Shown here piece by piece: positions 1 through 64,000 of a DNA stretch of 64,000 bases (the stretch's first letter is position 1; each line of letters begins with the position of its first letter). Made by a program: the position numbers and the translations under genes. The notes beneath the pieces were generated by a model that was given only the letters and a program-made list of their open reading frames with translations, searched no databases and was not told the DNA's origin. Source of the stretch: Acididesulfobacillus acetoxydans (GTDB lineage: Bacteria > Bacillota > Desulfitobacteriia > Desulfitobacteriales > Desulfitobacteriaceae); NCBI RefSeq assembly GCF_902729405.1, contig NZ_LR746496.1:62001-126000 (forward strand), read 5' to 3'.

Positions 1-126
1 AAAAGTTCGGCCCAAACCGGTCAAACGCATGCTCACCAGAATACCCAACAATAGAAAGAAGACGAGAACCGCGATTCCCGTCAGATTAACCCTTCTCCCC
101 ACCGTGCTTTCCCCCAGCTTCCACAC
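1..126 (-). CDS. mreC: MreC, N-terminal fragment
   Basis: The first 42 codons of a gene that runs off the left edge. It starts at a GTG with a GAGGGAAAA ribosome site and lies 15 bases after the mreB stop. The residues are a short basic stretch and then one hydrophobic helix (about residues 16-33), as expected for the membrane anchor of MreC, the scaffold that links MreB to the wall-elongation machinery. Identity rests mainly on position after mreB, where mreC is the usual neighbour. Too little is visible to exclude another membrane protein. Confidence 0.7.
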   Translation of the reverse strand, partial: MWKLGESTVGRRVNLTGIAVLVFFLLLGILVSMRLTGLGRTF

Positions 127-141
127 TTTTCCCTCAGCCGA

Positions 142-1158
142 CTAACTTTTCTGCAGAGAGGAGATTTTCTTCATGATTTCGCTGTCTTCTAAAACCCGCC
201 CCGTCCCCAGAGCGACGCAAGACAAAGGATCCTCCGCCACGTGCACCGGGATGCAGGTCTCATCCGCGATGAGTTGATCGAGATGGCGTAAGAGAGATCC
301 TCCCCCCGCCATCATAATTCCGCGATCCATAATGTCGGCCGCCAACTCGGGCGGTGTCTTCTCTAAACAGGATTTAATCGCATCCACGATCGCCATCACC
401 GGCTCCTGCAGGGCCTCCTGGATCTCCTCCGCCGTCACTTCAATGGTCTTGGGCAGTCCGGTCAAAAGGTCCCGGCCGCGTACCGCATAAGTAATCCCTT
501 TTTCCGCCATATAAGCCGAACCGATCTCCGTCTTGATGTCCTCGGCGGTACGGTAACCGACCATGAGGTTGTAACGGCGTTTGATGTGCGCCACGATGGC
601 GTCGTCCATCTCATCCCCTGCCACCCGGATAGAGCGGCTGGTCACGATCCCTCCCAGAGAAATTACGGCCACTTCGGTGGTGCCGCCGCCGATATCGACA
701 ATCATGTTTCCGGTCGGCTCACTGACCGGCAACCCCGCCCCAATAGCGGCCGCCATAGGTTCCTCCATAATGATGGGGTCTTTAGCTCCCGCCGCCAGCG
801 CGGCTTCTTTCACCGCCCGTTCCTCAACAGGCGTCACCCCGGAGGGAACGCAAATCACCACCCGGGGACGGGCGAAAGGCGAATCGGAACCCAGAGCCCG
901 GGAAATAAAATATTTCAGCATTTTCTGGGTTACGTTAAAATCCGATATGACTCCGTCTTTGAGGGGACGAATGGCCACGATGTGACTGGGCGTGCGCCCG
1001 ATCATTTCTTTCGCCTTGTCTCCCACAGCGAGGGGGGCCTTATTGTCCATATCCATGGCGACGACCGACGGTTCCCGCACGACGATTCCCTTCCCGCGCA
1101 CGTGGACCAAGGTGTTGGCCGTACCCAAGTCGATCCCTAAATCTTTGCCAAAGCGCAT
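142..1158 (-). CDS. mreB: Rod shape-determining protein MreB
   Basis: Actin-like ATPase that polymerises under the membrane and directs lateral wall synthesis. At 338 residues it has the usual family length. The phosphate-1 loop GIDLGTANT lies near residues 8-16, the second phosphate motif [13 protein letters not shown] near 155, and the adenosine-binding [11 protein letters not shown] near 287. The start is supported by AAGGGG 10 bases upstream. It follows radC with a gap of about 30 bases, and mreC follows directly, so radC-mreB-mreC probably form one leftward transcript. The paralogues Mbl and MreBH cannot be separated from MreB by inspection, but the mreC neighbour favours MreB. Confidence 0.96.
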
Positions 1159-1190
1159 TATTGAATAACCCCTTCCCTGAACCAGACTAC

Positions 1191-1874
1191 TTATAATATT
1201 CCTCGTTCTTTAAGGCTTATGTACCTGTTATCTCCAATAATTACATGATCTAGCACTTCAATCCCTAACAGTGATCCGCCCTCGGCCAAGCGCCGGGTCA
1301 CCTCGACATCCTCTTGGCTCGGCGTCGGATCCCCGCTCGGGTGGTTGTGCAAGAGGATAATCGCGTTGGAGTTGCGGCGGATGGCCTCTTTAAAACACTC
1401 CCGCGGATGGACCAGGGAGGAATTTAACGAACCCACCGAAATCGGGGTAATGCCGAGGACGTGGTTTTTCGTCGTCAGACTCACCACCCGGAAATGTTCC
1501 CGGTCCAGATAGCGCATTTCCTCCATCACCAAATGAGCGACATCCTGAGGGGAATTGACCACCGGTCTTGTCAAAGGGTCAGTCGTCACACAACGCCGGC
1601 CCAATTCCAGGGCCGCTTTGATGACCGAAGCTTTGGCCTGGCCCAAACCGTGCTGCCGGGCCAAGTCGTGAACCGTCTGCCGGCCCAAACCGGCCAGACC
1701 GCCTGATTCCGTGAGCAGCCGCTCCGCCAAGTCCAAAACATTTTCCCCTTTGCAACCCGTGCGCAGAAGGACCGCCAAAATCTCCCGGTTGGACAGCGCT
1801 TCCGGACCCAGCCGGAAAAGCCGTTCCCGGGGAAACATCTCCTCAGGCAAATCTTTAAGCCGCCGGTAATCCAT
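1191..1874 (-). CDS. radC: RadC-family JAB/MPN domain protein
   Basis: About 227 residues. The N-terminal part has a helix-hairpin-helix-like region, and the C-terminal JAB domain carries the metalloprotease-type motif [14 protein letters not shown] with the upstream HPRECF segment, so the metal ligands look intact. RadC is widespread, but its repair role is disputed and its true activity is unknown. The reading frame stays open upstream to 1919, inside maf. The start at 1874 was chosen because GAGG lies 6 bases ahead of this ATG; the adjacent ATG at 1877 is the alternative. It lies in the conserved maf-radC-mreB order of Clostridia. Confidence 0.93.
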
Positions 1875-1882
1875 CATCCACC

Positions 1883-2479
1883 TCACGCAGGGCGATGCCT
1901 TTCCTGCCGAATCCCCCACGCCTCGAGCCGCTCCGCCACATACTCCATGGGCAAGCCGATGACATTGCTCAAAGAACCTGTGAATTCCCGGACAAAAGCC
2001 CCGGCCGGCCCCTGGATACCATAGGCCCCAGCTTTATCCAAAGGCTCGCCGGTCCGGACATAGGCTGCAATCTCTGCCGGGGAAAGGTCACGAAAGCACA
2101 CTCTCGTCTCCACCCAGCCGGACTCGAGGCGGACTCCGTCACGGAGTGCCACTCCGGTCAGAACCGAGTGTTCCTTGCCGCTCAGCCTCAGCAGCATGGC
2201 CGCCGCTTCCTCCGCTCCCGCCGGTTTTCCCAGAGTCTGCCCGCCGAGCACGACCAGCGTATCCGCGGCCAAAATCACGTCCTCATGCCCGCCCCCGTCC
2301 TTTAGCCACCGGACCAGACCCGCTTCGGCTTTCCATTCGGCCAAGATACGCACCCCGGTCTCGGGCGGTATCCCCGCGGGCAATTCCTCCTTCACCGTCG
2401 GAAAGACCAGCGCAAACTCATAACCCCAGTCGCCGAGGAGCATTCGCCTTCTCGGAGAGGATGAGGCCAGAACAAGCAT
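1883..2479 (-). CDS. maf: Maf-like nucleoside triphosphate pyrophosphatase
   Basis: 198-residue Maf/YhdE family enzyme, which hydrolyses dTTP, UTP and some modified nucleotides to monophosphates. The N-terminal signature LASSSPRRRMLL and the internal EHSVLTGVALRDG segment are characteristic, and ILAADTLVVLGG contains the catalytic aspartate. It follows the DUF4321 gene after only 4 bases, and radC starts 8 bases beyond its stop, which indicates tight translational coupling. Length is normal for the family. Confidence 0.95.
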   Translation of the reverse strand: MLVLASSSPRRRMLLGDWGYEFALVFPTVKEELPAGIPPETGVRILAEWKAEAGLVRWLKDGGGHEDVILAADTLVVLGGQTLGKPAGAEEAAAMLLRLSGKEHSVLTGVALRDGVRLESGWVETRVCFRDLSPAEIAAYVRTGEPLDKAGAYGIQGPAGAFVREFTGSLSNVIGLPMEYVAERLEAWGIRQERHRPA

Positions 2480-2483
2480 GAGA

Positions 2484-2747
2484 TTACCACTTCCTTGACA
2501 GGTAATACCCTCCCAGAGCCCCCAGCAAGGTGGCGGCCGTGATGTTCAGGCGAAAGCCAAAGGACAGAGAGAGGAAAAAGAAATCCAAATAGGTGTGTGA
2601 CGGGACGTCGATTACGGCCGGCCGCAAAAAAGGAGTCAAAATCCCATATTTCTCTAAGCCGAAACCAACCAAGGTACCTAACGCGGCCCCTGAGAGAATC
2701 AGCAGGATCGCCCTGCCTGTACCGGACGAGTTACGGCCAACCGCCAT
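2484..2747 (-). CDS. DUF4321 small membrane protein
   Basis: 87-residue protein with two hydrophobic segments (about residues 13-30 and 55-80) separated by a short loop. It resembles DUF4321 proteins, which in many Clostridia lie next to maf, as here. Function is unknown. The frame is open further upstream, but the ATG at 2747 has a GGGGG ribosome site 7 bases away and gives the length and hydrophobic start typical of the family. The gap to maf is 4 bases. Confidence 0.8.
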   Translation of the reverse strand: MAVGRNSSGTGRAILLILSGAALGTLVGFGLEKYGILTPFLRPAVIDVPSHTYLDFFFLSLSFGFRLNITAATLLGALGGYYLSRKW

Positions 2748-2890
2748 CTTTCGACCCCCAACACTCACAGAAACGAGCCAGGGCCGAGAGCTCCTGGCTG
2801 CAGAATACATTAGTCTTAGTGTAGCATTTTCCGAGTGGGTTCGCAAGAAGCAAGAGAAAAGTAGAGAAAACGAGAAACTTAGGGGAAATT

Positions 2891-4297
2891 CTAGCGTTTG
2901 AGCAATTTCGCCCCCGCAATTCCGGGATTGGTCATTTCCAGCGGGTGGAGAATGATGTTCAACTCCTCCTCCGTGAGAACCCCTTTTTCCAGAACTATTT
3001 CCCGCACGGGGCGCCCGCTGTTGATCGCCTCCTTGGCTATGGCCGAAGCGACCTCATATCCGACATGAGGATTGATCGCCGTAATCACGCCGACACTGTT
3101 TTCCACCATCTGCGCACAGCGTTCTCCGTTCGCTGTGATCCCCACGACACAGCGCTCCCGGAAGACCCGAACCACATTGCGCAAAATGTCCAAAGACTGC
3201 AGGAGATTGAAAACGATCACCGGTTCCATGACGTTCAGTTCCAGCTGTCCCGCCCCGCAGGCCAAAGACACGGTCAAATCGTTCCCCTGCACCTGAAAAG
3301 CCACTTGGTTGACCACCTCGGGGATCACCGGGTTGACTTTCCCGGGCATGATGGACGACCCCGGTTGCTGCGGCGGCAGGTTGATCTCCTTGAGACCTGC
3401 CCTCGGCCCGGAGGCCATGAGCCGGAGGTCATTGGCTACCTTCGACAAATCCACCGCCAGAGTCTTCAGGGAACCGGAAACCTCCAAAAAAGCATCCGTG
3501 TTCTGGGTGGCATCCACCAGATTTTCCGCCCGCCGTAAGGGCAGACCGCTGATTTCCCCGAGGATATCGGTCACGCGCGCGATATAGGCCGGGTCGGCGT
3601 TCAGCCCGGTTCCTACCGCCGTCGCGCCCATATTGACCACTTCCAAGGAAGTGACAGCGTTTTCCAGGCGTTTCCTGTCCCGTCCAATCATCCGGGCATA
3701 GGCGGAAAACTCCTGGCCCAAGCGGATGGGCACCGCATCCTGCAAATGCGTCCGCCCCATCTTGAGAACCCCGTCAAATTCCTCCGCTTTCCTCTCGAAA
3801 GCCTGCCGCAGCTCGGACAACCCGGAGAGCAAGGCCTGACTGACATTGAGACAGGCGATGCGGACAGCGGTGGGAAAGACATCATTGGTACTCTGCCCCA
3901 TGTTGACGTGGGAATTGGGATGAACTCTGGCATAATCCCCCTTTTCCCCCCCGAGAATTTCAATCGCGCGGTTCGCGATCACCTCATTGGTATTCATGTT
4001 CATCGACGTGCCGGCCCCTCCCTGGATCACGTCGACAACAAAAGACTCATGCAAACGGCCGGAGGCGATTTCCTCGGCCGCTTGCACAATGGCCTCACCG
4101 ATCGTCTTGTTTAAAGATCCGGTCTCCATATTGGCCCGTGCGGCGGCTGCCTTGACCAAAGCCAGACCACGGATGAGTTCCTCATGAGGCCGGTACCCCG
4201 TAATCGGAAAATTATCAACCGCCCGCAGCGTCTGAATCCCATAATAAACCTCATCGGGCACCTCGCGGGAGCCCAAGAAATCCTTTTCCTGGCGCAT
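2891..4297 (-). CDS. aspA: Aspartate ammonia-lyase
   Basis: 468-residue member of the fumarase/aspartase superfamily, which deaminates L-aspartate reversibly to fumarate and ammonia. The catalytic-loop signature GSSIMPGKVNPV is followed by IPEVVNQVAFQVQGND, which is aspartase-like; class II fumarases have a different continuation. The segment TSMNMNTNEVIANRA and the HPNSHVNMGQSTND substrate loop are also present. The ATG at 4297 is chosen over an open frame upstream because GAGAGG precedes it and a consensus promoter lies 70-100 bases upstream. It probably starts its own transcript. Fumarase is the main alternative. Confidence 0.93.
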   Translation of the reverse strand: MRQEKDFLGSREVPDEVYYGIQTLRAVDNFPITGYRPHEELIRGLALVKAAAARANMETGSLNKTIGEAIVQAAEEIASGRLHESFVVDVIQGGAGTSMNMNTNEVIANRAIEILGGEKGDYARVHPNSHVNMGQSTNDVFPTAVRIACLNVSQALLSGLSELRQAFERKAEEFDGVLKMGRTHLQDAVPIRLGQEFSAYARMIGRDRKRLENAVTSLEVVNMGATAVGTGLNADPAYIARVTDILGEISGLPLRRAENLVDATQNTDAFLEVSGSLKTLAVDLSKVANDLRLMASGPRAGLKEINLPPQQPGSSIMPGKVNPVIPEVVNQVAFQVQGNDLTVSLACGAGQLELNVMEPVIVFNLLQSLDILRNVVRVFRERCVVGITANGERCAQMVENSVGVITAINPHVGYEVASAIAKEAINSGRPVREIVLEKGVLTEEELNIILHPLEMTNPGIAGAKLLKR

Positions 4298-4364
4298 AAA
4301 CTTTACCTCTCTTTGCGAATAATGGACCATGGACCACGGATAAGGGGCCATGGATTATGTATAC

Positions 4365-4393
4365 ATTATACAGTATTCTCTTCTCTTTGTCAG
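4365..4393 (-). promoter_or_regulatory. Sigma-A promoter of aspA
   Basis: -35 CTGACA (4388-4393) and -10 TATAAT (4365-4370), 17 bases apart, reading toward aspA. The -10 is perfect and the -35 matches at five of six positions. Confidence 0.75.
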
Positions 4394-4473
4394 CAGAAGT
4401 GATCAAAAAAGGGAATTCCCCGGGTTTCGGCTTAGTTTTGCCGTCCGTCCCCGAAAAACTCCGTTTCATCCCA

Positions 4474-4553
4474 AACTACTCTGGTCCTTAACTATCCGAG
4501 GTATAAACTATCCGGATCCAAAACTATGTGAATCCTGAACTATGTGCGGGCAG
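4474..4553. repeat. 16-bp degenerate tandem repeat, five units
   Basis: Five consecutive units each begin with AACTA(T/C) and start exactly 16 bases apart at 4474, 4490, 4506, 4522 and 4538. The first seven bases are best conserved. It lies in the 390-base gap between cimA and aspA, which otherwise holds only the aspA promoter and a loose CCGTCGTCC-type sequence near 4620-4690. Confidence 0.75.
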
Positions 4554-4686
4554 AGCCGCAAGAATTGCCTGCGCGCTGAGGAATCCTGAGCCGGCAGACT
4601 GCCCTTAGAACCAGGCACAACAAACCCCCGTCGTCCCTATCCTGACTGATCCCCTTCGTCCGGATGACCCTATTCCGTCGTCCGGA

Positions 4687-6273
4687 TTATCGGCTTCCGC
4701 CCTCCGTCCTCCGGATCGCCAGATACAAGCCGTCCAGCAAAGCCTGAGCGCTGGCTTTTAAAATATTGGTCGACACGCCGATGGTTCCCCAGGTCTCTGT
4801 CCCCAAACGGGTCTCCACCACCACCCTGACCACCGCTTCCGTTCCCCTGGAACCATCCAGAACGCGCACCTTGTAATCAACCAGTTCGCTCTCCGCCAAG
4901 GCCGGAAAGAACGCGCGCAGAGCCTCTCTCAAGGCCTGGTCCAGAGCATTGACCGGCCCATTGCCCTCTGAGGCGATGTGCACCTGTTTTTCCCCGACCT
5001 GGACTTTCACCACTGCCACGGAATCGAGTTCACCGCGCAGGGGATCGCTCCAGACATGATAGTCAAGCATCTCAAACGGCGGTTCAAACCATCCGAGAAT
5101 GCGCAGCAGCAATAATTCCAGACTCCCATCCGCCGTCTCAAAGAGAAAACCCTTATTTTCCAGCTCTTTGATCCTAAGCATCGCTTGTTCCACCCTGGGG
5201 TCGTCTTTCAAAATCCCGGGTGCGAACTTCCGCATCTTCTCCCAGATATTTGCCCGGCCCGCCTGGTCCGAGATCAGGATTCGCCGTTCATTGCCCACAG
5301 TTTCCGGATCGATATGCTCAAAAGTCCTCTCATTTTTGAGAACCGCGTCGACGTGCATCCCCGCTTTATGCGCAAAGGCGCTTCTGCCCACAAAAGGCTG
5401 CTTTTCGTCAAACTTGGCATTGGCCAACTCGGACACATAACGGGAAAGACTTGTCAATTGGGGCAAAGCCTTCTCCGGGAGAAGAACATAGCCCTGCTTC
5501 AACTGCAGCCAGGGCACCAGTGTACTCAAGTTGGCGTTGCCGCACCTTTCGCCGAATCCGTTCCAGGTGCCCTGCACCTGCGTAACACCCGCCTCTACCG
5601 CCGCCAGGCTGTTGGCGACACCCAGACCCCCGTCATTGTGGGCATGGATGCCGAGAACCAAGCCGGGAAACGCTTTCTTCACCGCTTCAACCCCCGCGGT
5701 AATCCCTTGGGGAAGCGCTCCTCCGTTCGTATCGCAGAGGACGGCCACACTCGCTCCACCCTCGGTCGCCGCCCTCACGCACTCCAAGGCGTAGGCGGGG
5801 TTCTCCTTGCGCCCGTCAAAAAAATGTTCGGCATCAAAAATGACTTCCCTGCCCGCCCGGACAAGGAAGGCCACAGATTCCCTGATCAAGCGCAAGTTCT
5901 CCTCCCGGGAAGCCCGCAGGACATCGGTCACGTGCAAGTCCCACGCCTTGCCGAAAATCGTCACGACGCCCGCACCGGAATCCAAAAGGCGCTTGAGGAT
6001 TTCACTCTCCTCGGGGGCCTCCCCGATCCGGCACGTACTGCCAAAGGCCGCCAGTTTCACCTCGCCTAAAACCAGTGTTCCGGCCGCGGCAAAAAACTCC
6101 TCATCTCTGGGATTAGCGCCCGGCCAACCCGCCTCAATATAAGGCACACCTATAGCGGCCATTTTCCGGACGTAAAGGATTTTGTCCTTCACGGAAAAGT
6201 GAATTCCTTCTCCCTGTGCCCCGTCGCGCAAAGTTGTGTCATAAAGGACAAGTTCCGCCTTTCGAACTCCCAT
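4687..6273 (-). CDS. cimA: (R)-citramalate synthase
   Basis: 528-residue acyl-transfer aldolase. It condenses pyruvate with acetyl-CoA to citramalate, the first step of the threonine-independent route to isoleucine. The N-terminal YDTTLRDGAQGEGIHFS motif, the HAHNDGGLGVANSLAAVEAG metal and substrate site, and NGFGERCGNANL belong to the TIM barrel. The C-terminal 150 residues form a LeuA-type allosteric domain. Length and the GEGI motif favour the CimA group over 2-isopropylmalate or homocitrate synthase. The frame is open 57 codons upstream, but ATG 6273 has AGAGGGG eight bases ahead and lies just after a promoter. Confidence 0.92.
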   Translation of the reverse strand: MGVRKAELVLYDTTLRDGAQGEGIHFSVKDKILYVRKMAAIGVPYIEAGWPGANPRDEEFFAAAGTLVLGEVKLAAFGSTCRIGEAPEESEILKRLLDSGAGVVTIFGKAWDLHVTDVLRASREENLRLIRESVAFLVRAGREVIFDAEHFFDGRKENPAYALECVRAATEGGASVAVLCDTNGGALPQGITAGVEAVKKAFPGLVLGIHAHNDGGLGVANSLAAVEAGVTQVQGTWNGFGERCGNANLSTLVPWLQLKQGYVLLPEKALPQLTSLSRYVSELANAKFDEKQPFVGRSAFAHKAGMHVDAVLKNERTFEHIDPETVGNERRILISDQAGRANIWEKMRKFAPGILKDDPRVEQAMLRIKELENKGFLFETADGSLELLLLRILGWFEPPFEMLDYHVWSDPLRGELDSVAVVKVQVGEKQVHIASEGNGPVNALDQALREALRAFFPALAESELVDYKVRVLDGSRGTEAVVRVVVETRLGTETWGTIGVSTNILKASAQALLDGLYLAIRRTEGGSR

Positions 6274-6301
6274 TCGCAATTTCCCCTCTTTCTTTTGCCT
6301 T

Positions 6302-6330
6302 ATTATAATACAGGGTAAACTACTATACAA
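6302..6330 (-). promoter_or_regulatory. Promoter of cimA
   Basis: -35 TTGTAT (6325-6330), 17-base spacer, perfect -10 TATAAT (6302-6307). The predicted transcript begins only about 25 bases before the cimA start, so no room is left for a T-box or other large leader. Confidence 0.7.
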
Positions 6331-6426
6331 CAGCGCTGCGCGAGTGCAGCTTTCTACGGCCGCCATCGACCGATGGACCGAAGAGACCCCAACCCAACCC
6401 GTCCCCAAAGAGTGGTTCCCCAAATA

Positions 6427-6470
6427 GCAAAGGTTGGAAGACACGCTACCGTATCTCCCAACCTCTTTGC
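6427..6470 (-). terminator. Hairpin downstream of rex
   Basis: Inverted repeat with arms GCAAAGGTTGG and CCAACCTCTTTGC (one bulged base) around a 20-base loop, within the 324-base gap between rex and cimA. It has no clear T-run, so intrinsic termination is uncertain. Apart from the cimA promoter nothing else is seen in the gap. Confidence 0.4.
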
Positions 6471-6597
6471 CGCGCTGACAGGCAACTTCCCTGTTACCCA
6501 GCCCTTTATGCCGTTTGTTCGCTAAAATCCCCGGCCCCGTAAATCTCCCAAGCGCAGCCGCATGACTGCGTCAAAAGTGTCCGACTCAGGCAGCGCC

Positions 6598-7230
6598 TTA
6601 GAAGCGCTGCGCTCCGACATTGAACGTGAGCACTTCCAGATTCACCGCTAAATCCACATTGCGCAATTCAATCTCCGGAGGGACATTAAGAACACCGGGT
6701 GCAAAATTAAGAATAGCCTGCACTCCGGCCCGGACCAACTTATCCGCAATCTCCTGCGACGCCGCGGACGGCACGCAAATAATCCCGATTTGGGTGCGAT
6801 TTTGCCTTACAACCTCTTCCAGACGTTCTACCGGCATAACTTCAACACCGTGGACAAAAGTTCCGACCTTTTGGGGATCGCTATCGAAAACGCTTGTGAT
6901 CACAAAGCCGCGTTCCCGGAAACCTTTGTAACTGGACAAAGCCAAGCCAAGATTTCCTAGGCCGACCAGACTCACGCTCCAATCCACACTGAGCCCCAAA
7001 ATCTTCAAGATGTGGCGGCGCAAATCTTTGACGTTGTAACCCACCCCGCGCGTACCGAACTCTCCGAAATAAGCCAGATCTTTCCTGACTTGAGCCGGGC
7101 TGACACCAACGCCCTCGGCAATGTCGCCGGAGGAAATTGTAATAATCCCCTTACGGTCTACCTCCGTTAAGTACCGAGAATAAACCGAAAGCCGGATAAT
7201 GGTTGCCTCCGGAATTTTTAGTGTCTTCAA
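6598..7230 (-). CDS. rex: Redox-sensing transcriptional repressor Rex
   Basis: 210-residue repressor that senses the NADH/NAD+ ratio and controls fermentation and respiration genes. The N-terminal winged helix begins [16 protein letters not shown] and has the DNA-recognition part [13 protein letters not shown]. The Rossmann part has GLGNLGLAL near residue 90. The start is taken as a TTG at 7230 because GGGGG lies six bases upstream and the family begins at this point; a GTG at 7257 is possible. A palindrome and a promoter lie directly upstream, which suggests autoregulation. It is the only gene between folC and cimA. Confidence 0.93.
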
Positions 7231-7251
7231 CAAGATCCCCCATTTCTCACC

Positions 7252-7267
7252 TTTCACAAGCGTGAAA
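7252..7267. promoter_or_regulatory. Candidate autoregulatory operator of rex
   Basis: Inverted repeat TTTCAC-AAGC-GTGAAA. The arms contain the TTCAC/GTGAA core of Rex sites, although in the opposite order to the classical TTGTGAA-N6-TTCACAA. It covers roughly +6 to +21 of the predicted rex transcript. Rex binding is inferred. Confidence 0.5.
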
Positions 7268-7279
7268 AAGTGTAAACTA

Positions 7280-7307
7280 ATTATATCACTATCTCTTAGA
7301 AAAGCAA
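7280..7307 (-). promoter_or_regulatory. Promoter of rex
   Basis: -35 TTGCTT (7302-7307), 16-base spacer, -10 TATAAT (7280-7285) with an extended TGA just before the -10. Confidence 0.65.
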
Positions 7308-7490
7308 TTTTTTTCACGAGTTTATACCCTGTTCGGGCTGCTTACCTTGTTCCAAAGTTATTCTTGCCAAAACCTTTATCACTTAAACATTAAAACGCCG
7401 CTTACTCATTGCCCCCCCGTCATCAACGGTTTGAGCTCAGCCACTCCTATAAACGCAGCTGCCGTCTCCGCCATCGCCGCTTACAATTAA

Positions 7491-9215
7491 CTAACAGTTT
7501 GAGTTAACCGCGGCCGGATTCTCTCCGGACCTTTCGGCTTCTCCGCCGGCAGGCCCTGAACGGCCCAGCCTTTGCAGCAAGGCCGGCCGCGCCGCGGCCA
7601 GCATATAAAGAGAACCGGTGACACAAAGCATATCTTCCGGACCCAAGTGCTGCAATCCCGAAGAAACCGCTTCTTCCGGGTCCTCCACTAAGGAGACCGG
7701 GCGGCCGTATTGGGCCGCGATACGAGCCAGCGCCTGCCAGTCTCCGGCGCGGGGCGAATTCGGTTTGGTCACGATGATTTCGTCCGCCAACGGTGCCAAA
7801 AGATCCACCACCCGCTCCCGTTCTTTATCCGCCAACATACCCAAAACGAACACCAAACGCCGGCGTTGGAACAGGGGCAGACTTTGAACCAGGACCCTGG
7901 CCCCGTCATAATTGTGCGCTCCGTCCAGTAAAACCTTGGGAGTCACACTGAGCAATTCCAGTCGTCCGGGCCACTTCGCTCGCTTAAGCCCCGCATAAAT
8001 AGCAGGGCGGGGAATTGTGACCCCGTAAGCGACCCGCAAAATCTCGCATATCGTCACCGCTGTGGCCGCATTCTCAAGCTGATGGGCGCCGATCAGTGTG
8101 AGGTGTAATTTGGGGTAAGCACCATACAGACCGTATAAATCAAATTCCTGCTCCGTTTCTCCGCTCCAGCGGCTCTCCCAGCGCACATCTTCCCCCACCT
8201 GCCAAAAAGGATCCCCGGCTTCCCGGGCCCTTTCCCGCAGAATAGCCACAACCTCCGGACGCCTGGCTGCGGTAATCACAACCGAATGCGGCTTGATAAT
8301 CCCCGCCTTGTTACGGGCAATCGCCGGGATGTCGGGCCCGAGATAGTCCATATGATCCATGCCCACATTGGTAATCACGCTGACAAGGGGTCGGACGACG
8401 TTCGTCGAATCGATTTCTCCGCCCAATCCGACCTCTAAGAGGGCAAAATCTACCTCTTCCTCGGCAAAATACACCAGACACATGGCCGTGTTCACTTCAA
8501 ACTCCGTGGGATGCTCCAGCCCTTGAGCCACCATCTCTTCCAGGTGCGGTTTCAGGCGTTCGATGAGCCTGACGACTGCGGCTTTCGGCACCATTTCCCC
8601 GTTGATCACCATGCGCTCCCGGTAATCGTGCAGGTGGGGAGAGGTAAACATCCCCACTTTACAGCCCGCCGCCCGCAAGATTTCCGCAGTCATAAGCGTT
8701 GTCGAGCCCTTCCCGTTTGTGCCCCCCACATGAATGATTCTGAGGGATTGTTCCGGATTCCCCAGGCGCCTGAGGAGTTCCCGGATCCGGTCCAGCCCGA
8801 AATTCATGCCGAATTTCGTGAGCCCAACCAGATAGGCCAAGGCCTCCCCATACTCTTCTTCCGACACCCGACCGTACTTCGCGGCGGACGTCCCTTGCGG
8901 CAGGGTTTCTCCGTGCTCCGCCGCGGGCATCCCCTCCGGCTTTGCGTTTCCGTAACCCTCGGCGGACGTCCCTTCCGGCGCGGTTTCTCCGTACTCCGCC
9001 GCGGGTATCCCCTCCGGTTTTACGTTTCTGTACCCCTGGGCCGGTGCCTCCGATCCTGTTGTCCCTTGCCGAGCCGCCTCCATCTCACGGGATTTTTCCG
9101 CCCGCGCCACGCCTGCTTCCCGCTGCGGCTCCTCAAGACCCCGCTTTGCCGTCGGCGCTTTCTCCATCTCTTCGCTCCCTTTCTCCGCTGACACCTTTCG
9201 GGCTTCCGCAGGCAT
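7491..9215 (-). CDS. folC: Dihydrofolate/folylpolyglutamate synthase with repetitive N-terminal extension
   Basis: ATP-dependent ligase that adds glutamate to folates. The P-loop IHVGGTNGKGST, the downstream Mur-ligase-like core and a C-terminal GAHNYDGA loop are intact. The protein is 574 residues against roughly 430 usual, because about 125 residues of low-complexity sequence (Ala, Glu, Gly, Pro rich, with two 26-residue repeats) precede the catalytic EEEYGEALAYL start. Its ATG overlaps the valS stop as TAATG, the normal coupling arrangement, so the extension is probably translated. A GTG at codon 117 lacks a ribosome site. The gene belongs to the valS-folC operon. Confidence 0.92.
   Translation of the reverse strand: MPAEARKVSAEKGSEEMEKAPTAKRGLEEPQREAGVARAEKSREMEAARQGTTGSEAPAQGYRNVKPEGIPAAEYGETAPEGTSAEGYGNAKPEGMPAAEHGETLPQGTSAAKYGRVSEEEYGEALAYLVGLTKFGMNFGLDRIRELLRRLGNPEQSLRIIHVGGTNGKGSTTLMTAEILRAAGCKVGMFTSPHLHDYRERMVINGEMVPKAAVVRLIERLKPHLEEMVAQGLEHPTEFEVNTAMCLVYFAEEEVDFALLEVGLGGEIDSTNVVRPLVSVITNVGMDHMDYLGPDIPAIARNKAGIIKPHSVVITAARRPEVVAILRERAREAGDPFWQVGEDVRWESRWSGETEQEFDLYGLYGAYPKLHLTLIGAHQLENAATAVTICEILRVAYGVTIPRPAIYAGLKRAKWPGRLELLSVTPKVLLDGAHNYDGARVLVQSLPLFQRRRLVFVLGMLADKERERVVDLLAPLADEIIVTKPNSPRAGDWQALARIAAQYGRPVSLVEDPEEAVSSGLQHLGPEDMLCVTGSLYMLAAARPALLQRLGRSGPAGGEAERSGENPAAVNSNC
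8877..9032 (-). repeat. 78-bp direct repeat, two copies, inside folC
   Basis: Encodes folC residues 62-113 as two in-frame 26-residue units sharing KPEG(I/M)PAAE(Y/H)GET and GTSA. The nucleotide copies are nearly identical, with differences mainly at third positions and a few residues. It lies entirely in the N-terminal extension. Confidence 0.85.
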
Positions 9216-11959
9216 TAATCGGACAGTCCTTTTAACCGTTCCTCCAGGGCCTGCCGACGGCCGCCGGCCGCTGCCAGTTTCTCCCGTTCCTTCATAACCA
9301 CCTCAGGCGGGGCCTTCGCCACAAACCCCGGATTGTTCAGTTTCTTCTCCAGCCTGGCTTCCTCTTGCACCGTTTGCGCAATCTCCTTCTCAATCCGTGC
9401 AATTTCTTTGTCTATATCCAAGAGACCGCGCAAGGGGACATAGATCTGAATTCCTTCCAATACGGCACCCGCCGCCTGTGAGACTTTACCGGCCAGTTCG
9501 GGGACCAGATCCAGTTTGGCAACTCCCGCCAGCTGCCGGAGGTCTTCTCGGCCGGCCTCAAGCATCCGCCTGCTCTCCTCGTCCGGAACCACAATAATTG
9601 CTTCCGCCTTCTTGGCCGGGGAAATATTCATCTCCGCCCGGATATTCCGAATCGCTTTAGTGCAGTTCATGACCAGGCGCATTTCCTCTTCTCCCCGTTC
9701 GTCCCGGCAGGCAGTTCCGGCCGGCCAGGCGGCCAGCATAAGGCTCTTAGCGCTTCCGGGCAGATGCCGCTTGAGGTTCTGCCAAATTTCCTCGGTCAGG
9801 AAGGGCATAAAGGGATGGAGCAAGCGCAGGGTACCGTCTAAAACCTCGATCAAAACCGCTTGGGCCGTATGCCTGGCCAGGCTGTCGCCCGCGGCGGCAG
9901 GCATCCCCTCCAAGGCCTCGCCGGCTTGAGCCCGGCCGCCTGCCGGAGCCGCCGTCCCCTCCCGCCGGTAAAGGCGCGGTTTGGACAGCTCGATATACCA
10001 ATCGCAGAACTCATTCCAAATGAACTCATAGAGTGTCCGGCCCGCTTCACCCAAATCGAATTGTTCCAAGGCCTCCGTCACCCCGGCCACAGTCGCTGAG
10101 TAGCGTGACAGGATCCATCGGTCCGCTTGGGTCAAGTCTCCTCTGGGCCCTTCCTCAAAATCCCCCACATTCATCAAGACAAAGCGCGAGGCGTTCCAGA
10201 CCTTATTGGCAAAATTTCGAGTCGCCTCCAACCGCTCCGGATGGAAACGCAAATCATTACCCGCGGTGTTGCCCGTAATGAGCATGAAGCGCAGGGTATC
10301 AGCCCCATACCGGTCTATCACCTCAATGGGATCGATCCCGTTGCCCAGGGACTTGCTCATTTTCCTGCCCTGCGCATCCAGGACCAAGCCATGGATCATG
10401 ACCCGGCGGAAAGGCACCTCTCCCCGAGACTGCAGGGCCATGAAAATCATGCGTGCCACCCAGAAGAAAATGATGTCCCGTGCCGTCACCAGTACCGACG
10501 TCGGATAGAACTGTTCCAGTTCCGGCGTCATCCGAGGCCAGCCGAGCGTAGAAAACGGCCAAAGCCCGGATGAGAACCAGGTGTCAAGCACATCCGGGTC
10601 TTGCCGCAAATTCCGGGAACCGCAGGATGGGCAGAGAGCCGGATCTTCCTTAGCACAGATTTCCGCTCCGCATTCCTCACAATACCAAACCGGAATCTGA
10701 TGACCCCACCACAATTGCCGCGAAATGCACCAGTCCCGGATGTTCTCCAGCCAACCCAAATAAATCTTGGTGAAGCGCGCCGGCACAAATTCCAACCGGC
10801 CCCCGCGCACCGCTTCCATAGCCGGTTTGGCCAAGGGTTCCATCTTGACAAACCATTGCCGGCTCACCAGAGGTTCAATGACGGTGGCACAACGGTAACA
10901 TTCCCCCACTGCGTGCGCATGATCCTCGGTCCGTACCAAAACCCCGGCCGCTTCCAGGTCGGCGGCGATCGCCCTGCGGGCTTCATAACGATCCATTCCC
11001 CGGTATTTTCCCGCGTTCTCGTTCATCCTGGCCTCCCGGTCAAGAACCGCGACCGCAGGCAGGTTATGACGAAGTCCCATTTCGAAGTCATTCGGATCGT
11101 GGGCCGGGGTGATCTTGACCGCCCCCGTGCCAAACTCGCGTTCCACGTAGTCATCGGCGATAACCGGGATTTCCCGTCCGACCAAGGGCAAAACCACAGT
11201 CCGGCCGATCACATGCCTGTAGCGCTCGTCCTCAGGGTGCACCGCCACCGCCGTATCCCCCAGCATCGTCTCGGGACGGGTCGTGGCCACGGTTAAAAAC
11301 TCATCCGTTCCTTTGAGGGGATAACGCAAGTAATAAAGATGCCCGGCATGATCCACGTGTTCAACCTCGATGTCGGAAATAGTGGTGTGGCAGTGCGGAC
11401 ACCAATTGACAATGTAGTTTCCCCGGTAGATCAAGCCTTTATGATAAAGATCGACAAAGACTTCTCTCACCGCTTCGGAACACCCCTGATCCAGCGTAAA
11501 ACGTTCGCGGGACCAGTCGCAGGAAGCCCCTAAGCGCCGCAGCTGTCGGGTAATGCGTCCGCCGTACTGACGTTTCCAATCCCAGACCCGTTCCAAGAAG
11601 CGCTCCCGCCCCAACTCTTCCCGGCTCGTCCCTTCTTTGGCCAGCTGTTCCTCCACTTTGGCCTGAGTCGCGATCCCGGCGTGATCCGTTCCCGGCAGCC
11701 AAAGGGTATTATACCCCTGCATCCTCTTAAAACGGGTCAGCACATCCTGAACCGTATCGTTCAGAGCGTGGCCCATGTGAAGAGACCCCGTCACATTCGG
11801 CGGCGGCATGACAATTGAAAACGGCCTGCGGCTCTTGTCCGCTTCCTGGCGGAAAAAGCCGTTTTCCTCCCAGTACGCATACCACTTGCTTTCAACCCGC
11901 TTCGGTTCGTAGACTCCGGCCATTTGGATCCCGGATCCCGTTTTCTGCTCCTCCGGCAT
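9215..11959 (-). CDS. valS: Valyl-tRNA synthetase
   Basis: Class I synthetase charging tRNA-Val. It has the HIGH-type motif [14 protein letters not shown], the KMSKS loop, the CP1 editing domain with [13 protein letters not shown], a zinc-ribbon segment [19 protein letters not shown], and a C-terminal coiled coil. About 914 residues from this start. The frame is open to an ATG at 12013, but that codon lies inside the T-box terminator hairpin. The ATG at 11959 has AAGGGG upstream and is preferred; ATG 11923 is also possible. A 25-residue Ala/Gly-rich insert containing EGMPAA sits near 9900-9975 within the anticodon-binding part. It is cotranscribed with folC. Confidence 0.96.
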
Positions 11960-11999
11960 CTTTGCCAACCCCTTTCCAAATCCGCTCGCTAAACTATAC

Positions 12000-12262
12000 A
12001 AAAAGCCCTTCATCCCCTAAAAGGACGAAGAGCTTCGCGGTACCACCTTTTTTGCCAGCGGGGACTCGGGCTGCCGGACCCCGGCCCCCACACCCAGATT
12101 CCGCCGCGGGCATCTCGTGCGGGCTTTAACGGACTCCGCCGTCAGGAAGTACTGTATTTCCCCCCTGCCTCTCCCATGCGACCCCGGCGTCCGTACCGAA
12201 AGACCTCTCAGCATGCCGATCTTCTCTCTGACAGTCGGTTGCGCCGTTTTTCATGTTCCTTG
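12000..12262 (-). promoter_or_regulatory. T-box leader of valS (tRNA-Val sensing)
   Basis: On the minus strand the conserved antiterminator sequence AAGGTGGTACCGCG (12036-12049) is followed by a terminator stem at 12005-12033 (11 pairs) and a run of five T. Upstream parts include AGAGAG and GCTGAGAGG, typical of stem I, and a GTC near 12179-12181 that could be the valine specifier codon. Uncharged tRNA-Val should favour the antiterminator and let transcription enter valS-folC. Specifier and stem I boundaries are less certain than the T-box core. Confidence 0.92.
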
Positions 12263-12359
12263 AGTTTAAGCATTTCTTATGATATGATCCCTTGGGTATT
12301 ATTTCATTTTCTTATGATGGCATTGCGACCGGTCTATCTCGATACCACCTTCACTGTTC

Positions 12360-12388
12360 ATTATACTAACCCGTGCTCCCCTTGTCAA
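12360..12388 (-). promoter_or_regulatory. Consensus sigma-A promoter of valS
   Basis: TTGACA (12383-12388), 17 bases, TATAAT (12360-12365): a perfect match. The leader is then about 390 bases long and includes the T-box. Confidence 0.9.
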
Positions 12389-12398
12389 AACGTGTGAA

Positions 12399-12770
12399 TT
12401 GCGTAAGCGAATCATTCAAGATATTCGCTCGAATCCGGAGCACGCGGTGGCCGGTATGGACGCGGAGAAGAAAGTTGTCCGCGTCGGTACCCGGGTCATC
12501 GCGGAGACAGAAGAGGCCTTTCGGAAAATTAAGCAGAGCACCTTGGTGGTTAACCGGCAAATCCGGGAAGTCTCCGGCTTCCTGGAGAAAATCTCACTCG
12601 GTTCGGAACGGATCGCCTCGGAAATATCTCTGGTCGCCACCATCAGTGAGCAGGCAACGGCCCAAACCCGGGCGGTGGCCTCCTCGAGCGCCGAACAAAT
12701 GCGGTCTTTCGATAGCCATTTGCTTGCATCTCGGATAGCTCGGCGTAACGAGTACGAAATTTCCGTTTTA
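12399..12770 (+). pseudogene. Remnant of a methyl-accepting chemotaxis protein C-terminus
   Basis: In one frame the translation has NPEHAVAGMDAEKKVV, VIAETEEAFRKI, GSERIASEISLVATISEQ and AVASSSAEQMRS, the conserved end of chemoreceptor signalling domains. The sensor, membrane, HAMP and main signalling tip are absent. After MRSF the frame is disrupted: the closing helix is spread over other frames with a stop. Its left end abuts the valS promoter. The frame continuing to 12965 is only the complement of the neighbouring gene. It looks like a decayed fragment left by a deletion or rearrangement. Confidence 0.75.
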
Positions 12771-13616
12771 CTTCCCGATGCCGACATCCTCTTCCCACCA
12801 GGGGGAACGCCCCTTTGCGGGGACCATCGCCCTCTTCGGCACGACTTCCCGTTCCGGGATATCCGCGGTTTCTTCCGCCCACCCGTCCGATTCCTTCCTC
12901 TTGCCCCCCCGGTTAATCCCCCAGGCCGCTTTTTTCTCCGCCCTTCCTTCATCTACCGAAGGTAACCCGGGTTCCGGCCCGGGTTTCACTTTTTCTCCCC
13001 ACATCCACTCCGGCTGCCGCTCCTCCCCCGGACTCGGGGAAAACAGAGGAATATTGGCAGATGCCCGCGCCGAACCTCCAGGCTCGGAAATTTCCGTCTC
13101 CGGCTCCCAGTCTCTCTCTTCCGCCCGCTCACACCAGCCGCTGCCCTTCCCGTCGTCTTCATCTTCATCTTCATTTTGGCCTTCATCTTGCTCCCCGACT
13201 CTATAGCCCCTGTCTAACCCCGCCCAGGCGTGAGAACGCCCGGAATTCCCCAGGAAAGCGGGGCCTCTGAATTTTCTCTTTCCCCTGATTCCCATGAGCC
13301 CCGCGACGAGACCCAGGGCCGCTCCTTCCGACATGATCTGAAACACTCCCGCGGGGCTGAGCGGCAGAAACAAGGCGAGGAGCAGTGCCCCCAGCGCGAC
13401 ATACCCCGCTCCGGCAATCCCCCCCAAGAACCAGAGGCCGCTGTCCTTGGCGGCGCGGTAACCACCGGCCAGACAGCTGAATAAGAGTCCCAGATTGACC
13501 AGGGCGGATACGCTCACAAAAGCCAGCCCCGTCGCGTTCCAGAGCATTCCTGCCAGCAAAGTCAAAACCGTGACCAGTAACGACGCACTGATTCCCCTTA
13601 AAACAGCCCGACTCAT
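12768..13616 (-). CDS. TIGR04086/YrzE-type membrane protein with long charged tail
   Basis: 282 residues. The first 115 contain four hydrophobic segments with GGYRAAKDSG and GALLLALFLPLSP, resembling the small TIGR04086 (YrzE-like) membrane family of spore-forming Firmicutes, whose role is unknown. The remaining 165 residues are hydrophilic, rich in Glu, Asp, Gly, Arg and Trp, with an acidic stretch EQDEGQNEDEDEDDGKG encoded by a TTCATC-type simple repeat. Family members normally end after the membrane part, so the tail is unusual. An AGGAGG site eight bases before ATG 13616 fixes the start. Confidence 0.75.
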   Translation of the reverse strand: MSRAVLRGISASLLVTVLTLLAGMLWNATGLAFVSVSALVNLGLLFSCLAGGYRAAKDSGLWFLGGIAGAGYVALGALLLALFLPLSPAGVFQIMSEGAALGLVAGLMGIRGKRKFRGPAFLGNSGRSHAWAGLDRGYRVGEQDEGQNEDEDEDDGKGSGWCERAEERDWEPETEISEPGGSARASANIPLFSPSPGEERQPEWMWGEKVKPGPEPGLPSVDEGRAEKKAAWGINRGGKRKESDGWAEETADIPEREVVPKRAMVPAKGRSPWWEEDVGIGK

Positions 13617-13785
13617 CTCTTATTCCTCCTCAGAAAACTCCCGACTTACGGCCGGTTCCGCTCCCGCCGTCTCTTCTATAATCCTACGCCGGACCTGTCC
13701 ATTTCATGAAACATAATTATCCAATAACCATCCCCGGACGGTACGAATATAGTAGATCGACAATAGACCGAAAGGGGGGAATTCT

Positions 13786-14499
13786 GTGGATTACCAACAT
13801 TATGTCGTACAGGCTGGAGACACTCTTTACAAGATCGCCCAGGCTTATTCAGTGAGTATGTCTGAGTTAATCCGGTTGAACAACCTGCAGCATCCCGACA
13901 GAATCTATCCCGGGCAGGTCCTTCTCCTGCCCGCGGCGAGCGAACAACCCGTTCCTATGACAATCCCCGAACCGTACTTTACTTACGCGGCCTGGCTCTA
14001 TGAGGCCTACGCCGGCAAAGATTCCGAACTGTCCGCCATGACGACCTACCTTTACCAGGCCGTGGTTTTCGATCAACCCGAGTTTGACGGACTGCTGCGC
14101 CCCATCGCCTTCGAGGAACTGAACCACCTGGAACAACTGGGCCGTATGCTGCGCCATCTCGGGGTTGATCCCCGCTACGGTTCCTTCCACAGCGGGCATT
14201 GGATCGACTGGCGGGCCAAGTACCTGAGGTACACCAATGATCTTTGTACGGCTTTAGAGCAGAACATGGAAGACGAAGCCAAAGCCCACCGGGGTTATCT
14301 CGAACTGTGTGAGAAGATCCCCATTCCCGAGATCCAAACCGTCCTCAGCCACATGGCAGCCGATGAAGAGCGGCATTACCACGCCTTTCTCGCGGCCAAG
14401 CAGCAGTTTTGCGCACCGTGCGAACCGGCTCCGATCCCCGAGCCTGTACCGGAACCCGAAACACCGGCCGGCCCGCCCGAAGACGGAGAGGCCGGCTAG
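13786..14499 (+). CDS. LysM domain fused to a ferritin-like four-helix protein
   Basis: 237 residues starting at GTG with GGGGGG upstream. Residues 5-50 form one LysM peptidoglycan-binding module (YVVQAGDTLYKIAQAYSVS, GQVLLLP). Residues about 65-205 are helical and contain the carboxylate motifs FEELNHLEQ and ADEERHYHAF, the spaced E..ExxH pattern of ferritin-like/manganese-catalase-type dimetal sites. The tail is Pro/Glu-rich. No signal peptide is visible, so it may act inside the cell, on the forespore or in the spore coat. It stands alone between oppositely oriented genes. The dimetal function is inferred from the motifs. Confidence 0.8.
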   Translation: MDYQHYVVQAGDTLYKIAQAYSVSMSELIRLNNLQHPDRIYPGQVLLLPAASEQPVPMTIPEPYFTYAAWLYEAYAGKDSELSAMTTYLYQAVVFDQPEFDGLLRPIAFEELNHLEQLGRMLRHLGVDPRYGSFHSGHWIDWRAKYLRYTNDLCTALEQNMEDEAKAHRGYLELCEKIPIPEIQTVLSHMAADEERHYHAFLAAKQQFCAPCEPAPIPEPVPEPETPAGPPEDGEAG

Positions 14500-14589
14500 A
14501 ACAATCCCCGGCCGTGCCGACGGCCCTTCGCTTCCTGCCCTTGAACTTAAGAATGAGACGTTGTTATCACAACGAAGTGCATCAAAAGA

Positions 14590-14613
14590 CCGCTGCGCAC
14601 CTTGGCGCAGCGG
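14590..14613. terminator. Bidirectional terminator
   Basis: Perfect 9-bp stem CCGCTGCGC/GCGCAGCGG with a 6-base loop between two convergent genes. TTAGAATTTTCTT follows on the plus strand and TCTTTTG on the minus strand. Confidence 0.8.
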
Positions 14614-15609
14614 TTAGAATTTTCTTCCTAAAACAGTCAGGATAAACAACAGGTAAAAGCCTCCGCCCAGTAACAGAGTGGACGGGCGGATCCTGCCATG
14701 CCTTTTCAGGACGTAATACGGAAGCAAAGCCGCCAGCAAAGCCAGCACCGCGCTCCAGAGCGCCAAGTATTCCAGATGCCAAGGAGTGAAAAGAATTCCC
14801 AACGGCGGTATGACCGAACTCTGAAAAACCATGGCCCCGCTGATATTACCCAGGGCCAGCGTGTCCTTGCCCTGGCGCAGCCAGACGACACTGTTGAACT
14901 TCTCGGGTAATTCCGTGGCGATGGGAGTTATAATGAGCGAGAGAACAAAGGCCGGCACCCCCTGAGCGAGGGCCACCGCTTTCACGGCCAGGACGAAGCC
15001 GTGCGCCCCCCCTATGATCAGGAGAAGGGCCACGGCCACTTGAGTAAGGACCCGGCCCAAAGCGGGATCGCGTGCCCGCATGGCCAAGTAGAGAGGAGGG
15101 GGGATTGCCCCGCCGTCCTGACCTTTACTCGCCCGAACCGTCCTCATGACATACCATGCATAACTTACGAGCAACATCAGAGCACAAAGGCGCTTGGGCA
15201 GCACCGGCAAAAAGGAGGCCATAACAGCGAGCCCGTAAACAGCCAGAAAAAAACCCAAGTCGTGAACCACGACCCGGCTGTCCAGGGAGAGCGGCCGGTT
15301 CTCATGCCTGAAGATTAGAACCGCCAGGCCCGAAATAAAAAAGGCCAGAGTACTCAACATGAGAGGAGCGCCTAAAATGGCCCCGATCCCGATTTCCGAG
15401 GTCATCTCGCCGCTGCGGGAACCCCCCAGAAAAGCAATGACCGGCACCATCGTCTCCGGCAGAGCGGTTCCCACCGCCGCCAAAATGCTGCCCACCGCAC
15501 CGTGCCCAAGTCCGAGCTTCTTACCAAGCCACTCCACCCCGTTCGTGAAGCCCCCGGCACCCGCCAAGATCGTCCCCAGGCTTAAGACGAGCAGAGCATA
15601 ATTTTCCAA
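14614..15609 (-). CDS. Sodium/calcium exchanger-family membrane protein
   Basis: 331-residue polytopic protein with about ten hydrophobic segments in two halves. The halves carry the alpha-repeat-like motifs GSILAAVGTALPETMVPVIA and LIITPIATELPEKFNSVVWL, typical of cation/Ca2+ antiporters. It probably exports Ca2+ or another divalent ion using a Na+ or H+ gradient. The start is taken as TTG 15609 with AGGGGAG six bases upstream; the longer open frame adds residues without hydrophobic character. It lies between engB and the LysM-ferritin gene, apparently as its own unit ending at the hairpin. Confidence 0.85.
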   Translation of the reverse strand: MENYALLVLSLGTILAGAGGFTNGVEWLGKKLGLGHGAVGSILAAVGTALPETMVPVIAFLGGSRSGEMTSEIGIGAILGAPLMLSTLAFFISGLAVLIFRHENRPLSLDSRVVVHDLGFFLAVYGLAVMASFLPVLPKRLCALMLLVSYAWYVMRTVRASKGQDGGAIPPPLYLAMRARDPALGRVLTQVAVALLLIIGGAHGFVLAVKAVALAQGVPAFVLSLIITPIATELPEKFNSVVWLRQGKDTLALGNISGAMVFQSSVIPPLGILFTPWHLEYLALWSAVLALLAALLPYYVLKRHGRIRPSTLLLGGGFYLLFILTVLGRKF

Positions 15610-15688
15610 CCCCGACTCCCCTTTTCTTCCACCTACCAAATATCTATGCAAGAGGGGCTTTTTTTTGACCTTTTTGGGGCAAAAGAAA

Positions 15689-16285
15689 TTAGGACACTGG
15701 ATTTGGTCCGAGAATCTCCTCCACCGCCGCCCGGAGATCATCCGCCCCGAAGCCAGAAGCGGCCGAGAAAGGAATAATTTGCCATACCTCCATGGCCAGG
15801 CTGCCGGAGATCTGTTTCAGGTGTTGGGGCCATTGCCCCCTGGCCACTTTATCGGCCTTGGTCGCCACGACCAACACCGGGATCCCGTTTCCGCGCAGCC
15901 AGGCATTCATGGCGAGATCCTCCGCGCTCGGTTCACGGCGGATGTCCACGATCTGGAGCACCGCTCGCAGGTTCTCCCGCTTTTTAAAGTAATTGCCCGT
16001 CATCCCGCCCCATTGTGCTTTAACCGTCTGAGAAACTTTGGCGTAACCGTAGCCCGGCAAATCGACAAAGTACCAGGCCCCATTGACGCGGTAAAAATTC
16101 AGCGTCTGAGTTTTCCCCGGCGTATTTCCCGTGCGGGCCAGGTTACGCCTGCCCAAGAAACGGTTGATCAACGAAGATTTTCCCACATTGGACCGCCCGG
16201 CCAAAGCGATTTCCGGCAGCCCGTCCCGGGGATACTGGTCTGCCTTGACCGCCGAAGCAACATATTCCGCTTTTCGGATAATCAT
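15689..16285 (-). CDS. engB: Ribosome biogenesis GTP-binding protein YsxC/EngB
   Basis: 198-residue TRAFAC GTPase needed for large-subunit assembly. It has the G1 motif GRSNVGKSS, G2 region TPGKTQTLNFY, G3 DLPGYGYAKVS and G4 TKADK. Length is normal. It follows lonA after about 65 bases, as in Bacillus subtilis and many Clostridia (lonA-ysxC), and is probably on the same transcript. Confidence 0.96.
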   Translation of the reverse strand: MIIRKAEYVASAVKADQYPRDGLPEIALAGRSNVGKSSLINRFLGRRNLARTGNTPGKTQTLNFYRVNGAWYFVDLPGYGYAKVSQTVKAQWGGMTGNYFKKRENLRAVLQIVDIRREPSAEDLAMNAWLRGNGIPVLVVATKADKVARGQWPQHLKQISGSLAMEVWQIIPFSAASGFGADDLRAAVEEILGPNPVS

Positions 16286-16350
16286 TTAAACTCCGCAACC
16301 CCTCTCCCTCGCCTGCCGGGCTCTTCCCCGGGCCCGACCTTCCCCGGGCT

Positions 16351-18765
16351 CTACAAGGGCTTAGAAACCGGCTGATCGCCCGCCGGTGCGGGTACCGGAA
16401 GAACACCCGGAGCAAATAAGGGCGCCAGGGGAACCTCGTACCCATCTGTGCGGACAGGGAGCAAGGCCAGTTCCAGCACTTCCTCCATGCGGCTGACGAA
16501 GTGGAACTCGATGGCTTCCCGCACGTTTTCCGGCACTTCTTCTAAATCCTTCCGGTTTTCTTCCGGAACCAAAATCACTTTGATTCCGGAACGGTGAGCG
16601 GCCAGGACCTTCTCCTTCAGACCGCCGATGGGAAGCACATTCCCTCGCAGGGTTATCTCCCCGGTCATCGCCAAATCACAGCGCACCGCCCGCTTGGAAA
16701 GGGCCGAAGCCATGGCGGCAGCCATCGTAATTCCCGCAGAAGGCCCGTCTTTCGGAATGGCCCCCTCGGGAACATGGATGTGAAGATCTACTTTGTCGTA
16801 AAAATCTTCGGGAATACCCAGCTCCGCGGCATGAGCCCGGACGAAAGTCCAGCCGGCCTGGGCGGATTCCTTCATCACATCGCCCAACTTCCCCGTCAAA
16901 GTCAAATTCCCTTTACCCGGCAGGGGGGTGACCTCGATCGTCAAGATATCCCCGCCGACCTCGGTGTAGGCAAGCCCTGTGGCAGCGCCGACTTCCGGTT
17001 CCCGGGCCGCCAACTGCACATGGTAACGGGGTGCGCCGAGCATTTCCTCCAAATCCTCTTCGTTTAGGACATGAGGCTCCCACTCTTTTTTCACCCAGCG
17101 GGTCGCCACCTTGCGGCAAAGACTTGCCACCTCCCGTTCCAGGTTGCGTACACCGGATTCCCGGGTATACCCCTGAACCAGCTTCAGCAGAATATTCCGG
17201 TCGATGGACAAAATCTCGCTGTTCAGGCCGTGGGCCTTAAGCTGCTTCGGCACCAGGTAGCGCTGTGCAATATGGACCTTTTCGTCCTCCGTATAGCCAC
17301 TGAGGGAAATGACCTCCATCCGGTCCAACAGGGGGCGTGGGATCGTGTGCATCGTATTGGCAGTCAAAATGAAAAGCGTGTGGGAGAGATCAAAAGGAAC
17401 CTCCAAGTAATGATCGGAGAAGGTGTTGTTTTGTTCCGGATCCAACACTTCCAGCAGGGCGGAAGACGGATCGCCGCGAAAATCCATGGTCATCTTGTCA
17501 ATTTCATCGAACAGATACACCGGGTTGCGCGTTCCGGCCGTGCGCAACCCCTGAATCACGCGGCCCGGCAAAGCCCCGATATAAGTCCGGCGGTGTCCCC
17601 TGATTTCCGCTTCATCCCGTACGCCCCCAAGCGACATCCGCACAAACTTCCGCTCCAGGGCCCGGGCCACAGACTTGGCCAGAGAAGTCTTGCCGACCCC
17701 GGGCGGCCCGACAAAACAGAGAATGGGGCTTTTCATCTTAGGCGTCAGTTTGCGGATCGCCAAGAACTCTAAAATGCGCTCTTTAACTTTTTGCAGACCA
17801 TAATGGTCCTCATTCAGTATTTCCTCCGCCCGGATCAGATCGGTCTTGTCCCGGGTCGCCTTGTTCCAAGGCAAAACCAGGAGCCAGTCCAAATAGGTGC
17901 GGACGACGGTTCCCTCCGCCGACGCCGGCGGCATTTTCTCCAGGCGCTCGATCTCCTTGAGCGCCTTTTCCTCGACTTCTTTGGGCAATTTGGCCTTGGC
18001 CACTTTCTCCCGCAACTCGTCCGCTTCCGCCTGCCGCTCGTCCTTTTCCCCCAGCTCTTTTTGAATCGCCTTAATCTGCTCCCGCAGATAGTACTCTTTC
18101 TGCGCTTTCTCCATTTGTTTGCGCACCCTGAGCCCAATGCGCCTCTCCAATTCCAGAATCTCGATCTCGCGCATAATGAACTCTGTCAGGCGTTCCAAGC
18201 GCTCTTCAACGTCAAGTGCCTCCAGAACCACCTGTTTCTCCGCCACCTTCAGGTTGAGGTGAGAAGCGACGATATCTGCCAGCCGGCCCGGTTCTTCCAC
18301 CGCCAAGACCGCGCCCACAGCCTCGGAGGGAACTTTTTTCCCCAGCTTGGCATACTCTTCAAACTGATCCGTAACTCCTCGCGTCAAAGCCTCCAGGTCG
18401 GGCGTCATAGGCCCGGGACCTTCAGCGTACTCTTCCACTCGAACTTGGAAAAAGGGTTCTTCCGCCAAAAATTCTTTGATTTTCCCGCGCGCTATACCTT
18501 CAACCAGAACCCGCATCGTCCCGCCCGGAAGTTTGAGCAGCTGTTTGACCTCGGCAATCGTCCCTACGGTATAAATGTCCGCTACGGTCGGTGAATCAAT
18601 ATCCGTTTCTTTTTGGGCTGCCAGGAGAATCATCCGGTCCCGCAGCATCGCTTCGTCAATCGCCGCCATGGAGCGTTCCCGTCCGACGTCCAGATGGATC
18701 ACCATGTAAGGAAAAACCAGGATTCCCCTTAATGGCAGCAACGGCAATTCTCGTTTCTTGGTCAC
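16351..18765 (-). CDS. lon: ATP-dependent protease LonA
   Basis: 804-residue cytosolic protease for damaged and regulatory proteins. It has an N-terminal substrate-binding LON domain ([18 protein letters not shown]), a central coiled coil, an AAA+ module with [18 protein letters not shown], and a C-terminal peptidase with catalytic Ser in PKDGPSAG and Lys in [13 protein letters not shown]. The GTG at 18765 is preferred because AGGGGGGG lies seven bases upstream. An open frame extends 11 codons further. It lies between lonB and engB in the conserved quality-control cluster. Confidence 0.97.
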
Positions 18766-18883
18766 GTCAGCCCCCCCTATCTTCAAAGCGCCGAGCACTC
18801 AACCAATCGCCGGAATCCGGCTGTAAATGGAAAAGCACACTGGAATTAGTGTGCCATTCTCCTTCTTTAACTATTCTAGCATG

Positions 18884-20653
18884 TCAGCTCCCCTGAGGCA
18901 AATTGGCGGAGGCGCTTCCTCCCACAACCCGACTCGCCGATCCGGCCGCCACGTTTCCCCCTGAACCGAAATCCAGGCGATTTAAAATTTCTTCCAGTGG
19001 AGGACGCATTTCCGTCTTTTCTTCCGCCGGTTCTTCCAGAAAGGCCAGCCTGAGGACTTCAGCCAAGTCGTCGACCGGGGTCACATCGATCCCCTGCGCT
19101 TCTTTTGCAAAGCGTTCCTGCCAATTCTCGCGCGGGATCAGGACCCGCCGGCAGCCGGCCTGACGGGCGGCCTCCACTTTGGCTGAAATGCCTCCCACGG
19201 GCTTGACCCCGCCGCGAATCGAGACCTCGCCGGTCATGGCCAGATAGTTGTCCACTCTCACCCGCCGGATGGCCGAGACCACAGCGGTGGCTATCGCTAT
19301 CCCCGCCGAGGGCCCGTCGATCGGCACTCCCCCGGGAAAGTTAACGTGTAAATCATAATCGCGGGGCTCAATGCCCAATTGGCGTCTGACCACCGTCAGC
19401 ACATTCTCCACCGAACTGCGGGCCATACTCTTGCGCCGGATTTTCTTGCCCGCGCTCCCTTGCTCTTCCTCTTCCACAATCCCCGTGACCAACAATTCCC
19501 CCTTGCCGGGACTGACCGGCTGGGCGGTGACTTCAAGTTCCAAAAGCATTCCCATATTAGGGCCGTAGACGGCCAGGCCGTTGACGACTCCCACATTAGC
19601 ATCAGCCGGCACTTTTTTCTCAGGTCTTGGCGCATACTGCCCCGAAGTCGCTACCCACTCCAAGACCGCCGCGTCGATTTGAGACAGGCTCTCCGTTTGA
19701 GCGACCCCGGCCGCCAACTGAACCATATTCACAGCCTCCCGGCCGTTCGTGGCGAAGCGCTTGATCACTTCGACGCCCGCCTCGCTGATGGGCATTTCCA
19801 CTTTTTCCGCCGCCCCCCGCGCGATCCGGGCGATTTCCTCCGGCAGCAGGTCCCGGAAATATACCTCCATACAACGGGAACGAATGGCCGCCGGAATCTC
19901 TTCCGGCCCGCGCGTCGTCGCGCCGACCATCCGGAAATCGGCCGGCAGTCCGTGCTGAAAGATATCGTGGATGTGAGCGGGAATGTTTGGGTCTTCCGAA
20001 CTGTAATAGGCACTTTCTAGGATAACCTTACGGTCTTCCAGCACTTTGAGCAGCTTGTTGATCTGCATCGTATGCAATTCACCGATTTCGTCAATGAAGA
20101 GAATTCCTCCGTGAGCTTTGGTGACCGCTCCCGGCTTCGGCTGCGGAATTCCCGCCATACCCATGGCCCCCGCTCCCTGGTAAATCGGATCGTGGACTGA
20201 GCCGATCAGCGGATCGGCAATGCCCCGCTCATCGAAGCGCGCCGTGGCGCCGTCTATCTCGACAAACTTGGCCTCCTCCTTGAAAGGTGAAGCCGGGTTC
20301 TTTTTTGCCACTTCCAGCAATAAACGGGCTGCCGCCGTTTTGCCTACCCCGGGCGGCCCGTAGATGAGCACATGCTGGGGATGGGGCCCACAGAGGGCGG
20401 CCTTTAATGCCTTGACTCCCTCCGCCTGCCCCACAATCTCGGCAAAGCTCTGGGGCCTGGTTTTCTCCGCCAGAGGAACACTGAGAGAGATCTTGCGCAT
20501 TTTCTCCAGTTTATCGAGCTCTTTGCGCGACTCCCGGTCCACGGCGATTTTCGTCCCCTGCTGGGTCTTAAGCATTCCCCAAAAATAAAGCCCAATGACG
20601 ACCGCAAAGACCAATTGTACTGTCATTAACAGGCTGGTAAGACCAATATTCAT
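18884..20653 (-). CDS. lonB: ATP-dependent protease LonB (spore-type)
   Basis: 589 residues with an N-terminal membrane helix (about residues 5-28). The AAA+ module has [16 protein letters not shown] and DEIGELHTMQINKLLKVLED, and the Lon-type peptidase domain has Ser in IDGPSAGIAIA and Lys in GGISAKVEAARQAG. It lacks the LON substrate domain. In B. subtilis the orthologue is a forespore protein, so the gene supports a sporulating host. A GGAGGG site precedes the ATG. The gene lies between clpX and lonA, and a terminator upstream of it suggests its own promoter. Confidence 0.93.
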   Translation of the reverse strand: MNIGLTSLLMTVQLVFAVVIGLYFWGMLKTQQGTKIAVDRESRKELDKLEKMRKISLSVPLAEKTRPQSFAEIVGQAEGVKALKAALCGPHPQHVLIYGPPGVGKTAAARLLLEVAKKNPASPFKEEAKFVEIDGATARFDERGIADPLIGSVHDPIYQGAGAMGMAGIPQPKPGAVTKAHGGILFIDEIGELHTMQINKLLKVLEDRKVILESAYYSSEDPNIPAHIHDIFQHGLPADFRMVGATTRGPEEIPAAIRSRCMEVYFRDLLPEEIARIARGAAEKVEMPISEAGVEVIKRFATNGREAVNMVQLAAGVAQTESLSQIDAAVLEWVATSGQYAPRPEKKVPADANVGVVNGLAVYGPNMGMLLELEVTAQPVSPGKGELLVTGIVEEEEQGSAGKKIRRKSMARSSVENVLTVVRRQLGIEPRDYDLHVNFPGGVPIDGPSAGIAIATAVVSAIRRVRVDNYLAMTGEVSIRGGVKPVGGISAKVEAARQAGCRRVLIPRENWQERFAKEAQGIDVTPVDDLAEVLRLAFLEEPAEEKTEMRPPLEEILNRLDFGSGGNVAAGSASRVVGGSASANLPQGS

Positions 20654-20735
20654 ATCTTTCGTCCCTCCTGCGGAAATCTATCCTTATTATTGCCGCAAAA
20701 AGGAAAAAGAAACCTACTTTTTCACTACTGCAAAA

Positions 20736-20762
20736 AGAGGATTGCTTTTAAAGCAATCCTCT
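20736..20762 (-). terminator. Intrinsic terminator of clpX
   Basis: Self-complementary hairpin with arms AGAGGATTGCTTT and its complement. On the minus strand it is followed by TTTTTGC. It separates tig-clpX from lonB. Confidence 0.88.
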
Positions 20763-20788
20763 GACTTCCGACTTCCGACTTCTGATTT
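20761..20788. repeat. Heptamer tandem repeat (CYGACTT)
   Basis: Four units, CTGACTT CCGACTT CCGACTT CTGATTT, run from the clpX stop codon to the terminator stem. Related heptamers occur at 31491-31517 and 59904-59924. Confidence 0.8.
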
Positions 20789-22053
20789 TAGGCTGACTCT
20801 TCCTTCTTGCCCTTTTTCGCCTTATCCGCCGTCACCAAAAGGGGATCTTCTTTCTTCAGTACCACATCCCGGGTAACCAGACACTTCGTCACATCGGTCC
20901 GGGACGGCATATCAAACATAACGTTCAGTAATATCTCTTCGACAATGGCTCTCAAGCCGCGGGCCCCGGTATTGCGGTGAATCGCCTCTTCCGCGATGGC
21001 GGCCAGGGCCTCCTCCTTAAATTCAAGAGCAATCCCGTCTAACTCCAAAAGTTTTTGATACTGCTTAATGAGAGCATTTTTCGGCTCGGTAAGGATCCGG
21101 ATCAGGGCCGTCTCATCAAGCGCGTCCAGGGTGACGATAACCGGCAACCGGCCGACAAACTCAGGTATCAGGCCAAACTTGAGCAAATCTGTCGGCAGAA
21201 TCTGTCTTAACGTATCCCCGATTTTGATCTCGCTCTTTTTTTGGATCTCGGCACCGAAACCCATGACCTTCTTCCCAGTCCGGTTCATAATAATCTTCTC
21301 GATCCCGTCGAAAGCTCCTCCCACGATAAAGAGGATATTCGTCGTGTCGAGCTGGATGAACTCCTGATGCGGGTGCTTACGTCCCCCTTGCGGCGGAACA
21401 CTCGCCACCGTACCCTCAAGGATCTTGAGTAAAGCCTGCTGCACACCCTCTCCGGAGACATCCCGGGTAATGGAGGGGTTTTCGGACTTGCGCGCGATCT
21501 TGTCTATTTCGTCAATATAGACGATGCCTTTTTCTGCTTTCTCCACATCATAGTCGGCTGCCTGAATCAACTTGAGCAAAATGTTCTCGACATCCTCGCC
21601 CACATAGCCGGCTTCCGTCAAGGATGTGGCATCCGCGATCGCAAACGGCACATTGAGGACCTTGGCCAGGGTGGAGGCGAGCAACGTCTTACCTGAACCG
21701 GTCGGGCCCATCATCACGATGTTCGACTTCTGAAGTTCCACATCATCGATCTTCATTCCCAAATTGATCCGCTTGTAATGATTGTAAACCGCAACCGAAA
21801 GAACCTTCTTGGCATCATCCTGCCCGATGACGTACTGGTCAAGAATCGCCCTAATTTCTTTCGGTTTGGGAATATCGCCAATATCTACGGCCAGATCGTC
21901 ATTGAGCTCCTCTTCGATAATTTCATTGCAGAGTTCAATACATTCATCGCAGATATAGACTCCGGGACCGGCAACCAACTTCTTGACTTGATCCTGGGTT
22001 TTGCCGCAGAAAGAACACTTCAGCTGGTTCTTTTCATCGTTGTACTTTGCCAT
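20788..22053 (-). CDS. clpX: ClpX, ATPase subunit of ClpXP protease
   Basis: 421-residue AAA+ unfoldase. The N-terminal zinc-binding domain has [11 protein letters not shown] and [11 protein letters not shown]; Walker A is [12 protein letters not shown]; Walker B is [13 protein letters not shown]; the pore-loop and sensor regions follow. Length is normal. The IGF-type ClpP docking loop appears as GFGAEIQKK, matching the family position but with an altered tripeptide. It follows tig after about 40 bases and ends at a strong terminator. clpP, often placed between tig and clpX in Clostridia, is not here. Confidence 0.97.
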
Positions 22054-22095
22054 CCTCTCACCTCTCTACATCAGAATGTCCTTTCAGGCCCTGAG

Positions 22096-23379
22096 TTATG
22101 CGTTGTTCTCCACCAAAAACTCCACGACCTTATCCATGGTCAAATTCGCTTTGAAGCCTTCCAGCCCTCCATTTGCTTCGAGATTCGCCCTCAAGGCGTC
22201 TGCCGGTTGATGATACTGCTCCGCAAGTTGAACCAGCTTTTCATTTAGTTCGTCGTCACTGATAGAAATTCCTTCTGCCTTGCCGATAGCTTCCAAAGTC
22301 AGTTCACTTTTGACATTTTCAGCGGCTTGAGGACGGAAGCGTTCCCTCATTTCCTGTTCGTTGGAACCGCTGTACTGGTAATATTGCTCCAGATTGATTC
22401 CCTGATACTCCAAGTTGTGGGCCAGATCCTCTACCATGTGATCAACCTGTGCCTGGATCATGACGTCCGGTATTTCGACACTGGCGTTTTCCACGGCTTT
22501 GGCGACGATCGCATTGCGGTAGGCAGTCTCTACCCGCCTTTCCTCCCCTTCCAGCAGTTTGCGGCGAATGTCTGCTTTGAGTTCGTCCAAGCTGCCGAAT
22601 TCGCTGACATCTTTGGCAAATTCATCATCCAGGGGAGATACCTGTTTGCGTTTAATATTATTCACTTTGACCTTAAAAAGAGCCTCTTTCCCGGCCAGTT
22701 CCTTACTCCGGTATTCTTCCGGGAAGTGAACATTGACCTCGATTTCCTGCCCGGTTTCGGCACCTACCAACTGTTTCTCGAATCCGGGAACGAAGCTGTC
22801 TGAACCAAGGACAAGGTCATGGCCTTCCGCCTTGCCGCCTTCAAAAGGAACTCCGCCGATAAAACCTTCATAATCGATATTGACCGTGTCGCCCTCTTCC
22901 GCCTTGCCGCCCTCCAAAGTGATCACTTTAGCATATTGATCCTGCCGGCGTTTCAGTTCCGCTTCCACCGCACTCTCGTCAACAACAGCCGCTTCTTTTT
23001 CCACCTGCAGCCCTTTATAGGCGCCCAGTTCCACTTCCGGGGTAACGGTCACCTTGGCTTTGTAGATTAATTCTTTACCATCCTCCACCTGAACGACATC
23101 CACCTCCGGGCGGTCGACGGGTGTAATCCCACTTTCTTTCACCGCCTCGGCATAAGTCGGACCGAGCAGGTGATCCAACGCTTCATTGTAAAGAGTTTCT
23201 TTTCCCACATGCTTTTCCACCAGAGCCCGTGGCGCCTTTCCTTTGCGGAACCCCGGAATGTTAACCCGATTGGCGAACGTTTTGGCGACCCGGTTGACCT
23301 CCTGCGCAAATTTTGCCCCTTCCACCGTGACTTCAAGAACCACAACGTTCTTTTCTAGCTTTTCCACTTTGACAGACAT
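22096..23379 (-). CDS. tig: Trigger factor
   Basis: 427-residue ribosome-associated chaperone and prolyl isomerase. The N-terminal ribosome-binding signature is GFRKGKAPRALVEKHVG, the FKBP-type domain has DTVNIDYEGFIGGVPFEGG, and a helical C-terminal chaperone domain follows. The ATG has GGGGGA upstream. It begins the tig-clpX unit; the -10-like TATATT near 23670 has no convincing -35. Confidence 0.97.
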   Translation of the reverse strand: MSVKVEKLEKNVVVLEVTVEGAKFAQEVNRVAKTFANRVNIPGFRKGKAPRALVEKHVGKETLYNEALDHLLGPTYAEAVKESGITPVDRPEVDVVQVEDGKELIYKAKVTVTPEVELGAYKGLQVEKEAAVVDESAVEAELKRRQDQYAKVITLEGGKAEEGDTVNIDYEGFIGGVPFEGGKAEGHDLVLGSDSFVPGFEKQLVGAETGQEIEVNVHFPEEYRSKELAGKEALFKVKVNNIKRKQVSPLDDEFAKDVSEFGSLDELKADIRRKLLEGEERRVETAYRNAIVAKAVENASVEIPDVMIQAQVDHMVEDLAHNLEYQGINLEQYYQYSGSNEQEMRERFRPQAAENVKSELTLEAIGKAEGISISDDELNEKLVQLAEQYHQPADALRANLEANGGLEGFKANLTMDKVVEFLVENNA

Positions 23380-23580
23380 GACACGTGCTCCCCCTTAAAC
23401 ATGATCTATTCCTAAACTGACGATAGACGACTGGTATTGGCCGGGATACTCACCTAGTCTTGCCGAATTTCCTCGGGCGCAAACGACCTGCTCTCTTTCG
23501 CGTTCGGGTCCGGACCGCAGAAAAGGCTCTGCCGGACCCGCGAAGATCCCCGGAAAAGCCGCACCGGAAAAAAAACTTAT

Positions 23581-23616
23581 CTGGAAAAGGGGGAACATGT
23601 GTTCCCCCTTTTCCAG
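23581..23616 (-). terminator. Terminator downstream of the deacetylase gene
   Basis: A 36-base inverted repeat with 17 paired bases and a two-base loop (arm CTGGAAAAGGGGGAACA). On the minus strand it is followed by ATAAG and eight T. It is the main feature of the 490-base gap between the deacetylase gene and tig; the rest shows no gene. Confidence 0.8.
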
Positions 23617-23871
23617 AGTCTCCTTTTCCCTCTGCTTACCCTCGACTTCTAGGCTTTCACGTTCCAAATATACCTGACCTATTTTACCAAAGTTCACCCG
23701 ACAAATCAAGGCGCGTGTCTGCAAAAACCCTTTCTGCCCTGTCTATCCGCGTGACTGTCCACCGGTAGAAAAAGTCTCCCCAAAGGACGGGTTCCGCTGC
23801 TCCCGCGCAGCACGCGCCCAGCTCGAAAAACACCGGCTGTCGGATTGCCCAGGCCGGCGATGCGAAACAAT

Positions 23872-25206
23872 TCAGCAGACCGATCCATCCTCCTTGGCCT
23901 GACCTTCCCGCTTCAGACTTCTCCCCGCGGAAGCACGCTTCTCAGGCCCCGCCCAAAGCTCAATCAGCTTCTTTTTCTCGATCCAAACCAATTTGGGCTC
24001 TTTCCCCAAGCGCTGGTTCAAGCGCGCCTGCCCCGCCGGATGGTAAACACTCATGATCACCTTTTGTAAGAAGGCGATCCAGCGCATTCCCAGCGTCGCT
24101 TCCACATCTTGGACCTCAAATCCGAAGACCCTGACCGCCCGGTACATCATGGAAAGGCCCAGAAAAATTTTAATATCCGCGTACTCCGGGCTCTCCGCCA
24201 CATAACGGGCCAAGACGGGAAAGGATTCTTTAGCGATGCGCAAGGCCTTAGTCGCAATCTTTTGCGCGTCTGCGCCTTTGGCCTGCAAGCGAATGTTATC
24301 AAGATGAATTTCACCCACCGTGTCCCCGGCCCGAGCCAGAAGCTCACCGCTCTGTGCGCGAAGTTCGGGCCCGTGATAGGTTGTCTTGGCTAAGCGAAAG
24401 ATATTCATGGCATCAATACGTTCCACCCGGTAACGGGCGGCAAAGAAATGTTCCCATTTCTCCCAGAGGATAAAACCGGTCCTCCGTCCAAAGGACCAAT
24501 CCGGAAACTCCAGGGGCAGCACGGGCAGCATCAGATCCCGCCCTATGCGGCGGCAGAGTTCCTCCACAACAGGCACCACCCGCACCCTTTCTCCCGGGCT
24601 TGCGGACCCGTCATGGAGCACAATGATCGAACCCTCGTTCACCCGCCTTAAAATGCGTTCGACAATGGACTGCACACTGCGCTCCTTTTGCCAGTCGTGT
24701 CCTTCCACGTTCCAAAGCACCGCGCGTTTTCCCCGTCTGTTCATCCACCACCAGGTTAACAAATTAAACGTGCCCCAGGGCGGTCTCACCCACTCCACCG
24801 CTCTCCCCGAGAGCTCCGTTAAGACCCGGTCGGCTTCTTCCCACTCCCTCCACGTTCGCCTGGGTCCCGTAAACCAAGCATAGCGATGAGACAGCGAATG
24901 TATGCCCAAAGCGTGTCCTTCAGCCACCATCCGCCTGACCAACTCGGGATAGCGCTGCGCGCGTTCGGCCACCACAAAGAAAACGGCACGCACCTGTGAC
25001 CGGGCCAAGACATCCAGAAGGCGGGGGGTCACCACCGGATCGGGACCATCGTCAAAAGTAAGCGTCACCCCGGGCGTATACTGCCTCTTTCGGCAGCCCA
25101 GGCCCAAACGGTGCAGAAAGAAATCAGGCAAGAGCGTGTACAAAAGCAAAATCACGGCAACAAAACCCAGAACCGTCCCTAACCAGCCGGTAAGATTCAT
25201 GATCAT
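23872..25206 (-). CDS. Polysaccharide deacetylase with C-terminal YkoP-like domain
   Basis: 444 residues with one N-terminal membrane helix (about 5-25). The NodB catalytic domain (about 45-240) has the metal-site motifs TFDDGPDP, HSLSHRYAWF and RPPWGTFN. The remaining 180 residues resemble the YkoP-type domain found with such deacetylases in Firmicutes. It probably removes acetyl groups from a cell-wall polymer outside the membrane. No Shine-Dalgarno site precedes the ATG; instead a hairpin element shared with the 32.9-kb gene ends 5 bases before it. The next gene upstream is a glycolipid-type glycosyltransferase on the same strand. Confidence 0.88.
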   Translation of the reverse strand: MIMNLTGWLGTVLGFVAVILLLYTLLPDFFLHRLGLGCRKRQYTPGVTLTFDDGPDPVVTPRLLDVLARSQVRAVFFVVAERAQRYPELVRRMVAEGHALGIHSLSHRYAWFTGPRRTWREWEEADRVLTELSGRAVEWVRPPWGTFNLLTWWWMNRRGKRAVLWNVEGHDWQKERSVQSIVERILRRVNEGSIIVLHDGSASPGERVRVVPVVEELCRRIGRDLMLPVLPLEFPDWSFGRRTGFILWEKWEHFFAARYRVERIDAMNIFRLAKTTYHGPELRAQSGELLARAGDTVGEIHLDNIRLQAKGADAQKIATKALRIAKESFPVLARYVAESPEYADIKIFLGLSMMYRAVRVFGFEVQDVEATLGMRWIAFLQKVIMSVYHPAGQARLNQRLGKEPKLVWIEKKKLIELWAGPEKRASAGRSLKREGQAKEDGSVC

Positions 25207-25210
25207 CGGG

Positions 25211-25267
25211 GCCCGGATACTTCTGACATAAGCCAGAAGAGGAAAGGCCCCTTTTCCCCTTTCTTCT
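25211..25267 (-). repeat. Dispersed leader element, copy 1
   Basis: A 57-base sequence starting GCCCGGATACTTC on the plus strand, matching 32921-32978. On the minus strand it forms hairpin GGAAA/TTTCC, then CTTCTGGC-TTAT-GTCAGAAG, then TATCCGGGC, and ends 5 bases before the deacetylase start codon. Confidence 0.75.
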
Positions 25268-25342
25268 CGGATACCGGCAAAAAAACCTCTTTATCAAAGG
25301 TTCGGTTATCCACCATAAAAAACGATATTTTCCCGGTATTCT

Positions 25343-26494
25343 TCAGCCAATCTTCTGCCGGCTCGTCTGTTCATCCGCGAGTTCCATCATGTACCCGACA
25401 GCCCGCTCCGCGGCTTTCCCCGGCAGAACCCCAGCCGCCGCCTTGCGCATCGCGGCTATCTGTTGGGGATGTGCCAAGATCTCTCTGAGAATTCCTTCCA
25501 ATTCTTCCTCCGTATGAGCGATTCTTCCCGCTCCGACTTTCTCCAGAAAAGTAGCGTTCTCTTCCTCCTGACCCGGGATCGGCTTAAAAATCAAGAGGGG
25601 AATCCTCCGAGTGAGGGCCTCGCTGACCGTGAGCCCCCCCGCCTTGGTGATAATGAGATCGGAGGCTGCCATGAGTTCCTCCACGTTATTGACAAAGCCA
25701 AAACGGACAAAGGGGTTGCGGGCTCCGGCGACCAAGCCGTCCAAAGATTTGTAGAGGCGTTCATCCCGGCCGCATACGGAAATCGTCTGAACCGGTACCC
25801 GGCTGTCCGCCAGAAACTGGCAGACCCGCTTGGCGCCGTTTAAGACGCCATAAGCTCCGCCCATGACCAGAAAAGTCAACCCATTGGGATCCAAACCGAG
25901 TTTGGCGGCAACCGGCCCGCGCTCAATTTCCCGCTCGAAACGGGGACTCACGGGGATGCCGGTGACCCTGATTCTACTGCCGTCAATGCCGCGGCTGGTG
26001 AGCCCCTCATAGACATCCCGGGCACCCACGATGTACAAATCGATTCCTTGATGAACCCACTGGCTGTGTACGGCATAATCGGTCACCACCGTCGTCAAAG
26101 GAACATCGAGAACTCCTTTGAGTTTGAGTTCCGCCAGAACCCCGGCTACCGTGGGATAAGTACAGACGATAAGATCCGGCCGCAGAGAACTGATGTATTT
26201 TACAAGTTCACTGCGTCCAATACCGTTGAGGAAGCGTTGAAATACGGAATGGGGCGAGATTTTTGCCGTCCGGTAATAGAACTTGCCCCAAAGTTTCGGT
26301 GTGTGCTTGATGACTTCGATGTAGGTACTCTTGATCACCGTGTTCATGGTCTTACTGACAAAGGCGCCAAAGTCCAAATGGGTAATGTCAAGCGTTGGAT
26401 CATCTTCCCGCAAGGTCTCGATCAGAGCTTGAGCCGCTCTTACATGCCCGGCCCCGAATGTCGCCGAAAAAATGAGCACCCGCTTTGGTTTCAC
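25343..26494 (-). CDS. MGDG synthase/UgtP-type glycosyltransferase
   Basis: 383-residue GT-B glycosyltransferase of family GT28. The N-terminal FSATFGAGHVRAAQAL is typical of monogalactosyl- and glucosyl-diacylglycerol synthases. The C-terminal nucleotide-sugar site has MGGAYGVLNG and ITKAGGLTVSEAL, with PIPGQEEENA near the end. It probably transfers a sugar from a UDP donor to diacylglycerol at the inner membrane face. GTG start with AAGGAGGG six bases upstream. The downstream deacetylase suggests a joint envelope role. Undecaprenyl MurG is a less likely alternative. Confidence 0.86.
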   Translation of the reverse strand: MKPKRVLIFSATFGAGHVRAAQALIETLREDDPTLDITHLDFGAFVSKTMNTVIKSTYIEVIKHTPKLWGKFYYRTAKISPHSVFQRFLNGIGRSELVKYISSLRPDLIVCTYPTVAGVLAELKLKGVLDVPLTTVVTDYAVHSQWVHQGIDLYIVGARDVYEGLTSRGIDGSRIRVTGIPVSPRFEREIERGPVAAKLGLDPNGLTFLVMGGAYGVLNGAKRVCQFLADSRVPVQTISVCGRDERLYKSLDGLVAGARNPFVRFGFVNNVEELMAASDLIITKAGGLTVSEALTRRIPLLIFKPIPGQEEENATFLEKVGAGRIAHTEEELEGILREILAHPQQIAAMRKAAAGVLPGKAAERAVGYMMELADEQTSRQKIG

Positions 26495-26857
26495 CGGAAA
26501 AAGCCCTCCTTTTCTTCTCCTAATCTGAAAGTCTACGTCGTTCGCAGGCTAAGAAAACTTGCGTCTGCCACCTTCGCTTAAGGCTCGGCAGCAGCCGGGT
26601 TTTCTTTACCTATATCTAAATATTGAACAAAAATCCCCTCGAATATTCAAACCGGACCATCAGCCGGGCCTACGACAAGGCCCCAAAGTTTTCTCAATAC
26701 ATATTACGGCAACTCGGGGGAAAATCCTTCCTTAATCTCCGCCTCTTGGTCAGAAAATCTTTGTCCCCTGATTAAGACGAAAAGGGCCCCGCAAAAGTTC
26801 ACTGGGCAGATAAGTACTCTCAGAGATGCCGAAGAAAACCCGGCTTGTGCCAAAGAA
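26495..26857. other. Gap between glycosyltransferase and ferritin genes
   Basis: About 360 bases of lower G+C sequence. No start codon with a ribosome site, tRNA or clear promoter pair was seen. The glycosyltransferase promoter should lie in the first 150 bases, but no good -35/-10 pair stands out. Confidence 0.5.
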
Positions 26858-26890
26858 AGACCTGCATTCCATCCGTGAAAATGCAGGTCT
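26858..26890 (-). terminator. Terminator of the ferritin gene
   Basis: Perfect 11-bp arms AGACCTGCATT/AATGCAGGTCT around an 11-base loop. On the minus strand it is followed by TTCTTT, 65 bases after the ferritin stop. Confidence 0.75.
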
Positions 26891-26955
26891 CATTGCCGTA
26901 ACGCCCGTCCGGGCTTCCCCGGCGGATACGCATCGGACACGGCGGTCCGCCGTTC

Positions 26956-27483
26956 TTACGGCTGCGGTGACAACCCGGGAATAACCGCGGGTGTATAAAC
27001 TCTTTGGGCCAACTCATTATCGATGATGAACAGACCGGCACTGTCTTCTTTTACCAACTTCAGCCGTTTTAGAACCCGGCCCATGTTTTCTTCTTCCTCC
27101 GCCTGTTCGGTGATGAACCACTGCAGGAAAATCTCCGTTGTATGATCCCGCGCTTCCCGGGCCACATCCATAATGGCGTAGAGGGATTTGGTCACATACT
27201 CTTCATGCTGCAGGGCGCGGGCAAACACATCCGTCGGACTGCTGAAATCGGAGGGCGGCTCTTGAATCGCTGCCAGGACAATCTTTCCTCCGATCTTATT
27301 GAGATAGTTAAAGAAAGCCAGGGCATGGTCACGTTCCTCTTGAACCTGAACCCGAAAATAGTTGGCAAAACCGTCCAGGTCTTGGGCCGCAAAATAAGCC
27401 TGCATCCCTAAGTAAAAATAGGCGGAATAGAACTCCTTCTGAAGCTGTCCGTTGAGTTCCTGCGCCACTTTGGCACCGAGCAC
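26956..27483 (-). CDS. ftnA: Ferritin
   Basis: About 175-residue bacterial non-haem ferritin storing iron as ferric mineral. Ferroxidase residues appear in KEFYSAYFYLGMQAYF, VQEERDHALAFFNYL and ITEQAEEEENMGRVL. The open frame extends 22 codons upstream. GGGAGG lies seven bases before a GTG at 27483 and only one base from the ATG at 27489, so GTG is preferred, giving the family-typical LGAKVAQELN start. It sits downstream of modABC and ends at its own hairpin. Confidence 0.92.
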   Translation of the reverse strand: MLGAKVAQELNGQLQKEFYSAYFYLGMQAYFAAQDLDGFANYFRVQVQEERDHALAFFNYLNKIGGKIVLAAIQEPPSDFSSPTDVFARALQHEEYVTKSLYAIMDVAREARDHTTEIFLQWFITEQAEEEENMGRVLKRLKLVKEDSAGLFIIDNELAQRVYTPAVIPGLSPQP

Positions 27484-27660
27484 CGTCATCCCTCCCGTCG
27501 TTTCCCGAACAAGCGCCGGTTCCCCCCTCGCGAACACGGCTGGCTTCATCCAAGCATAACACCGGAAGTCAGGAATAGCAAGTTCACGGTCGCCCTCTTG
27601 CTCAAAGGCGGGCCGGGAGGTCCCACTTGGGCCATCTGCCGCCGGCGCGCAGCCCGCGCC

Positions 27661-28329
27661 TCAGGGGAAGGCAGGCCGGCAGATCGCCAATTCCTCCTGC
27701 CGGCCCCGGTTGATCCGGATGACCTGATCCCCCAAAAACTCCGCCTCCCGCAAGTCGTGCGTGACCAGAATAAAGGGAATCTGCCATTCAAGCTGCAACC
27801 GGCGCAGTTCCCGTTGCAGGGCACTCCGTGTCTCCGGATCCAGCGCCGAAAGGGGCTCATCCAAGAGCAGCAGTTCGGGGGCCGTCATCAAAGCCCGGGC
27901 TAAGGCCACCCTCTGCTTCTCGCCACCCGAAATCTGACCCGGGTACCTGTTCTTGAGATGCTCGATGCCAAGCATCCGGAGGACTTCGGCCAGGGAAAGG
28001 CGCTTAGCGCGCCGGTCATCACCCTTGGGCTTACCGTAAAGCACATTCTTTTCCACCGTCAGATGAGGAAAAAGAGCATAGTCCTGAAACAAATAGCCGA
28101 TGCGGCGCTCGCGCGCAGGGATGTTTTTGGCCTCCCGCGAGGAAAAGACAAGTCTCCCCCCGATTCGGATCTCGCCCCAGGAAGGTTTTTGCAAGCCGGC
28201 GACACACTGCAGCAAAGTGGTTTTTCCGGCCCCGGACGGACCGACCACAGCCAAGATGCCCTCAGTCAGAGCGATATTGATTTCTAACTCAAAGCCGGGC
28301 AGTTCCTTGCCGAACTTCGCCTCAATCAT
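27661..28329 (-). CDS. modC: Molybdate ABC transporter ATP-binding protein
   Basis: 222-residue ATPase with Walker A GPSGAGKTTLL, signature ISGGEKQRVALARAL, Walker B LLLLDEPLSALD and switch VTHD. It lacks the C-terminal Mop/TOBE domain of E. coli ModC, a common short form. It powers molybdate or tungstate uptake with ModB and ModA. GGAGGGG precedes the ATG by seven bases. It is the third gene of modABC, separated from modB by a repeat array. Confidence 0.93.
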   Translation of the reverse strand: MIEAKFGKELPGFELEINIALTEGILAVVGPSGAGKTTLLQCVAGLQKPSWGEIRIGGRLVFSSREAKNIPARERRIGYLFQDYALFPHLTVEKNVLYGKPKGDDRRAKRLSLAEVLRMLGIEHLKNRYPGQISGGEKQRVALARALMTAPELLLLDEPLSALDPETRSALQRELRRLQLEWQIPFILVTHDLREAEFLGDQVIRINRGRQEELAICRPAFP

Positions 28330-28343
28330 CGCACAACCCCTCC

Positions 28344-28470
28344 GTCATCGGGTAGTCCCCTCGCCCTCGCACAGCCCTCTCGTCATCGGACCGCTCTCCC
28401 ATCATCGGATAGTCCCCCTCGTCATCGGATAGTCCCCTCGCCCTCGCACAGCCCTCTCGTCATCGGACAG
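28344..28470. repeat. 77-bp direct repeat between modB and modC
   Basis: A roughly 47-base block beginning GTCATCGG(G/A)TAGTCCCC occurs at 28344 and again at 28421 with almost no difference. Between them the smaller unit TCATCGGA repeats twice more. One copy of the unit supplies the modB stop codon. It fills the modB-modC junction. Confidence 0.85.
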
Positions 28471-29149
28471 CCCCTCCGTTTCCTCCCCTTTTGCCCTTTT
28501 TGCGCCAGAGGTTGAGAGCGTAAATGACCAGGAAACTGAACACCGTCATGATCAGAACCAGGATGTTTGCCTGCTTGCCCTCGCCGGCATAAACATCAAA
28601 GAAAATGGCCAGGGGCATAGTTTGGGTCTTGCCCGGTATATTTCCGGCTATCATCAGAGTGGCCCCAAACTCCCCGAGGGAGCGGGCGAAGGCGAGGACC
28701 AGCCCCGCGATAAAACCGTTCCAGGCTAAGGGCAGCGTCACCGTGAAAAAGATTCTTAGCTCCCCCGCCCCCAACGTGCGGGCCGCTTTTTCCAAATTGG
28801 GGTCCACACTTTCCAGCGCCGCTTTAAGAGATTGGTACATGAGGGGGAAAGAAACGACCGCCGAAGCGATGACCGCGCCGGAAAGGGTAAAGACGACCTG
28901 ATAGTGAAAGAAGTGCTCGAGAAACATACCCGGCCAACCGTTCTTGCCGAAAAGATAGAGCAACATAAAGCCAACGACGGAAGGCGGGAGCACTAGGGGC
29001 AAGGTCAACGCCGACTCCGCCAATCCCTTGCCCCAAAACTCGTATTTAGCCATCAGGGCCGCAATGGGCAGACAGCCGATCACGACCAAAACCACCGCGG
29101 CCACGGCGACTTTTAAGGAGAGAATAACCGGAACATAATCAAATTGCAT
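28460..29149 (-). CDS. modB: Molybdate ABC transporter permease
   Basis: 229-residue inner-membrane permease with five to six helices. The cytoplasmic EAA coupling loop reads AARTLGAGELRIFFTVTLPL, and GEFGATLMIAGNIPGKTQTM is typical of ModB. It begins 22 bases after the modA stop. Its last codons merge with the repeat array. A tungstate or sulfate permease is possible, but the ModA-type partner supports molybdate/tungstate. Confidence 0.94.
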   Translation of the reverse strand: MQFDYVPVILSLKVAVAAVVLVVIGCLPIAALMAKYEFWGKGLAESALTLPLVLPPSVVGFMLLYLFGKNGWPGMFLEHFFHYQVVFTLSGAVIASAVVSFPLMYQSLKAALESVDPNLEKAARTLGAGELRIFFTVTLPLAWNGFIAGLVLAFARSLGEFGATLMIAGNIPGKTQTMPLAIFFDVYAGEGKQANILVLIMTVFSFLVIYALNLWRKKGKRGGNGGAVR

Positions 29150-29171
29150 CCTGTGCTCACTTCATCCGCTA

Positions 29172-29996
29172 TTATTTCATCGTCTTGAAACCGTACTTGG
29201 CAAAAATCTGCTGTCCCTGCGGGCTCTCCAGGAATTTTAAGAAGTCTTCGGCATCGCGTTTGTCTTTGGAACCTGCGACGACAGCCGCCGGATAGACGAT
29301 CGGCCGGTGTGCACTGTCGGGAACAACCGCCGCAACCTTGACTTGGGAAGAACTCTGGGCGTCGGATTGGTACACAAACCCCGCATCCACACTTCCCATC
29401 TCAACATAGGTGAGCACCTGGGTGACATCTTTCGCCAGCACCAGCTTTTGCTCCTGCTGCAGCGTGTTCCAAAGCTTCAAGCTCTTCAGGGACTCTTCGG
29501 CATACTTTCCCGCCGGCACGGACTGAGGCGTGCCGATGCCAATCTTCCTCACCCCGGGCTTCGTCAAATCCTGGACCGAAGTCACATTTTTATTATCCTT
29601 ACCGGTGATTAAAACTAAGACATTACTTAACAAATTAACTTTTGTCTGCTTGACCACCAAGTTTTTCTTGACCAGCGCATCCATCTGCGCTTTGCCGGCC
29701 GAAATGAACAGGTCGGCGGGGGCCCCTTGTTCGATTTGCTGCTCCAGCGGACCCGAAGCGCCAAAATTAAAGGTCAGCCGAACATCGGGGTGGGTTTTTA
29801 CGTAAACCTTCTGAATCTCAGTTAAGGAATTCTGTAAACTGGCGGCAGCAGAGATGATTAAGGCCCTTGAACCGGGCTGCGATCCGCCCTTGCCCGAATT
29901 TGTCCCCCCTCCGGCACTGCAGCCCGCCAGCAATAGCACCACCGACAAAAGCACCGCGAGTGAGTTGAGGAGCGCCCATCCCAATCTTTTCCGCAT
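29172..29996 (-). CDS. modA: Molybdate-binding lipoprotein
   Basis: About 274 residues with a lipoprotein signal (basic MRKR, hydrophobic stretch, lipobox LLAGC). The binding-protein fold has AAASLQNSLTEI, FNFGASGPLEQQIEQGAPAD and DAGFVYQSDA, typical of ModA/WtpA-type oxyanion receptors. The mature protein is tethered outside the membrane and feeds ModBC. Starts at 29996 (AAGGGG, seven bases) or 30014 (GGGGG, seven bases) are equally good. A leader of about 470 bases with a terminator precedes it. Confidence 0.93.
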   Translation of the reverse strand: MRKRLGWALLNSLAVLLSVVLLLAGCSAGGGTNSGKGGSQPGSRALIISAAASLQNSLTEIQKVYVKTHPDVRLTFNFGASGPLEQQIEQGAPADLFISAGKAQMDALVKKNLVVKQTKVNLLSNVLVLITGKDNKNVTSVQDLTKPGVRKIGIGTPQSVPAGKYAEESLKSLKLWNTLQQEQKLVLAKDVTQVLTYVEMGSVDAGFVYQSDAQSSSQVKVAAVVPDSAHRPIVYPAAVVAGSKDKRDAEDFLKFLESPQGQQIFAKYGFKTMK

Positions 29997-30154
29997 TCTA
30001 TTACCCCTTTGCATTCTCTTACCCCCGTTTTCAATAAAGTAACATCCGGAACAAAATTCCTCGCGCATACTCGCTCATAGCACCGTTTCAGTTCCCGCCC
30101 CCCAGGGCCCGAAAATTTCAGGAAGACGGGCTGGACTGACTATAAGCGGCTCAA

Positions 30155-30191
30155 CCAAAACTAAAACAGCTCCACCCAAAACCGGTGGAGC
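30155..30191 (-). terminator. Terminator hairpin in the modA leader
   Basis: Stem GCTCCACC/GGTGGAGC with a 7-base loop, followed on the minus strand by TGTTTTAGTTTT. No minus-strand gene ends nearby, so it lies within the modA leader and may be an attenuator. A GGTGGG at 30219-30224 could pair with the 5' arm as an antiterminator. Confidence 0.7.
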
Positions 30192-30485
30192 CCGCACGCA
30201 ATTAAACGCCTGACAGCCTGCCCACCTCCTTTTCCAAAAGTGAAGGCATACCCGTTTCCGGATATACCCCGAGGGCTCGAAGCCCTGGCCAGAAGCCGTC
30301 GATTACTCATTAGGCTTATCTGGCTCGGAGAGCGGATAACATTTCTTTTGATGCCAAATGATCGGCTAATGGTTCACATCGGAGGTAAACCGTCTCTCTC
30401 GTTAACTCAAAGCCGCCCAACGGCCCTTGGCTGAACGAGTGCCTTTCTCCCGCAAACGTGAACTCACATAAACTAACTGCAAGCC

Positions 30486-30507
30486 CATTATACGATATGT
30501 TATAATG
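30486..30507. promoter_or_regulatory. Palindromic operator in the mod divergent promoter region
   Basis: A 22-bp near-palindrome with arms CATTATA and TATAATG; 18 of 22 positions are symmetric. It overlaps the -10 boxes of both divergent promoters and resembles ModE-type sites (TATA half-sites about 8 bases apart). Confidence 0.7.
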
Positions 30508-30515
30508 GTTGACAA
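30487..30515 (-). promoter_or_regulatory. Promoter of modABC
   Basis: -35 TTGTCA (30510-30515), 17 bases, -10 TATAAT (30487-30492), reading toward modA. Transcription would start near 30480. Confidence 0.7.
30501..30506 (+). promoter_or_regulatory. Extended -10 promoter of the regulator gene
   Basis: TGTTATAAT is an extended -10 box 27 bases before the regulator ATG. The -35 region is weak. Confidence 0.55.
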
Positions 30516-30533
30516 TAGAAAGCGGGTGAAACA

Positions 30534-31481
30534 ATGGCCGAAGATGTTTCCTACACACCGGAAGAGGTGGCCAAGATCCTTAAAATCTCCAAGTTCACGG
30601 TCTACGAGCTCATAAAACGCGGTCAGTTAGTCGCCTACCACATAGGGCGTAAGGTCCGGGTGGAAGCCGCCGACCTGGAAGCCTACAAAAAGAAAGCCAA
30701 GGGTGTGGTTGTTCACGCTCCCTTTTCGTCTTCTTCTCCGGGCGGAGAAAATCGCAACCGCCCTTTTCCCGAAAGTGCGGGCCTGGTCATCTGCGGCCAA
30801 GACGTTATTCTGGATATTCTGACCCGTCACCTGGAAAAGAGACTTCCCCACCTCTCATTCCTGCGCCAATACATCGGCAGTATCGACGGGTTGACGGCTC
30901 TCTACCGGGGACAAGCGAACGCGGTGACAGCCCATCTTTGGGACAGTGACACCGATGAATACAATATCCCCTATGTGCGCCATATGCTGCCGGGGCACCG
31001 GGCATTGGTCATCAATCTGGTCTACCGGACGGAGGGTTTTTACGTTGCCGGGGGCAACCCGCAAAACATTCTTACCTGGCAGGACTTGACCCGCCCCGGT
31101 GTGCGTTTTGTCAACCGGGAGCGGGGTTCGGGAGCGAGAGTACTCCTGGACGGAAAGCTGAAGGTTCTGGCAATTGACCGTCGGCAAATCCGCGGCTACG
31201 GGGACGAGGAGATGAGCCACCTCGCGGTGGCAAGCCGGGTGGCCCGGGGCGAGGCTGATGCCGGCTTGGGCATTGAAAAAGCAGCCCTGCAGGTCAGCGG
31301 GCTTGACTTTGTACCCTTGCAGAAAGAGCGCTACGATCTTATCATCTTGCAGGAGGATCTTGACAAACCGCCTTTCCAGGCCCTCCTGTCGATCTTGAAC
31401 TCCCCCGCTTTCCAAAATGAAGTACGGGGTATTGGCGGCTATGACGTGAGCCGCATGGGTGAGATCATAAAAGAGGTCTAG
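30534..31481 (+). CDS. Helix-turn-helix regulator with molybdate-type substrate-binding domain
   Basis: 315 residues. The first 60 form an excisionase/MerR-like helix-turn-helix (YTPEEVAKILKISKFTVYEL, RKVRVEAADLEAYKKK). After a short linker, residues about 80-310 resemble the PBP-like domain (PF12727) related to ModA-type oxyanion receptors, with TRPGVRFVNRERGSGARVLLD and ARGEADAGLGIEKAAL. It is transcribed divergently from modABC across a shared palindrome. It probably senses molybdate, tungstate or a molybdopterin-related ligand and controls mod. The ligand is inferred from context. It is not a classical ModE, which has a winged helix and Mop domains. Confidence 0.85.
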   Translation: MAEDVSYTPEEVAKILKISKFTVYELIKRGQLVAYHIGRKVRVEAADLEAYKKKAKGVVVHAPFSSSSPGGENRNRPFPESAGLVICGQDVILDILTRHLEKRLPHLSFLRQYIGSIDGLTALYRGQANAVTAHLWDSDTDEYNIPYVRHMLPGHRALVINLVYRTEGFYVAGGNPQNILTWQDLTRPGVRFVNRERGSGARVLLDGKLKVLAIDRRQIRGYGDEEMSHLAVASRVARGEADAGLGIEKAALQVSGLDFVPLQKERYDLIILQEDLDKPPFQALLSILNSPAFQNEVRGIGGYDVSRMGEIIKEV

Positions 31482-31490
31482 CTGAACGGA

Positions 31491-31517
31491 GGTCAGAAGT
31501 CAGAGATCAGAGATTTT
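31491..31517. repeat. Heptamer tandem repeat
   Basis: GGTCAGA AGTCAGA GATCAGA GATTTTC, the reverse-complement form of the CYGACTT heptamers at 20761. It lies between two convergent genes and overlaps the end of the penicillin-binding protein gene. Confidence 0.7.
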
Positions 31518-32910
31518 CGGCCAAAGCCACTTTGATCATCGCTTTGGCAATGGGAGCGGACGCCACCCCGCCGGCCCCGCCATGCTCCACCAGGACCGCG
31601 ACGGCGATCTGGGGATTGTCGGCCGGCGCAAAAGCCACGAACCAGGCGTTTGTTGTGACATTGCCGCCGGGCTGTGCCGACCCGGTTTTGGCGGCTACCT
31701 GGACATTGGGCAAGGCAACCGCGGCAGCGGTGCCTTGATTGACGGTCGTCACCATGGCTGTGGTGATTTTGCCGGCATCCGCCGGAGACAACGGGGTAAG
31801 CCAGGGTTTCGGTTGAGCTTTATACAGGACATTTTGCCTGGAATCTAACACCCGGTCCACCAGGTAGGGCCTCATCATGACGCCGTGGTCCGCCACCGCC
31901 GCCGTAATCAGGGCCATATGCAGCGGTGTGACCAGAACCTGGCCTTGACCAAAGGCGCTGGCCGCCAACTGATTAATACTTAAATGCGTGGGCACCGCCG
32001 CCTTGTTCGTGATTTGGCTATCCGGGACCGGCAAGGGAAAAGGGATTGTCTGACCAAAACCGTAGGCCTTGGCAGCCGCCAGGAAATTATCTTGCCCCGC
32101 TTTAACAGTTTGGGTGGCAAAATAGACATTGCTGGAATAGGCAAGCGCCAAATTATAGTTGATCCAGCCGTTGCCGGATGTATTTTCATCGGGAATGACT
32201 TGACCGTTAATCACAGTGGTGCCTTTGTCGTCAAAAAGTTTCGAGGTATCGATTCCCCCGCTGAACAAGGCTTTTGAGGTGACAAGCTTCATAACGGAAC
32301 CGGGTGTGAACAGGGACAGGGCATTGTTCAGCAGATCCGTGCTTCCGGGGCGGGAGATCTCTTTCCAGTTCTTATCCAAAGAATTAGGGTCAAACGACGG
32401 CTGGCTCGCCAAAGCCAGGATTTGCCCGGTGCGGGGATCGACGGCGACCGCCGCTCCTTTCTTCCCCTGCAGACCGTCATAGGCGGCCTGTTGAATCTTT
32501 GCGTCCAGAGTGAGCACTACATCATCCCCTTGACGGGGAACTTGAAAAAACTGTTTGAGTTCCTGGGACAAAGTGGGATTTTTCATCCCCAGAAGCCAGC
32601 CGGACAGAGCGTCTTCCAACCCCGCCTGACCATGCTGCAGGGTAGCGTATCCGAGCAGGGGCTCATAGACCCCCCCGTTAGGGTAGACGCGAACACTCTT
32701 ACCGCTTTCAACTTTGGACTCGGCCAAGACCACGCCGTTGCGGTCAAAAATTCCTCCTCTTTTGATACGGCGTTCCATAAGTGCCAAGCGTGGATTAGCC
32801 GGGTTTTTGAGCATGACATTGTTTTGCACAACTTGCCAATAAACGAGCCCAAGGCTCAGAACGAAAAAGCAGAGTACCATGCCCAAGGCAATACGGCGCA
32901 GTCCTTTCAA
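31507..32910 (-). CDS. Class B penicillin-binding protein (PbpA-like)
   Basis: 467-residue transpeptidase with one N-terminal membrane helix (about 5-25). A short dimerisation domain has RGGIFDRNGVVLAES, and the catalytic domain has TPGSVMKLV (SxxK), SSN (SxN) and AAKTGSAQ (KTG). It crosslinks peptidoglycan outside the membrane. It is smaller than cell-division PBP3 and resembles PbpA-like proteins often paired with FtsW/RodA, but no such partner is beside it. The TTG at 32910 lacks a ribosome site; the shared leader element at 32921 lies just upstream. An in-frame stop shortly upstream limits other starts. Confidence 0.9.
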   Translation of the reverse strand: MKGLRRIALGMVLCFFVLSLGLVYWQVVQNNVMLKNPANPRLALMERRIKRGGIFDRNGVVLAESKVESGKSVRVYPNGGVYEPLLGYATLQHGQAGLEDALSGWLLGMKNPTLSQELKQFFQVPRQGDDVVLTLDAKIQQAAYDGLQGKKGAAVAVDPRTGQILALASQPSFDPNSLDKNWKEISRPGSTDLLNNALSLFTPGSVMKLVTSKALFSGGIDTSKLFDDKGTTVINGQVIPDENTSGNGWINYNLALAYSSNVYFATQTVKAGQDNFLAAAKAYGFGQTIPFPLPVPDSQITNKAAVPTHLSINQLAASAFGQGQVLVTPLHMALITAAVADHGVMMRPYLVDRVLDSRQNVLYKAQPKPWLTPLSPADAGKITTAMVTTVNQGTAAAVALPNVQVAAKTGSAQPGGNVTTNAWFVAFAPADNPQIAVAVLVEHGGAGGVASAPIAKAMIKVALAENL

Positions 32911-32920
32911 GATTTTCGCA

Positions 32921-32978
32921 GCCCGGATACTTCCTGACTTCAGTCAGGAGAGGAAAGGCCACTTTCCCCCTTTCTTCT
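32921..32978 (-). repeat. Dispersed leader element, copy 2
   Basis: Second copy of the 25211 element. Hairpin GGAAAG/CTTTCC is followed by TCCTGAC-TGAA-GTCAGGA and TATCCGGGC, and ends 11 bases before the start codon. Stem bases differ from copy 1, but pairing is mostly kept. Confidence 0.75.
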
Positions 32979-33216
32979 TTTCAACCAAGGTCACACACTG
33001 CAGATAGGGTCGAAAGGGTCGTAGAACAGCATGTACTCGTTCTTTATTTTATCACAGTCGTTCTCCATTCCCAAACCAAGAGAGTGAACGATATAAACAA
33101 CGCTTGGGGCAGGAGCACCATGGACTCCAAGGCAAACGGCGGGTGAACCTTTGTGTGAACTGGATGGAACAATCCTCGATGCTTCGAGTCCGGGCCCCGG
33201 GCATCCGCAGCATAGC
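32979..33216. other. Gap upstream of the penicillin-binding protein gene
   Basis: Together with copy 2 this makes about 300 bases without a gene. It shows no clear promoter pair, terminator or small gene with a ribosome site. Confidence 0.45.
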
Positions 33217-33894
33217 CTACGGCTCATCTTCCGCTTCCTCTGCCGGGTTCTGCCCCAACGACAATTTGTGTAAAACCAGTTTGATAGCGATGGCATCATC
33301 CAGATAGCCGATCGGGAAGACATAATCCGGAATGATATCTGTGGCCAAAATAAAGTACAGCAAAGCACTGCCCAGCACAGCCCTTTTCGGCGATGTGCCG
33401 TCAGTCTGAAGATAAAGCGTATACAGTTGGTTTAAATCGTCGATGAAGGGGCCCAGGCCGCCGACTTGTTTTATTTTCTCCTGAAAATCCTCCAGAATAA
33501 TCCGCTGCCCTTCTTCTGTTCGCGCATAGTGCTCATAATCGGCCAACCTTTGCTCAACCCGTTCCCGCGTATACTCCTCGTCGAACAGTTTGGATGCCAA
33601 AAGGACTTCCTGAATGGCCTCTAACGAGGTGCGAAAGTCCGAATAGGGATCTTTTTTTTGTGCTTTGATGCCGTAACCGGCGGCCTCAAAAAGTTGCTCC
33701 ACCGGCACGTTCAGCGCTTGGGCAAATTGCTGCAGGTGTTTGGGCCTTGCTTGCTGCTTGCCGTTAACGATCCGGGAAATCGTGGCCGTTTCGATGCCGG
33801 AGAGTTGACTGAGCTTTCGCATCGACCAAGACTTCTCTTTTAATAGTGCCTTTAACAAGCTCCCAAGATCCGACGAGGTTTCCTGTTCGCGCAT
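33217..33894 (-). CDS. XRE-family regulator with DUF1232 domain
   Basis: 225 residues. An N-terminal Cro/CI-type helix-turn-helix (SMRKLSQLSGIETATISRIVNG, about residues 20-60) is followed by a linker. A C-terminal DUF1232 (YkvA-like) segment has SALLYFILATDIIPDYVFPIGYLDDAIAI and probably forms a short membrane-associated hairpin. The role of DUF1232 is unknown. GGAGGGAG precedes the ATG; the codon before it is TTG and could serve instead. It stands alone, divergent from the Nramp gene. Confidence 0.82.
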   Translation of the reverse strand: MREQETSSDLGSLLKALLKEKSWSMRKLSQLSGIETATISRIVNGKQQARPKHLQQFAQALNVPVEQLFEAAGYGIKAQKKDPYSDFRTSLEAIQEVLLASKLFDEEYTRERVEQRLADYEHYARTEEGQRIILEDFQEKIKQVGGLGPFIDDLNQLYTLYLQTDGTSPKRAVLGSALLYFILATDIIPDYVFPIGYLDDAIAIKLVLHKLSLGQNPAEEAEDEP

Positions 33895-34027
33895 CAAATG
33901 GCAGCTCCCTCCATTTAAGCATAAAAGTGTATTGATCTTTTAACAACAGTCTATGCACGGGACTGGCACTTTCTGCAACATCTGTCAATAAAATGTGAAG
34001 CAAATACTTTTAAGGGGTGCTGACGCC

Positions 34028-35341
34028 ATGAACACATCACTCACTTCGACCGGTGAAAGCCAATCAAAGTTTCATGAATTAATCAGTCGCCCCAGAATAG
34101 GCTGGCGGCGCTATGTCATCCTCTTCTGGGCCCTGATGGGCCCCGGCTTTCTCGCCGCCATGGCTGACAATGATGCCGGAGGAGTCATTTCGTACTTAGT
34201 CACGGGGGCCAGATTCGGCATCAGCGTCTTTGTGCCCCTGGTGCTCTGTCTGGCACTTTTGACCTATACTGTCCAGGAAATGAGCCTGCGGCTGGGAGTC
34301 GTCACGCGGGAGGGATTTTCCAGGCTCGTTTGGCGGCGCTACGGGCGAGCCTGGGGGTTTTACCTGATTGCGACTTTGGCCTTGGAAAATCTCCTGACCC
34401 TGATGACAGAATTCATTGGCATGACGGCGGGACTGGTCCTTTTGGGCGTTCCTCTCCTCCCCGGTTCCCTCATCTGTCTTCTTCTGATTGTCTCTTTTGC
34501 CGTCTTCACCGGCTACTGGGCCAAAGAGCGCTTGGCACTGCTCATCGGGGCGCTCAACCTTGTTTTTGTCGCCGTGGCTGCCATGACCCACCCCAACGTG
34601 TCTGAAATCGCGCACGTCTTTGTTTCCTGGAATGTCCCGGAAGCCCTGCAGGCCGGCTTTGTTTTCTATCTTATCGCAACCGTCGGCAACGCTCTTGCCC
34701 CTTGGATGATTTTCTTCCAGGGGAGCGGCGTCATCGATAAGGGGATTCGTGCTCACGAACTTCGTTTCGGCCGCCTCGACACCGCGTTTGGCTCCCTCAT
34801 CCAGGTCGTCGTCGCCGCCGGCATTATCATTTTGGGAGCCTCCCTCTTCGGCAAAGTTCCCAACCTCGCCGGCGCGGGTCCGTCCGATATCATTGCCGCG
34901 CTGGCCCGGGCGGTCGGCCGTTGGCCCGCCGTTCTCTTCGGGCTCGGTTTGTTTAACGCCGGTTTCCTCGCTTCCATCACCGTGTCTCTCTCTTCTTCCT
35001 GGAGCATTGCGGAGTTGTTCGGCTGGTCCAAAAGTCTGAATGACAAAATCGGGGAAGCACCCCGATTCTACTTGGTCTATATCGGCAGCCTCGTCTTGGC
35101 CTCCCTCGCCCTCCTGATTCCGAACCTGCCCCTGAACTTAATCGCACTGGGCACCCAGGTCATCGGCGGCATTCTCATGGTTCCTCTGCTCGTTTTCATG
35201 GTCTTAATGACCGGTGACCAGGGATTGATGGGCAGCTACCGGACCAAGCTGCCCGGCCGGCTCTGGAGTTGGGCGGTTATTATTCTGCTCGGCGGCTTGA
35301 CCCTCGCCGCCCTCGGCCAAGTACTCCTAAACCTGATTTAG
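34028..35341 (+). CDS. Nramp-family divalent metal transporter, atypical
   Basis: 437 residues with about 11 membrane helices and the LeuT-like Nramp layout (first helix GPGFLAAMADNDAGG, sixth ATVGNALAPWMIFFQGSG). Canonical Mn/Fe Nramps have DPGN in helix 1 and MPH in helix 6. Here these are DNDAGG and ALAPW, as in the Nramp-related branch that includes magnesium-type transporters. Substrate may thus be Mg2+ or another ion rather than Mn2+. AAGGGG lies upstream of the chosen ATG. Confidence 0.82.
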   Translation: MNTSLTSTGESQSKFHELISRPRIGWRRYVILFWALMGPGFLAAMADNDAGGVISYLVTGARFGISVFVPLVLCLALLTYTVQEMSLRLGVVTREGFSRLVWRRYGRAWGFYLIATLALENLLTLMTEFIGMTAGLVLLGVPLLPGSLICLLLIVSFAVFTGYWAKERLALLIGALNLVFVAVAAMTHPNVSEIAHVFVSWNVPEALQAGFVFYLIATVGNALAPWMIFFQGSGVIDKGIRAHELRFGRLDTAFGSLIQVVVAAGIIILGASLFGKVPNLAGAGPSDIIAALARAVGRWPAVLFGLGLFNAGFLASITVSLSSSWSIAELFGWSKSLNDKIGEAPRFYLVYIGSLVLASLALLIPNLPLNLIALGTQVIGGILMVPLLVFMVLMTGDQGLMGSYRTKLPGRLWSWAVIILLGGLTLAALGQVLLNLI

Positions 35342-35380
35342 AACACCTTAGGCACAACACCTGACTGGCAGTGACATTTT

Positions 35381-35614
35381 TTAATCATAGACCCGGTACA
35401 TGTACCACCCCTTTTCTTTTGCGTCAAAGTAAAGTTCGAACACAGAAGTGCCGCTGCTCACCCTATAGAAGGTCTTTTCCCCTTCTTCATGCCACCACTC
35501 GCCGGTATCAACCCATTCGTCCTCAACGGATGTCACGGCATACCATCCGCCCTTCCATTGGAAGCGCACAAGCCGGTTCCCGGCCGTAACAACCCGGATC
35601 TCGGCAAAGAGCAT
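35381..35614 (-). CDS. Small DUF6504-like protein
   Basis: 77 residues rich in Trp and Tyr: WKGGWYAV, VDTGEWWHEEGEKTFYRV and FELYFDAKEKGWYMYRVYD. This pattern resembles DUF6504 proteins, small beta-rich proteins of unknown function that in some bacteria accompany Y-family polymerase genes; none is here. GGGAGGG lies six bases before the ATG. A perfect palindrome lies 20 bases upstream of the start. Confidence 0.7.
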   Translation of the reverse strand: MLFAEIRVVTAGNRLVRFQWKGGWYAVTSVEDEWVDTGEWWHEEGEKTFYRVSSGTSVFELYFDAKEKGWYMYRVYD

Positions 35615-35633
35615 TCTTATCCCTCCCGTACAC

Positions 35634-35675
35634 ATGATACCCTTATGGGAACCCGTGTTCCCATAAGGGTATCAT
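35634..35675. repeat. Perfect inverted repeat with 19-bp arms
   Basis: Arms ATGATACCCTTATGGGAAC and its exact complement around spacer CCGT. No T-run on either side. It lies just upstream of the small DUF6504-like gene, in a 329-base gap (35615-35943) with no other feature. Confidence 0.9.
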
Positions 35676-35943
35676 AATCCTCAGACCGGGGAGAAGCAAG
35701 CGGCATCACCGAATGCTTCGCTACATTCGCTATCTGCCGGGAGCCGCGCCCAGTGGCCGACCCGATTTGCACGTATTGAGTATGTATAATGATTTTCTCA
35801 GGGGTACTTCCGCCAACACAAGCCGCATCGCAGTAATGAGTTATCTGCCAGGGCTTAAAATTCCTCTCAGACAATCCATTTCTTGATCAAGCTTCCGCCA
35901 ATGCCGAGTGAGCCAATGCAGTCCGCGCAGTTTCCCCCTAACG

Positions 35944-36096
35944 CTATTTGACCCGCCGCAGATTGGCTCGCCGGCCCTTGCGCAAGCGATAAAGCTTTAC
36001 CTGCCTATTTTTCTGAGATTTCCGAGAACGTCGTCCCGACCAGAGACCCAACCCCAGAATCAGACAAAGAGCAATGACAGCGGCTAAATAATGCAT
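35944..36096 (-). CDS. 50-residue single-pass membrane protein
   Basis: A small gene. The ATG at 36096 has GGGAGGGG six bases upstream. The product has one hydrophobic helix (about residues 3-19, MHYLAAVIALCLILGLG) followed by a strongly basic tail with many Arg and Lys, ending RANLRRVK. Function is unknown; no family was recognised. Overall form suggests a tail facing the cytoplasm near nucleic acid or acidic lipids, which is speculation. It lies between two other small unknown genes on the same strand. Confidence 0.65.
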   Translation of the reverse strand: MHYLAAVIALCLILGLGLWSGRRSRKSQKNRQVKLYRLRKGRRANLRRVK

Positions 36097-36152
36097 GTTC
36101 TACCCCTCCCACCGTCTTTTGTTTTTGCCCCAATTGGAGAAAAAACCGGCTT

Positions 36153-36575
36153 TCACAAATCAGCCGCCCTGGCGTAGGGCAGCCGACGCAAAAAAGGAAA
36201 GCGAACAATCTCCAGTTGGACACCCAGCAAGCGACCGCCTTTCCTATCCCTGATCCTAAAGCGCAGACACCTATCATGAGTCCCGGTCGCCTTCACAAAG
36301 GTCCAAAATAATTGCGGGGAATCGCTCTCCTCCCATAAAGTCTGGAGGTACACTTCCGCCTCCAATCCCATAAGCGGGTAAACCCAATCCTTGCCCTTAA
36401 AGCCGTTCTGAAGCGAAGCGTTCGGTCCCCTCTTCCTGCCTGCCGCCCTCCCATACGGAGCAGCCGCCAAAACCAAGTCGCACTCGGCATCAAAACCCGG
36501 GCTCATCAGCACTGCCTTGAGCGTCCTGAGGAACTCCTCAACCTCCTCTTGCGCGGAAACTACTGCTACGGCCAA
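36153..36575 (-). CDS. Hypothetical protein, possibly MqsR-like
   Basis: About 140 residues from a TTG with GGGGAGG seven bases upstream (open frame continues to 36617). The first half is helical, and the second has GFKGKDWVYPLMGLEAEVYLQ followed by a beta-rich end LRFRIRDRKGGRLLGVQLEIVRFPF. The order of a short helix, tryptophan segment and two closing strands recalls MqsR-family toxins, but no antitoxin gene is adjacent and the match is weak. It could equally be an unrelated small protein. Confidence 0.5.
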   Translation of the reverse strand: MAVAVVSAQEEVEEFLRTLKAVLMSPGFDAECDLVLAAAPYGRAAGRKRGPNASLQNGFKGKDWVYPLMGLEAEVYLQTLWEESDSPQLFWTFVKATGTHDRCLRFRIRDRKGGRLLGVQLEIVRFPFLRRLPYARAADL

Positions 36576-36718
36576 ATAAAAACCTCCCCGCAACCTCTCC
36601 TGACTAAATATTAACAAGAGAGGCCGCGGGAAACAAGTACTACATCAGAAAAAATTTTCCTTTTCCTGGTTCCCTCCGATCTTAAATCCGTAACGCCCGT
36701 CTTCGATCCGCAACTTTC

Positions 36719-38176
36719 CTACCGAGCCGCTCCCCGTCCTCCTTTTTGCGGATCGGTACCCATGGTCTTATCCCCGGACAGCCGTCCATTTTCTCCTTTT
36801 TGCAAAAGACTGTGGCGTGAGCCGTAGCGCCAGTAGATGATCAGCCCGACAGCCAGCCAAACGACAAAGCGGATCCAGGTAAGCAGAGGCAAACTGTACA
36901 TCAAATACAGGCAGGCGACAATGGCCAGAAGCGGCAGCCAAGGCACGAGCGGAACCCGGAAGGGACGGCGCTGTTCGGGCTTGGTTTTGCGCAGGACGAT
37001 TACGGCCGCTGAGACGATGACAAAAGCGAACAAAGTACCGATATTGGCCATCTCAGCTAAATCTTTGATAGGGGTAAAACCGGCCATGGCAGCGACCACC
37101 AGCCCCACCAGCCGCGTGCTGACATGCGGGGTCTTAAACTTTTGGTGCACGGAAGAAAACACCGGGGGCAGCAACCCGTCGCGTGACATGGCGTAGAGAA
37201 TCCTGGTCTGGGCAAACAGGTCCACCAGCAAAACACTGGTGATACCGGCAATCGCCCCGACGCTTAAAAGTGCGGCAGCCCAGTGCATCCCGATATAGTT
37301 AAGAGCGAAGGAGACAGGCGCCGAGGTATTAAGCTTCGTGTAATTGACCATTCCGGTCAGGATCATGGTGACCAAAATATAAAGAACAGTAGAAATCCCG
37401 AGCGAGGCCATGAGGCCGATAGGTAAATCGCGTTGGGGCTTTTTCGCCTCCTCCGCCGCGGTGGAGACGGCATCAAACCCTAAATAAGCAAAAAAGATAA
37501 TACTCGCCCCTGTCATAACGCCACCCCAACCAAAAGGCATATACGGATGCCAGTTTGCGGGCGTGACGTGAGAAGTCCCCACGGCAATAAAAAGCAAAAT
37601 AACGGCCAGTTTGACAACGACTATAATGTTGTTAACCCATTTACTCTCTTTAACCCCAACCGTAAGCAGGCTGACAATGAGTCCCACAATCAGAATGGCC
37701 GGCAGATCAATGATCCCTCCGGCTCCGGGAGCATTGGTGGCCCAGGCAGGCAGATTGACTCCGATGGCGGAAAGCAGGTTGACCAAGTAGCCGGACCAGC
37801 CAACCGCCACGGTGGAAGAAGCTAAACCGTACTCCAAGAGAAGGTCCCAGCCGATGACCCAGGCGAAAATCTCACCCAGGGCCGCGTAGCCATAAGTGTA
37901 AGCGCTGCCGGCCACTGGGATCATGGCCGCAAACTCGGCATAGGACAAAGCCGCAAGCCCGCTGGCCAGTCCGGCGATAATAAATGAAATGACCAAGGCC
38001 GGACCGGCAAAATTGCTCGCCCCGATTCCAGTCAGGACAAAGATACCCGTCCCGATGATCCCCCCAATGCCCAAAGCCGTTAAGTCAAAGGCACTCAGGG
38101 CCCTCTTCAGTTTTGTCTGCTGTTCTTCCGATTCGGAAACCAACTGTTGAACAGATTTGGTCCGCAGTAAGTTCAT
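36719..38176 (-). CDS. APC-family amino acid permease (YfnA/CAT-like)
   Basis: 485 residues with 12 predicted membrane helices. The first helix GIGGIIGTGIFVLTG is the substrate-binding signature of the APC superfamily, and AYTYGYAALGEIFAWVIGWDLLLEYG is typical of the cationic amino acid transporter group. It ends in a 30-residue hydrophilic tail. Substrate is unknown. It appears monocistronic. A good ribosome site (AGGAGAAAGAT region) precedes ATG 38176. Confidence 0.9.
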   Translation of the reverse strand: MNLLRTKSVQQLVSESEEQQTKLKRALSAFDLTALGIGGIIGTGIFVLTGIGASNFAGPALVISFIIAGLASGLAALSYAEFAAMIPVAGSAYTYGYAALGEIFAWVIGWDLLLEYGLASSTVAVGWSGYLVNLLSAIGVNLPAWATNAPGAGGIIDLPAILIVGLIVSLLTVGVKESKWVNNIIVVVKLAVILLFIAVGTSHVTPANWHPYMPFGWGGVMTGASIIFFAYLGFDAVSTAAEEAKKPQRDLPIGLMASLGISTVLYILVTMILTGMVNYTKLNTSAPVSFALNYIGMHWAAALLSVGAIAGITSVLLVDLFAQTRILYAMSRDGLLPPVFSSVHQKFKTPHVSTRLVGLVVAAMAGFTPIKDLAEMANIGTLFAFVIVSAAVIVLRKTKPEQRRPFRVPLVPWLPLLAIVACLYLMYSLPLLTWIRFVVWLAVGLIIYWRYGSRHSLLQKGENGRLSGDKTMGTDPQKGGRGAAR

Positions 38177-38527
38177 CTAATCTTTCTCCTTCCCCTCCGC
38201 GAAATTTTGCTGCGTCTATTATTCTACTTATTAGATTAATACAGAGAGTTTAGAAGGTAAACAAGCTTCTCCCACCGCTATTCCCCCCTGCCGCATGGAA
38301 AAAGACCAGAAGGAAGCTCACCGGCATAAGACGCCAATTTAGTCGAATTTTTTCACGTTGAGCCAATCACCTCAAGGCGGACCGAACGGCCAGCTCGGCC
38401 AAAAAGTCGATGTCCGCGCGTAAAGTCTGTTCCAAGCGCTTTTTTGACATTCTCCCGCTCTGAGAAGACGTTAATTCTCCCCTCTATTGGCTCAATACGC
38501 AAGCGAATCAATACGCAGTGAATTAAA

Positions 38528-38554
38528 AAACCGCTACCTTTACAGTAGCGGTTT
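38528..38554 (-). terminator. Orphan terminator
   Basis: Stem AAACCGCTAC/GTAGCGGTTT with a 7-base loop. A T-run follows only on the minus strand. No minus-strand gene lies directly to its right; the Fic gene there is on the plus strand. The rest of the 485-base gap (38177-38661) holds only the fic promoter. Confidence 0.7.
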
Positions 38555-38591
38555 GTCTATTTGCGGTTAGCGTTCCTTGTTTTACTTTTCA

Positions 38592-38620
38592 TTGACAAAC
38601 TAAAATAAAAGCGCTATAAT
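38592..38620 (+). promoter_or_regulatory. Consensus promoter of fic
   Basis: TTGACA (38592-38597), 17 bases, TATAAT (38615-38620). Confidence 0.88.
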
Positions 38621-38661
38621 ACCCCTTGTAATTAACTTTTCGCAAAGGAGACCGCACATAT

Positions 38662-39807
38662 ATGATGGACAGAGCCGGAAAACTAAAAACAAACCTGTCG
38701 GGTGAAGCAGCATACAAATCATTTACGCCATCGCCGCTGCCGCCAAATCCTCCTGTTGAACTCGATAACGAAACCGTTGAGCTATTGGTAAAAGCCAATA
38801 AACAGCTTACTCTTCTGGAAGGCATCGCGGTTCGGATTCCGAATGTTAATTTGTTTATAACAATGTATGTCCGCAAGGAAGCGTTGATGTCGTCCCAGAT
38901 TGAGGGAACGCAGGCCACACTGGAGGATGTGCTTGACCCGCTGATTGACGAAAATGCCAATCGCAATGTCGCTGATGTTATCAACTACATCAAGGCAACC
39001 GAGTTTGCGATTGCCAGATTGAACGAGCTGCCGCTCTGCAACAGACTTATTAAGGAAGCGCACGCGATACTGATGGCAGGCGTTCGCGGACAGGAGAAAA
39101 ATCCGGGTAAGTTCCGCTATTCCCAAAACTGGATCGGCGGTCAGGGCAGCATATTGAAGAATGCCAGGTTTATCCCTCCGACGCCGGAAGATATGACGAT
39201 AGCAATGTCCGACCTGGAAAAATACATCAACGACGATGATGCGCTTGATGTTTTGATTCGCGCCGCCTTAATCCACTATCAGTTTGAAACCATACACCCG
39301 TTTTTGGACGGCAACGGACGTATCGGCCGGTTGCTCATCACCTTATATCTGATGACCAAAGGCGTGCTGACAACTCCCGCGTTATATATTTCATATTTTT
39401 TGAAAAAGAACCGTATCGAATATTACGACCGCATGAGCGAGGTGCGCCGCAACGGAAATTATGAGCAGTGGATCAAATTTTTCCTGCAGGCGATTTACGA
39501 ATCCGCCGAGGACGCAACGAATACCATTGACAAGCTGACAGAGCTCCATGACAAAAATATCGCTTCCATCAGCGGAATGGGCCGCGCCTCCAAAACAGCG
39601 CTTCGCCTATTCGCTTACCTTGAAGGAAATCCCATCATTGAAATCCAAAAGACAGCGGCTGCTTTGGATACCACATTTAAGACGGTATCCGATTCTGTCC
39701 GGCGGCTTTGCGAAATGGGTATCCTGACACAAAACTCCGGCGAGCAGCGCAACAGGACGTTTTCCTACGCCGCCTATCTTGACATTCTGCGTGAAGGCAC
39801 AGTATAA
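38662..39807 (+). CDS. Fic-family protein (adenylyltransferase type)
   Basis: 381 residues. The catalytic motif HPFLDGNGRIGR lies near residues 211-222. A class II inhibitory motif SSQIEG (S-x3-E-G) near residue 76 lies in the N-terminal Fic_N region, and the C-terminal 80 residues look like a winged helix (TAAALDTTFKTVSDSVRRL). Such proteins AMPylate targets such as topoisomerase subunits, with self-inhibition by the N-terminal glutamate. Base composition is visibly lower in G+C than its neighbours, and it lies next to tRNA-Leu, so it was probably acquired. AAAGGAG precedes the ATG. Confidence 0.92.
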   Translation: MMDRAGKLKTNLSGEAAYKSFTPSPLPPNPPVELDNETVELLVKANKQLTLLEGIAVRIPNVNLFITMYVRKEALMSSQIEGTQATLEDVLDPLIDENANRNVADVINYIKATEFAIARLNELPLCNRLIKEAHAILMAGVRGQEKNPGKFRYSQNWIGGQGSILKNARFIPPTPEDMTIAMSDLEKYINDDDALDVLIRAALIHYQFETIHPFLDGNGRIGRLLITLYLMTKGVLTTPALYISYFLKKNRIEYYDRMSEVRRNGNYEQWIKFFLQAIYESAEDATNTIDKLTELHDKNIASISGMGRASKTALRLFAYLEGNPIIEIQKTAAALDTTFKTVSDSVRRLCEMGILTQNSGEQRNRTFSYAAYLDILREGTV

Positions 39808-39903
39808 AAACACCATAAACGATGTGAAAAACGCTGTGCCGAAGCCAAAACATGCACCATCCGGTCATTCGGGTGCTGCACCTAATTGTCTGAAAGCCCT
39901 TTA

Positions 39904-39986
39904 TGGTGCGGAAGGGGGGATTTGAACCCCCACGGTTACCCGCTGGAACCTAAATCCAGTGCGTCTGCCAGTTCCGCCACTCCCGC
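39904..39986 (-). tRNA. tRNA-Leu (anticodon UAG)
   Basis: Acceptor GCGGGAG/CTTCCGC, anticodon stem ACTGG..TTCCAG with loop ATTTAGG, T-arm GGGGGTTCAAATCCCCC, short variable arm and encoded CCA. Confidence 0.97.
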
Positions 39987-40009
39987 CTGCGCACTGACTT
40001 ACCTTGATT

Positions 40010-40038
40010 ATTTTACCTTATCGGTTAACAATTCGCAA
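40010..40038 (-). promoter_or_regulatory. Promoter of tRNA-Leu
   Basis: -35 TTGCGA (40033-40038), 17 bases, -10 TAAAAT (40010-40015), about 24 bases before the tRNA. Confidence 0.65.
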
Positions 40039-40044
40039 GCTATA

Positions 40045-41136
40045 TTAAAATGCCAGCCGATGCACAGCCTTGTACAGAATATCGCTGGCTAAGGCGACTT
40101 TTTGCGGATTGACGAAATCCGGTACGTCCTGGGGTGTATGGTTTTTCTCCAGCCAGGTTCGGGCCATGAGAGTCGTCGCCGGGACATGGTTCAGATTAAA
40201 ATAATATTGATCACTGTCATAACCATGGTTGGGCACCACCGGGGCCGAGGAATTGCATTCCCGCGCGACGGCTTGAAGTGTCCGCACGGCAGTATTCTCA
40301 CCGTCGGCCCAAAGGGCAAACTCATGCAGCGAACCGTTTCCGACGGTGTCGGCGTTAAACACGGCCCTAATCCCACCCAAGGGCACGCCGGGGTTCTTAA
40401 TAAACGCGGAGGACCCGACAAAACCCATTTCCTCCGCACTCCAAAAAGCGAGCAGCACATTGCTCTTAGGCCGTACGCCCTCTTTAATGAGTCTGCGCAT
40501 CACATCCAATATTGAGCCCACACCGGAAGCGTTGTCATTAGCCCCCGGATAGAGATTCCCTTCAAAAATGCCCATGTGATCATAGTGAGCCGACAAAATC
40601 ACGGATTCCGCCGCCCGGGTACCCATTAACCCTGCCAGGATATTCGCGCTGGGAGTGCGCAGGTCTTTCGGATCTCCTAACGAAAAGGTCAGATGGCGCC
40701 CATAATAGAAGTTGGCAAACTCCTCCACCACAGGATAAATCGTAAAAGCCTGGGTGTACAGCCGCTGCCCGTCAGCCCCACGATCCCCCAAGGGCTGCAG
40801 TCCCAACCCCCGCATCTGGTCTTGAAGATAGGCCGCCGCTTTCCCCTCGCCGGCCGAGCCCGCCCGGCGCCCCGCCAAGGCGGGCTGCGCCAGTACAGCG
40901 ATATCGTCCGACGCCGTCCGCTTTAAATAGGACGGATTCACCCTTCCAAAAGCGCCAAATGCTTTTCCCGCCGGAATCGCGGCTGAACCCGTATTCACCG
41001 CAGACGGAAAATTTTCGACCGAGGCCTTTACAGCCAGGGCATCAACCTTCTTGAGCGTCTCGGGCCAACCGTACCAAGGCAGGAACCCCGCACTCAATCC
41101 GGCGAGAAACTTCAAGAACGCCCTCCTCGTCGACAT
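40045..41136 (-). CDS. Exported M28-family metallopeptidase
   Basis: 363 residues. The N-terminus STRRAFLKFLAGLSAGFLPW fits a twin-arginine or lipidless export signal (RR-x-FLK). The peptidase domain keeps the five zinc ligands of M28 aminopeptidases: SAHYDH, GANDNASG, SAEEMG, FNADTVG and NHTPQD. A PA-like insertion lies before it. It probably trims peptides outside the cell. GGGAGG precedes the ATG. Its stop lies just beyond the tRNA-Leu promoter region. Confidence 0.9.
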   Translation of the reverse strand: MSTRRAFLKFLAGLSAGFLPWYGWPETLKKVDALAVKASVENFPSAVNTGSAAIPAGKAFGAFGRVNPSYLKRTASDDIAVLAQPALAGRRAGSAGEGKAAAYLQDQMRGLGLQPLGDRGADGQRLYTQAFTIYPVVEEFANFYYGRHLTFSLGDPKDLRTPSANILAGLMGTRAAESVILSAHYDHMGIFEGNLYPGANDNASGVGSILDVMRRLIKEGVRPKSNVLLAFWSAEEMGFVGSSAFIKNPGVPLGGIRAVFNADTVGNGSLHEFALWADGENTAVRTLQAVARECNSSAPVVPNHGYDSDQYYFNLNHVPATTLMARTWLEKNHTPQDVPDFVNPQKVALASDILYKAVHRLAF

Positions 41137-41398
41137 TTTCTGCTTTACCTCCCTCAGTTAACCTTCCTCGTCATCGAAACCGTTTATCCAATCGCCAGAT
41201 TCCCACTTCTCCCCCCGTTCCGGCATTCCTCGCGCGTTTTCAGCCTCCCGGTGCACCACATAGATGTGGCAAGGGGATCTATCCCGAAAGACCACGCCGA
41301 ACGGAAGAATAAGAAAGCGAGCAGGACCATAGATATCTTAACGAAATGGCATTGCGTTGCTCCCCCAAGGCAAAGTGTTTTGCTGGGCGGGATGTGCC
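41137..41398. other. Gap before the 41.5-kb gene
   Basis: About 260 bases with no coding sequence that has a ribosome site. A 73-codon minus-strand frame (41184-41405) has a scattered composition and is not called. No riboswitch motif was recognised. Confidence 0.4.
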
Positions 41399-41427
41399 TT
41401 GACATGCTCAGCCTAAGGCTATATTAA
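41399..41427 (+). promoter_or_regulatory. Promoter of the 41.5-kb gene
   Basis: Perfect -35 TTGACA (41399-41404), 17 bases, -10 TATTAA (41422-41427). Confidence 0.6.
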
Positions 41428-41470
41428 AAAACAACCGCAAGGGACTCAATCGGAAAGGTGGGTAGCACAA

Positions 41471-42067
41471 ATGCCCAAATCGAAATATCGAAGCCGTAGA
41501 ACCGGTTTAACGAACCGAACTAACCTGGCCCACCGAACCGCTCCGACCCGTCTGTCCCGTCTGTCCCGCCTGACCCGTCGGCCCCGACTGACCCGGTTTG
41601 GTCTGGCGGCACTTATCATTCTCGTGGTCGTCCTCGTCAAACCGGTCCTCCTGCACCGTGATTCCGGCTGGGTTGATCTTCCCGCCCCGCAGCCGGAAGT
41701 AACCCGGCCTACTATGAATATCGAACAAATAGTTCTTTCTCTTAACGATGTTTTAAAAAAATACGAATCTCTCCCTACTTCTGCCAACGTCGTAGACCAA
41801 AAGAGCCTGATCGCCAAACTCGACCGGCTCTATCGACTGTCCGCCCAGGACTATGAAAATACCGCGGCGCTCCAGGAAACCGGCGACAACAGCCTTCTCG
41901 ATGACTTACGCCAAGGCGGGAGCCTGCTTACCTCCTCCATCTTCGAACGCAAAGACAGCCTGGCTTTCCCCGGGAATTTCGGCCAGACCCAGTTGCAAGC
42001 GAGCAGGACCGACCTGGCTGCAGCCGCCTCCGCCATCGCCCGGGTCGACCAAGAGCTAAAAAAGTGA
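41471..42067 (+). CDS. Single-pass membrane protein of unknown function
   Basis: 198 residues. The first 43 are very basic with repeated Arg-Leu-Ser/Thr-Arg units, encoded by a degenerate 9-10-base repeat of CCCGTCTGT type. One hydrophobic helix follows (about 44-60), then 135 residues of extracytoplasmic, helical, polar sequence. No family was recognised. AAAGGTGG precedes the ATG. It lies 190 bases upstream of the PAS-GGDEF-EAL gene on the same strand, so the two may be cotranscribed. It might provide an external sensing part for a c-di-GMP enzyme that has none; this is conjecture. Confidence 0.6.
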   Translation: MPKSKYRSRRTGLTNRTNLAHRTAPTRLSRLSRLTRRPRLTRFGLAALIILVVVLVKPVLLHRDSGWVDLPAPQPEVTRPTMNIEQIVLSLNDVLKKYESLPTSANVVDQKSLIAKLDRLYRLSAQDYENTAALQETGDNSLLDDLRQGGSLLTSSIFERKDSLAFPGNFGQTQLQASRTDLAAAASAIARVDQELKK

Positions 42068-42257
42068 CTCTTCCCGCCTTCTTTCCTTGGCGGGCTCAAC
42101 GGCGAACTCCTTCATGCCCCGGCAGGAAAAGCAGAAGTTTTCGCGAAATTAGTCTTATTATTCTTTCTTTATTTTAACCTTTGCGGGACAAGCTGTCTAT
42201 CCAGCCGATCCTCTATCTTCCGCTCAGGCGGCCATTAACCGAAAAGGACTGAAAAAA

Positions 42258-44930
42258 ATGAATCTGGCGTCCATCCGGCTTATCAAGCGCTCGCAAAGGC
42301 GACTTGAGGAAAATCTCTTCGCGCTCCAAAAAACTCATCAAGAACTCTGCACAACCCAGGAAGCACTCCAAGCCCAGCTTCTCCGGGTGAAGACCCGCGA
42401 AACCCGTTTTCGCCGCATTTTTCAGGGAGTCTCCAGCGGCGTTATGATTCTAAACCCCACCGGAATGGTTATCGAGGCCAACGAGGCCGCTCAGTCCCTC
42501 CTCGGCCTCAGCCTGCAGCAGCTTAGCGGAGCCGAGCCCCTAGGGCCTGACTGGCAGGCCCGCTGCGAAAGCGGTCTCTCGTTCACTTGGCAAAACATCG
42601 CCGCCGAACTTTCTCTAAAGCCGCCCTCTGTTGCGCCCTGTTCCCCCGAGACCTTGATGCCACTCCCTGCGCCGGCCAATCTCAGCGGACGAGTCAAAAT
42701 TACTTCGACCCAGTTTGCCGAGCGCTGGCTCGCCTATACGACTCATCCCATTTATCAGCCCGGTTCCGTCTCACCGGAAGAAATCGTCCTCACCCTTGAA
42801 GACATCACCCATCCGAAGTATCTGGAAGAGCAAGAGGCCCGTATCATGGCGGAGTTAGAACATAGCCAGGAGCGTTACCGAGAAATCCTTGAACATATGA
42901 GCAACGCTGCCGCGGTGTTTGAAATCCGAAGCGATGGACGGCAGTTTATTATTAAGGAATTTAACCGCAGGGCAGAAACACTCGAACAGGTTAACCGTCA
43001 GGACGTCTTGGGACATTCTTTCACCGAATTATTCCCCTACGCCGAGCCGTCCGGAATTTGCGCCGTGCTGCGCCGAGTCTGGAAAACCGGCCTCCCCGAA
43101 CAGTTCCCAACCACCTGCTATCGCAACGGCAAAGACCTGTGCTGGCGCGAAAACTACGTTTATCGTCTGTCCTCGGGAGAAATCGTCTGCCTCTACCGGG
43201 ATGTGACCGCGCGTAAGCTGGCGGAGGAAGAACTTTGGCAAGAAAAAGAGCGCGCCCAGATTACCCTGCACTCCATTGGGGACGGTGTGATCACGACCGA
43301 TATCCATGGCGTCGTACAATACTTAAACCCAATCGCCGAGGAATTAACGGGTTGGTCGCTCGCCGAGGCCAAAGGCAAGGACTTAGCCCAAGTTTTTCAC
43401 GTCGTGCATGAAACAGACGGCAGCGAGACCGAAAACCCCGTTGCGCGCTGTCTAAAAGAAGGGCGCATCGTGGGACTCGCCAACCACTCAGTTCTCATTC
43501 ACCGCCGCAATCATCCGTTTGCCATTGAAGATTCGGCGGCTCCTGTCCGAGACCGGCAGGGAAATGTCATAGGCGCCGTCCTCGTCTTTCATGATGTGAG
43601 CGACAAACGGGCGCTCCTCCGTCAGATGACCCACCAGGCTCACCATGACGCTCTAACCGGTCTGCCCAACCGCCTGCTCTTCGTCGACCGCCTCAGGCAA
43701 GCCATCGCACAGGCCCGCCGGAAGAACCATGATGCAGCCATACTCTTTTTGGATCTTGACCGTTTCAAACTTATTAACGACACTTTGGGCCATGCCGTGG
43801 GTGATCGCCTCTTACAATCCGTTGCCGCAAGATTAAAGGGCCTTCTGCGTGAAAGCGATACGGTCGGGCGCCAAGGAGGGGATGAATTCATCCTTATTCT
43901 TCCGGAAATCCACAGCAGGGCCGAGGTTAGCACTGTCGCCCAGAAAATACTCGCGCTTTTCTCGACCCCATTTCCCTTGGAGGGGGAGGAGGTCTTCATA
44001 ACGCCGAGCATCGGCATCAGCCTCTATCCGGCCGACGGCACGGACATTGAAACCCTGATCAGACATGCGGATGCCGCCATGTACTCCGCCAAAGAACTCG
44101 GGCGTAATAACTTCCGGTTTTTCACTCCTGCCCTTAACGAAACTGCCCAGTCCCGGCTGGAAACGGAAAATAGCCTGCGCCGGGCGCTGGCCAAAAACGA
44201 ATTCGTCATCCATTATCAGCCCGTTATCTCTCTACTCAGCAGGGAAATCGTCGGGGTCGAGGCTTTGGTCCGCTGGCAACATCCGCGCAAGGGCCTGCTT
44301 ATGCCTTCTTCCTTTATTCCTGTGGCGGAAGACACCGGGCTCATTATCCCCATAGGCGAATGGGTATTGCGATCTGCCTGTAACCAGGTCCGCAGCTGGC
44401 AGAAATCGGGGTACCCCTTACGGGTCGCGGTCAATCTTTCCGCACGCCAGTTCAGACAGCCCCAGCTGACGGAAACCATCCGGGCCGTCTTGCTGGAAAC
44501 CTCCCTTATACCCGAATCTCTTGAGGTCGAAATTACCGAAAGCATTGCGGCGGAAGATCTGAATGTAACGATCTCCATTCTCCGCTCCCTAAAAGATATG
44601 GGGATCAGAATTTCCATTGATGATTTCGGCACAGGATTTTCTTCACTCAGCTACTTACGACGCTTTCCCATCGACACTCTGAAAATCGACAAATCCTTCG
44701 TCGCGGATATTCTCCCCCGGCGCGACGAAGAAATTGTCACGGCCATCATCAACCTCGCGCAAACCCTAAAGCTCAAAGTCATCGCCGAAGGGGTGGAAAC
44801 ACGGGAGCAGCTGAATTTTCTTGCAGAAAAGCACTGCGATGAAATCCAGGGCTATTTCTTTTGCCGGCCCCTGCCCCAGCATGAGCTGCAGCCATATCTG
44901 GCATGCCATCCACTTAACCCAAAAGCTTAG
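42258..44930 (+). CDS. PAS-GGDEF-EAL cyclic-di-GMP enzyme
   Basis: 890 residues. An N-terminal coiled coil (about 5-50) leads to three PAS-like sensor modules (about 50-180, 205-320 and 330-455), then GGDEF (motif near 539) and EAL (EALVRW near 666) domains. GGDEF is intact and is preceded by the allosteric I-site RESD, so cyclase activity and product inhibition are plausible. The EAL domain keeps EITES, DDFGTGFSSL, KIDKSFV and AEGVE, so phosphodiesterase activity is also possible. No membrane helix, so cytosolic. Which activity dominates cannot be told. Confidence 0.95.
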   Translation: MNLASIRLIKRSQRRLEENLFALQKTHQELCTTQEALQAQLLRVKTRETRFRRIFQGVSSGVMILNPTGMVIEANEAAQSLLGLSLQQLSGAEPLGPDWQARCESGLSFTWQNIAAELSLKPPSVAPCSPETLMPLPAPANLSGRVKITSTQFAERWLAYTTHPIYQPGSVSPEEIVLTLEDITHPKYLEEQEARIMAELEHSQERYREILEHMSNAAAVFEIRSDGRQFIIKEFNRRAETLEQVNRQDVLGHSFTELFPYAEPSGICAVLRRVWKTGLPEQFPTTCYRNGKDLCWRENYVYRLSSGEIVCLYRDVTARKLAEEELWQEKERAQITLHSIGDGVITTDIHGVVQYLNPIAEELTGWSLAEAKGKDLAQVFHVVHETDGSETENPVARCLKEGRIVGLANHSVLIHRRNHPFAIEDSAAPVRDRQGNVIGAVLVFHDVSDKRALLRQMTHQAHHDALTGLPNRLLFVDRLRQAIAQARRKNHDAAILFLDLDRFKLINDTLGHAVGDRLLQSVAARLKGLLRESDTVGRQGGDEFILILPEIHSRAEVSTVAQKILALFSTPFPLEGEEVFITPSIGISLYPADGTDIETLIRHADAAMYSAKELGRNNFRFFTPALNETAQSRLETENSLRRALAKNEFVIHYQPVISLLSREIVGVEALVRWQHPRKGLLMPSSFIPVAEDTGLIIPIGEWVLRSACNQVRSWQKSGYPLRVAVNLSARQFRQPQLTETIRAVLLETSLIPESLEVEITESIAAEDLNVTISILRSLKDMGIRISIDDFGTGFSSLSYLRRFPIDTLKIDKSFVADILPRRDEEIVTAIINLAQTLKLKVIAEGVETREQLNFLAEKHCDEIQGYFFCRPLPQHELQPYLACHPLNPKA

Positions 44931-44964
44931 CCGCATGCCCATGGCTCGGCCCCTGGCTTTAACC

Positions 44965-44995
44965 GGTTTAGCCAAAAGGGAGATTCGGCTAAACC
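44965..44995. terminator. Hairpin between convergent genes
   Basis: Perfect 9-bp arms GGTTTAGCC/GGCTAAACC with a 13-base loop, between the GGDEF-EAL gene and the convergent UroD-like gene. No strong T-run. Confidence 0.5.
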
Positions 44996-45126
44996 CATGA
45001 TTCTATTGCGCAAACTCTCGTGCCGGTGCCAGAAACTAAGGCGGAGGCTCGCCTTCTATATAAGGCAGAGGTGAGGCAAAGGCTCGCCTTCTTTGGCAGC
45101 GTCTCGACTTCCTCAGGCGAACAAGA

Positions 45127-46332
45127 TCAGACCCGTCCCACCGGGCCGAATTCCCGGGCCGCCCGGGCAATCCGCTCTATCCGGGAAAATGTAGCATCCG
45201 GCGGCGTGGTATCGGCAATACTCAGGATTAAGTGGTCTCCCTGCCCCGCCTGCACCAACAGGTCGGCCAAATACTCCTCAAATTCCCGGTCGCTCATGGA
45301 ATTCTCCAAAACGCTGACCGAAGGAATCCCACCCCAAACTGTTACCTTCCCGGCAAAAGCCTCCCGTACGTCGCGTAAACTCAGCTGAGTCATCGGCGCC
45401 GGGCAGATGGAGTCGGCAATATCTATCTTACTGTCCAAATAAGACTGAAGCAGTCCCTTATTTTCTCCGTCCGTATGCGTTAAGAGGAATTTTCCCGCCG
45501 CGTGCAGCGTATCGGCCGCCCGCGCCAGGGTCGGCGTGATGTGTTCCCGGAAAAAGGGCGGCCAAGTAATTTGCGCATCGTAATTGGCCCCCAAGAGAAT
45601 CACCTCAGCCGGGCTTTTGGCCACAACATCAAACACCCGTTGATAATACCCTTGAATCCGCTGGGTCAGCCACTCCAGCTCTTTGGGGTGGTCATGGAGC
45701 TCGTAGAAGAAAATATTGTAACTCATCAATTCCCGCTGAATCAAATGCATTGGTGAACCAGCCAGACTGACGTAGGCCACGGCCACTCCCCGATCCCCTA
45801 CTTCCTCCTTGGCCACGAGATATTGTTCATAGGCTGCTTGCACTTCCGCGTGTTCAAAAATATAGGCGACAGGCTCATAGTCATCTACGCTTTTGATCGC
45901 GTGCTCCAAAATATGGGTGATCGTGACACCAGCCTGCCTCATGGCTTCATCGTAAACTACTTTAGTCGTCACCTTGCCCGCAGGCGTCTGGTATTCCACG
46001 CACGTCAGGTCGCCCTCATACGATATATTGCGCCTGATCCCCCTCAAAACGGTCCTATAAGGCAAAGTGCGCAGCCGATAAATACCCAAAGCCCGGTCGA
46101 CTTCATCCAGCGGATCAACAAAATCGAGAAAATCAGGAATGATGGCATGATAACCCACACCGAGATCATCCACTATTTCCGTCAGCGTCGCTTTCTTATA
46201 TTTGGAAGGCAGCGTCCCCCTAAGTTTATTAGCCTTGTACCAGAGATCTAAACGCGGGACGTACGGGAGACAGTCCGTCGCTTCACCTTTCAACGTGGCC
46301 AAAATCTTTTCCCGAAACGTCATCACAGCCAT
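45127..46332 (-). CDS. UroD-family protein, second methyltransferase-like gene of the operon
   Basis: 401 residues with the uroporphyrinogen-decarboxylase fold (COG0407). The central LLTHTDGENKGLL and GGIPSVSVLENSMSDREFEEY segments match corrinoid-dependent methyltransferases rather than HemE. Within the operon it could demethylate a second substrate or act on methyl transfer from the corrinoid protein. It diverges clearly from the 49.2-kb UroD gene, so it is not a recent duplicate. GGGAGAGG lies four bases before the ATG. It is the last gene of the predicted sigma-54 operon. Substrate is unknown. Confidence 0.82.
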   Translation of the reverse strand: MAVMTFREKILATLKGEATDCLPYVPRLDLWYKANKLRGTLPSKYKKATLTEIVDDLGVGYHAIIPDFLDFVDPLDEVDRALGIYRLRTLPYRTVLRGIRRNISYEGDLTCVEYQTPAGKVTTKVVYDEAMRQAGVTITHILEHAIKSVDDYEPVAYIFEHAEVQAAYEQYLVAKEEVGDRGVAVAYVSLAGSPMHLIQRELMSYNIFFYELHDHPKELEWLTQRIQGYYQRVFDVVAKSPAEVILLGANYDAQITWPPFFREHITPTLARAADTLHAAGKFLLTHTDGENKGLLQSYLDSKIDIADSICPAPMTQLSLRDVREAFAGKVTVWGGIPSVSVLENSMSDREFEEYLADLLVQAGQGDHLILSIADTTPPDATFSRIERIARAAREFGPVGRV

Positions 46333-46560
46333 TTCACCTCTCCCTTCATCCTTCTTCTCCGAACGCTTGTATCCAATTCCCCCGTCTCCGGTCCGTTTGT
46401 ATCCAATTCCCTTTGTCTCCGACCCGCGCGCACTTGAGCCGCCATTTGTCCGGAAGCGCGGGAACCGGCGCCCGCTGTGCGGGAGCCGGCATTCCCCGTC
46501 TCACCCCATCCCGGAGGACTGAGTGTGTTTTTTTCGTTCACTTGCTCATTCACGTACTCA

Positions 46561-46653
46561 GTCATTCTCTTGTTCATTGCCATTCTCTTGGTCATTGTCA
46601 TTCTCTTGTCATTGTCATTCTCTTGTCATTGTCATTCTCTTGTCATTGTCATT
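46561..46653. repeat. 17-bp tandem repeat
   Basis: Unit CATTGTCATTCTCTTGT repeats about five times, the last three perfectly. It lies in the 362-base gap between the MFS gene and the second UroD gene. A second pair of 30-base repeats containing TTGTATCCAATTCCC lies at about 46360-46425. Confidence 0.9.
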
Positions 46654-46694
46654 CACTGGGTCACTCTTGCTTATTTACGTGCTCATTCACCGGC

Positions 46695-48068
46695 TCAGCC
46701 CGATATCTCTTCTAAGACGCGTCCCTTGGTCTCCACCCCAAGGATGAGGACGATGAGAGCGGCAATGACGAAAGAAATCGCTCCCAGGGTGAAGATGCCG
46801 GCATGGCCAGACTTGGGCAAAAACACTCCCACAATGGCGGGCCCCAGCAGGGAGCCCAGTCTGCCGACCGCGGAGGCAAACCCTGCCCCCGTGGCCCGGG
46901 CTCGGGTGGGATACAACTCCGGAGTGTAGGCGTAAATCGCCGACCACATGCCGAACATAAAGAACTGCATACACAGACCGAAAATGATGAGAGTCGTAAT
47001 GTTTGTGGCACTTCCGTAGAAATAGGCCGACACGGCGGAACCGATCAACATCAGGGCCACTGTCCCCTTGCGTCCGATAACCTCAAGCAGATAAGCGGAG
47101 ACGAAGAACCCGGGGATACCTGCCAAAGAAATCAGCAAAGTGTAAAAAACGGATTTAGTCACCGAATAACCCGCCTGCTGCAGGAAGGCCCCCAACCAGG
47201 TCGTCAGGCCGTAATAGCCGAGGAGACCGAAAAACCAGAGCGTCCAAACCATGATCGTGCGTTTGACGTACCCCGGAGCCCAAAGGTCCAGGAATGAACT
47301 GCGCGGCTCACATACCTTCGCCCCATAACTGTCACCGGACGGTTGCGGCAGTTGCTGCGTTCCCAATGCTTTCTTGACGTTGTCTTCGAATTTTGCCATC
47401 ACTTGATCCGCTTCCGTGTCCCTGCCGTTACATTCCAGCCAACGTGGAGATTCGGGCACGATACGGCGAATAAACAGGACAAAAATCGCGGGAATGCCTT
47501 CGGCCGCGAAAACCCAACGCCAACCGCCAACCGGCAGAATCAGATAAGCCAATAGACCGGCAACGATAAAACCGATAGGCCAAAATCCCTCCAAATAGGC
47601 AATGTAGCGTCCTCTGTTCTTAGCCGGAATGAATTCCGAAACTAAAGACTGTCCGATCGGAAATTCCATCCCCATGCCGAGACCGACGGCCACCCGGCTC
47701 CAAGCGAGCATGGCCGATGATGTGGAGAAAGCGCAGAGAAAACTGCCCAAACCCCAGATGACCATGCTCCATTGGAACACGATTTTGCGGCCAAAGCGGT
47801 CCGCCAGCATGCCGGAAATAGCCGCTCCGAAGAACATACCCAGGAAACTGGCACTGGACAAAAGCCCCGTCTCCACCACGGTCAAGTGGAAAGCCTTCTG
47901 CAGAGAACCGAGGACGAAGGTCAGCATGCCTAAGTCAATCGAATCGAAGAGCCAGGCCGTAGCGATAATGCCAAAGATTTTTTTCTGATAAGAGCTCATG
48001 GGTAAACGCTCCAGGCGCTGGGGAATATTGAATTTGTACGTGGTTTCGACCGTACCGGATGATGCCAT
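46695..48068 (-). CDS. MFS transporter (sugar porter/NiaP-like)
   Basis: 457 residues with 12 membrane helices. Family motifs are DRFGRKIVFQWS after helix 2, GLGMGMEFPIGQSLVSEF in helix 4, PESPRWLE near the centre and IYAYTPELYPTRARATG in helix 10. This branch includes transporters for niacin and aromatic acids. Within the corrinoid operon it is a likely importer of the methylated substrate. AAAGGAG precedes the ATG by seven bases. Confidence 0.88.
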   Translation of the reverse strand: MASSGTVETTYKFNIPQRLERLPMSSYQKKIFGIIATAWLFDSIDLGMLTFVLGSLQKAFHLTVVETGLLSSASFLGMFFGAAISGMLADRFGRKIVFQWSMVIWGLGSFLCAFSTSSAMLAWSRVAVGLGMGMEFPIGQSLVSEFIPAKNRGRYIAYLEGFWPIGFIVAGLLAYLILPVGGWRWVFAAEGIPAIFVLFIRRIVPESPRWLECNGRDTEADQVMAKFEDNVKKALGTQQLPQPSGDSYGAKVCEPRSSFLDLWAPGYVKRTIMVWTLWFFGLLGYYGLTTWLGAFLQQAGYSVTKSVFYTLLISLAGIPGFFVSAYLLEVIGRKGTVALMLIGSAVSAYFYGSATNITTLIIFGLCMQFFMFGMWSAIYAYTPELYPTRARATGAGFASAVGRLGSLLGPAIVGVFLPKSGHAGIFTLGAISFVIAALIVLILGVETKGRVLEEISG

Positions 48069-48198
48069 ATAAATTCTCCTTTCTCGTACCCGTCTGCCTT
48101 ATAATTTTTTGCTTATACCTGCTCGCCTTACGCCTCTTTGCTTGATACTTTGGACGTGAAAATTTTCCTAATCGTCTGACTAATTTTCCTTTAAAAGG

Positions 48199-48216
48199 AA
48201 GCCCCCATAGGGGCTT
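48199..48216. terminator. Short hairpin upstream of the MFS gene
   Basis: AAGCCCC-CATA-GGGGCTT. On the minus strand it is followed by CCTTTTAAAGG. It may cause partial termination between the corrinoid protein and MFS genes. The rest of this 445-base gap is the 26-bp array and plain sequence. Confidence 0.4.
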
Positions 48217-48375
48217 GACCGGAGGATTTTCCCGACAGAGTCTCTCTCACATTCCTTTCCCGGAAGCGCTTTCTCGAAGCTTCCCGCCTTTAAATTCGTT
48301 TTTCCGCGCTATGCATTTTCGCCTGCACGGCTTTCTTAGGCCGCTCCGCACCGGCAAACCGTCGTTCGCAGAAAC

Positions 48376-48499
48376 GTCTTCACAGTCTTTACACTAACCC
48401 ATCTTCACGATCTTTTCACCGGACCCATGTTCACTATCTTTTCACCGGACCCATCTTCACCGTCTTTGCACTAACCCATCTTCACCGTCTTTTAGCGTA
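48376..48499. repeat. 26-bp tandem repeat
   Basis: Nearly five units, each with ACCCATCTTCAC and TCTTTTCACC blocks. Units start at 48397, 48423, 48449 and 48474, with a partial unit before. It lies between the corrinoid-protein and MFS genes. Confidence 0.88.
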
Positions 48500-48513
48500 C
48501 CCGCTGCAAATCC

Positions 48514-49152
48514 TCACTTTGAGATGAGCATATTGGCCTTGGTCACCGCTTCTCCGGCATCCGCGGCATAAAAGTCAGCCCCGATAGAATCCGCAAAGCG
48601 CTGTGTCACAGGCGCTCCACCGATACCGATTTTCAAGTTCGCGCGCAGGCCATTGTCACTCAAAGCCTGAATGGTCTTGCCCATATTGGCCATCGTAGTC
48701 GTAAGCAGAGCACTCATCATGACAAAATCAGGCCGGTGCTCCTTGACCGCTGCGACGAATTTGTCGGGCGTCGCGTTTACACCCAGATCGACGACTTCGT
48801 ATCCACCTCCCTCCATCATCATGCAGACCAGGTTTTTGCCGATGTCATGCAGGTCCCCCTGAACAGTGGCCACCACCGCCTTTCCTTTGCTTTCCGCCTT
48901 CTGACTGAGCAGCAAGGGTTTTACCAGGTTGAGGCCGGAGTACATGGCACGGGCCGAGATCATCATTTCCGAAATGAAGAACTCTCCCTTTTGAAACTTT
49001 TCACCGACCACCGCCATTGCGGGTACGAGGCCCTCGTTGAGAACCGTCTGCGGCCCCATGCCCTGATCCAAAGCCGTTTGCGTCAATTCTTTCACCCGAG
49101 GGGCTTGTCCATTGATGACCCCCTCCTGAATTTCTTCCAACAAATTCGCCAT
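48514..49152 (-). CDS. Corrinoid (B12-binding) methyltransferase protein
   Basis: 212 residues: an N-terminal helical cap (about 1-85) and a B12-binding Rossmann domain with the cobalt-ligand motif GDLHDIGKN (DxHxxG) and GGAPVTQRFADSIGADFYAADAGEAV. It carries a methyl group on cobalt between a substrate methyltransferase and an acceptor methyltransferase, as in MtaC, MtvC and OdmA types. It starts 4 bases after the upstream UroD gene, with GGAGGG in that gene's end, so the two are translationally coupled and probably partners. No reductive activator (RamA type) is in the window. Confidence 0.93.
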   Translation of the reverse strand: MANLLEEIQEGVINGQAPRVKELTQTALDQGMGPQTVLNEGLVPAMAVVGEKFQKGEFFISEMMISARAMYSGLNLVKPLLLSQKAESKGKAVVATVQGDLHDIGKNLVCMMMEGGGYEVVDLGVNATPDKFVAAVKEHRPDFVMMSALLTTTMANMGKTIQALSDNGLRANLKIGIGGAPVTQRFADSIGADFYAADAGEAVTKANMLISK

Positions 49153-49156
49153 CTCT

Positions 49157-50248
49157 TCATCCCTCCAGCGGATATTTTCCGTATTTCTTAATTGCCCTGG
49201 ACATCGCCAGTACGTTTTCCACCTTGCAATAATCCGTAAGGCTATTGGCGCTGGCTATGAGGTACCCCCCGCCGGGACCTGCGGTCATGATGCGATCCCG
49301 CACCTCTGTCTCAACCTCTGCCTCAGTACCCAAAGGCAGAGTATAATCGAGGTCAATATTGCCCAGAATAGCCACCCGCCCACCGTATTCCTTTTTCATC
49401 TTGCCGATATCCATGGCCGAAGGCTGAATGGGATGGATCGCCGTCATACCAAGGCTCAACAGATCCTCCATAATGGGAAAGAGATTGCCGTCGCTGTGGA
49501 AAATCCAAGGTTTCTTAATCCTTTCGGCCACAATTCTCATGTTGGGCAGCATCAACTCGCGAAAAACTTTAGGCGACATAAAAGGTCCGGTGTTGCCGGC
49601 TAAGTCATCATTCGCCCAAAAGAAATCAAAATCCATTTCGTTCAGGTGATCCACTACGGCAGCCGACCATTCGGAGAAACGACGGTGAATTCTATTGATC
49701 AGCTCGGGGTTATCTACCTGCGCATAGCTGAACTCCTCCAGCCCCATGCTCTCAATCGTAGAGGCCGCCCCCAAGCGAATGCGCGCGAAGACGGCATAAT
49801 CTCCCCTGTATTGATCCAACCACTCCGCCACCTTGTCATAACGTCCGGGATGGTTCGGATCCGGCAAAAACTCCTCAAACAGTTTCAAGGACTCTTCCGA
49901 AACCAAAAGTCCTTTTTCGATATAAGTCCTTCCTGTATCCGGGTCGGCACCCATCTTGGCAATCCAGGGCGGGAAAAAGTCAAACGTCACTTTTTGGGGA
50001 TTATAGTAACTTTCTTTATAGGTTTCCTTCGTGACCAATCCCTGACCGTCAGAGGCCGCCCCCGTCGGAAAGTGGGCGCCGAAACCGCTTAAACCCAACT
50101 TCTCACAGAGTTCAGGGGGGGTAAAATCCGCCCCGCCCATGATTTGTACCTGCAACGCCTCTTCGATATCATTTTCCACCCAAGGCACTTGATCCGGTTC
50201 TTGCCGGTGCAAAGCGGCCAGCACCCGTTCACGGTGTGTCATACTCAT
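49157..50248 (-). CDS. UroD-family corrinoid methyltransferase (methyltransferase I type)
   Basis: 363 residues with the UroD-like TIM barrel (MTHRERVLAALHRQEPDQVPW; FHSDGNLFPIMEDLL; AILGNIDLDYTLPLG). Proteins of this kind beside corrinoid proteins act as substrate:corrinoid methyltransferases, for example in O-demethylation of methoxylated aromatics by acetogens; the substrate here is unknown. The frame is open far upstream through the 18-bp array, but ATG 50248 has GAGGAGG eight bases away. It is the first gene of the operon, read from a sigma-54 promoter about 450 bases upstream. Confidence 0.85.
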   Translation of the reverse strand: MSMTHRERVLAALHRQEPDQVPWVENDIEEALQVQIMGGADFTPPELCEKLGLSGFGAHFPTGAASDGQGLVTKETYKESYYNPQKVTFDFFPPWIAKMGADPDTGRTYIEKGLLVSEESLKLFEEFLPDPNHPGRYDKVAEWLDQYRGDYAVFARIRLGAASTIESMGLEEFSYAQVDNPELINRIHRRFSEWSAAVVDHLNEMDFDFFWANDDLAGNTGPFMSPKVFRELMLPNMRIVAERIKKPWIFHSDGNLFPIMEDLLSLGMTAIHPIQPSAMDIGKMKKEYGGRVAILGNIDLDYTLPLGTEAEVETEVRDRIMTAGPGGGYLIASANSLTDYCKVENVLAMSRAIKKYGKYPLEG

Positions 50249-50285
50249 TTTTTCTTCCTCCTCACGCTTCTTAAGTCCCTTGCCT

Positions 50286-50519
50286 GTTCCTCGATCCTTT
50301 CGTATTCCTCGATCCTTTCGTATTCCCCGATCCTTTCGTATTCCCCGGTCCTTTCGTGTTCCCCGGTCCTTTCGTATTCCCCGGTCCTTTCGTGTTCCCC
50401 GGTCCTTTCGTGTTCCCCGGTCCTTTCGTATTCCCCGGTCCTTTCGTGTTCCCCGGTCCTTTCGTATTCCCCGGTCCTTTCGTGTTCCCCGGTCCTTTCG
50501 TGTTCCTTGATCTCTTCGT
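50286..50519. repeat. 18-bp minisatellite, about 13 near-identical units
   Basis: Unit CCCCGGTCCTTTCGTATT or its TGTT variant, repeated in register. Weaker copies continue to about 50660. All three minus-strand frames stay open through it because no unit contains a stop. It lies in the predicted leader of the methyltransferase operon. Confidence 0.95.
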
Positions 50520-50701
50520 TTCCCCAATCCTCTCGTTTTCCCGATCCTTTGGTCTTCTTCGACCCACTCATATTCCGCGAGCCTTTCCCGTTCCCTGGCC
50601 CTTTCGCATTCCTCGATTCTTTGGCAGCCCCTGATCCTTTCCTATCCCTCGGCTGTTTCACCGGCTCAGACAGCTTTCCCGCACGGGCATTGAACTATTA
50701 T

Positions 50702-50717
50702 TGCAAATTGCGTGCCA
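50702..50717 (-). promoter_or_regulatory. Sigma-54 (-24/-12) promoter of the methyltransferase operon
   Basis: Minus-strand TGGCACG-CAAT-TTGCA is an exact match to the consensus TGGCACG-N4-TTGCW. It reads toward the UroD gene and lies downstream of the sigma-54 activator gene. Confidence 0.9.
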
Positions 50718-50728
50718 AATTTGGCACG
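50711..50728. promoter_or_regulatory. Palindrome overlapping the -24 element
   Basis: CGTGCCAAATTTGGCACG is a perfect 18-bp palindrome that includes the -24 box. The plus strand also shows TGGCACG but lacks a -12 match. Possible extra operator or chance symmetry. Confidence 0.6.
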
Positions 50729-51131
50729 CCCTATTTCCGGCGTTTTTACAGGGATCATCGCCTTTTCTGATTCCATCTTGAATCACTCTGCCTCTGTTTT
50801 TTTAACTTTACTTCCCGATCGTTCAACCTTGCTTTCCCGTAGTTGCGATCCGGACTCGGCTTCTGTGCCATTGGATTCGGATTCCGCTTTCCAGCCTTGG
50901 GACGAACTCTGCCCGTTAATTTTTCCGCCGTGAAAGCCGATATGCTCTGTCGGAATACTCAAAACTCGTGTCTTGCGTGTCCTTCCGAGCACCAGAAACC
51001 CACTGTCCGCCGCCTGATTCTAATATGAATCGGTCCTTCTCTTGTGTGATTCCTCACGGCATCACCCTGGCGATAAATGGGGGTAGGCAGCCCCACAATC
51101 ATCTTCGCATACCGAAAGGAAAACCGGGGGC
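50729..51131. other. Upstream control region of the methyltransferase operon
   Basis: About 400 bases without a gene between promoter and activator gene. The only symmetric site seen is GATTC-N6-GAATC at 51016-51031, a weak candidate activator site. No terminator with a T-run was seen after the activator gene. Confidence 0.45.
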
Positions 51132-52919
51132 TTAGACCCGGACGCGGTATTTCTGCATCTTCTTGACAAGGCTTGACTGGCTGATCTTTAACAGTGCAGC
51201 CGCTTTGCGCGTGCTGCCCGCGACCGCGTAGGCTTCGCTGATCAGGCGTCTTTCCTCCTCTTTGAGGTATTGCGGCAGGGAAAAGGTGCCTCCTGACTGA
51301 CCCGGAAATTCAGGCAGTTCCCCATGGCCAACCTTCTGGAAAGAGCTCAGACCGCCCGCTTCTGCCATCTTCAGTCCCCCCGGGGAGAAAACGTCCTCCA
51401 TGCTTTCTCTGCCAATCGCGTCCTCCCGACCGGTCACCATGAGCCGTTCCACTGTATTTTCCAGTTCGCGGATATTCCCGGGCCAATCGTAGAGCATGAA
51501 AACTCCCATAACCTCAGGTGTTATCCACTTCTGCAAACCATACCGGGTGTTGAACCGACGCAAGAATTCATTGACCAGGAGCGGGATATCTTCCTTACGC
51601 CGGCGCAGGGGAGGGATAAGGATCGGCACGACATTCAAACGGTAAAACAGATCCTCCCGGAAAGTTTTCTCCCGCACCATCTCTTCCAAATCGCGGTTGG
51701 TCGCAGCCACAAAGCGCACATCCAAACGGATCGGTTTACTGCCCCCGAGACGCGTGATCTCCCGGTCCTGCAAAGCCCGCAATACTTTAACCTGCAGCTC
51801 CAGGGGCAGCTCCCCGACCTCATCCAGAAACAATGTCCCGCCTTGCGCCAACTCAAAAAGCCCGGGCTTACCTTCCTTTTGGGCACCGGTAAAAGCCCCC
51901 TTTTCGTAGCCAAAAAGCTCAGACTCGAGCAAATTCAGAGGAATGGCTCCGCAGTTAATCGTGATGAAGGGGTTCTTGGAACGGCTGCCGGCACGGTGAA
52001 TCAAACCCGCCACCAATTCTTTGCCCACCCCTGATTCTCCCAAAATTAGGACCGTGGAATCCACCTTGGCTACGTGAAAAGCCATTTCCACCTTGGCCAG
52101 CATCTCCTGGTTTTTGGTCAGAATCTGCCGAAAAGACTGCCGGGAACGCAAATGTTCCAGCTCATTGTAGTAACGTTCGCTTTTCTCTTCACTCTCGGCC
52201 AAACGAGCTTTGAGTTCACTCAACTCGCTGATATCACGCACCGCGGTCACAACCCGGCTCAGTTCCCCCTTTTCGTCAAAAACCGGTGTTCCGGTCATGA
52301 GCAGTTCCTTGCCGTTGCGCACATCCACCACATTGACCCGGGCCCGGCGTTCCAGGACCATTTGGCTAACCGAACGGTTGAGATAGCCCTGTTTAAAGAG
52401 TTCGGAAAAATGCTTGCCTACAAATTCGTCCCTCGCGATCCCGGCGATGCGCAGATAAGCCTGATTCGCCCTGACGATGTAACCGTGCGCGTTGGCGACG
52501 ACAATGCCGTCATCGACGGACTCGATCACCGCATCCAGGTCGGCATGGGCCCGGCGCACCGTCTCCAGTTCTTGTGACAGCGCTTCGATGTCCGTTATGT
52601 CCTGAAAAACGGCCACGGCCCCAATAATCTTATGGGCACGCCAGATGGGACTGCGGTTGGTTACAATCACCCGTTCTCTCAAGGGCAAGGGTTGACCATA
52701 CTCGGGCTTTCCACTTTCCATCACCTCTGCGAGGCGGGTATTGGGAATGATCTCTTCCAAACGCCGGCCAAAGGCCTCTGTCTGGACGCATCCCACCAAT
52801 TCGGCCGCCGCCCGGTTGAAGACTATCACCCGGCTTTCCCGGTTCACCGCCAGGATCCCGTTGTGCGCCGCGTCTAAGATCTCGTGCCACTCCCTTGTGC
52901 CCAGTTCCACCCCGGCCAT
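51132..52919 (-). CDS. Sigma-54-dependent transcriptional activator with two PAS domains
   Basis: 595 residues. Two PAS sensor modules (about 10-115 and 125-235) are followed by a short coiled coil and a AAA+ domain with Walker A GESGVGKELVAG, the sigma-54 contact loop GAFTGA and GGTLFLDEVGELPLELQ. The C-terminal Fis-type helix-turn-helix (GSTRKAAALLKISQSSLVKKM) ends the protein. It should bind upstream of the 50.7-kb promoter and open it in response to a PAS ligand or redox signal. No receiver domain. Start uncertain: ATG 52919 has GGGAG one base away; a GTG three codons in has better spacing. Confidence 0.95.
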   Translation of the reverse strand: MAGVELGTREWHEILDAAHNGILAVNRESRVIVFNRAAAELVGCVQTEAFGRRLEEIIPNTRLAEVMESGKPEYGQPLPLRERVIVTNRSPIWRAHKIIGAVAVFQDITDIEALSQELETVRRAHADLDAVIESVDDGIVVANAHGYIVRANQAYLRIAGIARDEFVGKHFSELFKQGYLNRSVSQMVLERRARVNVVDVRNGKELLMTGTPVFDEKGELSRVVTAVRDISELSELKARLAESEEKSERYYNELEHLRSRQSFRQILTKNQEMLAKVEMAFHVAKVDSTVLILGESGVGKELVAGLIHRAGSRSKNPFITINCGAIPLNLLESELFGYEKGAFTGAQKEGKPGLFELAQGGTLFLDEVGELPLELQVKVLRALQDREITRLGGSKPIRLDVRFVAATNRDLEEMVREKTFREDLFYRLNVVPILIPPLRRRKEDIPLLVNEFLRRFNTRYGLQKWITPEVMGVFMLYDWPGNIRELENTVERLMVTGREDAIGRESMEDVFSPGGLKMAEAGGLSSFQKVGHGELPEFPGQSGGTFSLPQYLKEEERRLISEAYAVAGSTRKAAALLKISQSSLVKKMQKYRVRV

Positions 52920-53324
52920 CTCCCTTCGCTATCCTTTAGCCCGCACATCGATTCGCCTGCTGTCCGACGCTACCCGCTGAGCAGAAGGTCGCGGGCGCAC
53001 CGATAACGCTTCCCCGGCCAGATGCCAGATAAATTTCTCCGACTCCGCGCCTTCGTACCCCCACTGTCCCCGCCCATCCACGCCTTGTTCGCCCATAACG
53101 TCCCTTCCAGTCTCCTCCGCCTGCTTCTGCAACCCACAAATTATAAGTCAAATTTTAGCGTTTCCGTTTCCGAAGCGAATATTCCGCTCCCGTCAGACAC
53201 ATTGGGCATGACTCGGCAGCAGCGGGCCTCACCCGGCCCGAAAACGAGGAACGGGGATTCCCGTCCCGACCGGCAAAACGCCGGCCGGCGAAACCCCCGC
53301 CGCGAAGATCCGCAACTCCCAAAC
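52920..53324. other. Gap between the activator gene and glcD
   Basis: About 400 bases. The part next to glcD is G+C-rich with short inverted repeats (ACGGG-AATC-CCCGT, CCGGC-GTTTT-GCCGG, GGGCC..GGCCC) that may end the glc transcript, but none has a convincing T-run. No gene seen. Confidence 0.4.
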
Positions 53325-54704
53325 CTACAAATTCATGATCTTACCCGGATTCAATAGGTGCCGAGGATCAAAACTGTTCTTGATCTTGGCAAAACAAGCC
53401 ATGGCCACCGGTGAAAACTCTAACGTAAGATACTTTTTCTTCAGCAAGCCGATGCCGTGCTCCCCGCTCAACGTTCCTCCCAACTCCAAGGCGAGCGCGC
53501 AAATATCCTTTTCCGCTAAGTGCACGCGCTCCACTTCCTCTTCAATGCGCTGGTCAAAGAGGACCAGGGGGTGCATGTTACCGTCGCCGGCATGGGCCAG
53601 AATCCCCACTTCCAGGTTGCGCTCCTTGGCGATTTGCAAAATCCCGCTCACCATATTCGGAAACATGCTGCGCGGAACCGTAATATCCTGCAGGGAATAG
53701 GAGGGACGGCGGCGGGCCACGGAGCCGATCACGACCCGACGCGCCAGCCAGAGTTGGTCAACCTCGGCCGCCGTCCGGGCCATCTTAAACTCGCGCACCC
53801 GGGCTTTCTTACAAATCCCGGCAATCGTCTCCACCTGCTCGTCCATATCCTCCGGGTGTCCGTCGATTTCGATAATGAGCAGGGCGCCGGCATCCCGCGG
53901 CAGCCCGGCCCCGGTGGCATCCTCGGCCGTGTTGATCAGGAGGTTGTCCATCATCTCCAAAGTCGTCGGCACGATGCCCGCGGCCACGATATCCGACACG
54001 GTCTGAGAAGCATCTTCCACCTGGTTGTAAATGGCCAGCATCGTCTTCTTGGCGGCCGGCAGGGGCAGGATACGCAAGAAAATCTTGGTGAGCAAGGCCA
54101 GGGTTCCTTCCGAGCCAACCAGGATCCGGGTCAGATCATAGCCCGGCTCACTGTTGAAGTTTCGTCCTCCGGTTTGAATGACCTTCCCGTCAGGCAAGAC
54201 CACTTCCAGACCCAGGATGTAATCCCTGGTCACACCGTACTTAAAACAGCGCGGACCGCCCGAACATTCGGCCAGATTACCTCCCAGAGTAGTCGCTTTA
54301 TAACTGGCCGGATCCGGCGGATAGTAGAACCCTTTCTTTTCCAGCTCCGCCTGGAGGTCGAAGTTGACCAGGCCGGGTTCCACGACTGCCACAAAATTTT
54401 CGGTGTCAATATCGAGGATTTTTTTCATGCGGCTGAAATTAACCGTCACACAACGCCCGTCCGGAATCGTACCCCCGCTCAGGTTCGTACCGGCGCCGCG
54501 CGGGATCAAAGTGAAGCCGGCCTCGTTAGCCAGCTTGACCAATTTGACCACGTGTTCGGTTGACAAGGGGAAAACCGTAGCCATGCCCACACCCGAAAGC
54601 AAGGTGGCATCATAGCCATAGGACGTCAGCCCTATTTTATCCGCCTGGACATTCTTTTTCCCTACGATCTCTTCTAATCGCTCGACAACATCCTTCTCGG
54701 TCAT
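53325..54704 (-). CDS. glcD: FAD-linked oxidase, glycolate/D-lactate type large subunit
   Basis: 459 residues. The N-terminal PCMH-type FAD domain has PRGAGTNLSGG and TLGGNLAECSGGPRCFKYG. The C-terminal oxidase domain has GILAHAGDGNMHPL (substrate and FAD histidine region) and the closing SGEHGIGLLKK. It oxidises a 2-hydroxy acid, probably glycolate or D-lactate, passing electrons via GlcE and GlcF. GGAGG precedes the ATG. It follows glcE after 28 bases as the last gene of a three-gene unit. Confidence 0.9.
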   Translation of the reverse strand: MTEKDVVERLEEIVGKKNVQADKIGLTSYGYDATLLSGVGMATVFPLSTEHVVKLVKLANEAGFTLIPRGAGTNLSGGTIPDGRCVTVNFSRMKKILDIDTENFVAVVEPGLVNFDLQAELEKKGFYYPPDPASYKATTLGGNLAECSGGPRCFKYGVTRDYILGLEVVLPDGKVIQTGGRNFNSEPGYDLTRILVGSEGTLALLTKIFLRILPLPAAKKTMLAIYNQVEDASQTVSDIVAAGIVPTTLEMMDNLLINTAEDATGAGLPRDAGALLIIEIDGHPEDMDEQVETIAGICKKARVREFKMARTAAEVDQLWLARRVVIGSVARRRPSYSLQDITVPRSMFPNMVSGILQIAKERNLEVGILAHAGDGNMHPLVLFDQRIEEEVERVHLAEKDICALALELGGTLSGEHGIGLLKKKYLTLEFSPVAMACFAKIKNSFDPRHLLNPGKIMNL

Positions 54705-54732
54705 AAAAACGTACCCTCCTTTCTCCTCCGGT

Positions 54733-56034
54733 CTACAAGCTTACCCCCGGCGCCAGAATCCCCTTCGGATCAAACTGCCGCCGGATCTGCCCTAAGAGAG
54801 ATTCAATACCTTCCCACATTTCCGCATCATTGTAAGCCCGGCAAACCAGCTTACTGCCGAAGTTCCCGGATACATTACCGCCGAAGGACATAGCCAGGGC
54901 ATTGACCTTGACGGCCATCTCCTCCCTCTCTCCCGCAGCCGGCAGAAGCAAGCGGACGCGACCCAAAAGCCCTTCCGCGACCAGACCCGGATAGGCGCCG
55001 AGATCCCCGGTTATTTCCGTCAGGGCCTGCAGGGCCGCCGCAAGTTTCATGGGGCCGACATTGAAATCTATTACCCGCTCAGCCCAGGTCGTGTTCAGTT
55101 CTCCGCGCAAGTCCAGCCAGCCCTGCCACAGCTTGGCGTAACCCTCCGCTTCCTTAACGGCTTGCACCTCACTGCTACCGGCCAAGTGAAAAATACCGGC
55201 AATCTCTTCAGCCAAAAGTTCGGTTGAGTTTTTGAATCCCGTTAGATCGACCATAACCAGGTTTCCTTTGCTCCCCGGATCGATCCCGGCAGCCAAGGCC
55301 GGGTTGAGGAGATTTAAGCGAGTCGGAAAAATACGGCGCCTAATCAGGGTCGCCATGGCCTGACAAGCCTTGGGCAGGGAGGCAAAATCCGCCACCAGTG
55401 CCATTTTGACGGCGGGAGGGGGAAGCAGTTTCACCAGAAGCCGCGTAAAAATTCCCAGAGTCCCTCGGCTGCCAACCGCAAAATGGATCAGGTCATAACC
55501 CGAAACGTTCTTGATGCATTTATTGCCGACCTCCAGAATATCCCCATTGGGAAGCACCATTTCGTAACCCAGAAGATAAGTCCGGACCGGCATATATTGA
55601 AAAGCCTGAGAATCCGCCTCCCCCAGCGCAAAACATCCGCCCACAGAACCGGTCTTGGGCACATTAGGTTCCGGCGGGAAGACCAAATTTTGCTCTGCCA
55701 AGATCCGGCTGAACTCGGTATGAGCTAAGCCGGGCTGAACCGTGGCCGTCAGATTGGCATGGTCTATCTCCAGAACTTGGTTCATTCTGGACATAACCAA
55801 GGCCAACCCGCCGTCTAATCCCCTACTCTCCACAACCCGGCCGCCGACCGCAATTTTCAGGCCCTCCTCATTGGCCAGTTTGACAATTTCCGCCACTTCA
55901 GCCGTATTGCCGGGCATCGCCACGGCCAGCGGCCGGCCCTGGCCCTTCAAATATCGGGCCATCGCGGAGGGGGAGTCGACGACATTCCCCTCGCCCACTA
56001 AGCCTTTGATTCTGTTCACTGTCTCATTGCTCAT
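54733..56034 (-). CDS. glcE: FAD-binding oxidase subunit (GlcE-like)
   Basis: 433 residues with a PCMH-type FAD domain (IAVGGRVVESRG; KTGSVGGCFALGEADSQAFQY; NVSGYDLIHFAVGSRGTLGI) and a degenerate C-terminal domain without the GlcD HAGDGN motif. E. coli GlcE is shorter, near 350 residues, so this is a larger form. In the complex it binds FAD and supports GlcD. It lies between glcF and glcD with gaps of about 30 bases on both sides, which implies one transcript. Confidence 0.85.
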   Translation of the reverse strand: MSNETVNRIKGLVGEGNVVDSPSAMARYLKGQGRPLAVAMPGNTAEVAEIVKLANEEGLKIAVGGRVVESRGLDGGLALVMSRMNQVLEIDHANLTATVQPGLAHTEFSRILAEQNLVFPPEPNVPKTGSVGGCFALGEADSQAFQYMPVRTYLLGYEMVLPNGDILEVGNKCIKNVSGYDLIHFAVGSRGTLGIFTRLLVKLLPPPAVKMALVADFASLPKACQAMATLIRRRIFPTRLNLLNPALAAGIDPGSKGNLVMVDLTGFKNSTELLAEEIAGIFHLAGSSEVQAVKEAEGYAKLWQGWLDLRGELNTTWAERVIDFNVGPMKLAAALQALTEITGDLGAYPGLVAEGLLGRVRLLLPAAGEREEMAVKVNALAMSFGGNVSGNFGSKLVCRAYNDAEMWEGIESLLGQIRRQFDPKGILAPGVSL

Positions 56035-56063
56035 TACTACCCGCCCTCCACTCTAATAACCGC

Positions 56064-57311
56064 TTAGTCCTCATAAGCCTTGGCCAACAGATCGGCCACG
56101 TGCACCACAGTCTGCTGCTTGCCCGCGAAATTCAGTCCCCCCTGAATCCTCAGCATGCAGGCCGGGCAGCTGGTGGCGACTACCTCCGCCCCGCTGTCCA
56201 CGATATTCTGGGTCTTCTGCCGGGTGATATCGGTCGACAGTTGATGATAGAAGGCCTGCACCAAGCCGGAAGCACCGCAGCAGCGGTTCGCTTCATTCAT
56301 CTCCACAAACTGAAGCCGGGGGATGCTCTTTAAGACCTGACGGGGTTGAGAGGTGATTTTCAGGTGGCGGGCCATATGGCACGGGTCATGGTACGTGACT
56401 TTAACCGGAGTGTGAGCCTTGAGCTTGCTTTCATCCAATTTGATCTGGTCTTCGACAAACTCGGAGAATTCAAAGACCTTGGCGCAAAACTCCTTAACCC
56501 TGGGCAGATACCCCGGTTCGTCGGCAAAAAGTTTCAGATATTCATCGCGCAGCATCGAACCGCAGGAGGCACACGCAGTCAACACGGCATCCGGCTTACG
56601 ATCAAGAAATGATTCGATCGTCTTGCGCGCATTGGCTTTAGCACTTTCAAAATCCCCATAGGCATATTGCGGTAAACCGCAGCACACCTGGTCCTTAGGA
56701 ATAATCACATCGCAATTGTTCTTGGTCAAAACTTTGACAACGGAATGAGCCGTACCATCCAAGGAATGGTTGAGAAAACAGCCCACGAAAAAAGCGACCT
56801 TCTTTTGCGGATCACCGACTGTGATTTGCTCGGGCACCTGTTCCAAAAATGGCTTTTCGGCTGCCGGCATATTCCGGATATCAACCCCGCGAAAATAATC
56901 CAATCCGTCAATCCGCTTTAAAAGCCCTTTGCCGACCCCTTTAAAAAAGTTAAAACCATGTTCCAAACGAGAGGGACTGGCCAACGTCTTCAACGCAAAC
57001 GACTTGGCAAAGGGTTTAATCCCGTGCCTCAGTTTTAAATCACGACGGGCGGCCAAAACCAGTTCATTTCCTTTAACTCCGCTGGGACAAGCCACCGCAC
57101 ATTCCCCACACAACAAACAACTGTTGATAGCGTCTTCATAATCCTGATCCGGTTCAATGACACCGTCCACCAGCTTCTTAATCAGCTGAATCCGGCCCCT
57201 CGGACTCAGCGGCTCCCGTAAATCGGTTTTGTAAGTCTTGCAAGCCGTTAAGCAAAATCCGCATTTGTTGCAAGTGTTGAGCATCTCGTAAACATCATTT
57301 AAAACCCCCAC
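56064..57311 (-). CDS. glcF: Iron-sulfur subunit of glycolate/D-lactate oxidase (GlcF-like)
   Basis: 415 residues. Two 4Fe-4S motifs, CNKCGFCLTACKTY and CLLCGECAVACPSG, lie in the first 80 residues. Two CCG-type cysteine domains follow (VGCFLNHSLDG with QVCCGLP, and HDPCHMARHL with NRCCGASG), which are heterodisulfide-reductase-like. It conducts electrons from GlcD/E to a membrane carrier. GTG start with GGAGG eight bases upstream. First gene of glcFED, under a promoter about 270 bases upstream. Confidence 0.92.
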   Translation of the reverse strand: MGVLNDVYEMLNTCNKCGFCLTACKTYKTDLREPLSPRGRIQLIKKLVDGVIEPDQDYEDAINSCLLCGECAVACPSGVKGNELVLAARRDLKLRHGIKPFAKSFALKTLASPSRLEHGFNFFKGVGKGLLKRIDGLDYFRGVDIRNMPAAEKPFLEQVPEQITVGDPQKKVAFFVGCFLNHSLDGTAHSVVKVLTKNNCDVIIPKDQVCCGLPQYAYGDFESAKANARKTIESFLDRKPDAVLTACASCGSMLRDEYLKLFADEPGYLPRVKEFCAKVFEFSEFVEDQIKLDESKLKAHTPVKVTYHDPCHMARHLKITSQPRQVLKSIPRLQFVEMNEANRCCGASGLVQAFYHQLSTDITRQKTQNIVDSGAEVVATSCPACMLRIQGGLNFAGKQQTVVHVADLLAKAYED

Positions 57312-57577
57312 TCATATCTCCTCCTTTGCACCGCCTCTAACACCGGGCGTCAAACTTTCAACCCCATACAGAAAACTTTCAACCCATACATTTCAGAGCG
57401 AAACCGTGATCCGCAAGACCACGCCCCCGGCGCCGACCGCGGGGAAGGAACCTTGTGTTCCTGAAAAACACTCATACCTTTTTGGCACGATCTATCGCCT
57501 CAAGCTATTCGGGACGGTTGACAGCGAGGTGGTATGGTGGCCTTGCCAGTTGGTCAAAAGACACCCTCTCTCGTCTC

Positions 57578-57583
57578 ATTATA
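57578..57583 (-). promoter_or_regulatory. Probable -10 box of glcFED
   Basis: TATAAT preceded by TGTGC; the -35 (GTTCAA, 17-18 bases upstream) is weak, as for an activator-dependent promoter. A loose palindrome TTGAACATTCCAA at about 57599-57611 overlaps the -35 and may bind the IclR regulator. The rest of the 331-base gap shows no gene. Confidence 0.5.
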
Positions 57584-57642
57584 GCACAAGAGTACAGATT
57601 TTGAACATTCCAACAGCTAAATAGGACGATTTTTTTGTCCCA

Positions 57643-58407
57643 TTAGCACCTATAACCCAACTGAGAGGAAATTTCCTCGCCCACCCGGCGCAGTTCGGCG
57701 CTGATTCTGTCCGGTCCCTTCTCCTTCATCCGGATCGATGGTCCGGATACACTCACCCCGCCGATTGCCCGGCCCGAATAGTCCAGGACGGGAGTACCGA
57801 GACAAGTGATGCCCAAATCGTTTTCCTCATTATCTCTTGCCACCTTGGTCCGGCGGATTTCCGGAAATTCCTCCAGAAGCTCCCGGATGTCCGTCTTTGT
57901 ATTGTGCGTCAACCTGGGCATCCCTTTCACTTTCAGGATCTGGCGCACTTCATCTTCCGACAGGGTGGAAAGGATAGCCTTGCCCGCGGCCGTACAGTGC
58001 ATGGGGGCCCTTCTCCCTACCCGGGAACGCATCCCGATGATCTGGGAACTCTCAATCTTGTCCAGATAGACAATTTCCCCCTGGTCAAAAAGTACGAGAT
58101 GAACAACTTCATCAAACATATTGGCCAAATCGCTCAGGTAGGGCTCAGACACCTTACGTATCTGAAGATCGTCAAAAAAACGGATGCCTAACTCCACGAT
58201 TTTGATCCCCAGATAGTAACGATCCCCATCTCTTTCCCTTTCGACATAGCCGCGGTGAGCCAAGGTCTGCAAAATCCTGTACACCGTGCTCTTATGCAAA
58301 CTAACCCGGTTGCCTATTTCCGTCACACCCAAGGCACCTTCGGCCTGGGCTAAAACTTCCAGGACATCTAAAGAACGTTCTAAGGTTTGGACATTTTTCT
58401 CCGCCAA
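57643..58407 (-). CDS. IclR-family transcriptional regulator
   Basis: 254 residues. The N-terminal winged helix has LGVTEIGNRVSLHKSTVYRILQTL; the C-terminal effector domain has GRRAPMHCTAAGKAILSTL and ENDLGITCLGTPVLDYSGRAIGGVSVSGP, typical of the family. It probably controls the adjacent glcFED in response to glycolate, lactate or a related acid. TTG start with AGGGGG eight bases upstream. Confidence 0.93.
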   Translation of the reverse strand: MAEKNVQTLERSLDVLEVLAQAEGALGVTEIGNRVSLHKSTVYRILQTLAHRGYVERERDGDRYYLGIKIVELGIRFFDDLQIRKVSEPYLSDLANMFDEVVHLVLFDQGEIVYLDKIESSQIIGMRSRVGRRAPMHCTAAGKAILSTLSEDEVRQILKVKGMPRLTHNTKTDIRELLEEFPEIRRTKVARDNEENDLGITCLGTPVLDYSGRAIGGVSVSGPSIRMKEKGPDRISAELRRVGEEISSQLGYRC

Positions 58408-58569
58408 AAATTTTGCCCCCTAATTGACTTCCTCGACTATTGCTAGTATGCCCAATCAAAAGCCCCAAGTCAAGTTCGGCAGAAGTTCGTGACTGCGAGG
58501 GGTTAAAAAGTTACCGAACATACCCGGAACCCGCTTCCGCTCCCAGTGCAGCAGTTACAGCGAGCCCTC

Positions 58570-58598
58570 TTGACATCCGACAACTCCCATCGTATAAT
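58570..58598 (+). promoter_or_regulatory. Consensus promoter of the dapB-like gene
   Basis: TTGACA (58570-58575), 17 bases, TATAAT (58593-58598). Confidence 0.88.
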
Positions 58599-58643
58599 AA
58601 AGTTGTAACTTATGTTAGCTCTAAATCTTGGAGGTGCTCTCGC

Positions 58644-59531
58644 ATGATCAAGGTCTGTTTAATCGGTCTTGGCCGAACCGGCAAAGAAATTGCCCGGGTC
58701 CTTCTGCAGCAACAAGATCTGACACTCACCATGGCGGTTTGCAGTCCTTACAGCGATAAGCCCGGTAAAGACTTAGGCAGCATTTTGAACGGGAATGACA
58801 CAGGGATCATCATGAAAAGCAGCCTCAACTTAGCGGAACAATTGGAAAACTCGCGCCCGGATGTTGCTATTGACTTCACAAATCCCGAATCCACCTTGGA
58901 TCATGCCGAAATCTTGGGTCGTCTGCGAATTCCCTTAGTCGTCGGGACAACCGGATTCAGCGAACTACAACAGCGCAAACTTATGTACATTACCCGGAAA
59001 TACCGCACCGGAATCATCTCCGCCCCCAACATAACACTGGGGGTTAACGTGCTGATGGTCCTGACTAACCTAACGGCGAGTATCTTGGATGGCTATGATT
59101 GCACGATCGTCGAATCGCATTTTAAGCAAAAGAAAGACGCCCCTTCCGGGACAGCGGTCAAAATTGCCAATGAGGTTCTCAAAGGCCGTTCCGGCACCGG
59201 CGTGAATCTCCACGAGTTGGATCACCGGGAAGTGCCCATTCACGCCATCAGAGCCGGAGGGATCATCGGCCGGCACAGTGTCGTGCTGGCGGGCGAATTC
59301 GACAAGATCGAGATCACTCACGAGGCCTTTGCCCGCACCGCCTTCGCCCTGGGCGCTCTCAAAGCGGTCCGCTTCATTTGCGGAAAGATCGGTTACTATG
59401 AGATGGACGAGGTTCTGGATCTCAAAAACGTCATCCTGCGTTACTTGGAGCGCGAAGCCAATATCCGCAGCCAAAGGTTCGGCGGCGAGCTGAGTTTTCC
59501 CTTCCCTTTGACGGAAGAAGCAGATATTTAA
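58644..59531 (+). CDS. dapB: 4-hydroxy-tetrahydrodipicolinate reductase homologue
   Basis: 295 residues. N-terminal Rossmann GLGRTGKEIARVLL (an altered G-x-x-G-x-x-G); the catalytic signature reads VESHFKQKKDAPSGTA, where the usual HH pair is HF but the first His and the active Lys remain. It would reduce dihydrodipicolinate in lysine and dipicolinate synthesis. It is about 30 residues longer than most, with a unique tail. It stands alone with its own promoter, not in a dap operon. A paralogue with a changed role is possible. GGAGGTG precedes ATG 58644; the frame is open upstream. Confidence 0.8.
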   Translation: MIKVCLIGLGRTGKEIARVLLQQQDLTLTMAVCSPYSDKPGKDLGSILNGNDTGIIMKSSLNLAEQLENSRPDVAIDFTNPESTLDHAEILGRLRIPLVVGTTGFSELQQRKLMYITRKYRTGIISAPNITLGVNVLMVLTNLTASILDGYDCTIVESHFKQKKDAPSGTAVKIANEVLKGRSGTGVNLHELDHREVPIHAIRAGGIIGRHSVVLAGEFDKIEITHEAFARTAFALGALKAVRFICGKIGYYEMDEVLDLKNVILRYLEREANIRSQRFGGELSFPFPLTEEADI

Positions 59532-59655
59532 CCGTATTTTTTGAACTCTCCGTGCGCCGGCACTTCCAACAATTTCGGATTGTCTCGGCTGAAGAAGTTA
59601 AAACCATCCAGCAAACAAGCGTCAGGAACCTACTCCTGACGCTTTTCTTACGTAT

Positions 59656-59732
59656 TGGGGTGGATGAAGGGGGTCGAACCCTCGAATGCCGGAGCCACAA
59701 TCCGGTGTGTTAACCACTTCACCACATCCACC
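59656..59732 (-). tRNA. tRNA-His (anticodon GUG)
   Basis: Acceptor GTGGATG/CATCCAC with the extra 5' G at -1 and discriminator C, anticodon loop ATTGTGG, T-arm GAGGGTTCGACCCCC and encoded CCA. Confidence 0.97.
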
Positions 59733-59761
59733 ATATGCAGTTGAATCCGTCCTGAACTGTG

Positions 59762-59838
59762 TGGCGCGCCTGGAGAGATTCGAACTCCCGACAACCTGCT
59801 TAGAAGGCAGATGCTCTATCCAACTGAGCTACAGGCGC
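59762..59838 (-). tRNA. tRNA-Arg (anticodon UCU)
   Basis: Acceptor GCGCCTG/CAGGCGC, D-arm AGCTCAGTTGGATAGAGC, anticodon loop CTTCTAA, T-arm GGAGTTCGAATCTCTCC region and encoded CCA. Confidence 0.97.
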
Positions 59839-59903
59839 AAACAACGGTCTCCGCCGGGGATAGACGTAAGAGGAAGCCTTGTGCGACATCCGTTTTCCAG
59901 CCT

Positions 59904-59924
59904 CTGACTTCCGGCCTATGACTT
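59904..59924. repeat. Heptamer repeat between tRNA-Pro and tRNA-Arg
   Basis: CTGACTT CCGGCCT ATGACTT: two good units and one degenerate unit of the family at 20761. Confidence 0.5.
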
Positions 59925-59930
59925 CTTTTC

Positions 59931-60008
59931 TGGTCGGGGCAGAGGGATTTGAACCCCCGACCTCCTGCTCCCAAGGCAGGCGCGCTAGCCAAACTGCGCT
60001 ATGCCCCG
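59931..60008 (-). tRNA. tRNA-Pro (anticodon UGG)
   Basis: Acceptor CGGGGCA/TGCCCCG, anticodon loop CTTGGGA, T-arm GGGGGTTCAAATCCCTC region and encoded CCA. First gene of the Pro-Arg-His tRNA operon. Confidence 0.97.
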
Positions 60009-60024
60009 TTCAGTGACATAGTCT

Positions 60025-60053
60025 AGTATATCTCACCGGAATAAGTTCGTCAA
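60025..60053 (-). promoter_or_regulatory. Promoter of the Pro-Arg-His tRNA operon
   Basis: -35 TTGACG (60048-60053), 17 bases, -10 TATACT (60025-60030), about 17 bases before tRNA-Pro. Confidence 0.8.
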
Positions 60054-60072
60054 GAAATGATTTTTAACCGTT

Positions 60073-60690
60073 TCAGCCGCCTGCCGATCGCTGTTTTAAC
60101 TCCCTCAAAATGGGAAGGGCTTTATGAAAGGCCTGCGCGCGATGGCTCAGTTTATTCTTCTGGGCCACGCTCAGCTCCGCCATGGTCCGGCCAAAATCCG
60201 GCACATAGAAAACGGAGTCATAGCCAAACCCGCCTTTTCCCCGCCTCTGGCGCAGGATTCTTCCCTCTACCATACCCTCGGTGGTGTATTCCTCCCCGCT
60301 GGGTGTAACCACAGCCAAAGAGCAACGGAAGCGGGCTGTGCGCGCTTCATCCGGAACATCGTCCAAGAGTTTCAGGAGCTTGTCAATATTGGCTTCATCG
60401 TCTTTCGGTTCACCGGCGAAACGGGCCGAATGAACTCCGGGAGCACCTGCCAAAGCATCCGCTTCCAGGCCGGAGTCGTCCGCCAATGAGATCAACCCGG
60501 TCTTTTCCGCCGCCGCCCGCGCTTTGATCGCCGCATTTTCGGCAAATGTTTTCCCGGTTTCCGCCACTTCCTGCCAACCCTCAATATCCTGGAGAGAAAG
60601 GACCTCAATCTCCTCATCCGCCAATAAATCCTGCAGTTCCTTCACTTTTCCCTGGTTTGAAGTCGCCAGCAAAAACTTCATCATCATCAC
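60073..60690 (-). CDS. rdgB: XTP/dITP pyrophosphatase (RdgB/HAM1)
   Basis: 205 residues. Removes non-canonical purine nucleotides by hydrolysis to monophosphates. Signature motifs are LLATSNQGKVKEL, FAENAAIKARAAAEKTG, LADDSGLEADALAGAPGVHSAR and GKGGFGYDSVFYVPD. The start lies in a run GTG-ATG-ATG-ATG; the ATG at 60681 gives the usual MKFLLATSN. It follows rph after 80 bases, the common order. Confidence 0.95.
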   Translation of the reverse strand: MMMMKFLLATSNQGKVKELQDLLADEEIEVLSLQDIEGWQEVAETGKTFAENAAIKARAAAEKTGLISLADDSGLEADALAGAPGVHSARFAGEPKDDEANIDKLLKLLDDVPDEARTARFRCSLAVVTPSGEEYTTEGMVEGRILRQRRGKGGFGYDSVFYVPDFGRTMAELSVAQKNKLSHRAQAFHKALPILRELKQRSAGG

Positions 60691-60770
60691 GGCCTAATAC
60701 TCCCGGCTTCCGTCGGAAAAGAAAGACCGTTTTCCCCCTTCCATGTTCTAACCTTCGGGGTCACCACTCC

Positions 60771-61493
60771 CTACTCCGAACCTAAAGCGGCTTTTTCCAT
60801 TTCTATCAGCTCTTTAATTCCTTTCTCCGCCAAGAGGAGGAACCATTCTAACTCCTCCCGATCGAAGGGCGCATCCTCCGCTGTCCCCTGTATCTCGACA
60901 AATTTCCCCGTTCCGGTCATGACCACATTCATGTCCACCTCAGCCTGAGAATCCTCCTCATAGGCCAGATCCAACACCGCTTCCCCCCGCACCTTTCCCA
61001 CTGACACAGCCGCCAGAGAATCCCGGATGGGGTTTTCTTTCAGCAACCCTTTGCTGAGGAGGACTTGCACCGCATCGACCAGAGCGACGTACGCGCCGGT
61101 GATCGACGCTGTCCTCGTCCCCCCGTCCGCCTGGAGCACATCACAGTCCAGCCAGATCGTGCGCTCCCCCAGTTTCTTCAGTTCAACCACCGAGCGCAAG
61201 GCCCGGCCGATCAGGCGTTGGATTTCCATCGTGCGGCCACTGAGCTTCCCCCTGGTCGCTTCCCGTGGCGTCCGGGTTTGGGTTGCCCGGGGAAGCATGG
61301 AATATTCCGCGGTTATCCAACCTTTTCCTGACCCTTTTTGAAAGAGCGGGACTTTTTCCTCCACACTGGCCGTGCAGAGGACTCTCGTCTGCCCCACTTC
61401 AATGAGCACCGAGCCTTCCGGCATGTTAGTAAAGTTCCGGGTGATTTTCACCGGGCGCATTTCGTCAAAAGCCCGTCCGTCAAAACGCCGCAT
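60771..61493 (-). CDS. rph: Ribonuclease PH
   Basis: 240-residue phosphorolytic exoribonuclease that trims tRNA 3' ends. Motifs: [67 protein letters not shown] and [16 protein letters not shown]. Length is normal. First gene of the rph-rdgB pair, upstream of the tRNA operon whose products it may process. Confidence 0.96.
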
Positions 61494-61890
61494 GTAATAA
61501 CCTCGCTTCTGTAACCGTGTTCAAGCCGTCCTTTACGGAGAGCAAGCCATCAATACCCTCTCTCTCCCCGGCAAAAGTCCGGTATGTCTACCCTCCGTTA
61601 CTCCCATCATGCACTGCGTCAACGCATTACATCCATATGTTACACCGATATCTTGTCTCGATACTGTTTACGTCCATACGCTATGTCGATACGTCATCTC
61701 GCTGCTCTGCATCCATTCTCATCATCGATACGCCGCGTCGATAGGCTGCATTGAGGCGTCATATCAAATATCGGCATTTTTATCGGGGCGATAGCGTAAG
61801 ATCAACGCTCTGAAAGGTTGTGCACGTCCGCACCCGGCAGAATCCGACACTCAGGTCAGATGCCGGCTCAGACTGCGAGCGGCCCTTTCG
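61494..61890. other. Gap with degenerate CGATACG-type repeats
   Basis: About 400 bases. Between 61640 and 61800 the words CGATAC, CGTCGATA and ACGTCATCTCG recur at irregular spacing. No gene, tRNA or clear promoter pair was found. Confidence 0.5.
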
Positions 61891-62841
61891 TCACCGCTCC
61901 TTGATCGGGTATTCCGGCCCCATGAGGTCCAAAGAACGAGTCGGAGTCGGGTTATCCCCGACAATCCCCGCGATGGTGTAGAGATTTTGGATAGGGTCAT
62001 AACGAAACTCCTTCAGCAAACGAAAGCCCTTGATTTCACCGGTGCGGCGGATATGAATGCGCGGCCCGGTACAAGGGTACATCGTCTCCCCCACCCGAAT
62101 GTGTTCGTCATCCGCGAAACAAATAGGCAGATCCGCTTTGATCAGTTGGTGAACTCTCTGTTCCACCAGGTCCAGATCAATATCCGGTTTGAACTGAGAC
62201 TCAAGGACAAAACCGTGCTTAATATCACTGTGGATCTCCGGTTTATCAAGACCCATCTCTTCCAGAATCATAGAAGTCAAATCTTCCGCACTGTGTGCCA
62301 TCCGGCGATACTTAATCGACTCGAAGACGATATCGGTGATTCCTTTGGGTTCCGGTCCAAAGACCGTAGGGCGCATGACGATCACTTCCTCGCCCACCCC
62401 GATCAGGACCTCCGCGTTGACGTTCAAAAAGGGATAGACCAAATCGAAATGCTCGACGACCACCCGGTGCCCTTTCATGATGGCCGCCTTAATGGCATCG
62501 GCAATCATCCAGGGCTGGGTAAAAGCGGATTCGAAACGGACATCCAAGTGATAGGTATGGCAGCGGAAATGCCCCCTCTGCGCATCTTCCAGAAGAGGAA
62601 GCGGACGGACATTGATCCCGTCGTCATCATTTGTCAATTCAAGACCCGGGAACATGCCCCGAATGAGCAGGGACTTTCCCGCCCCGGCATCCCCCAGAAA
62701 GCCTATCAGTTTGTCTTCGGGGCTGAGGTAGCGCTGCTGCAGATTAGTTCCCAGAAAAAGCAGGCGTTTCTTTCCCCGTGGCGCAAAATAAACCGCTTGC
62801 ATCAGATGCTCATGCACAAAGGTCGTGGCCAAAACTCCCAC
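61891..62841 (-). CDS. P-loop NTPase with AlaRS editing-like (tRNA-SAD) C-terminal segment
   Basis: 316 residues from a GTG with GGGAG seven bases upstream. Walker A GFLGDAGAGKSLLI lies near residues 47-60, and the following 150 residues form a nucleotide-binding fold. The C-terminal CFADDEHIRVG and PCTGPRIHIRRTGEIKGFRL resemble the second additional domain of alanyl-tRNA synthetase and AlaX (C-x-GTH-x-x-TGEIG-x-F). The kinase-like and tRNA-editing-like parts in one small protein are unusual. Function is unknown; it may act on mischarged tRNA or a related compound. It stands alone. Confidence 0.65.
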   Translation of the reverse strand: MGVLATTFVHEHLMQAVYFAPRGKKRLLFLGTNLQQRYLSPEDKLIGFLGDAGAGKSLLIRGMFPGLELTNDDDGINVRPLPLLEDAQRGHFRCHTYHLDVRFESAFTQPWMIADAIKAAIMKGHRVVVEHFDLVYPFLNVNAEVLIGVGEEVIVMRPTVFGPEPKGITDIVFESIKYRRMAHSAEDLTSMILEEMGLDKPEIHSDIKHGFVLESQFKPDIDLDLVEQRVHQLIKADLPICFADDEHIRVGETMYPCTGPRIHIRRTGEIKGFRLLKEFRYDPIQNLYTIAGIVGDNPTPTRSLDLMGPEYPIKER

Positions 62842-62928
62842 CTACTTTCTCCCTTATTGTAGACAGGAATTCGCGTTTTGAAAAGCGTCCCTTTCAATTT
62901 TCCTTTTCATGCAAGATCCTGCGGACCT

Positions 62929-63112
62929 TTAAACCAATTTGCAAATTAAGCCGATTTTCCGCCGACTTAAGGCTGAGACCCCGGATGGATCCATTTTCGT
63001 GAGCAGCGGGACGAGGATCGTCGCGCCGAACGAAAACATGTTGAAAAGACAAAGGCACCGCTTTACTGAGCGGAGGGACATCTTCAATGTCATAGATCTT
63101 TTTCATCAGCAT
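62929..63112 (-). pseudogene. N-terminal remnant of an NCS2 purine/uracil permease
   Basis: Starts KKIYDIEDVPPLSKAVPLSF and QHVF, then needs a frame change to continue FGATILVPLLTKMDPSGVSAL, the first helix and loop of xanthine/uracil permeases. About two residues (normally AM) are missing at the break, then homology ends after about 55 residues. The rest of a normally 430-residue protein is gone. A GGGGG ribosome site remains at the start. Confidence 0.8.
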
Positions 63113-63335
63113 TTCCAGACCCCCTCAAAAAATAACTTGGGTTCCTTCCTGCTCTTACCGGCTGTCCTTCCCCTGGCGACAGTGAACACCGTACTCAAAC
63201 CCTCATAAGCATACCCCCTTATCGCTCGCTGCCCTGCCAACAGAGCATCGGGGCCGGCGGGGAGGATCGGAGGACAACCCGGCACATCTTTGCCGGACCC
63301 CTTTTACCTCCCCGGGAAACCTTCCTAAAAACCCG

Positions 63336-63818
63336 TCACCCTTCCAGGGGCTTGAAGATAAAACCGCAGTAATCTTCGCCTACCCCCTCCCGGACCACAT
63401 CGACCGCAGCGCGCACTTTCATTCCGAATTCGGGTTGATCGACCTCGAGCTGCCCGGCCACCCTGAGGCCATTCGCGAACTGCACGATGCCGAAACCGAG
63501 AGAGGGTTTCATATAGCCTTCCGGCAGGTTGTAAACTTTGGTCCAGGTGAGCAGGACTGCCTCTCCGCGCAAAGGGACCTCCGCAAAATCCCGGCTCCCG
63601 CATTTACGATAGACATAGTGGAAAGGATGATGGAGTTCTCCGCACCGCCTCCCCCAGTCCGCGAGCCCCAAAAGGCCCGTCACCACCACGGTGATATCCG
63701 CCCGGGAAATACCGAAGGCCTTGGCCATTAAATTCCGTACCGCAAAAGGAGACTGGGCCGAGGACCAAATCTTGACTTTGGGCGAATAAGGATCCGCCTG
63801 GACAATCACGACGTGCAA
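63336..63818 (-). pseudogene. Chimeric remnant: molybdenum hydroxylase fragment joined to DUF35 domain
   Basis: 160-codon frame with two unrelated halves. Residues 1-48 (VVIVQADPYSPKVKIWSSAQ, PFAVRNLMAKAFGISRADITV) match an internal stretch of the xanthine dehydrogenase/CO dehydrogenase large chain. From about residue 55 it is a DUF35 OB-fold protein (RRCGELHHPF, CGSRDFAEVPLRGEAVLLTW, MKPSLGFGIVQF, FGMKVRAAVDVV) whose zinc ribbon has lost two of four cysteines. The fusion probably arose by deletion. It may still be expressed, but neither half is complete. Confidence 0.7.
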
Positions 63819-63865
63819 GGCCTTATAGGATCAATGTCTCAGTGAAGAATAAGTTCAACAACGCG

Positions 63866-63904
63866 GCGTAGGGCTCACCTATATCTCACAGGTGAGCCCT
63901 ACGC
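63866..63904. terminator. Long perfect hairpin
   Basis: Perfect 15-bp arms GCGTAGGGCTCACCT and its complement around a 9-base loop. No strong T-run. It lies between the partial gene at the right edge and the chimeric remnant. Confidence 0.6.
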
Positions 63905-63941
63905 TTGACCTCATCTTCTCGCAAATTCCTTGACCGAATGC

Positions 63942-64000
63942 TTACTCCATTTGCAATTCCGGCAGATCCCGATACAATTCCAGTGCTTCCGGATTCCCTA
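63942..64000 (-). CDS. C-terminal end of an unidentified protein
   Basis: A minus-strand frame entering from the right edge ends GNPEALELYRDLPELQME before a TAA stop. Codon use looks like its neighbours. A hairpin follows 38 bases later. Too short to name. Confidence 0.45.
   Translation of the reverse strand, partial: GNPEALELYRDLPELQME

Follow-up and report, generated by a model that had tools for sequence, protein, structure and literature searches.

The promoter region shared by modABC and a divergently oriented regulator gene of Acididesulfobacillus acetoxydans, located in the analyzed window (the whole stretch of 64,000 nucleotides), contains an array of three 10-bp direct repeats at the mod start, which is proposed as the operator of the transport operon. 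Judging from the sequence, the array is probably bound head-to-tail by a molybdenum/tungsten-sensing repressor of the TaoR type, and a Moco riboswitch with a terminator would provide a further level of control in the modA leader.

Regulator Gene and Divergent Promoters

The regulator gene (30534–31481, plus strand) was characterized by profile matches, a structure model and the literature. Its product contains an N-terminal helix-turn-helix (HTH) of the excisionase type, HTH_17 (PF12728, 1.2e-14; TIGR01764, excise, 1.2e-13), and a C-terminal PBP_like domain (PF12727, 2.7e-75, residues 98–288); the similarity to SBP_bac_11 (ModA-type) is weaker than that to PF12727. The initial annotation, which described a fusion of an excisionase-type HTH with a ModA-like receptor domain, encoded divergently from modABC, is confirmed by these matches. 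The structure model, obtained from 12 orthologues, has a mean pLDDT of 79.5, and its Foldseek matches are LysR effector domains, among the top ones, and phosphate/sulfate-binding proteins. A PDB sequence search returned no useful relative. Despite the LysR-like effector fold, HTH_1 (PF00126) was not found in the regulator, HTH_17 being the only HTH present.

No TOBE match, corresponding to the TOBE/Mop sensor of ModE, was detected in the regulator by the domain search, and the N-terminal domain of ModE (TIGR00637) has no match in the A. acetoxydans genome and none above the cut-off in 46 genomes. The different HTH, the absence of TOBE and the absence of ModE agree with the earlier statement that the regulator is not built like ModE. 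The same design had also been considered unusual, but it is already known: regulators combining HTH and PBP-like domains are treated as the TaoR type in PMC11980592, and TaoR itself (Rajeev et al. 2019, Environ Microbiol, doi 10.1111/1462-2920.14500, cited in PMC11980592 and PMC10102598) is linked to molybdate/tungstate metabolism. The regulator belongs to this described type, not to ModE.

The genome of A. acetoxydans contains one HTH-PBP regulator and one MoeA-PBP-like fusion. Among the named relatives of the regulator, the nearest is found in Peptococcaceae bacterium CEB3 (92% identity), and many of the next ones belong to Desulfosporosinus. Orthologues, mostly with 65–92% identity, are encoded divergently from modABC in about 40 relatives, i.e., the association with molybdenum/tungsten transport or enzymes that marks TaoR genes is present here in the form of modABC. 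Because of this conserved divergent synteny and the lack of ModE matches above the cut-off in the 46 genomes, the regulator very probably controls modABC, as far as gene order and gene content can indicate.

The modABC promoter (30487–30515, minus strand; 11 of 12 matches) is represented by the -35 box TTGTCA (30515–30510), a 17-bp spacer and the -10 box TATAAT (30492–30487), and is conserved in relatives with a spacer of 17–18 bp. The promoter of the regulator gene has an extended -10 box (TGn-TATAAT, TGTTATAAT; 30498–30506, plus strand) and no good -35 box. Since the -10 box of the regulator gene is contained entirely in the 17-bp spacer between the mod -35 and -10 boxes, the overlap of the two promoters is almost complete. 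Among 22 non-redundant loci with both -10 boxes 8 bp apart, the T and the G of the extended -10 box are present in 18 and 20, respectively.

Direct-Repeat Array at the mod Start

The array (30453–30482, plus strand), recognized from unit scores and conservation, is composed of CAAACGTGAA (30453–30462), CTCACATAAA (30463–30472) and the degenerate CTAACTGCAA (30473–30482). It is located on the modA side of the mod -10 box, just downstream of it, and occupies approximately positions -2 to +28 relative to the predicted mod start. Units 1 and 2 have scores of 7.5 and 8.1 bits, and their registers relative to the mod -10 box, 34 and 24 bp, are the canonical ones; the degenerate unit 3 (register 14) scores -0.4 bits. 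When the unit model was trained without the window's own locus, units 1 and 2 formed the sole same-strand pair in the 64 kb with a spacing of 10 bp and both units above 5 bits; apart from this leave-one-out test, the loci scored by the model were also its training set. The period score of the window array, calculated from its own sequence, is only z = 1.7.

The repeat consensus is C[TA]AACA[TA]AA[AC]. In 41 intergenic regions, 43 AACATAA-like pairs were found at exactly 10 bp against 0.65 expected, 22 at 20 bp (0.6 expected) and 13 at 30 bp (0.5 expected), with a sub-period of 5 bp among such pairs (28 against 2.8). In a period scan requiring no motif, period 10 was enriched with z > 2 in 36 of the 71 non-redundant regulator upstream regions (loci thinned at 80% identity, the related genomes among them still not being independent); the other periods, apart from the harmonics 15 and 20, reached z > 2 in 0–7 regions, and control windows from the same loci showed period 10 at z > 2 in 9 of 328 cases. 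Measured from the beginning of the mod -10 box, the units occupy fixed registers of 22/24, 32/34 and 42/44 bp in a single orientation, and these registers contain 91 units on the regulator strand against 24.6 expected, the other strand containing 6 against 4. Direct repeats about one helical turn apart, as characteristic of excisionases/RDFs, are thus present, with a period of exactly 10.

A scan of 1.17 Mb of loci for the composite element, in which an array at 22–24 bp is combined with a mod-type promoter, gave >60 matches (including overlapping copies of the same locus), nearly all at mod; in reversed sequence the element had 0 matches. Pattern scans of the A. acetoxydans genome for a wider regulon, which are insensitive, returned no more matches than the reversed-pattern control apart from the site itself, and the three-unit pattern, likewise insensitive, had no match in this genome, the own site included. 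At L082:2955 (the same site as L025:955), a mod-type array and promoter precede an operon of genes for Peripla_BP_2, ABC ATPase and XdhC, which is likely a further member of the molybdenum/tungsten regulon. At L196:2856 (a minus match of the scan), an array and promoter precede a gene for a CWB2 cell-wall-binding protein (3176–3799, plus strand), adjoining modA; this gene is a possible, unexpected target. Repeats near moeA in L178 were not counted, being inside a simple-repeat stretch.

A variant clade of paralogous regulators is represented mostly by Syntrophomonadaceae, Pelotomaculum and Desulfoscipio. Its recognition region is SKGTVYELLKRGEIPSYRVGKKIRISQADLQ, against SKFTVYELIKRGxLxAYHIGRKVRVExADLE in the main type, and the unit words are CTAACATAAA in the main type and GGTACTAAAT in the syntrophomonad paralogue. 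The variant repeat unit, G[AG]TACTAA, again has a period of 10 (z > 2 in 10 of 14), with 13 pairs at 10 bp and 4 at 20 bp, and the spacing between its copies and the divergent -10 box is approximately that of the main-type units. The joint change of helix and unit, which is a correlation, would fit a direct contact between the protein and the repeat. The occurrence of G[AG]TACTAA at modA in syntrophomonad genomes, predicted from this relationship, was not observed; modA is accompanied there by a second regulator and AACATAA-like repeats. In L217–L219, L221, L223 and L224, the genomes of which carry the variant-unit regulator, a second HTH-type regulator divergent from modA was found, and several of these loci contain AACATAA-like repeats.

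Near-Palindrome and Separated Promoters

The initial annotation assigned the role of the operator to a 22-bp near-palindrome covering the -10 boxes of modABC and of the divergent gene. This element, CATTATACGATATGTTATAATG (30486–30507, without strand assignment), is present with the symmetry given for it, 18 of 22 positions, and TATAAT occurs in each half, one per strand: the left half corresponds to the -10 box of modABC, and the right half to the extended -10 box of the regulator gene, the two boxes facing each other with a gap of 8 bp. The symmetry, the coverage of both -10 boxes and the intact state of the same block in many Desulfosporosinus loci speak for an operator of a dimeric regulator, repressing both modABC and itself. 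However, such palindromes are frequent by chance: the window contains 12 equally good 22-mers, and when the 465-bp intergenic region was shuffled 2000 times, one was present in 118 of the shuffled sequences (6%). Facing -10 boxes and the flanking C/G account for 14 of the 18 symmetric positions.

The symmetry is also not maintained beyond the -10 boxes. Among the 22 loci with the 8-bp gap, the outer dyad pairs, i.e., the -10 boxes required for selection of these loci, are mostly kept, but retention of the four inner pairs drops to 6, 0, 13 and 11 loci, and the G of the extended -10 box has a facing C in none of the 22. In Sporomusa-type loci the -10 boxes are separated by 10 bp and form no dyad; overall, the palindrome is absent at many orthologous loci.

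Six Desulfosporosinus genomes, in which modA and the regulator gene are located apart from each other, represent a natural experiment. The -10 box, the -35 box and the array are kept at all six modA promoters, with the register unchanged except at one promoter (22 bp, not 24), while the right half of the palindrome is lost at all six. At the six separated regulator genes, the left half of the palindrome is degraded or lost; four of their promoters contain no array units, and two contain a single one. On the basis of these six genomes, the array is taken as an element of mod, and the two halves of the palindrome as elements of their respective promoters. The dyad disappears at both places once the mod and regulator promoters part, and it is the 10-bp repeat array that stays with modABC instead. 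The palindrome is a by-product of two -10 boxes facing across 8 bp and was rejected as the operator, its binding by a dimeric regulator being very unlikely. The related proposal that the regulator also represses itself finds no support at regulator promoters separated from mod; autoregulation may occur at loci in which the regulator promoter, too, adjoins the array, and is not conserved.

Leader, Proposed Control and Known Systems

The operon is encoded on the minus strand. The gene modA (29172–30068, given from the ORF start; TIGR01256, 223 bits, cut-off 62.5) encodes a protein with a signal peptide, suggesting a start codon later than the ORF start; modB (28460–29149) matches TIGR02141 with 245 bits (cut-off 182.6); modC (27661–28329) encodes a short form lacking TOBE, shared with several Desulfosporosinus loci and matching TIGR02142 over positions 1–210 of 353 only. 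The modA leader contains a full-length match to the molybdenum/tungsten cofactor (Moco) riboswitch RF01055 (30210–30342, minus strand; 75.7 bits, above the Rfam gathering score of 36). Between the riboswitch and modA, a terminator scan and folding revealed an intrinsic-terminator-like hairpin (30168–30192, minus strand), which is probably the expression platform of the riboswitch; 2 terminator-like sites were found against 1.5 expected in shuffles. In a sample of 40 loci, the riboswitch was also found in L003, L012, L020, L028, L030, L045, L124 and L125, was truncated at the edge of L197 and was missing from most loci, so the controls by the riboswitch and by the regulator are separable.

A second, inverted array (TTATGTTAG) is located deeper in the mod leader in many Desulfosporosinus loci (L006, L199, L200 and L202 among them) and is absent from the window; it may be involved in looping, form a hairpin or be a by-product. 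If the repeats acted in RNA, they would form a regulatory hairpin with such inverted copies, and the facing arrays of some Desulfosporosinus-like loci (L005, L006, L017) do fold strongly, with z from -2.1 to -3.6. Over the 28 leaders folded, however, the mean z is -0.47, with only 4 below -2, and the leader of the window, missing the inverted array, has z = -1.05; a hairpin of facing repeats was rejected as not general, and action of the repeats in RNA is most improbable.

For the array as a DNA operator, the following mode of control is proposed. The shared region of overlapping divergent promoters would serve modABC and a one-component regulator of the TaoR type, with the repeats at 30453–30482 as the operator. 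Monomers of the regulator would bind head-to-tail, one per helical turn and on one face of the DNA, similar to lambda Xis and 186 Apl. With the PBP-like domain filled with molybdate (or tungstate), they would form a short cooperative filament, covering the modABC start and the early transcribed region and blocking transcription, and transcripts that escape would be checked again by the Moco riboswitch, controlling the terminator.

A repressor is preferred in this scheme because the array extends over the mod start and into the transcribed region, which is a repressor position. The opposite sign, in which the array is an activator site, located either at approximately -31 to -60 relative to the promoter of the regulator gene or across the mod start, or in which the apo form binds, would be consistent with the extended -10 box and the lack of a good -35 box in the regulator promoter, and the TaoR abstract is said to report both activation and repression. 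Activation is nevertheless unlikely, given the position of the array and its loss from most of the regulator promoters that are separated from mod.

With the array, a candidate operator that can be tested takes the place of a misleading one, for molybdenum/tungsten regulators that form a widespread group in anaerobic Bacillota. It is a tentative, though serious, possibility that TaoR-type regulators throughout Bacillota recognize a code of helically phased direct repeats by means of an excisionase-like filament, the repeat having drifted together with the helix at a fixed 10-bp phase, and that some of them are stacked on a Moco riboswitch. If so, the mod operon of some species would have two stacked sensors, for the metal oxyanion and for the finished cofactor, so that one operon would read both metal supply and cofactor, and the DNA-binding mode of phage excisionases would appear to have been recruited for ligand-dependent metabolic control. 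The composite motif, with no matches in the reversed control, could be used to find regulon members, such as the operon of the substrate-binding protein, ABC ATPase and XdhC.

Among known systems, the TaoR family has the same HTH and PBP-like domains and the same link to molybdenum/tungsten; TaoR is described for a tungsten aldehyde oxidoreductase, whereas the branch studied here is located at modABC. Excisionase-type proteins bind a single site weakly, their binding to direct repeats spaced by one turn of the helix being cooperative, and Apl of phage 186, the sites of which lie between two promoters, represses both (PMC7498355). Phage excisionases/RDFs (lambda Xis, 186 Apl) share the HTH type with the regulator and have direct repeats 10–11 bp apart, but the regulator, unlike them, is fused to a ligand-binding domain and has a chromosomal, metabolic role. 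With ModE it would share the expected function, molybdate-dependent control of modABC, and differs in the HTH and in the absence of the TOBE sensor. LysR-type regulators, which gave top Foldseek matches, likewise combine an HTH with an effector domain of the periplasmic-binding type; in contrast to them, the regulator has HTH_17 instead of HTH_1, and its candidate operator is represented by 10-bp direct repeats. The Moco riboswitch is an ordinary member of RF01055, combined here with a TaoR-type regulator.
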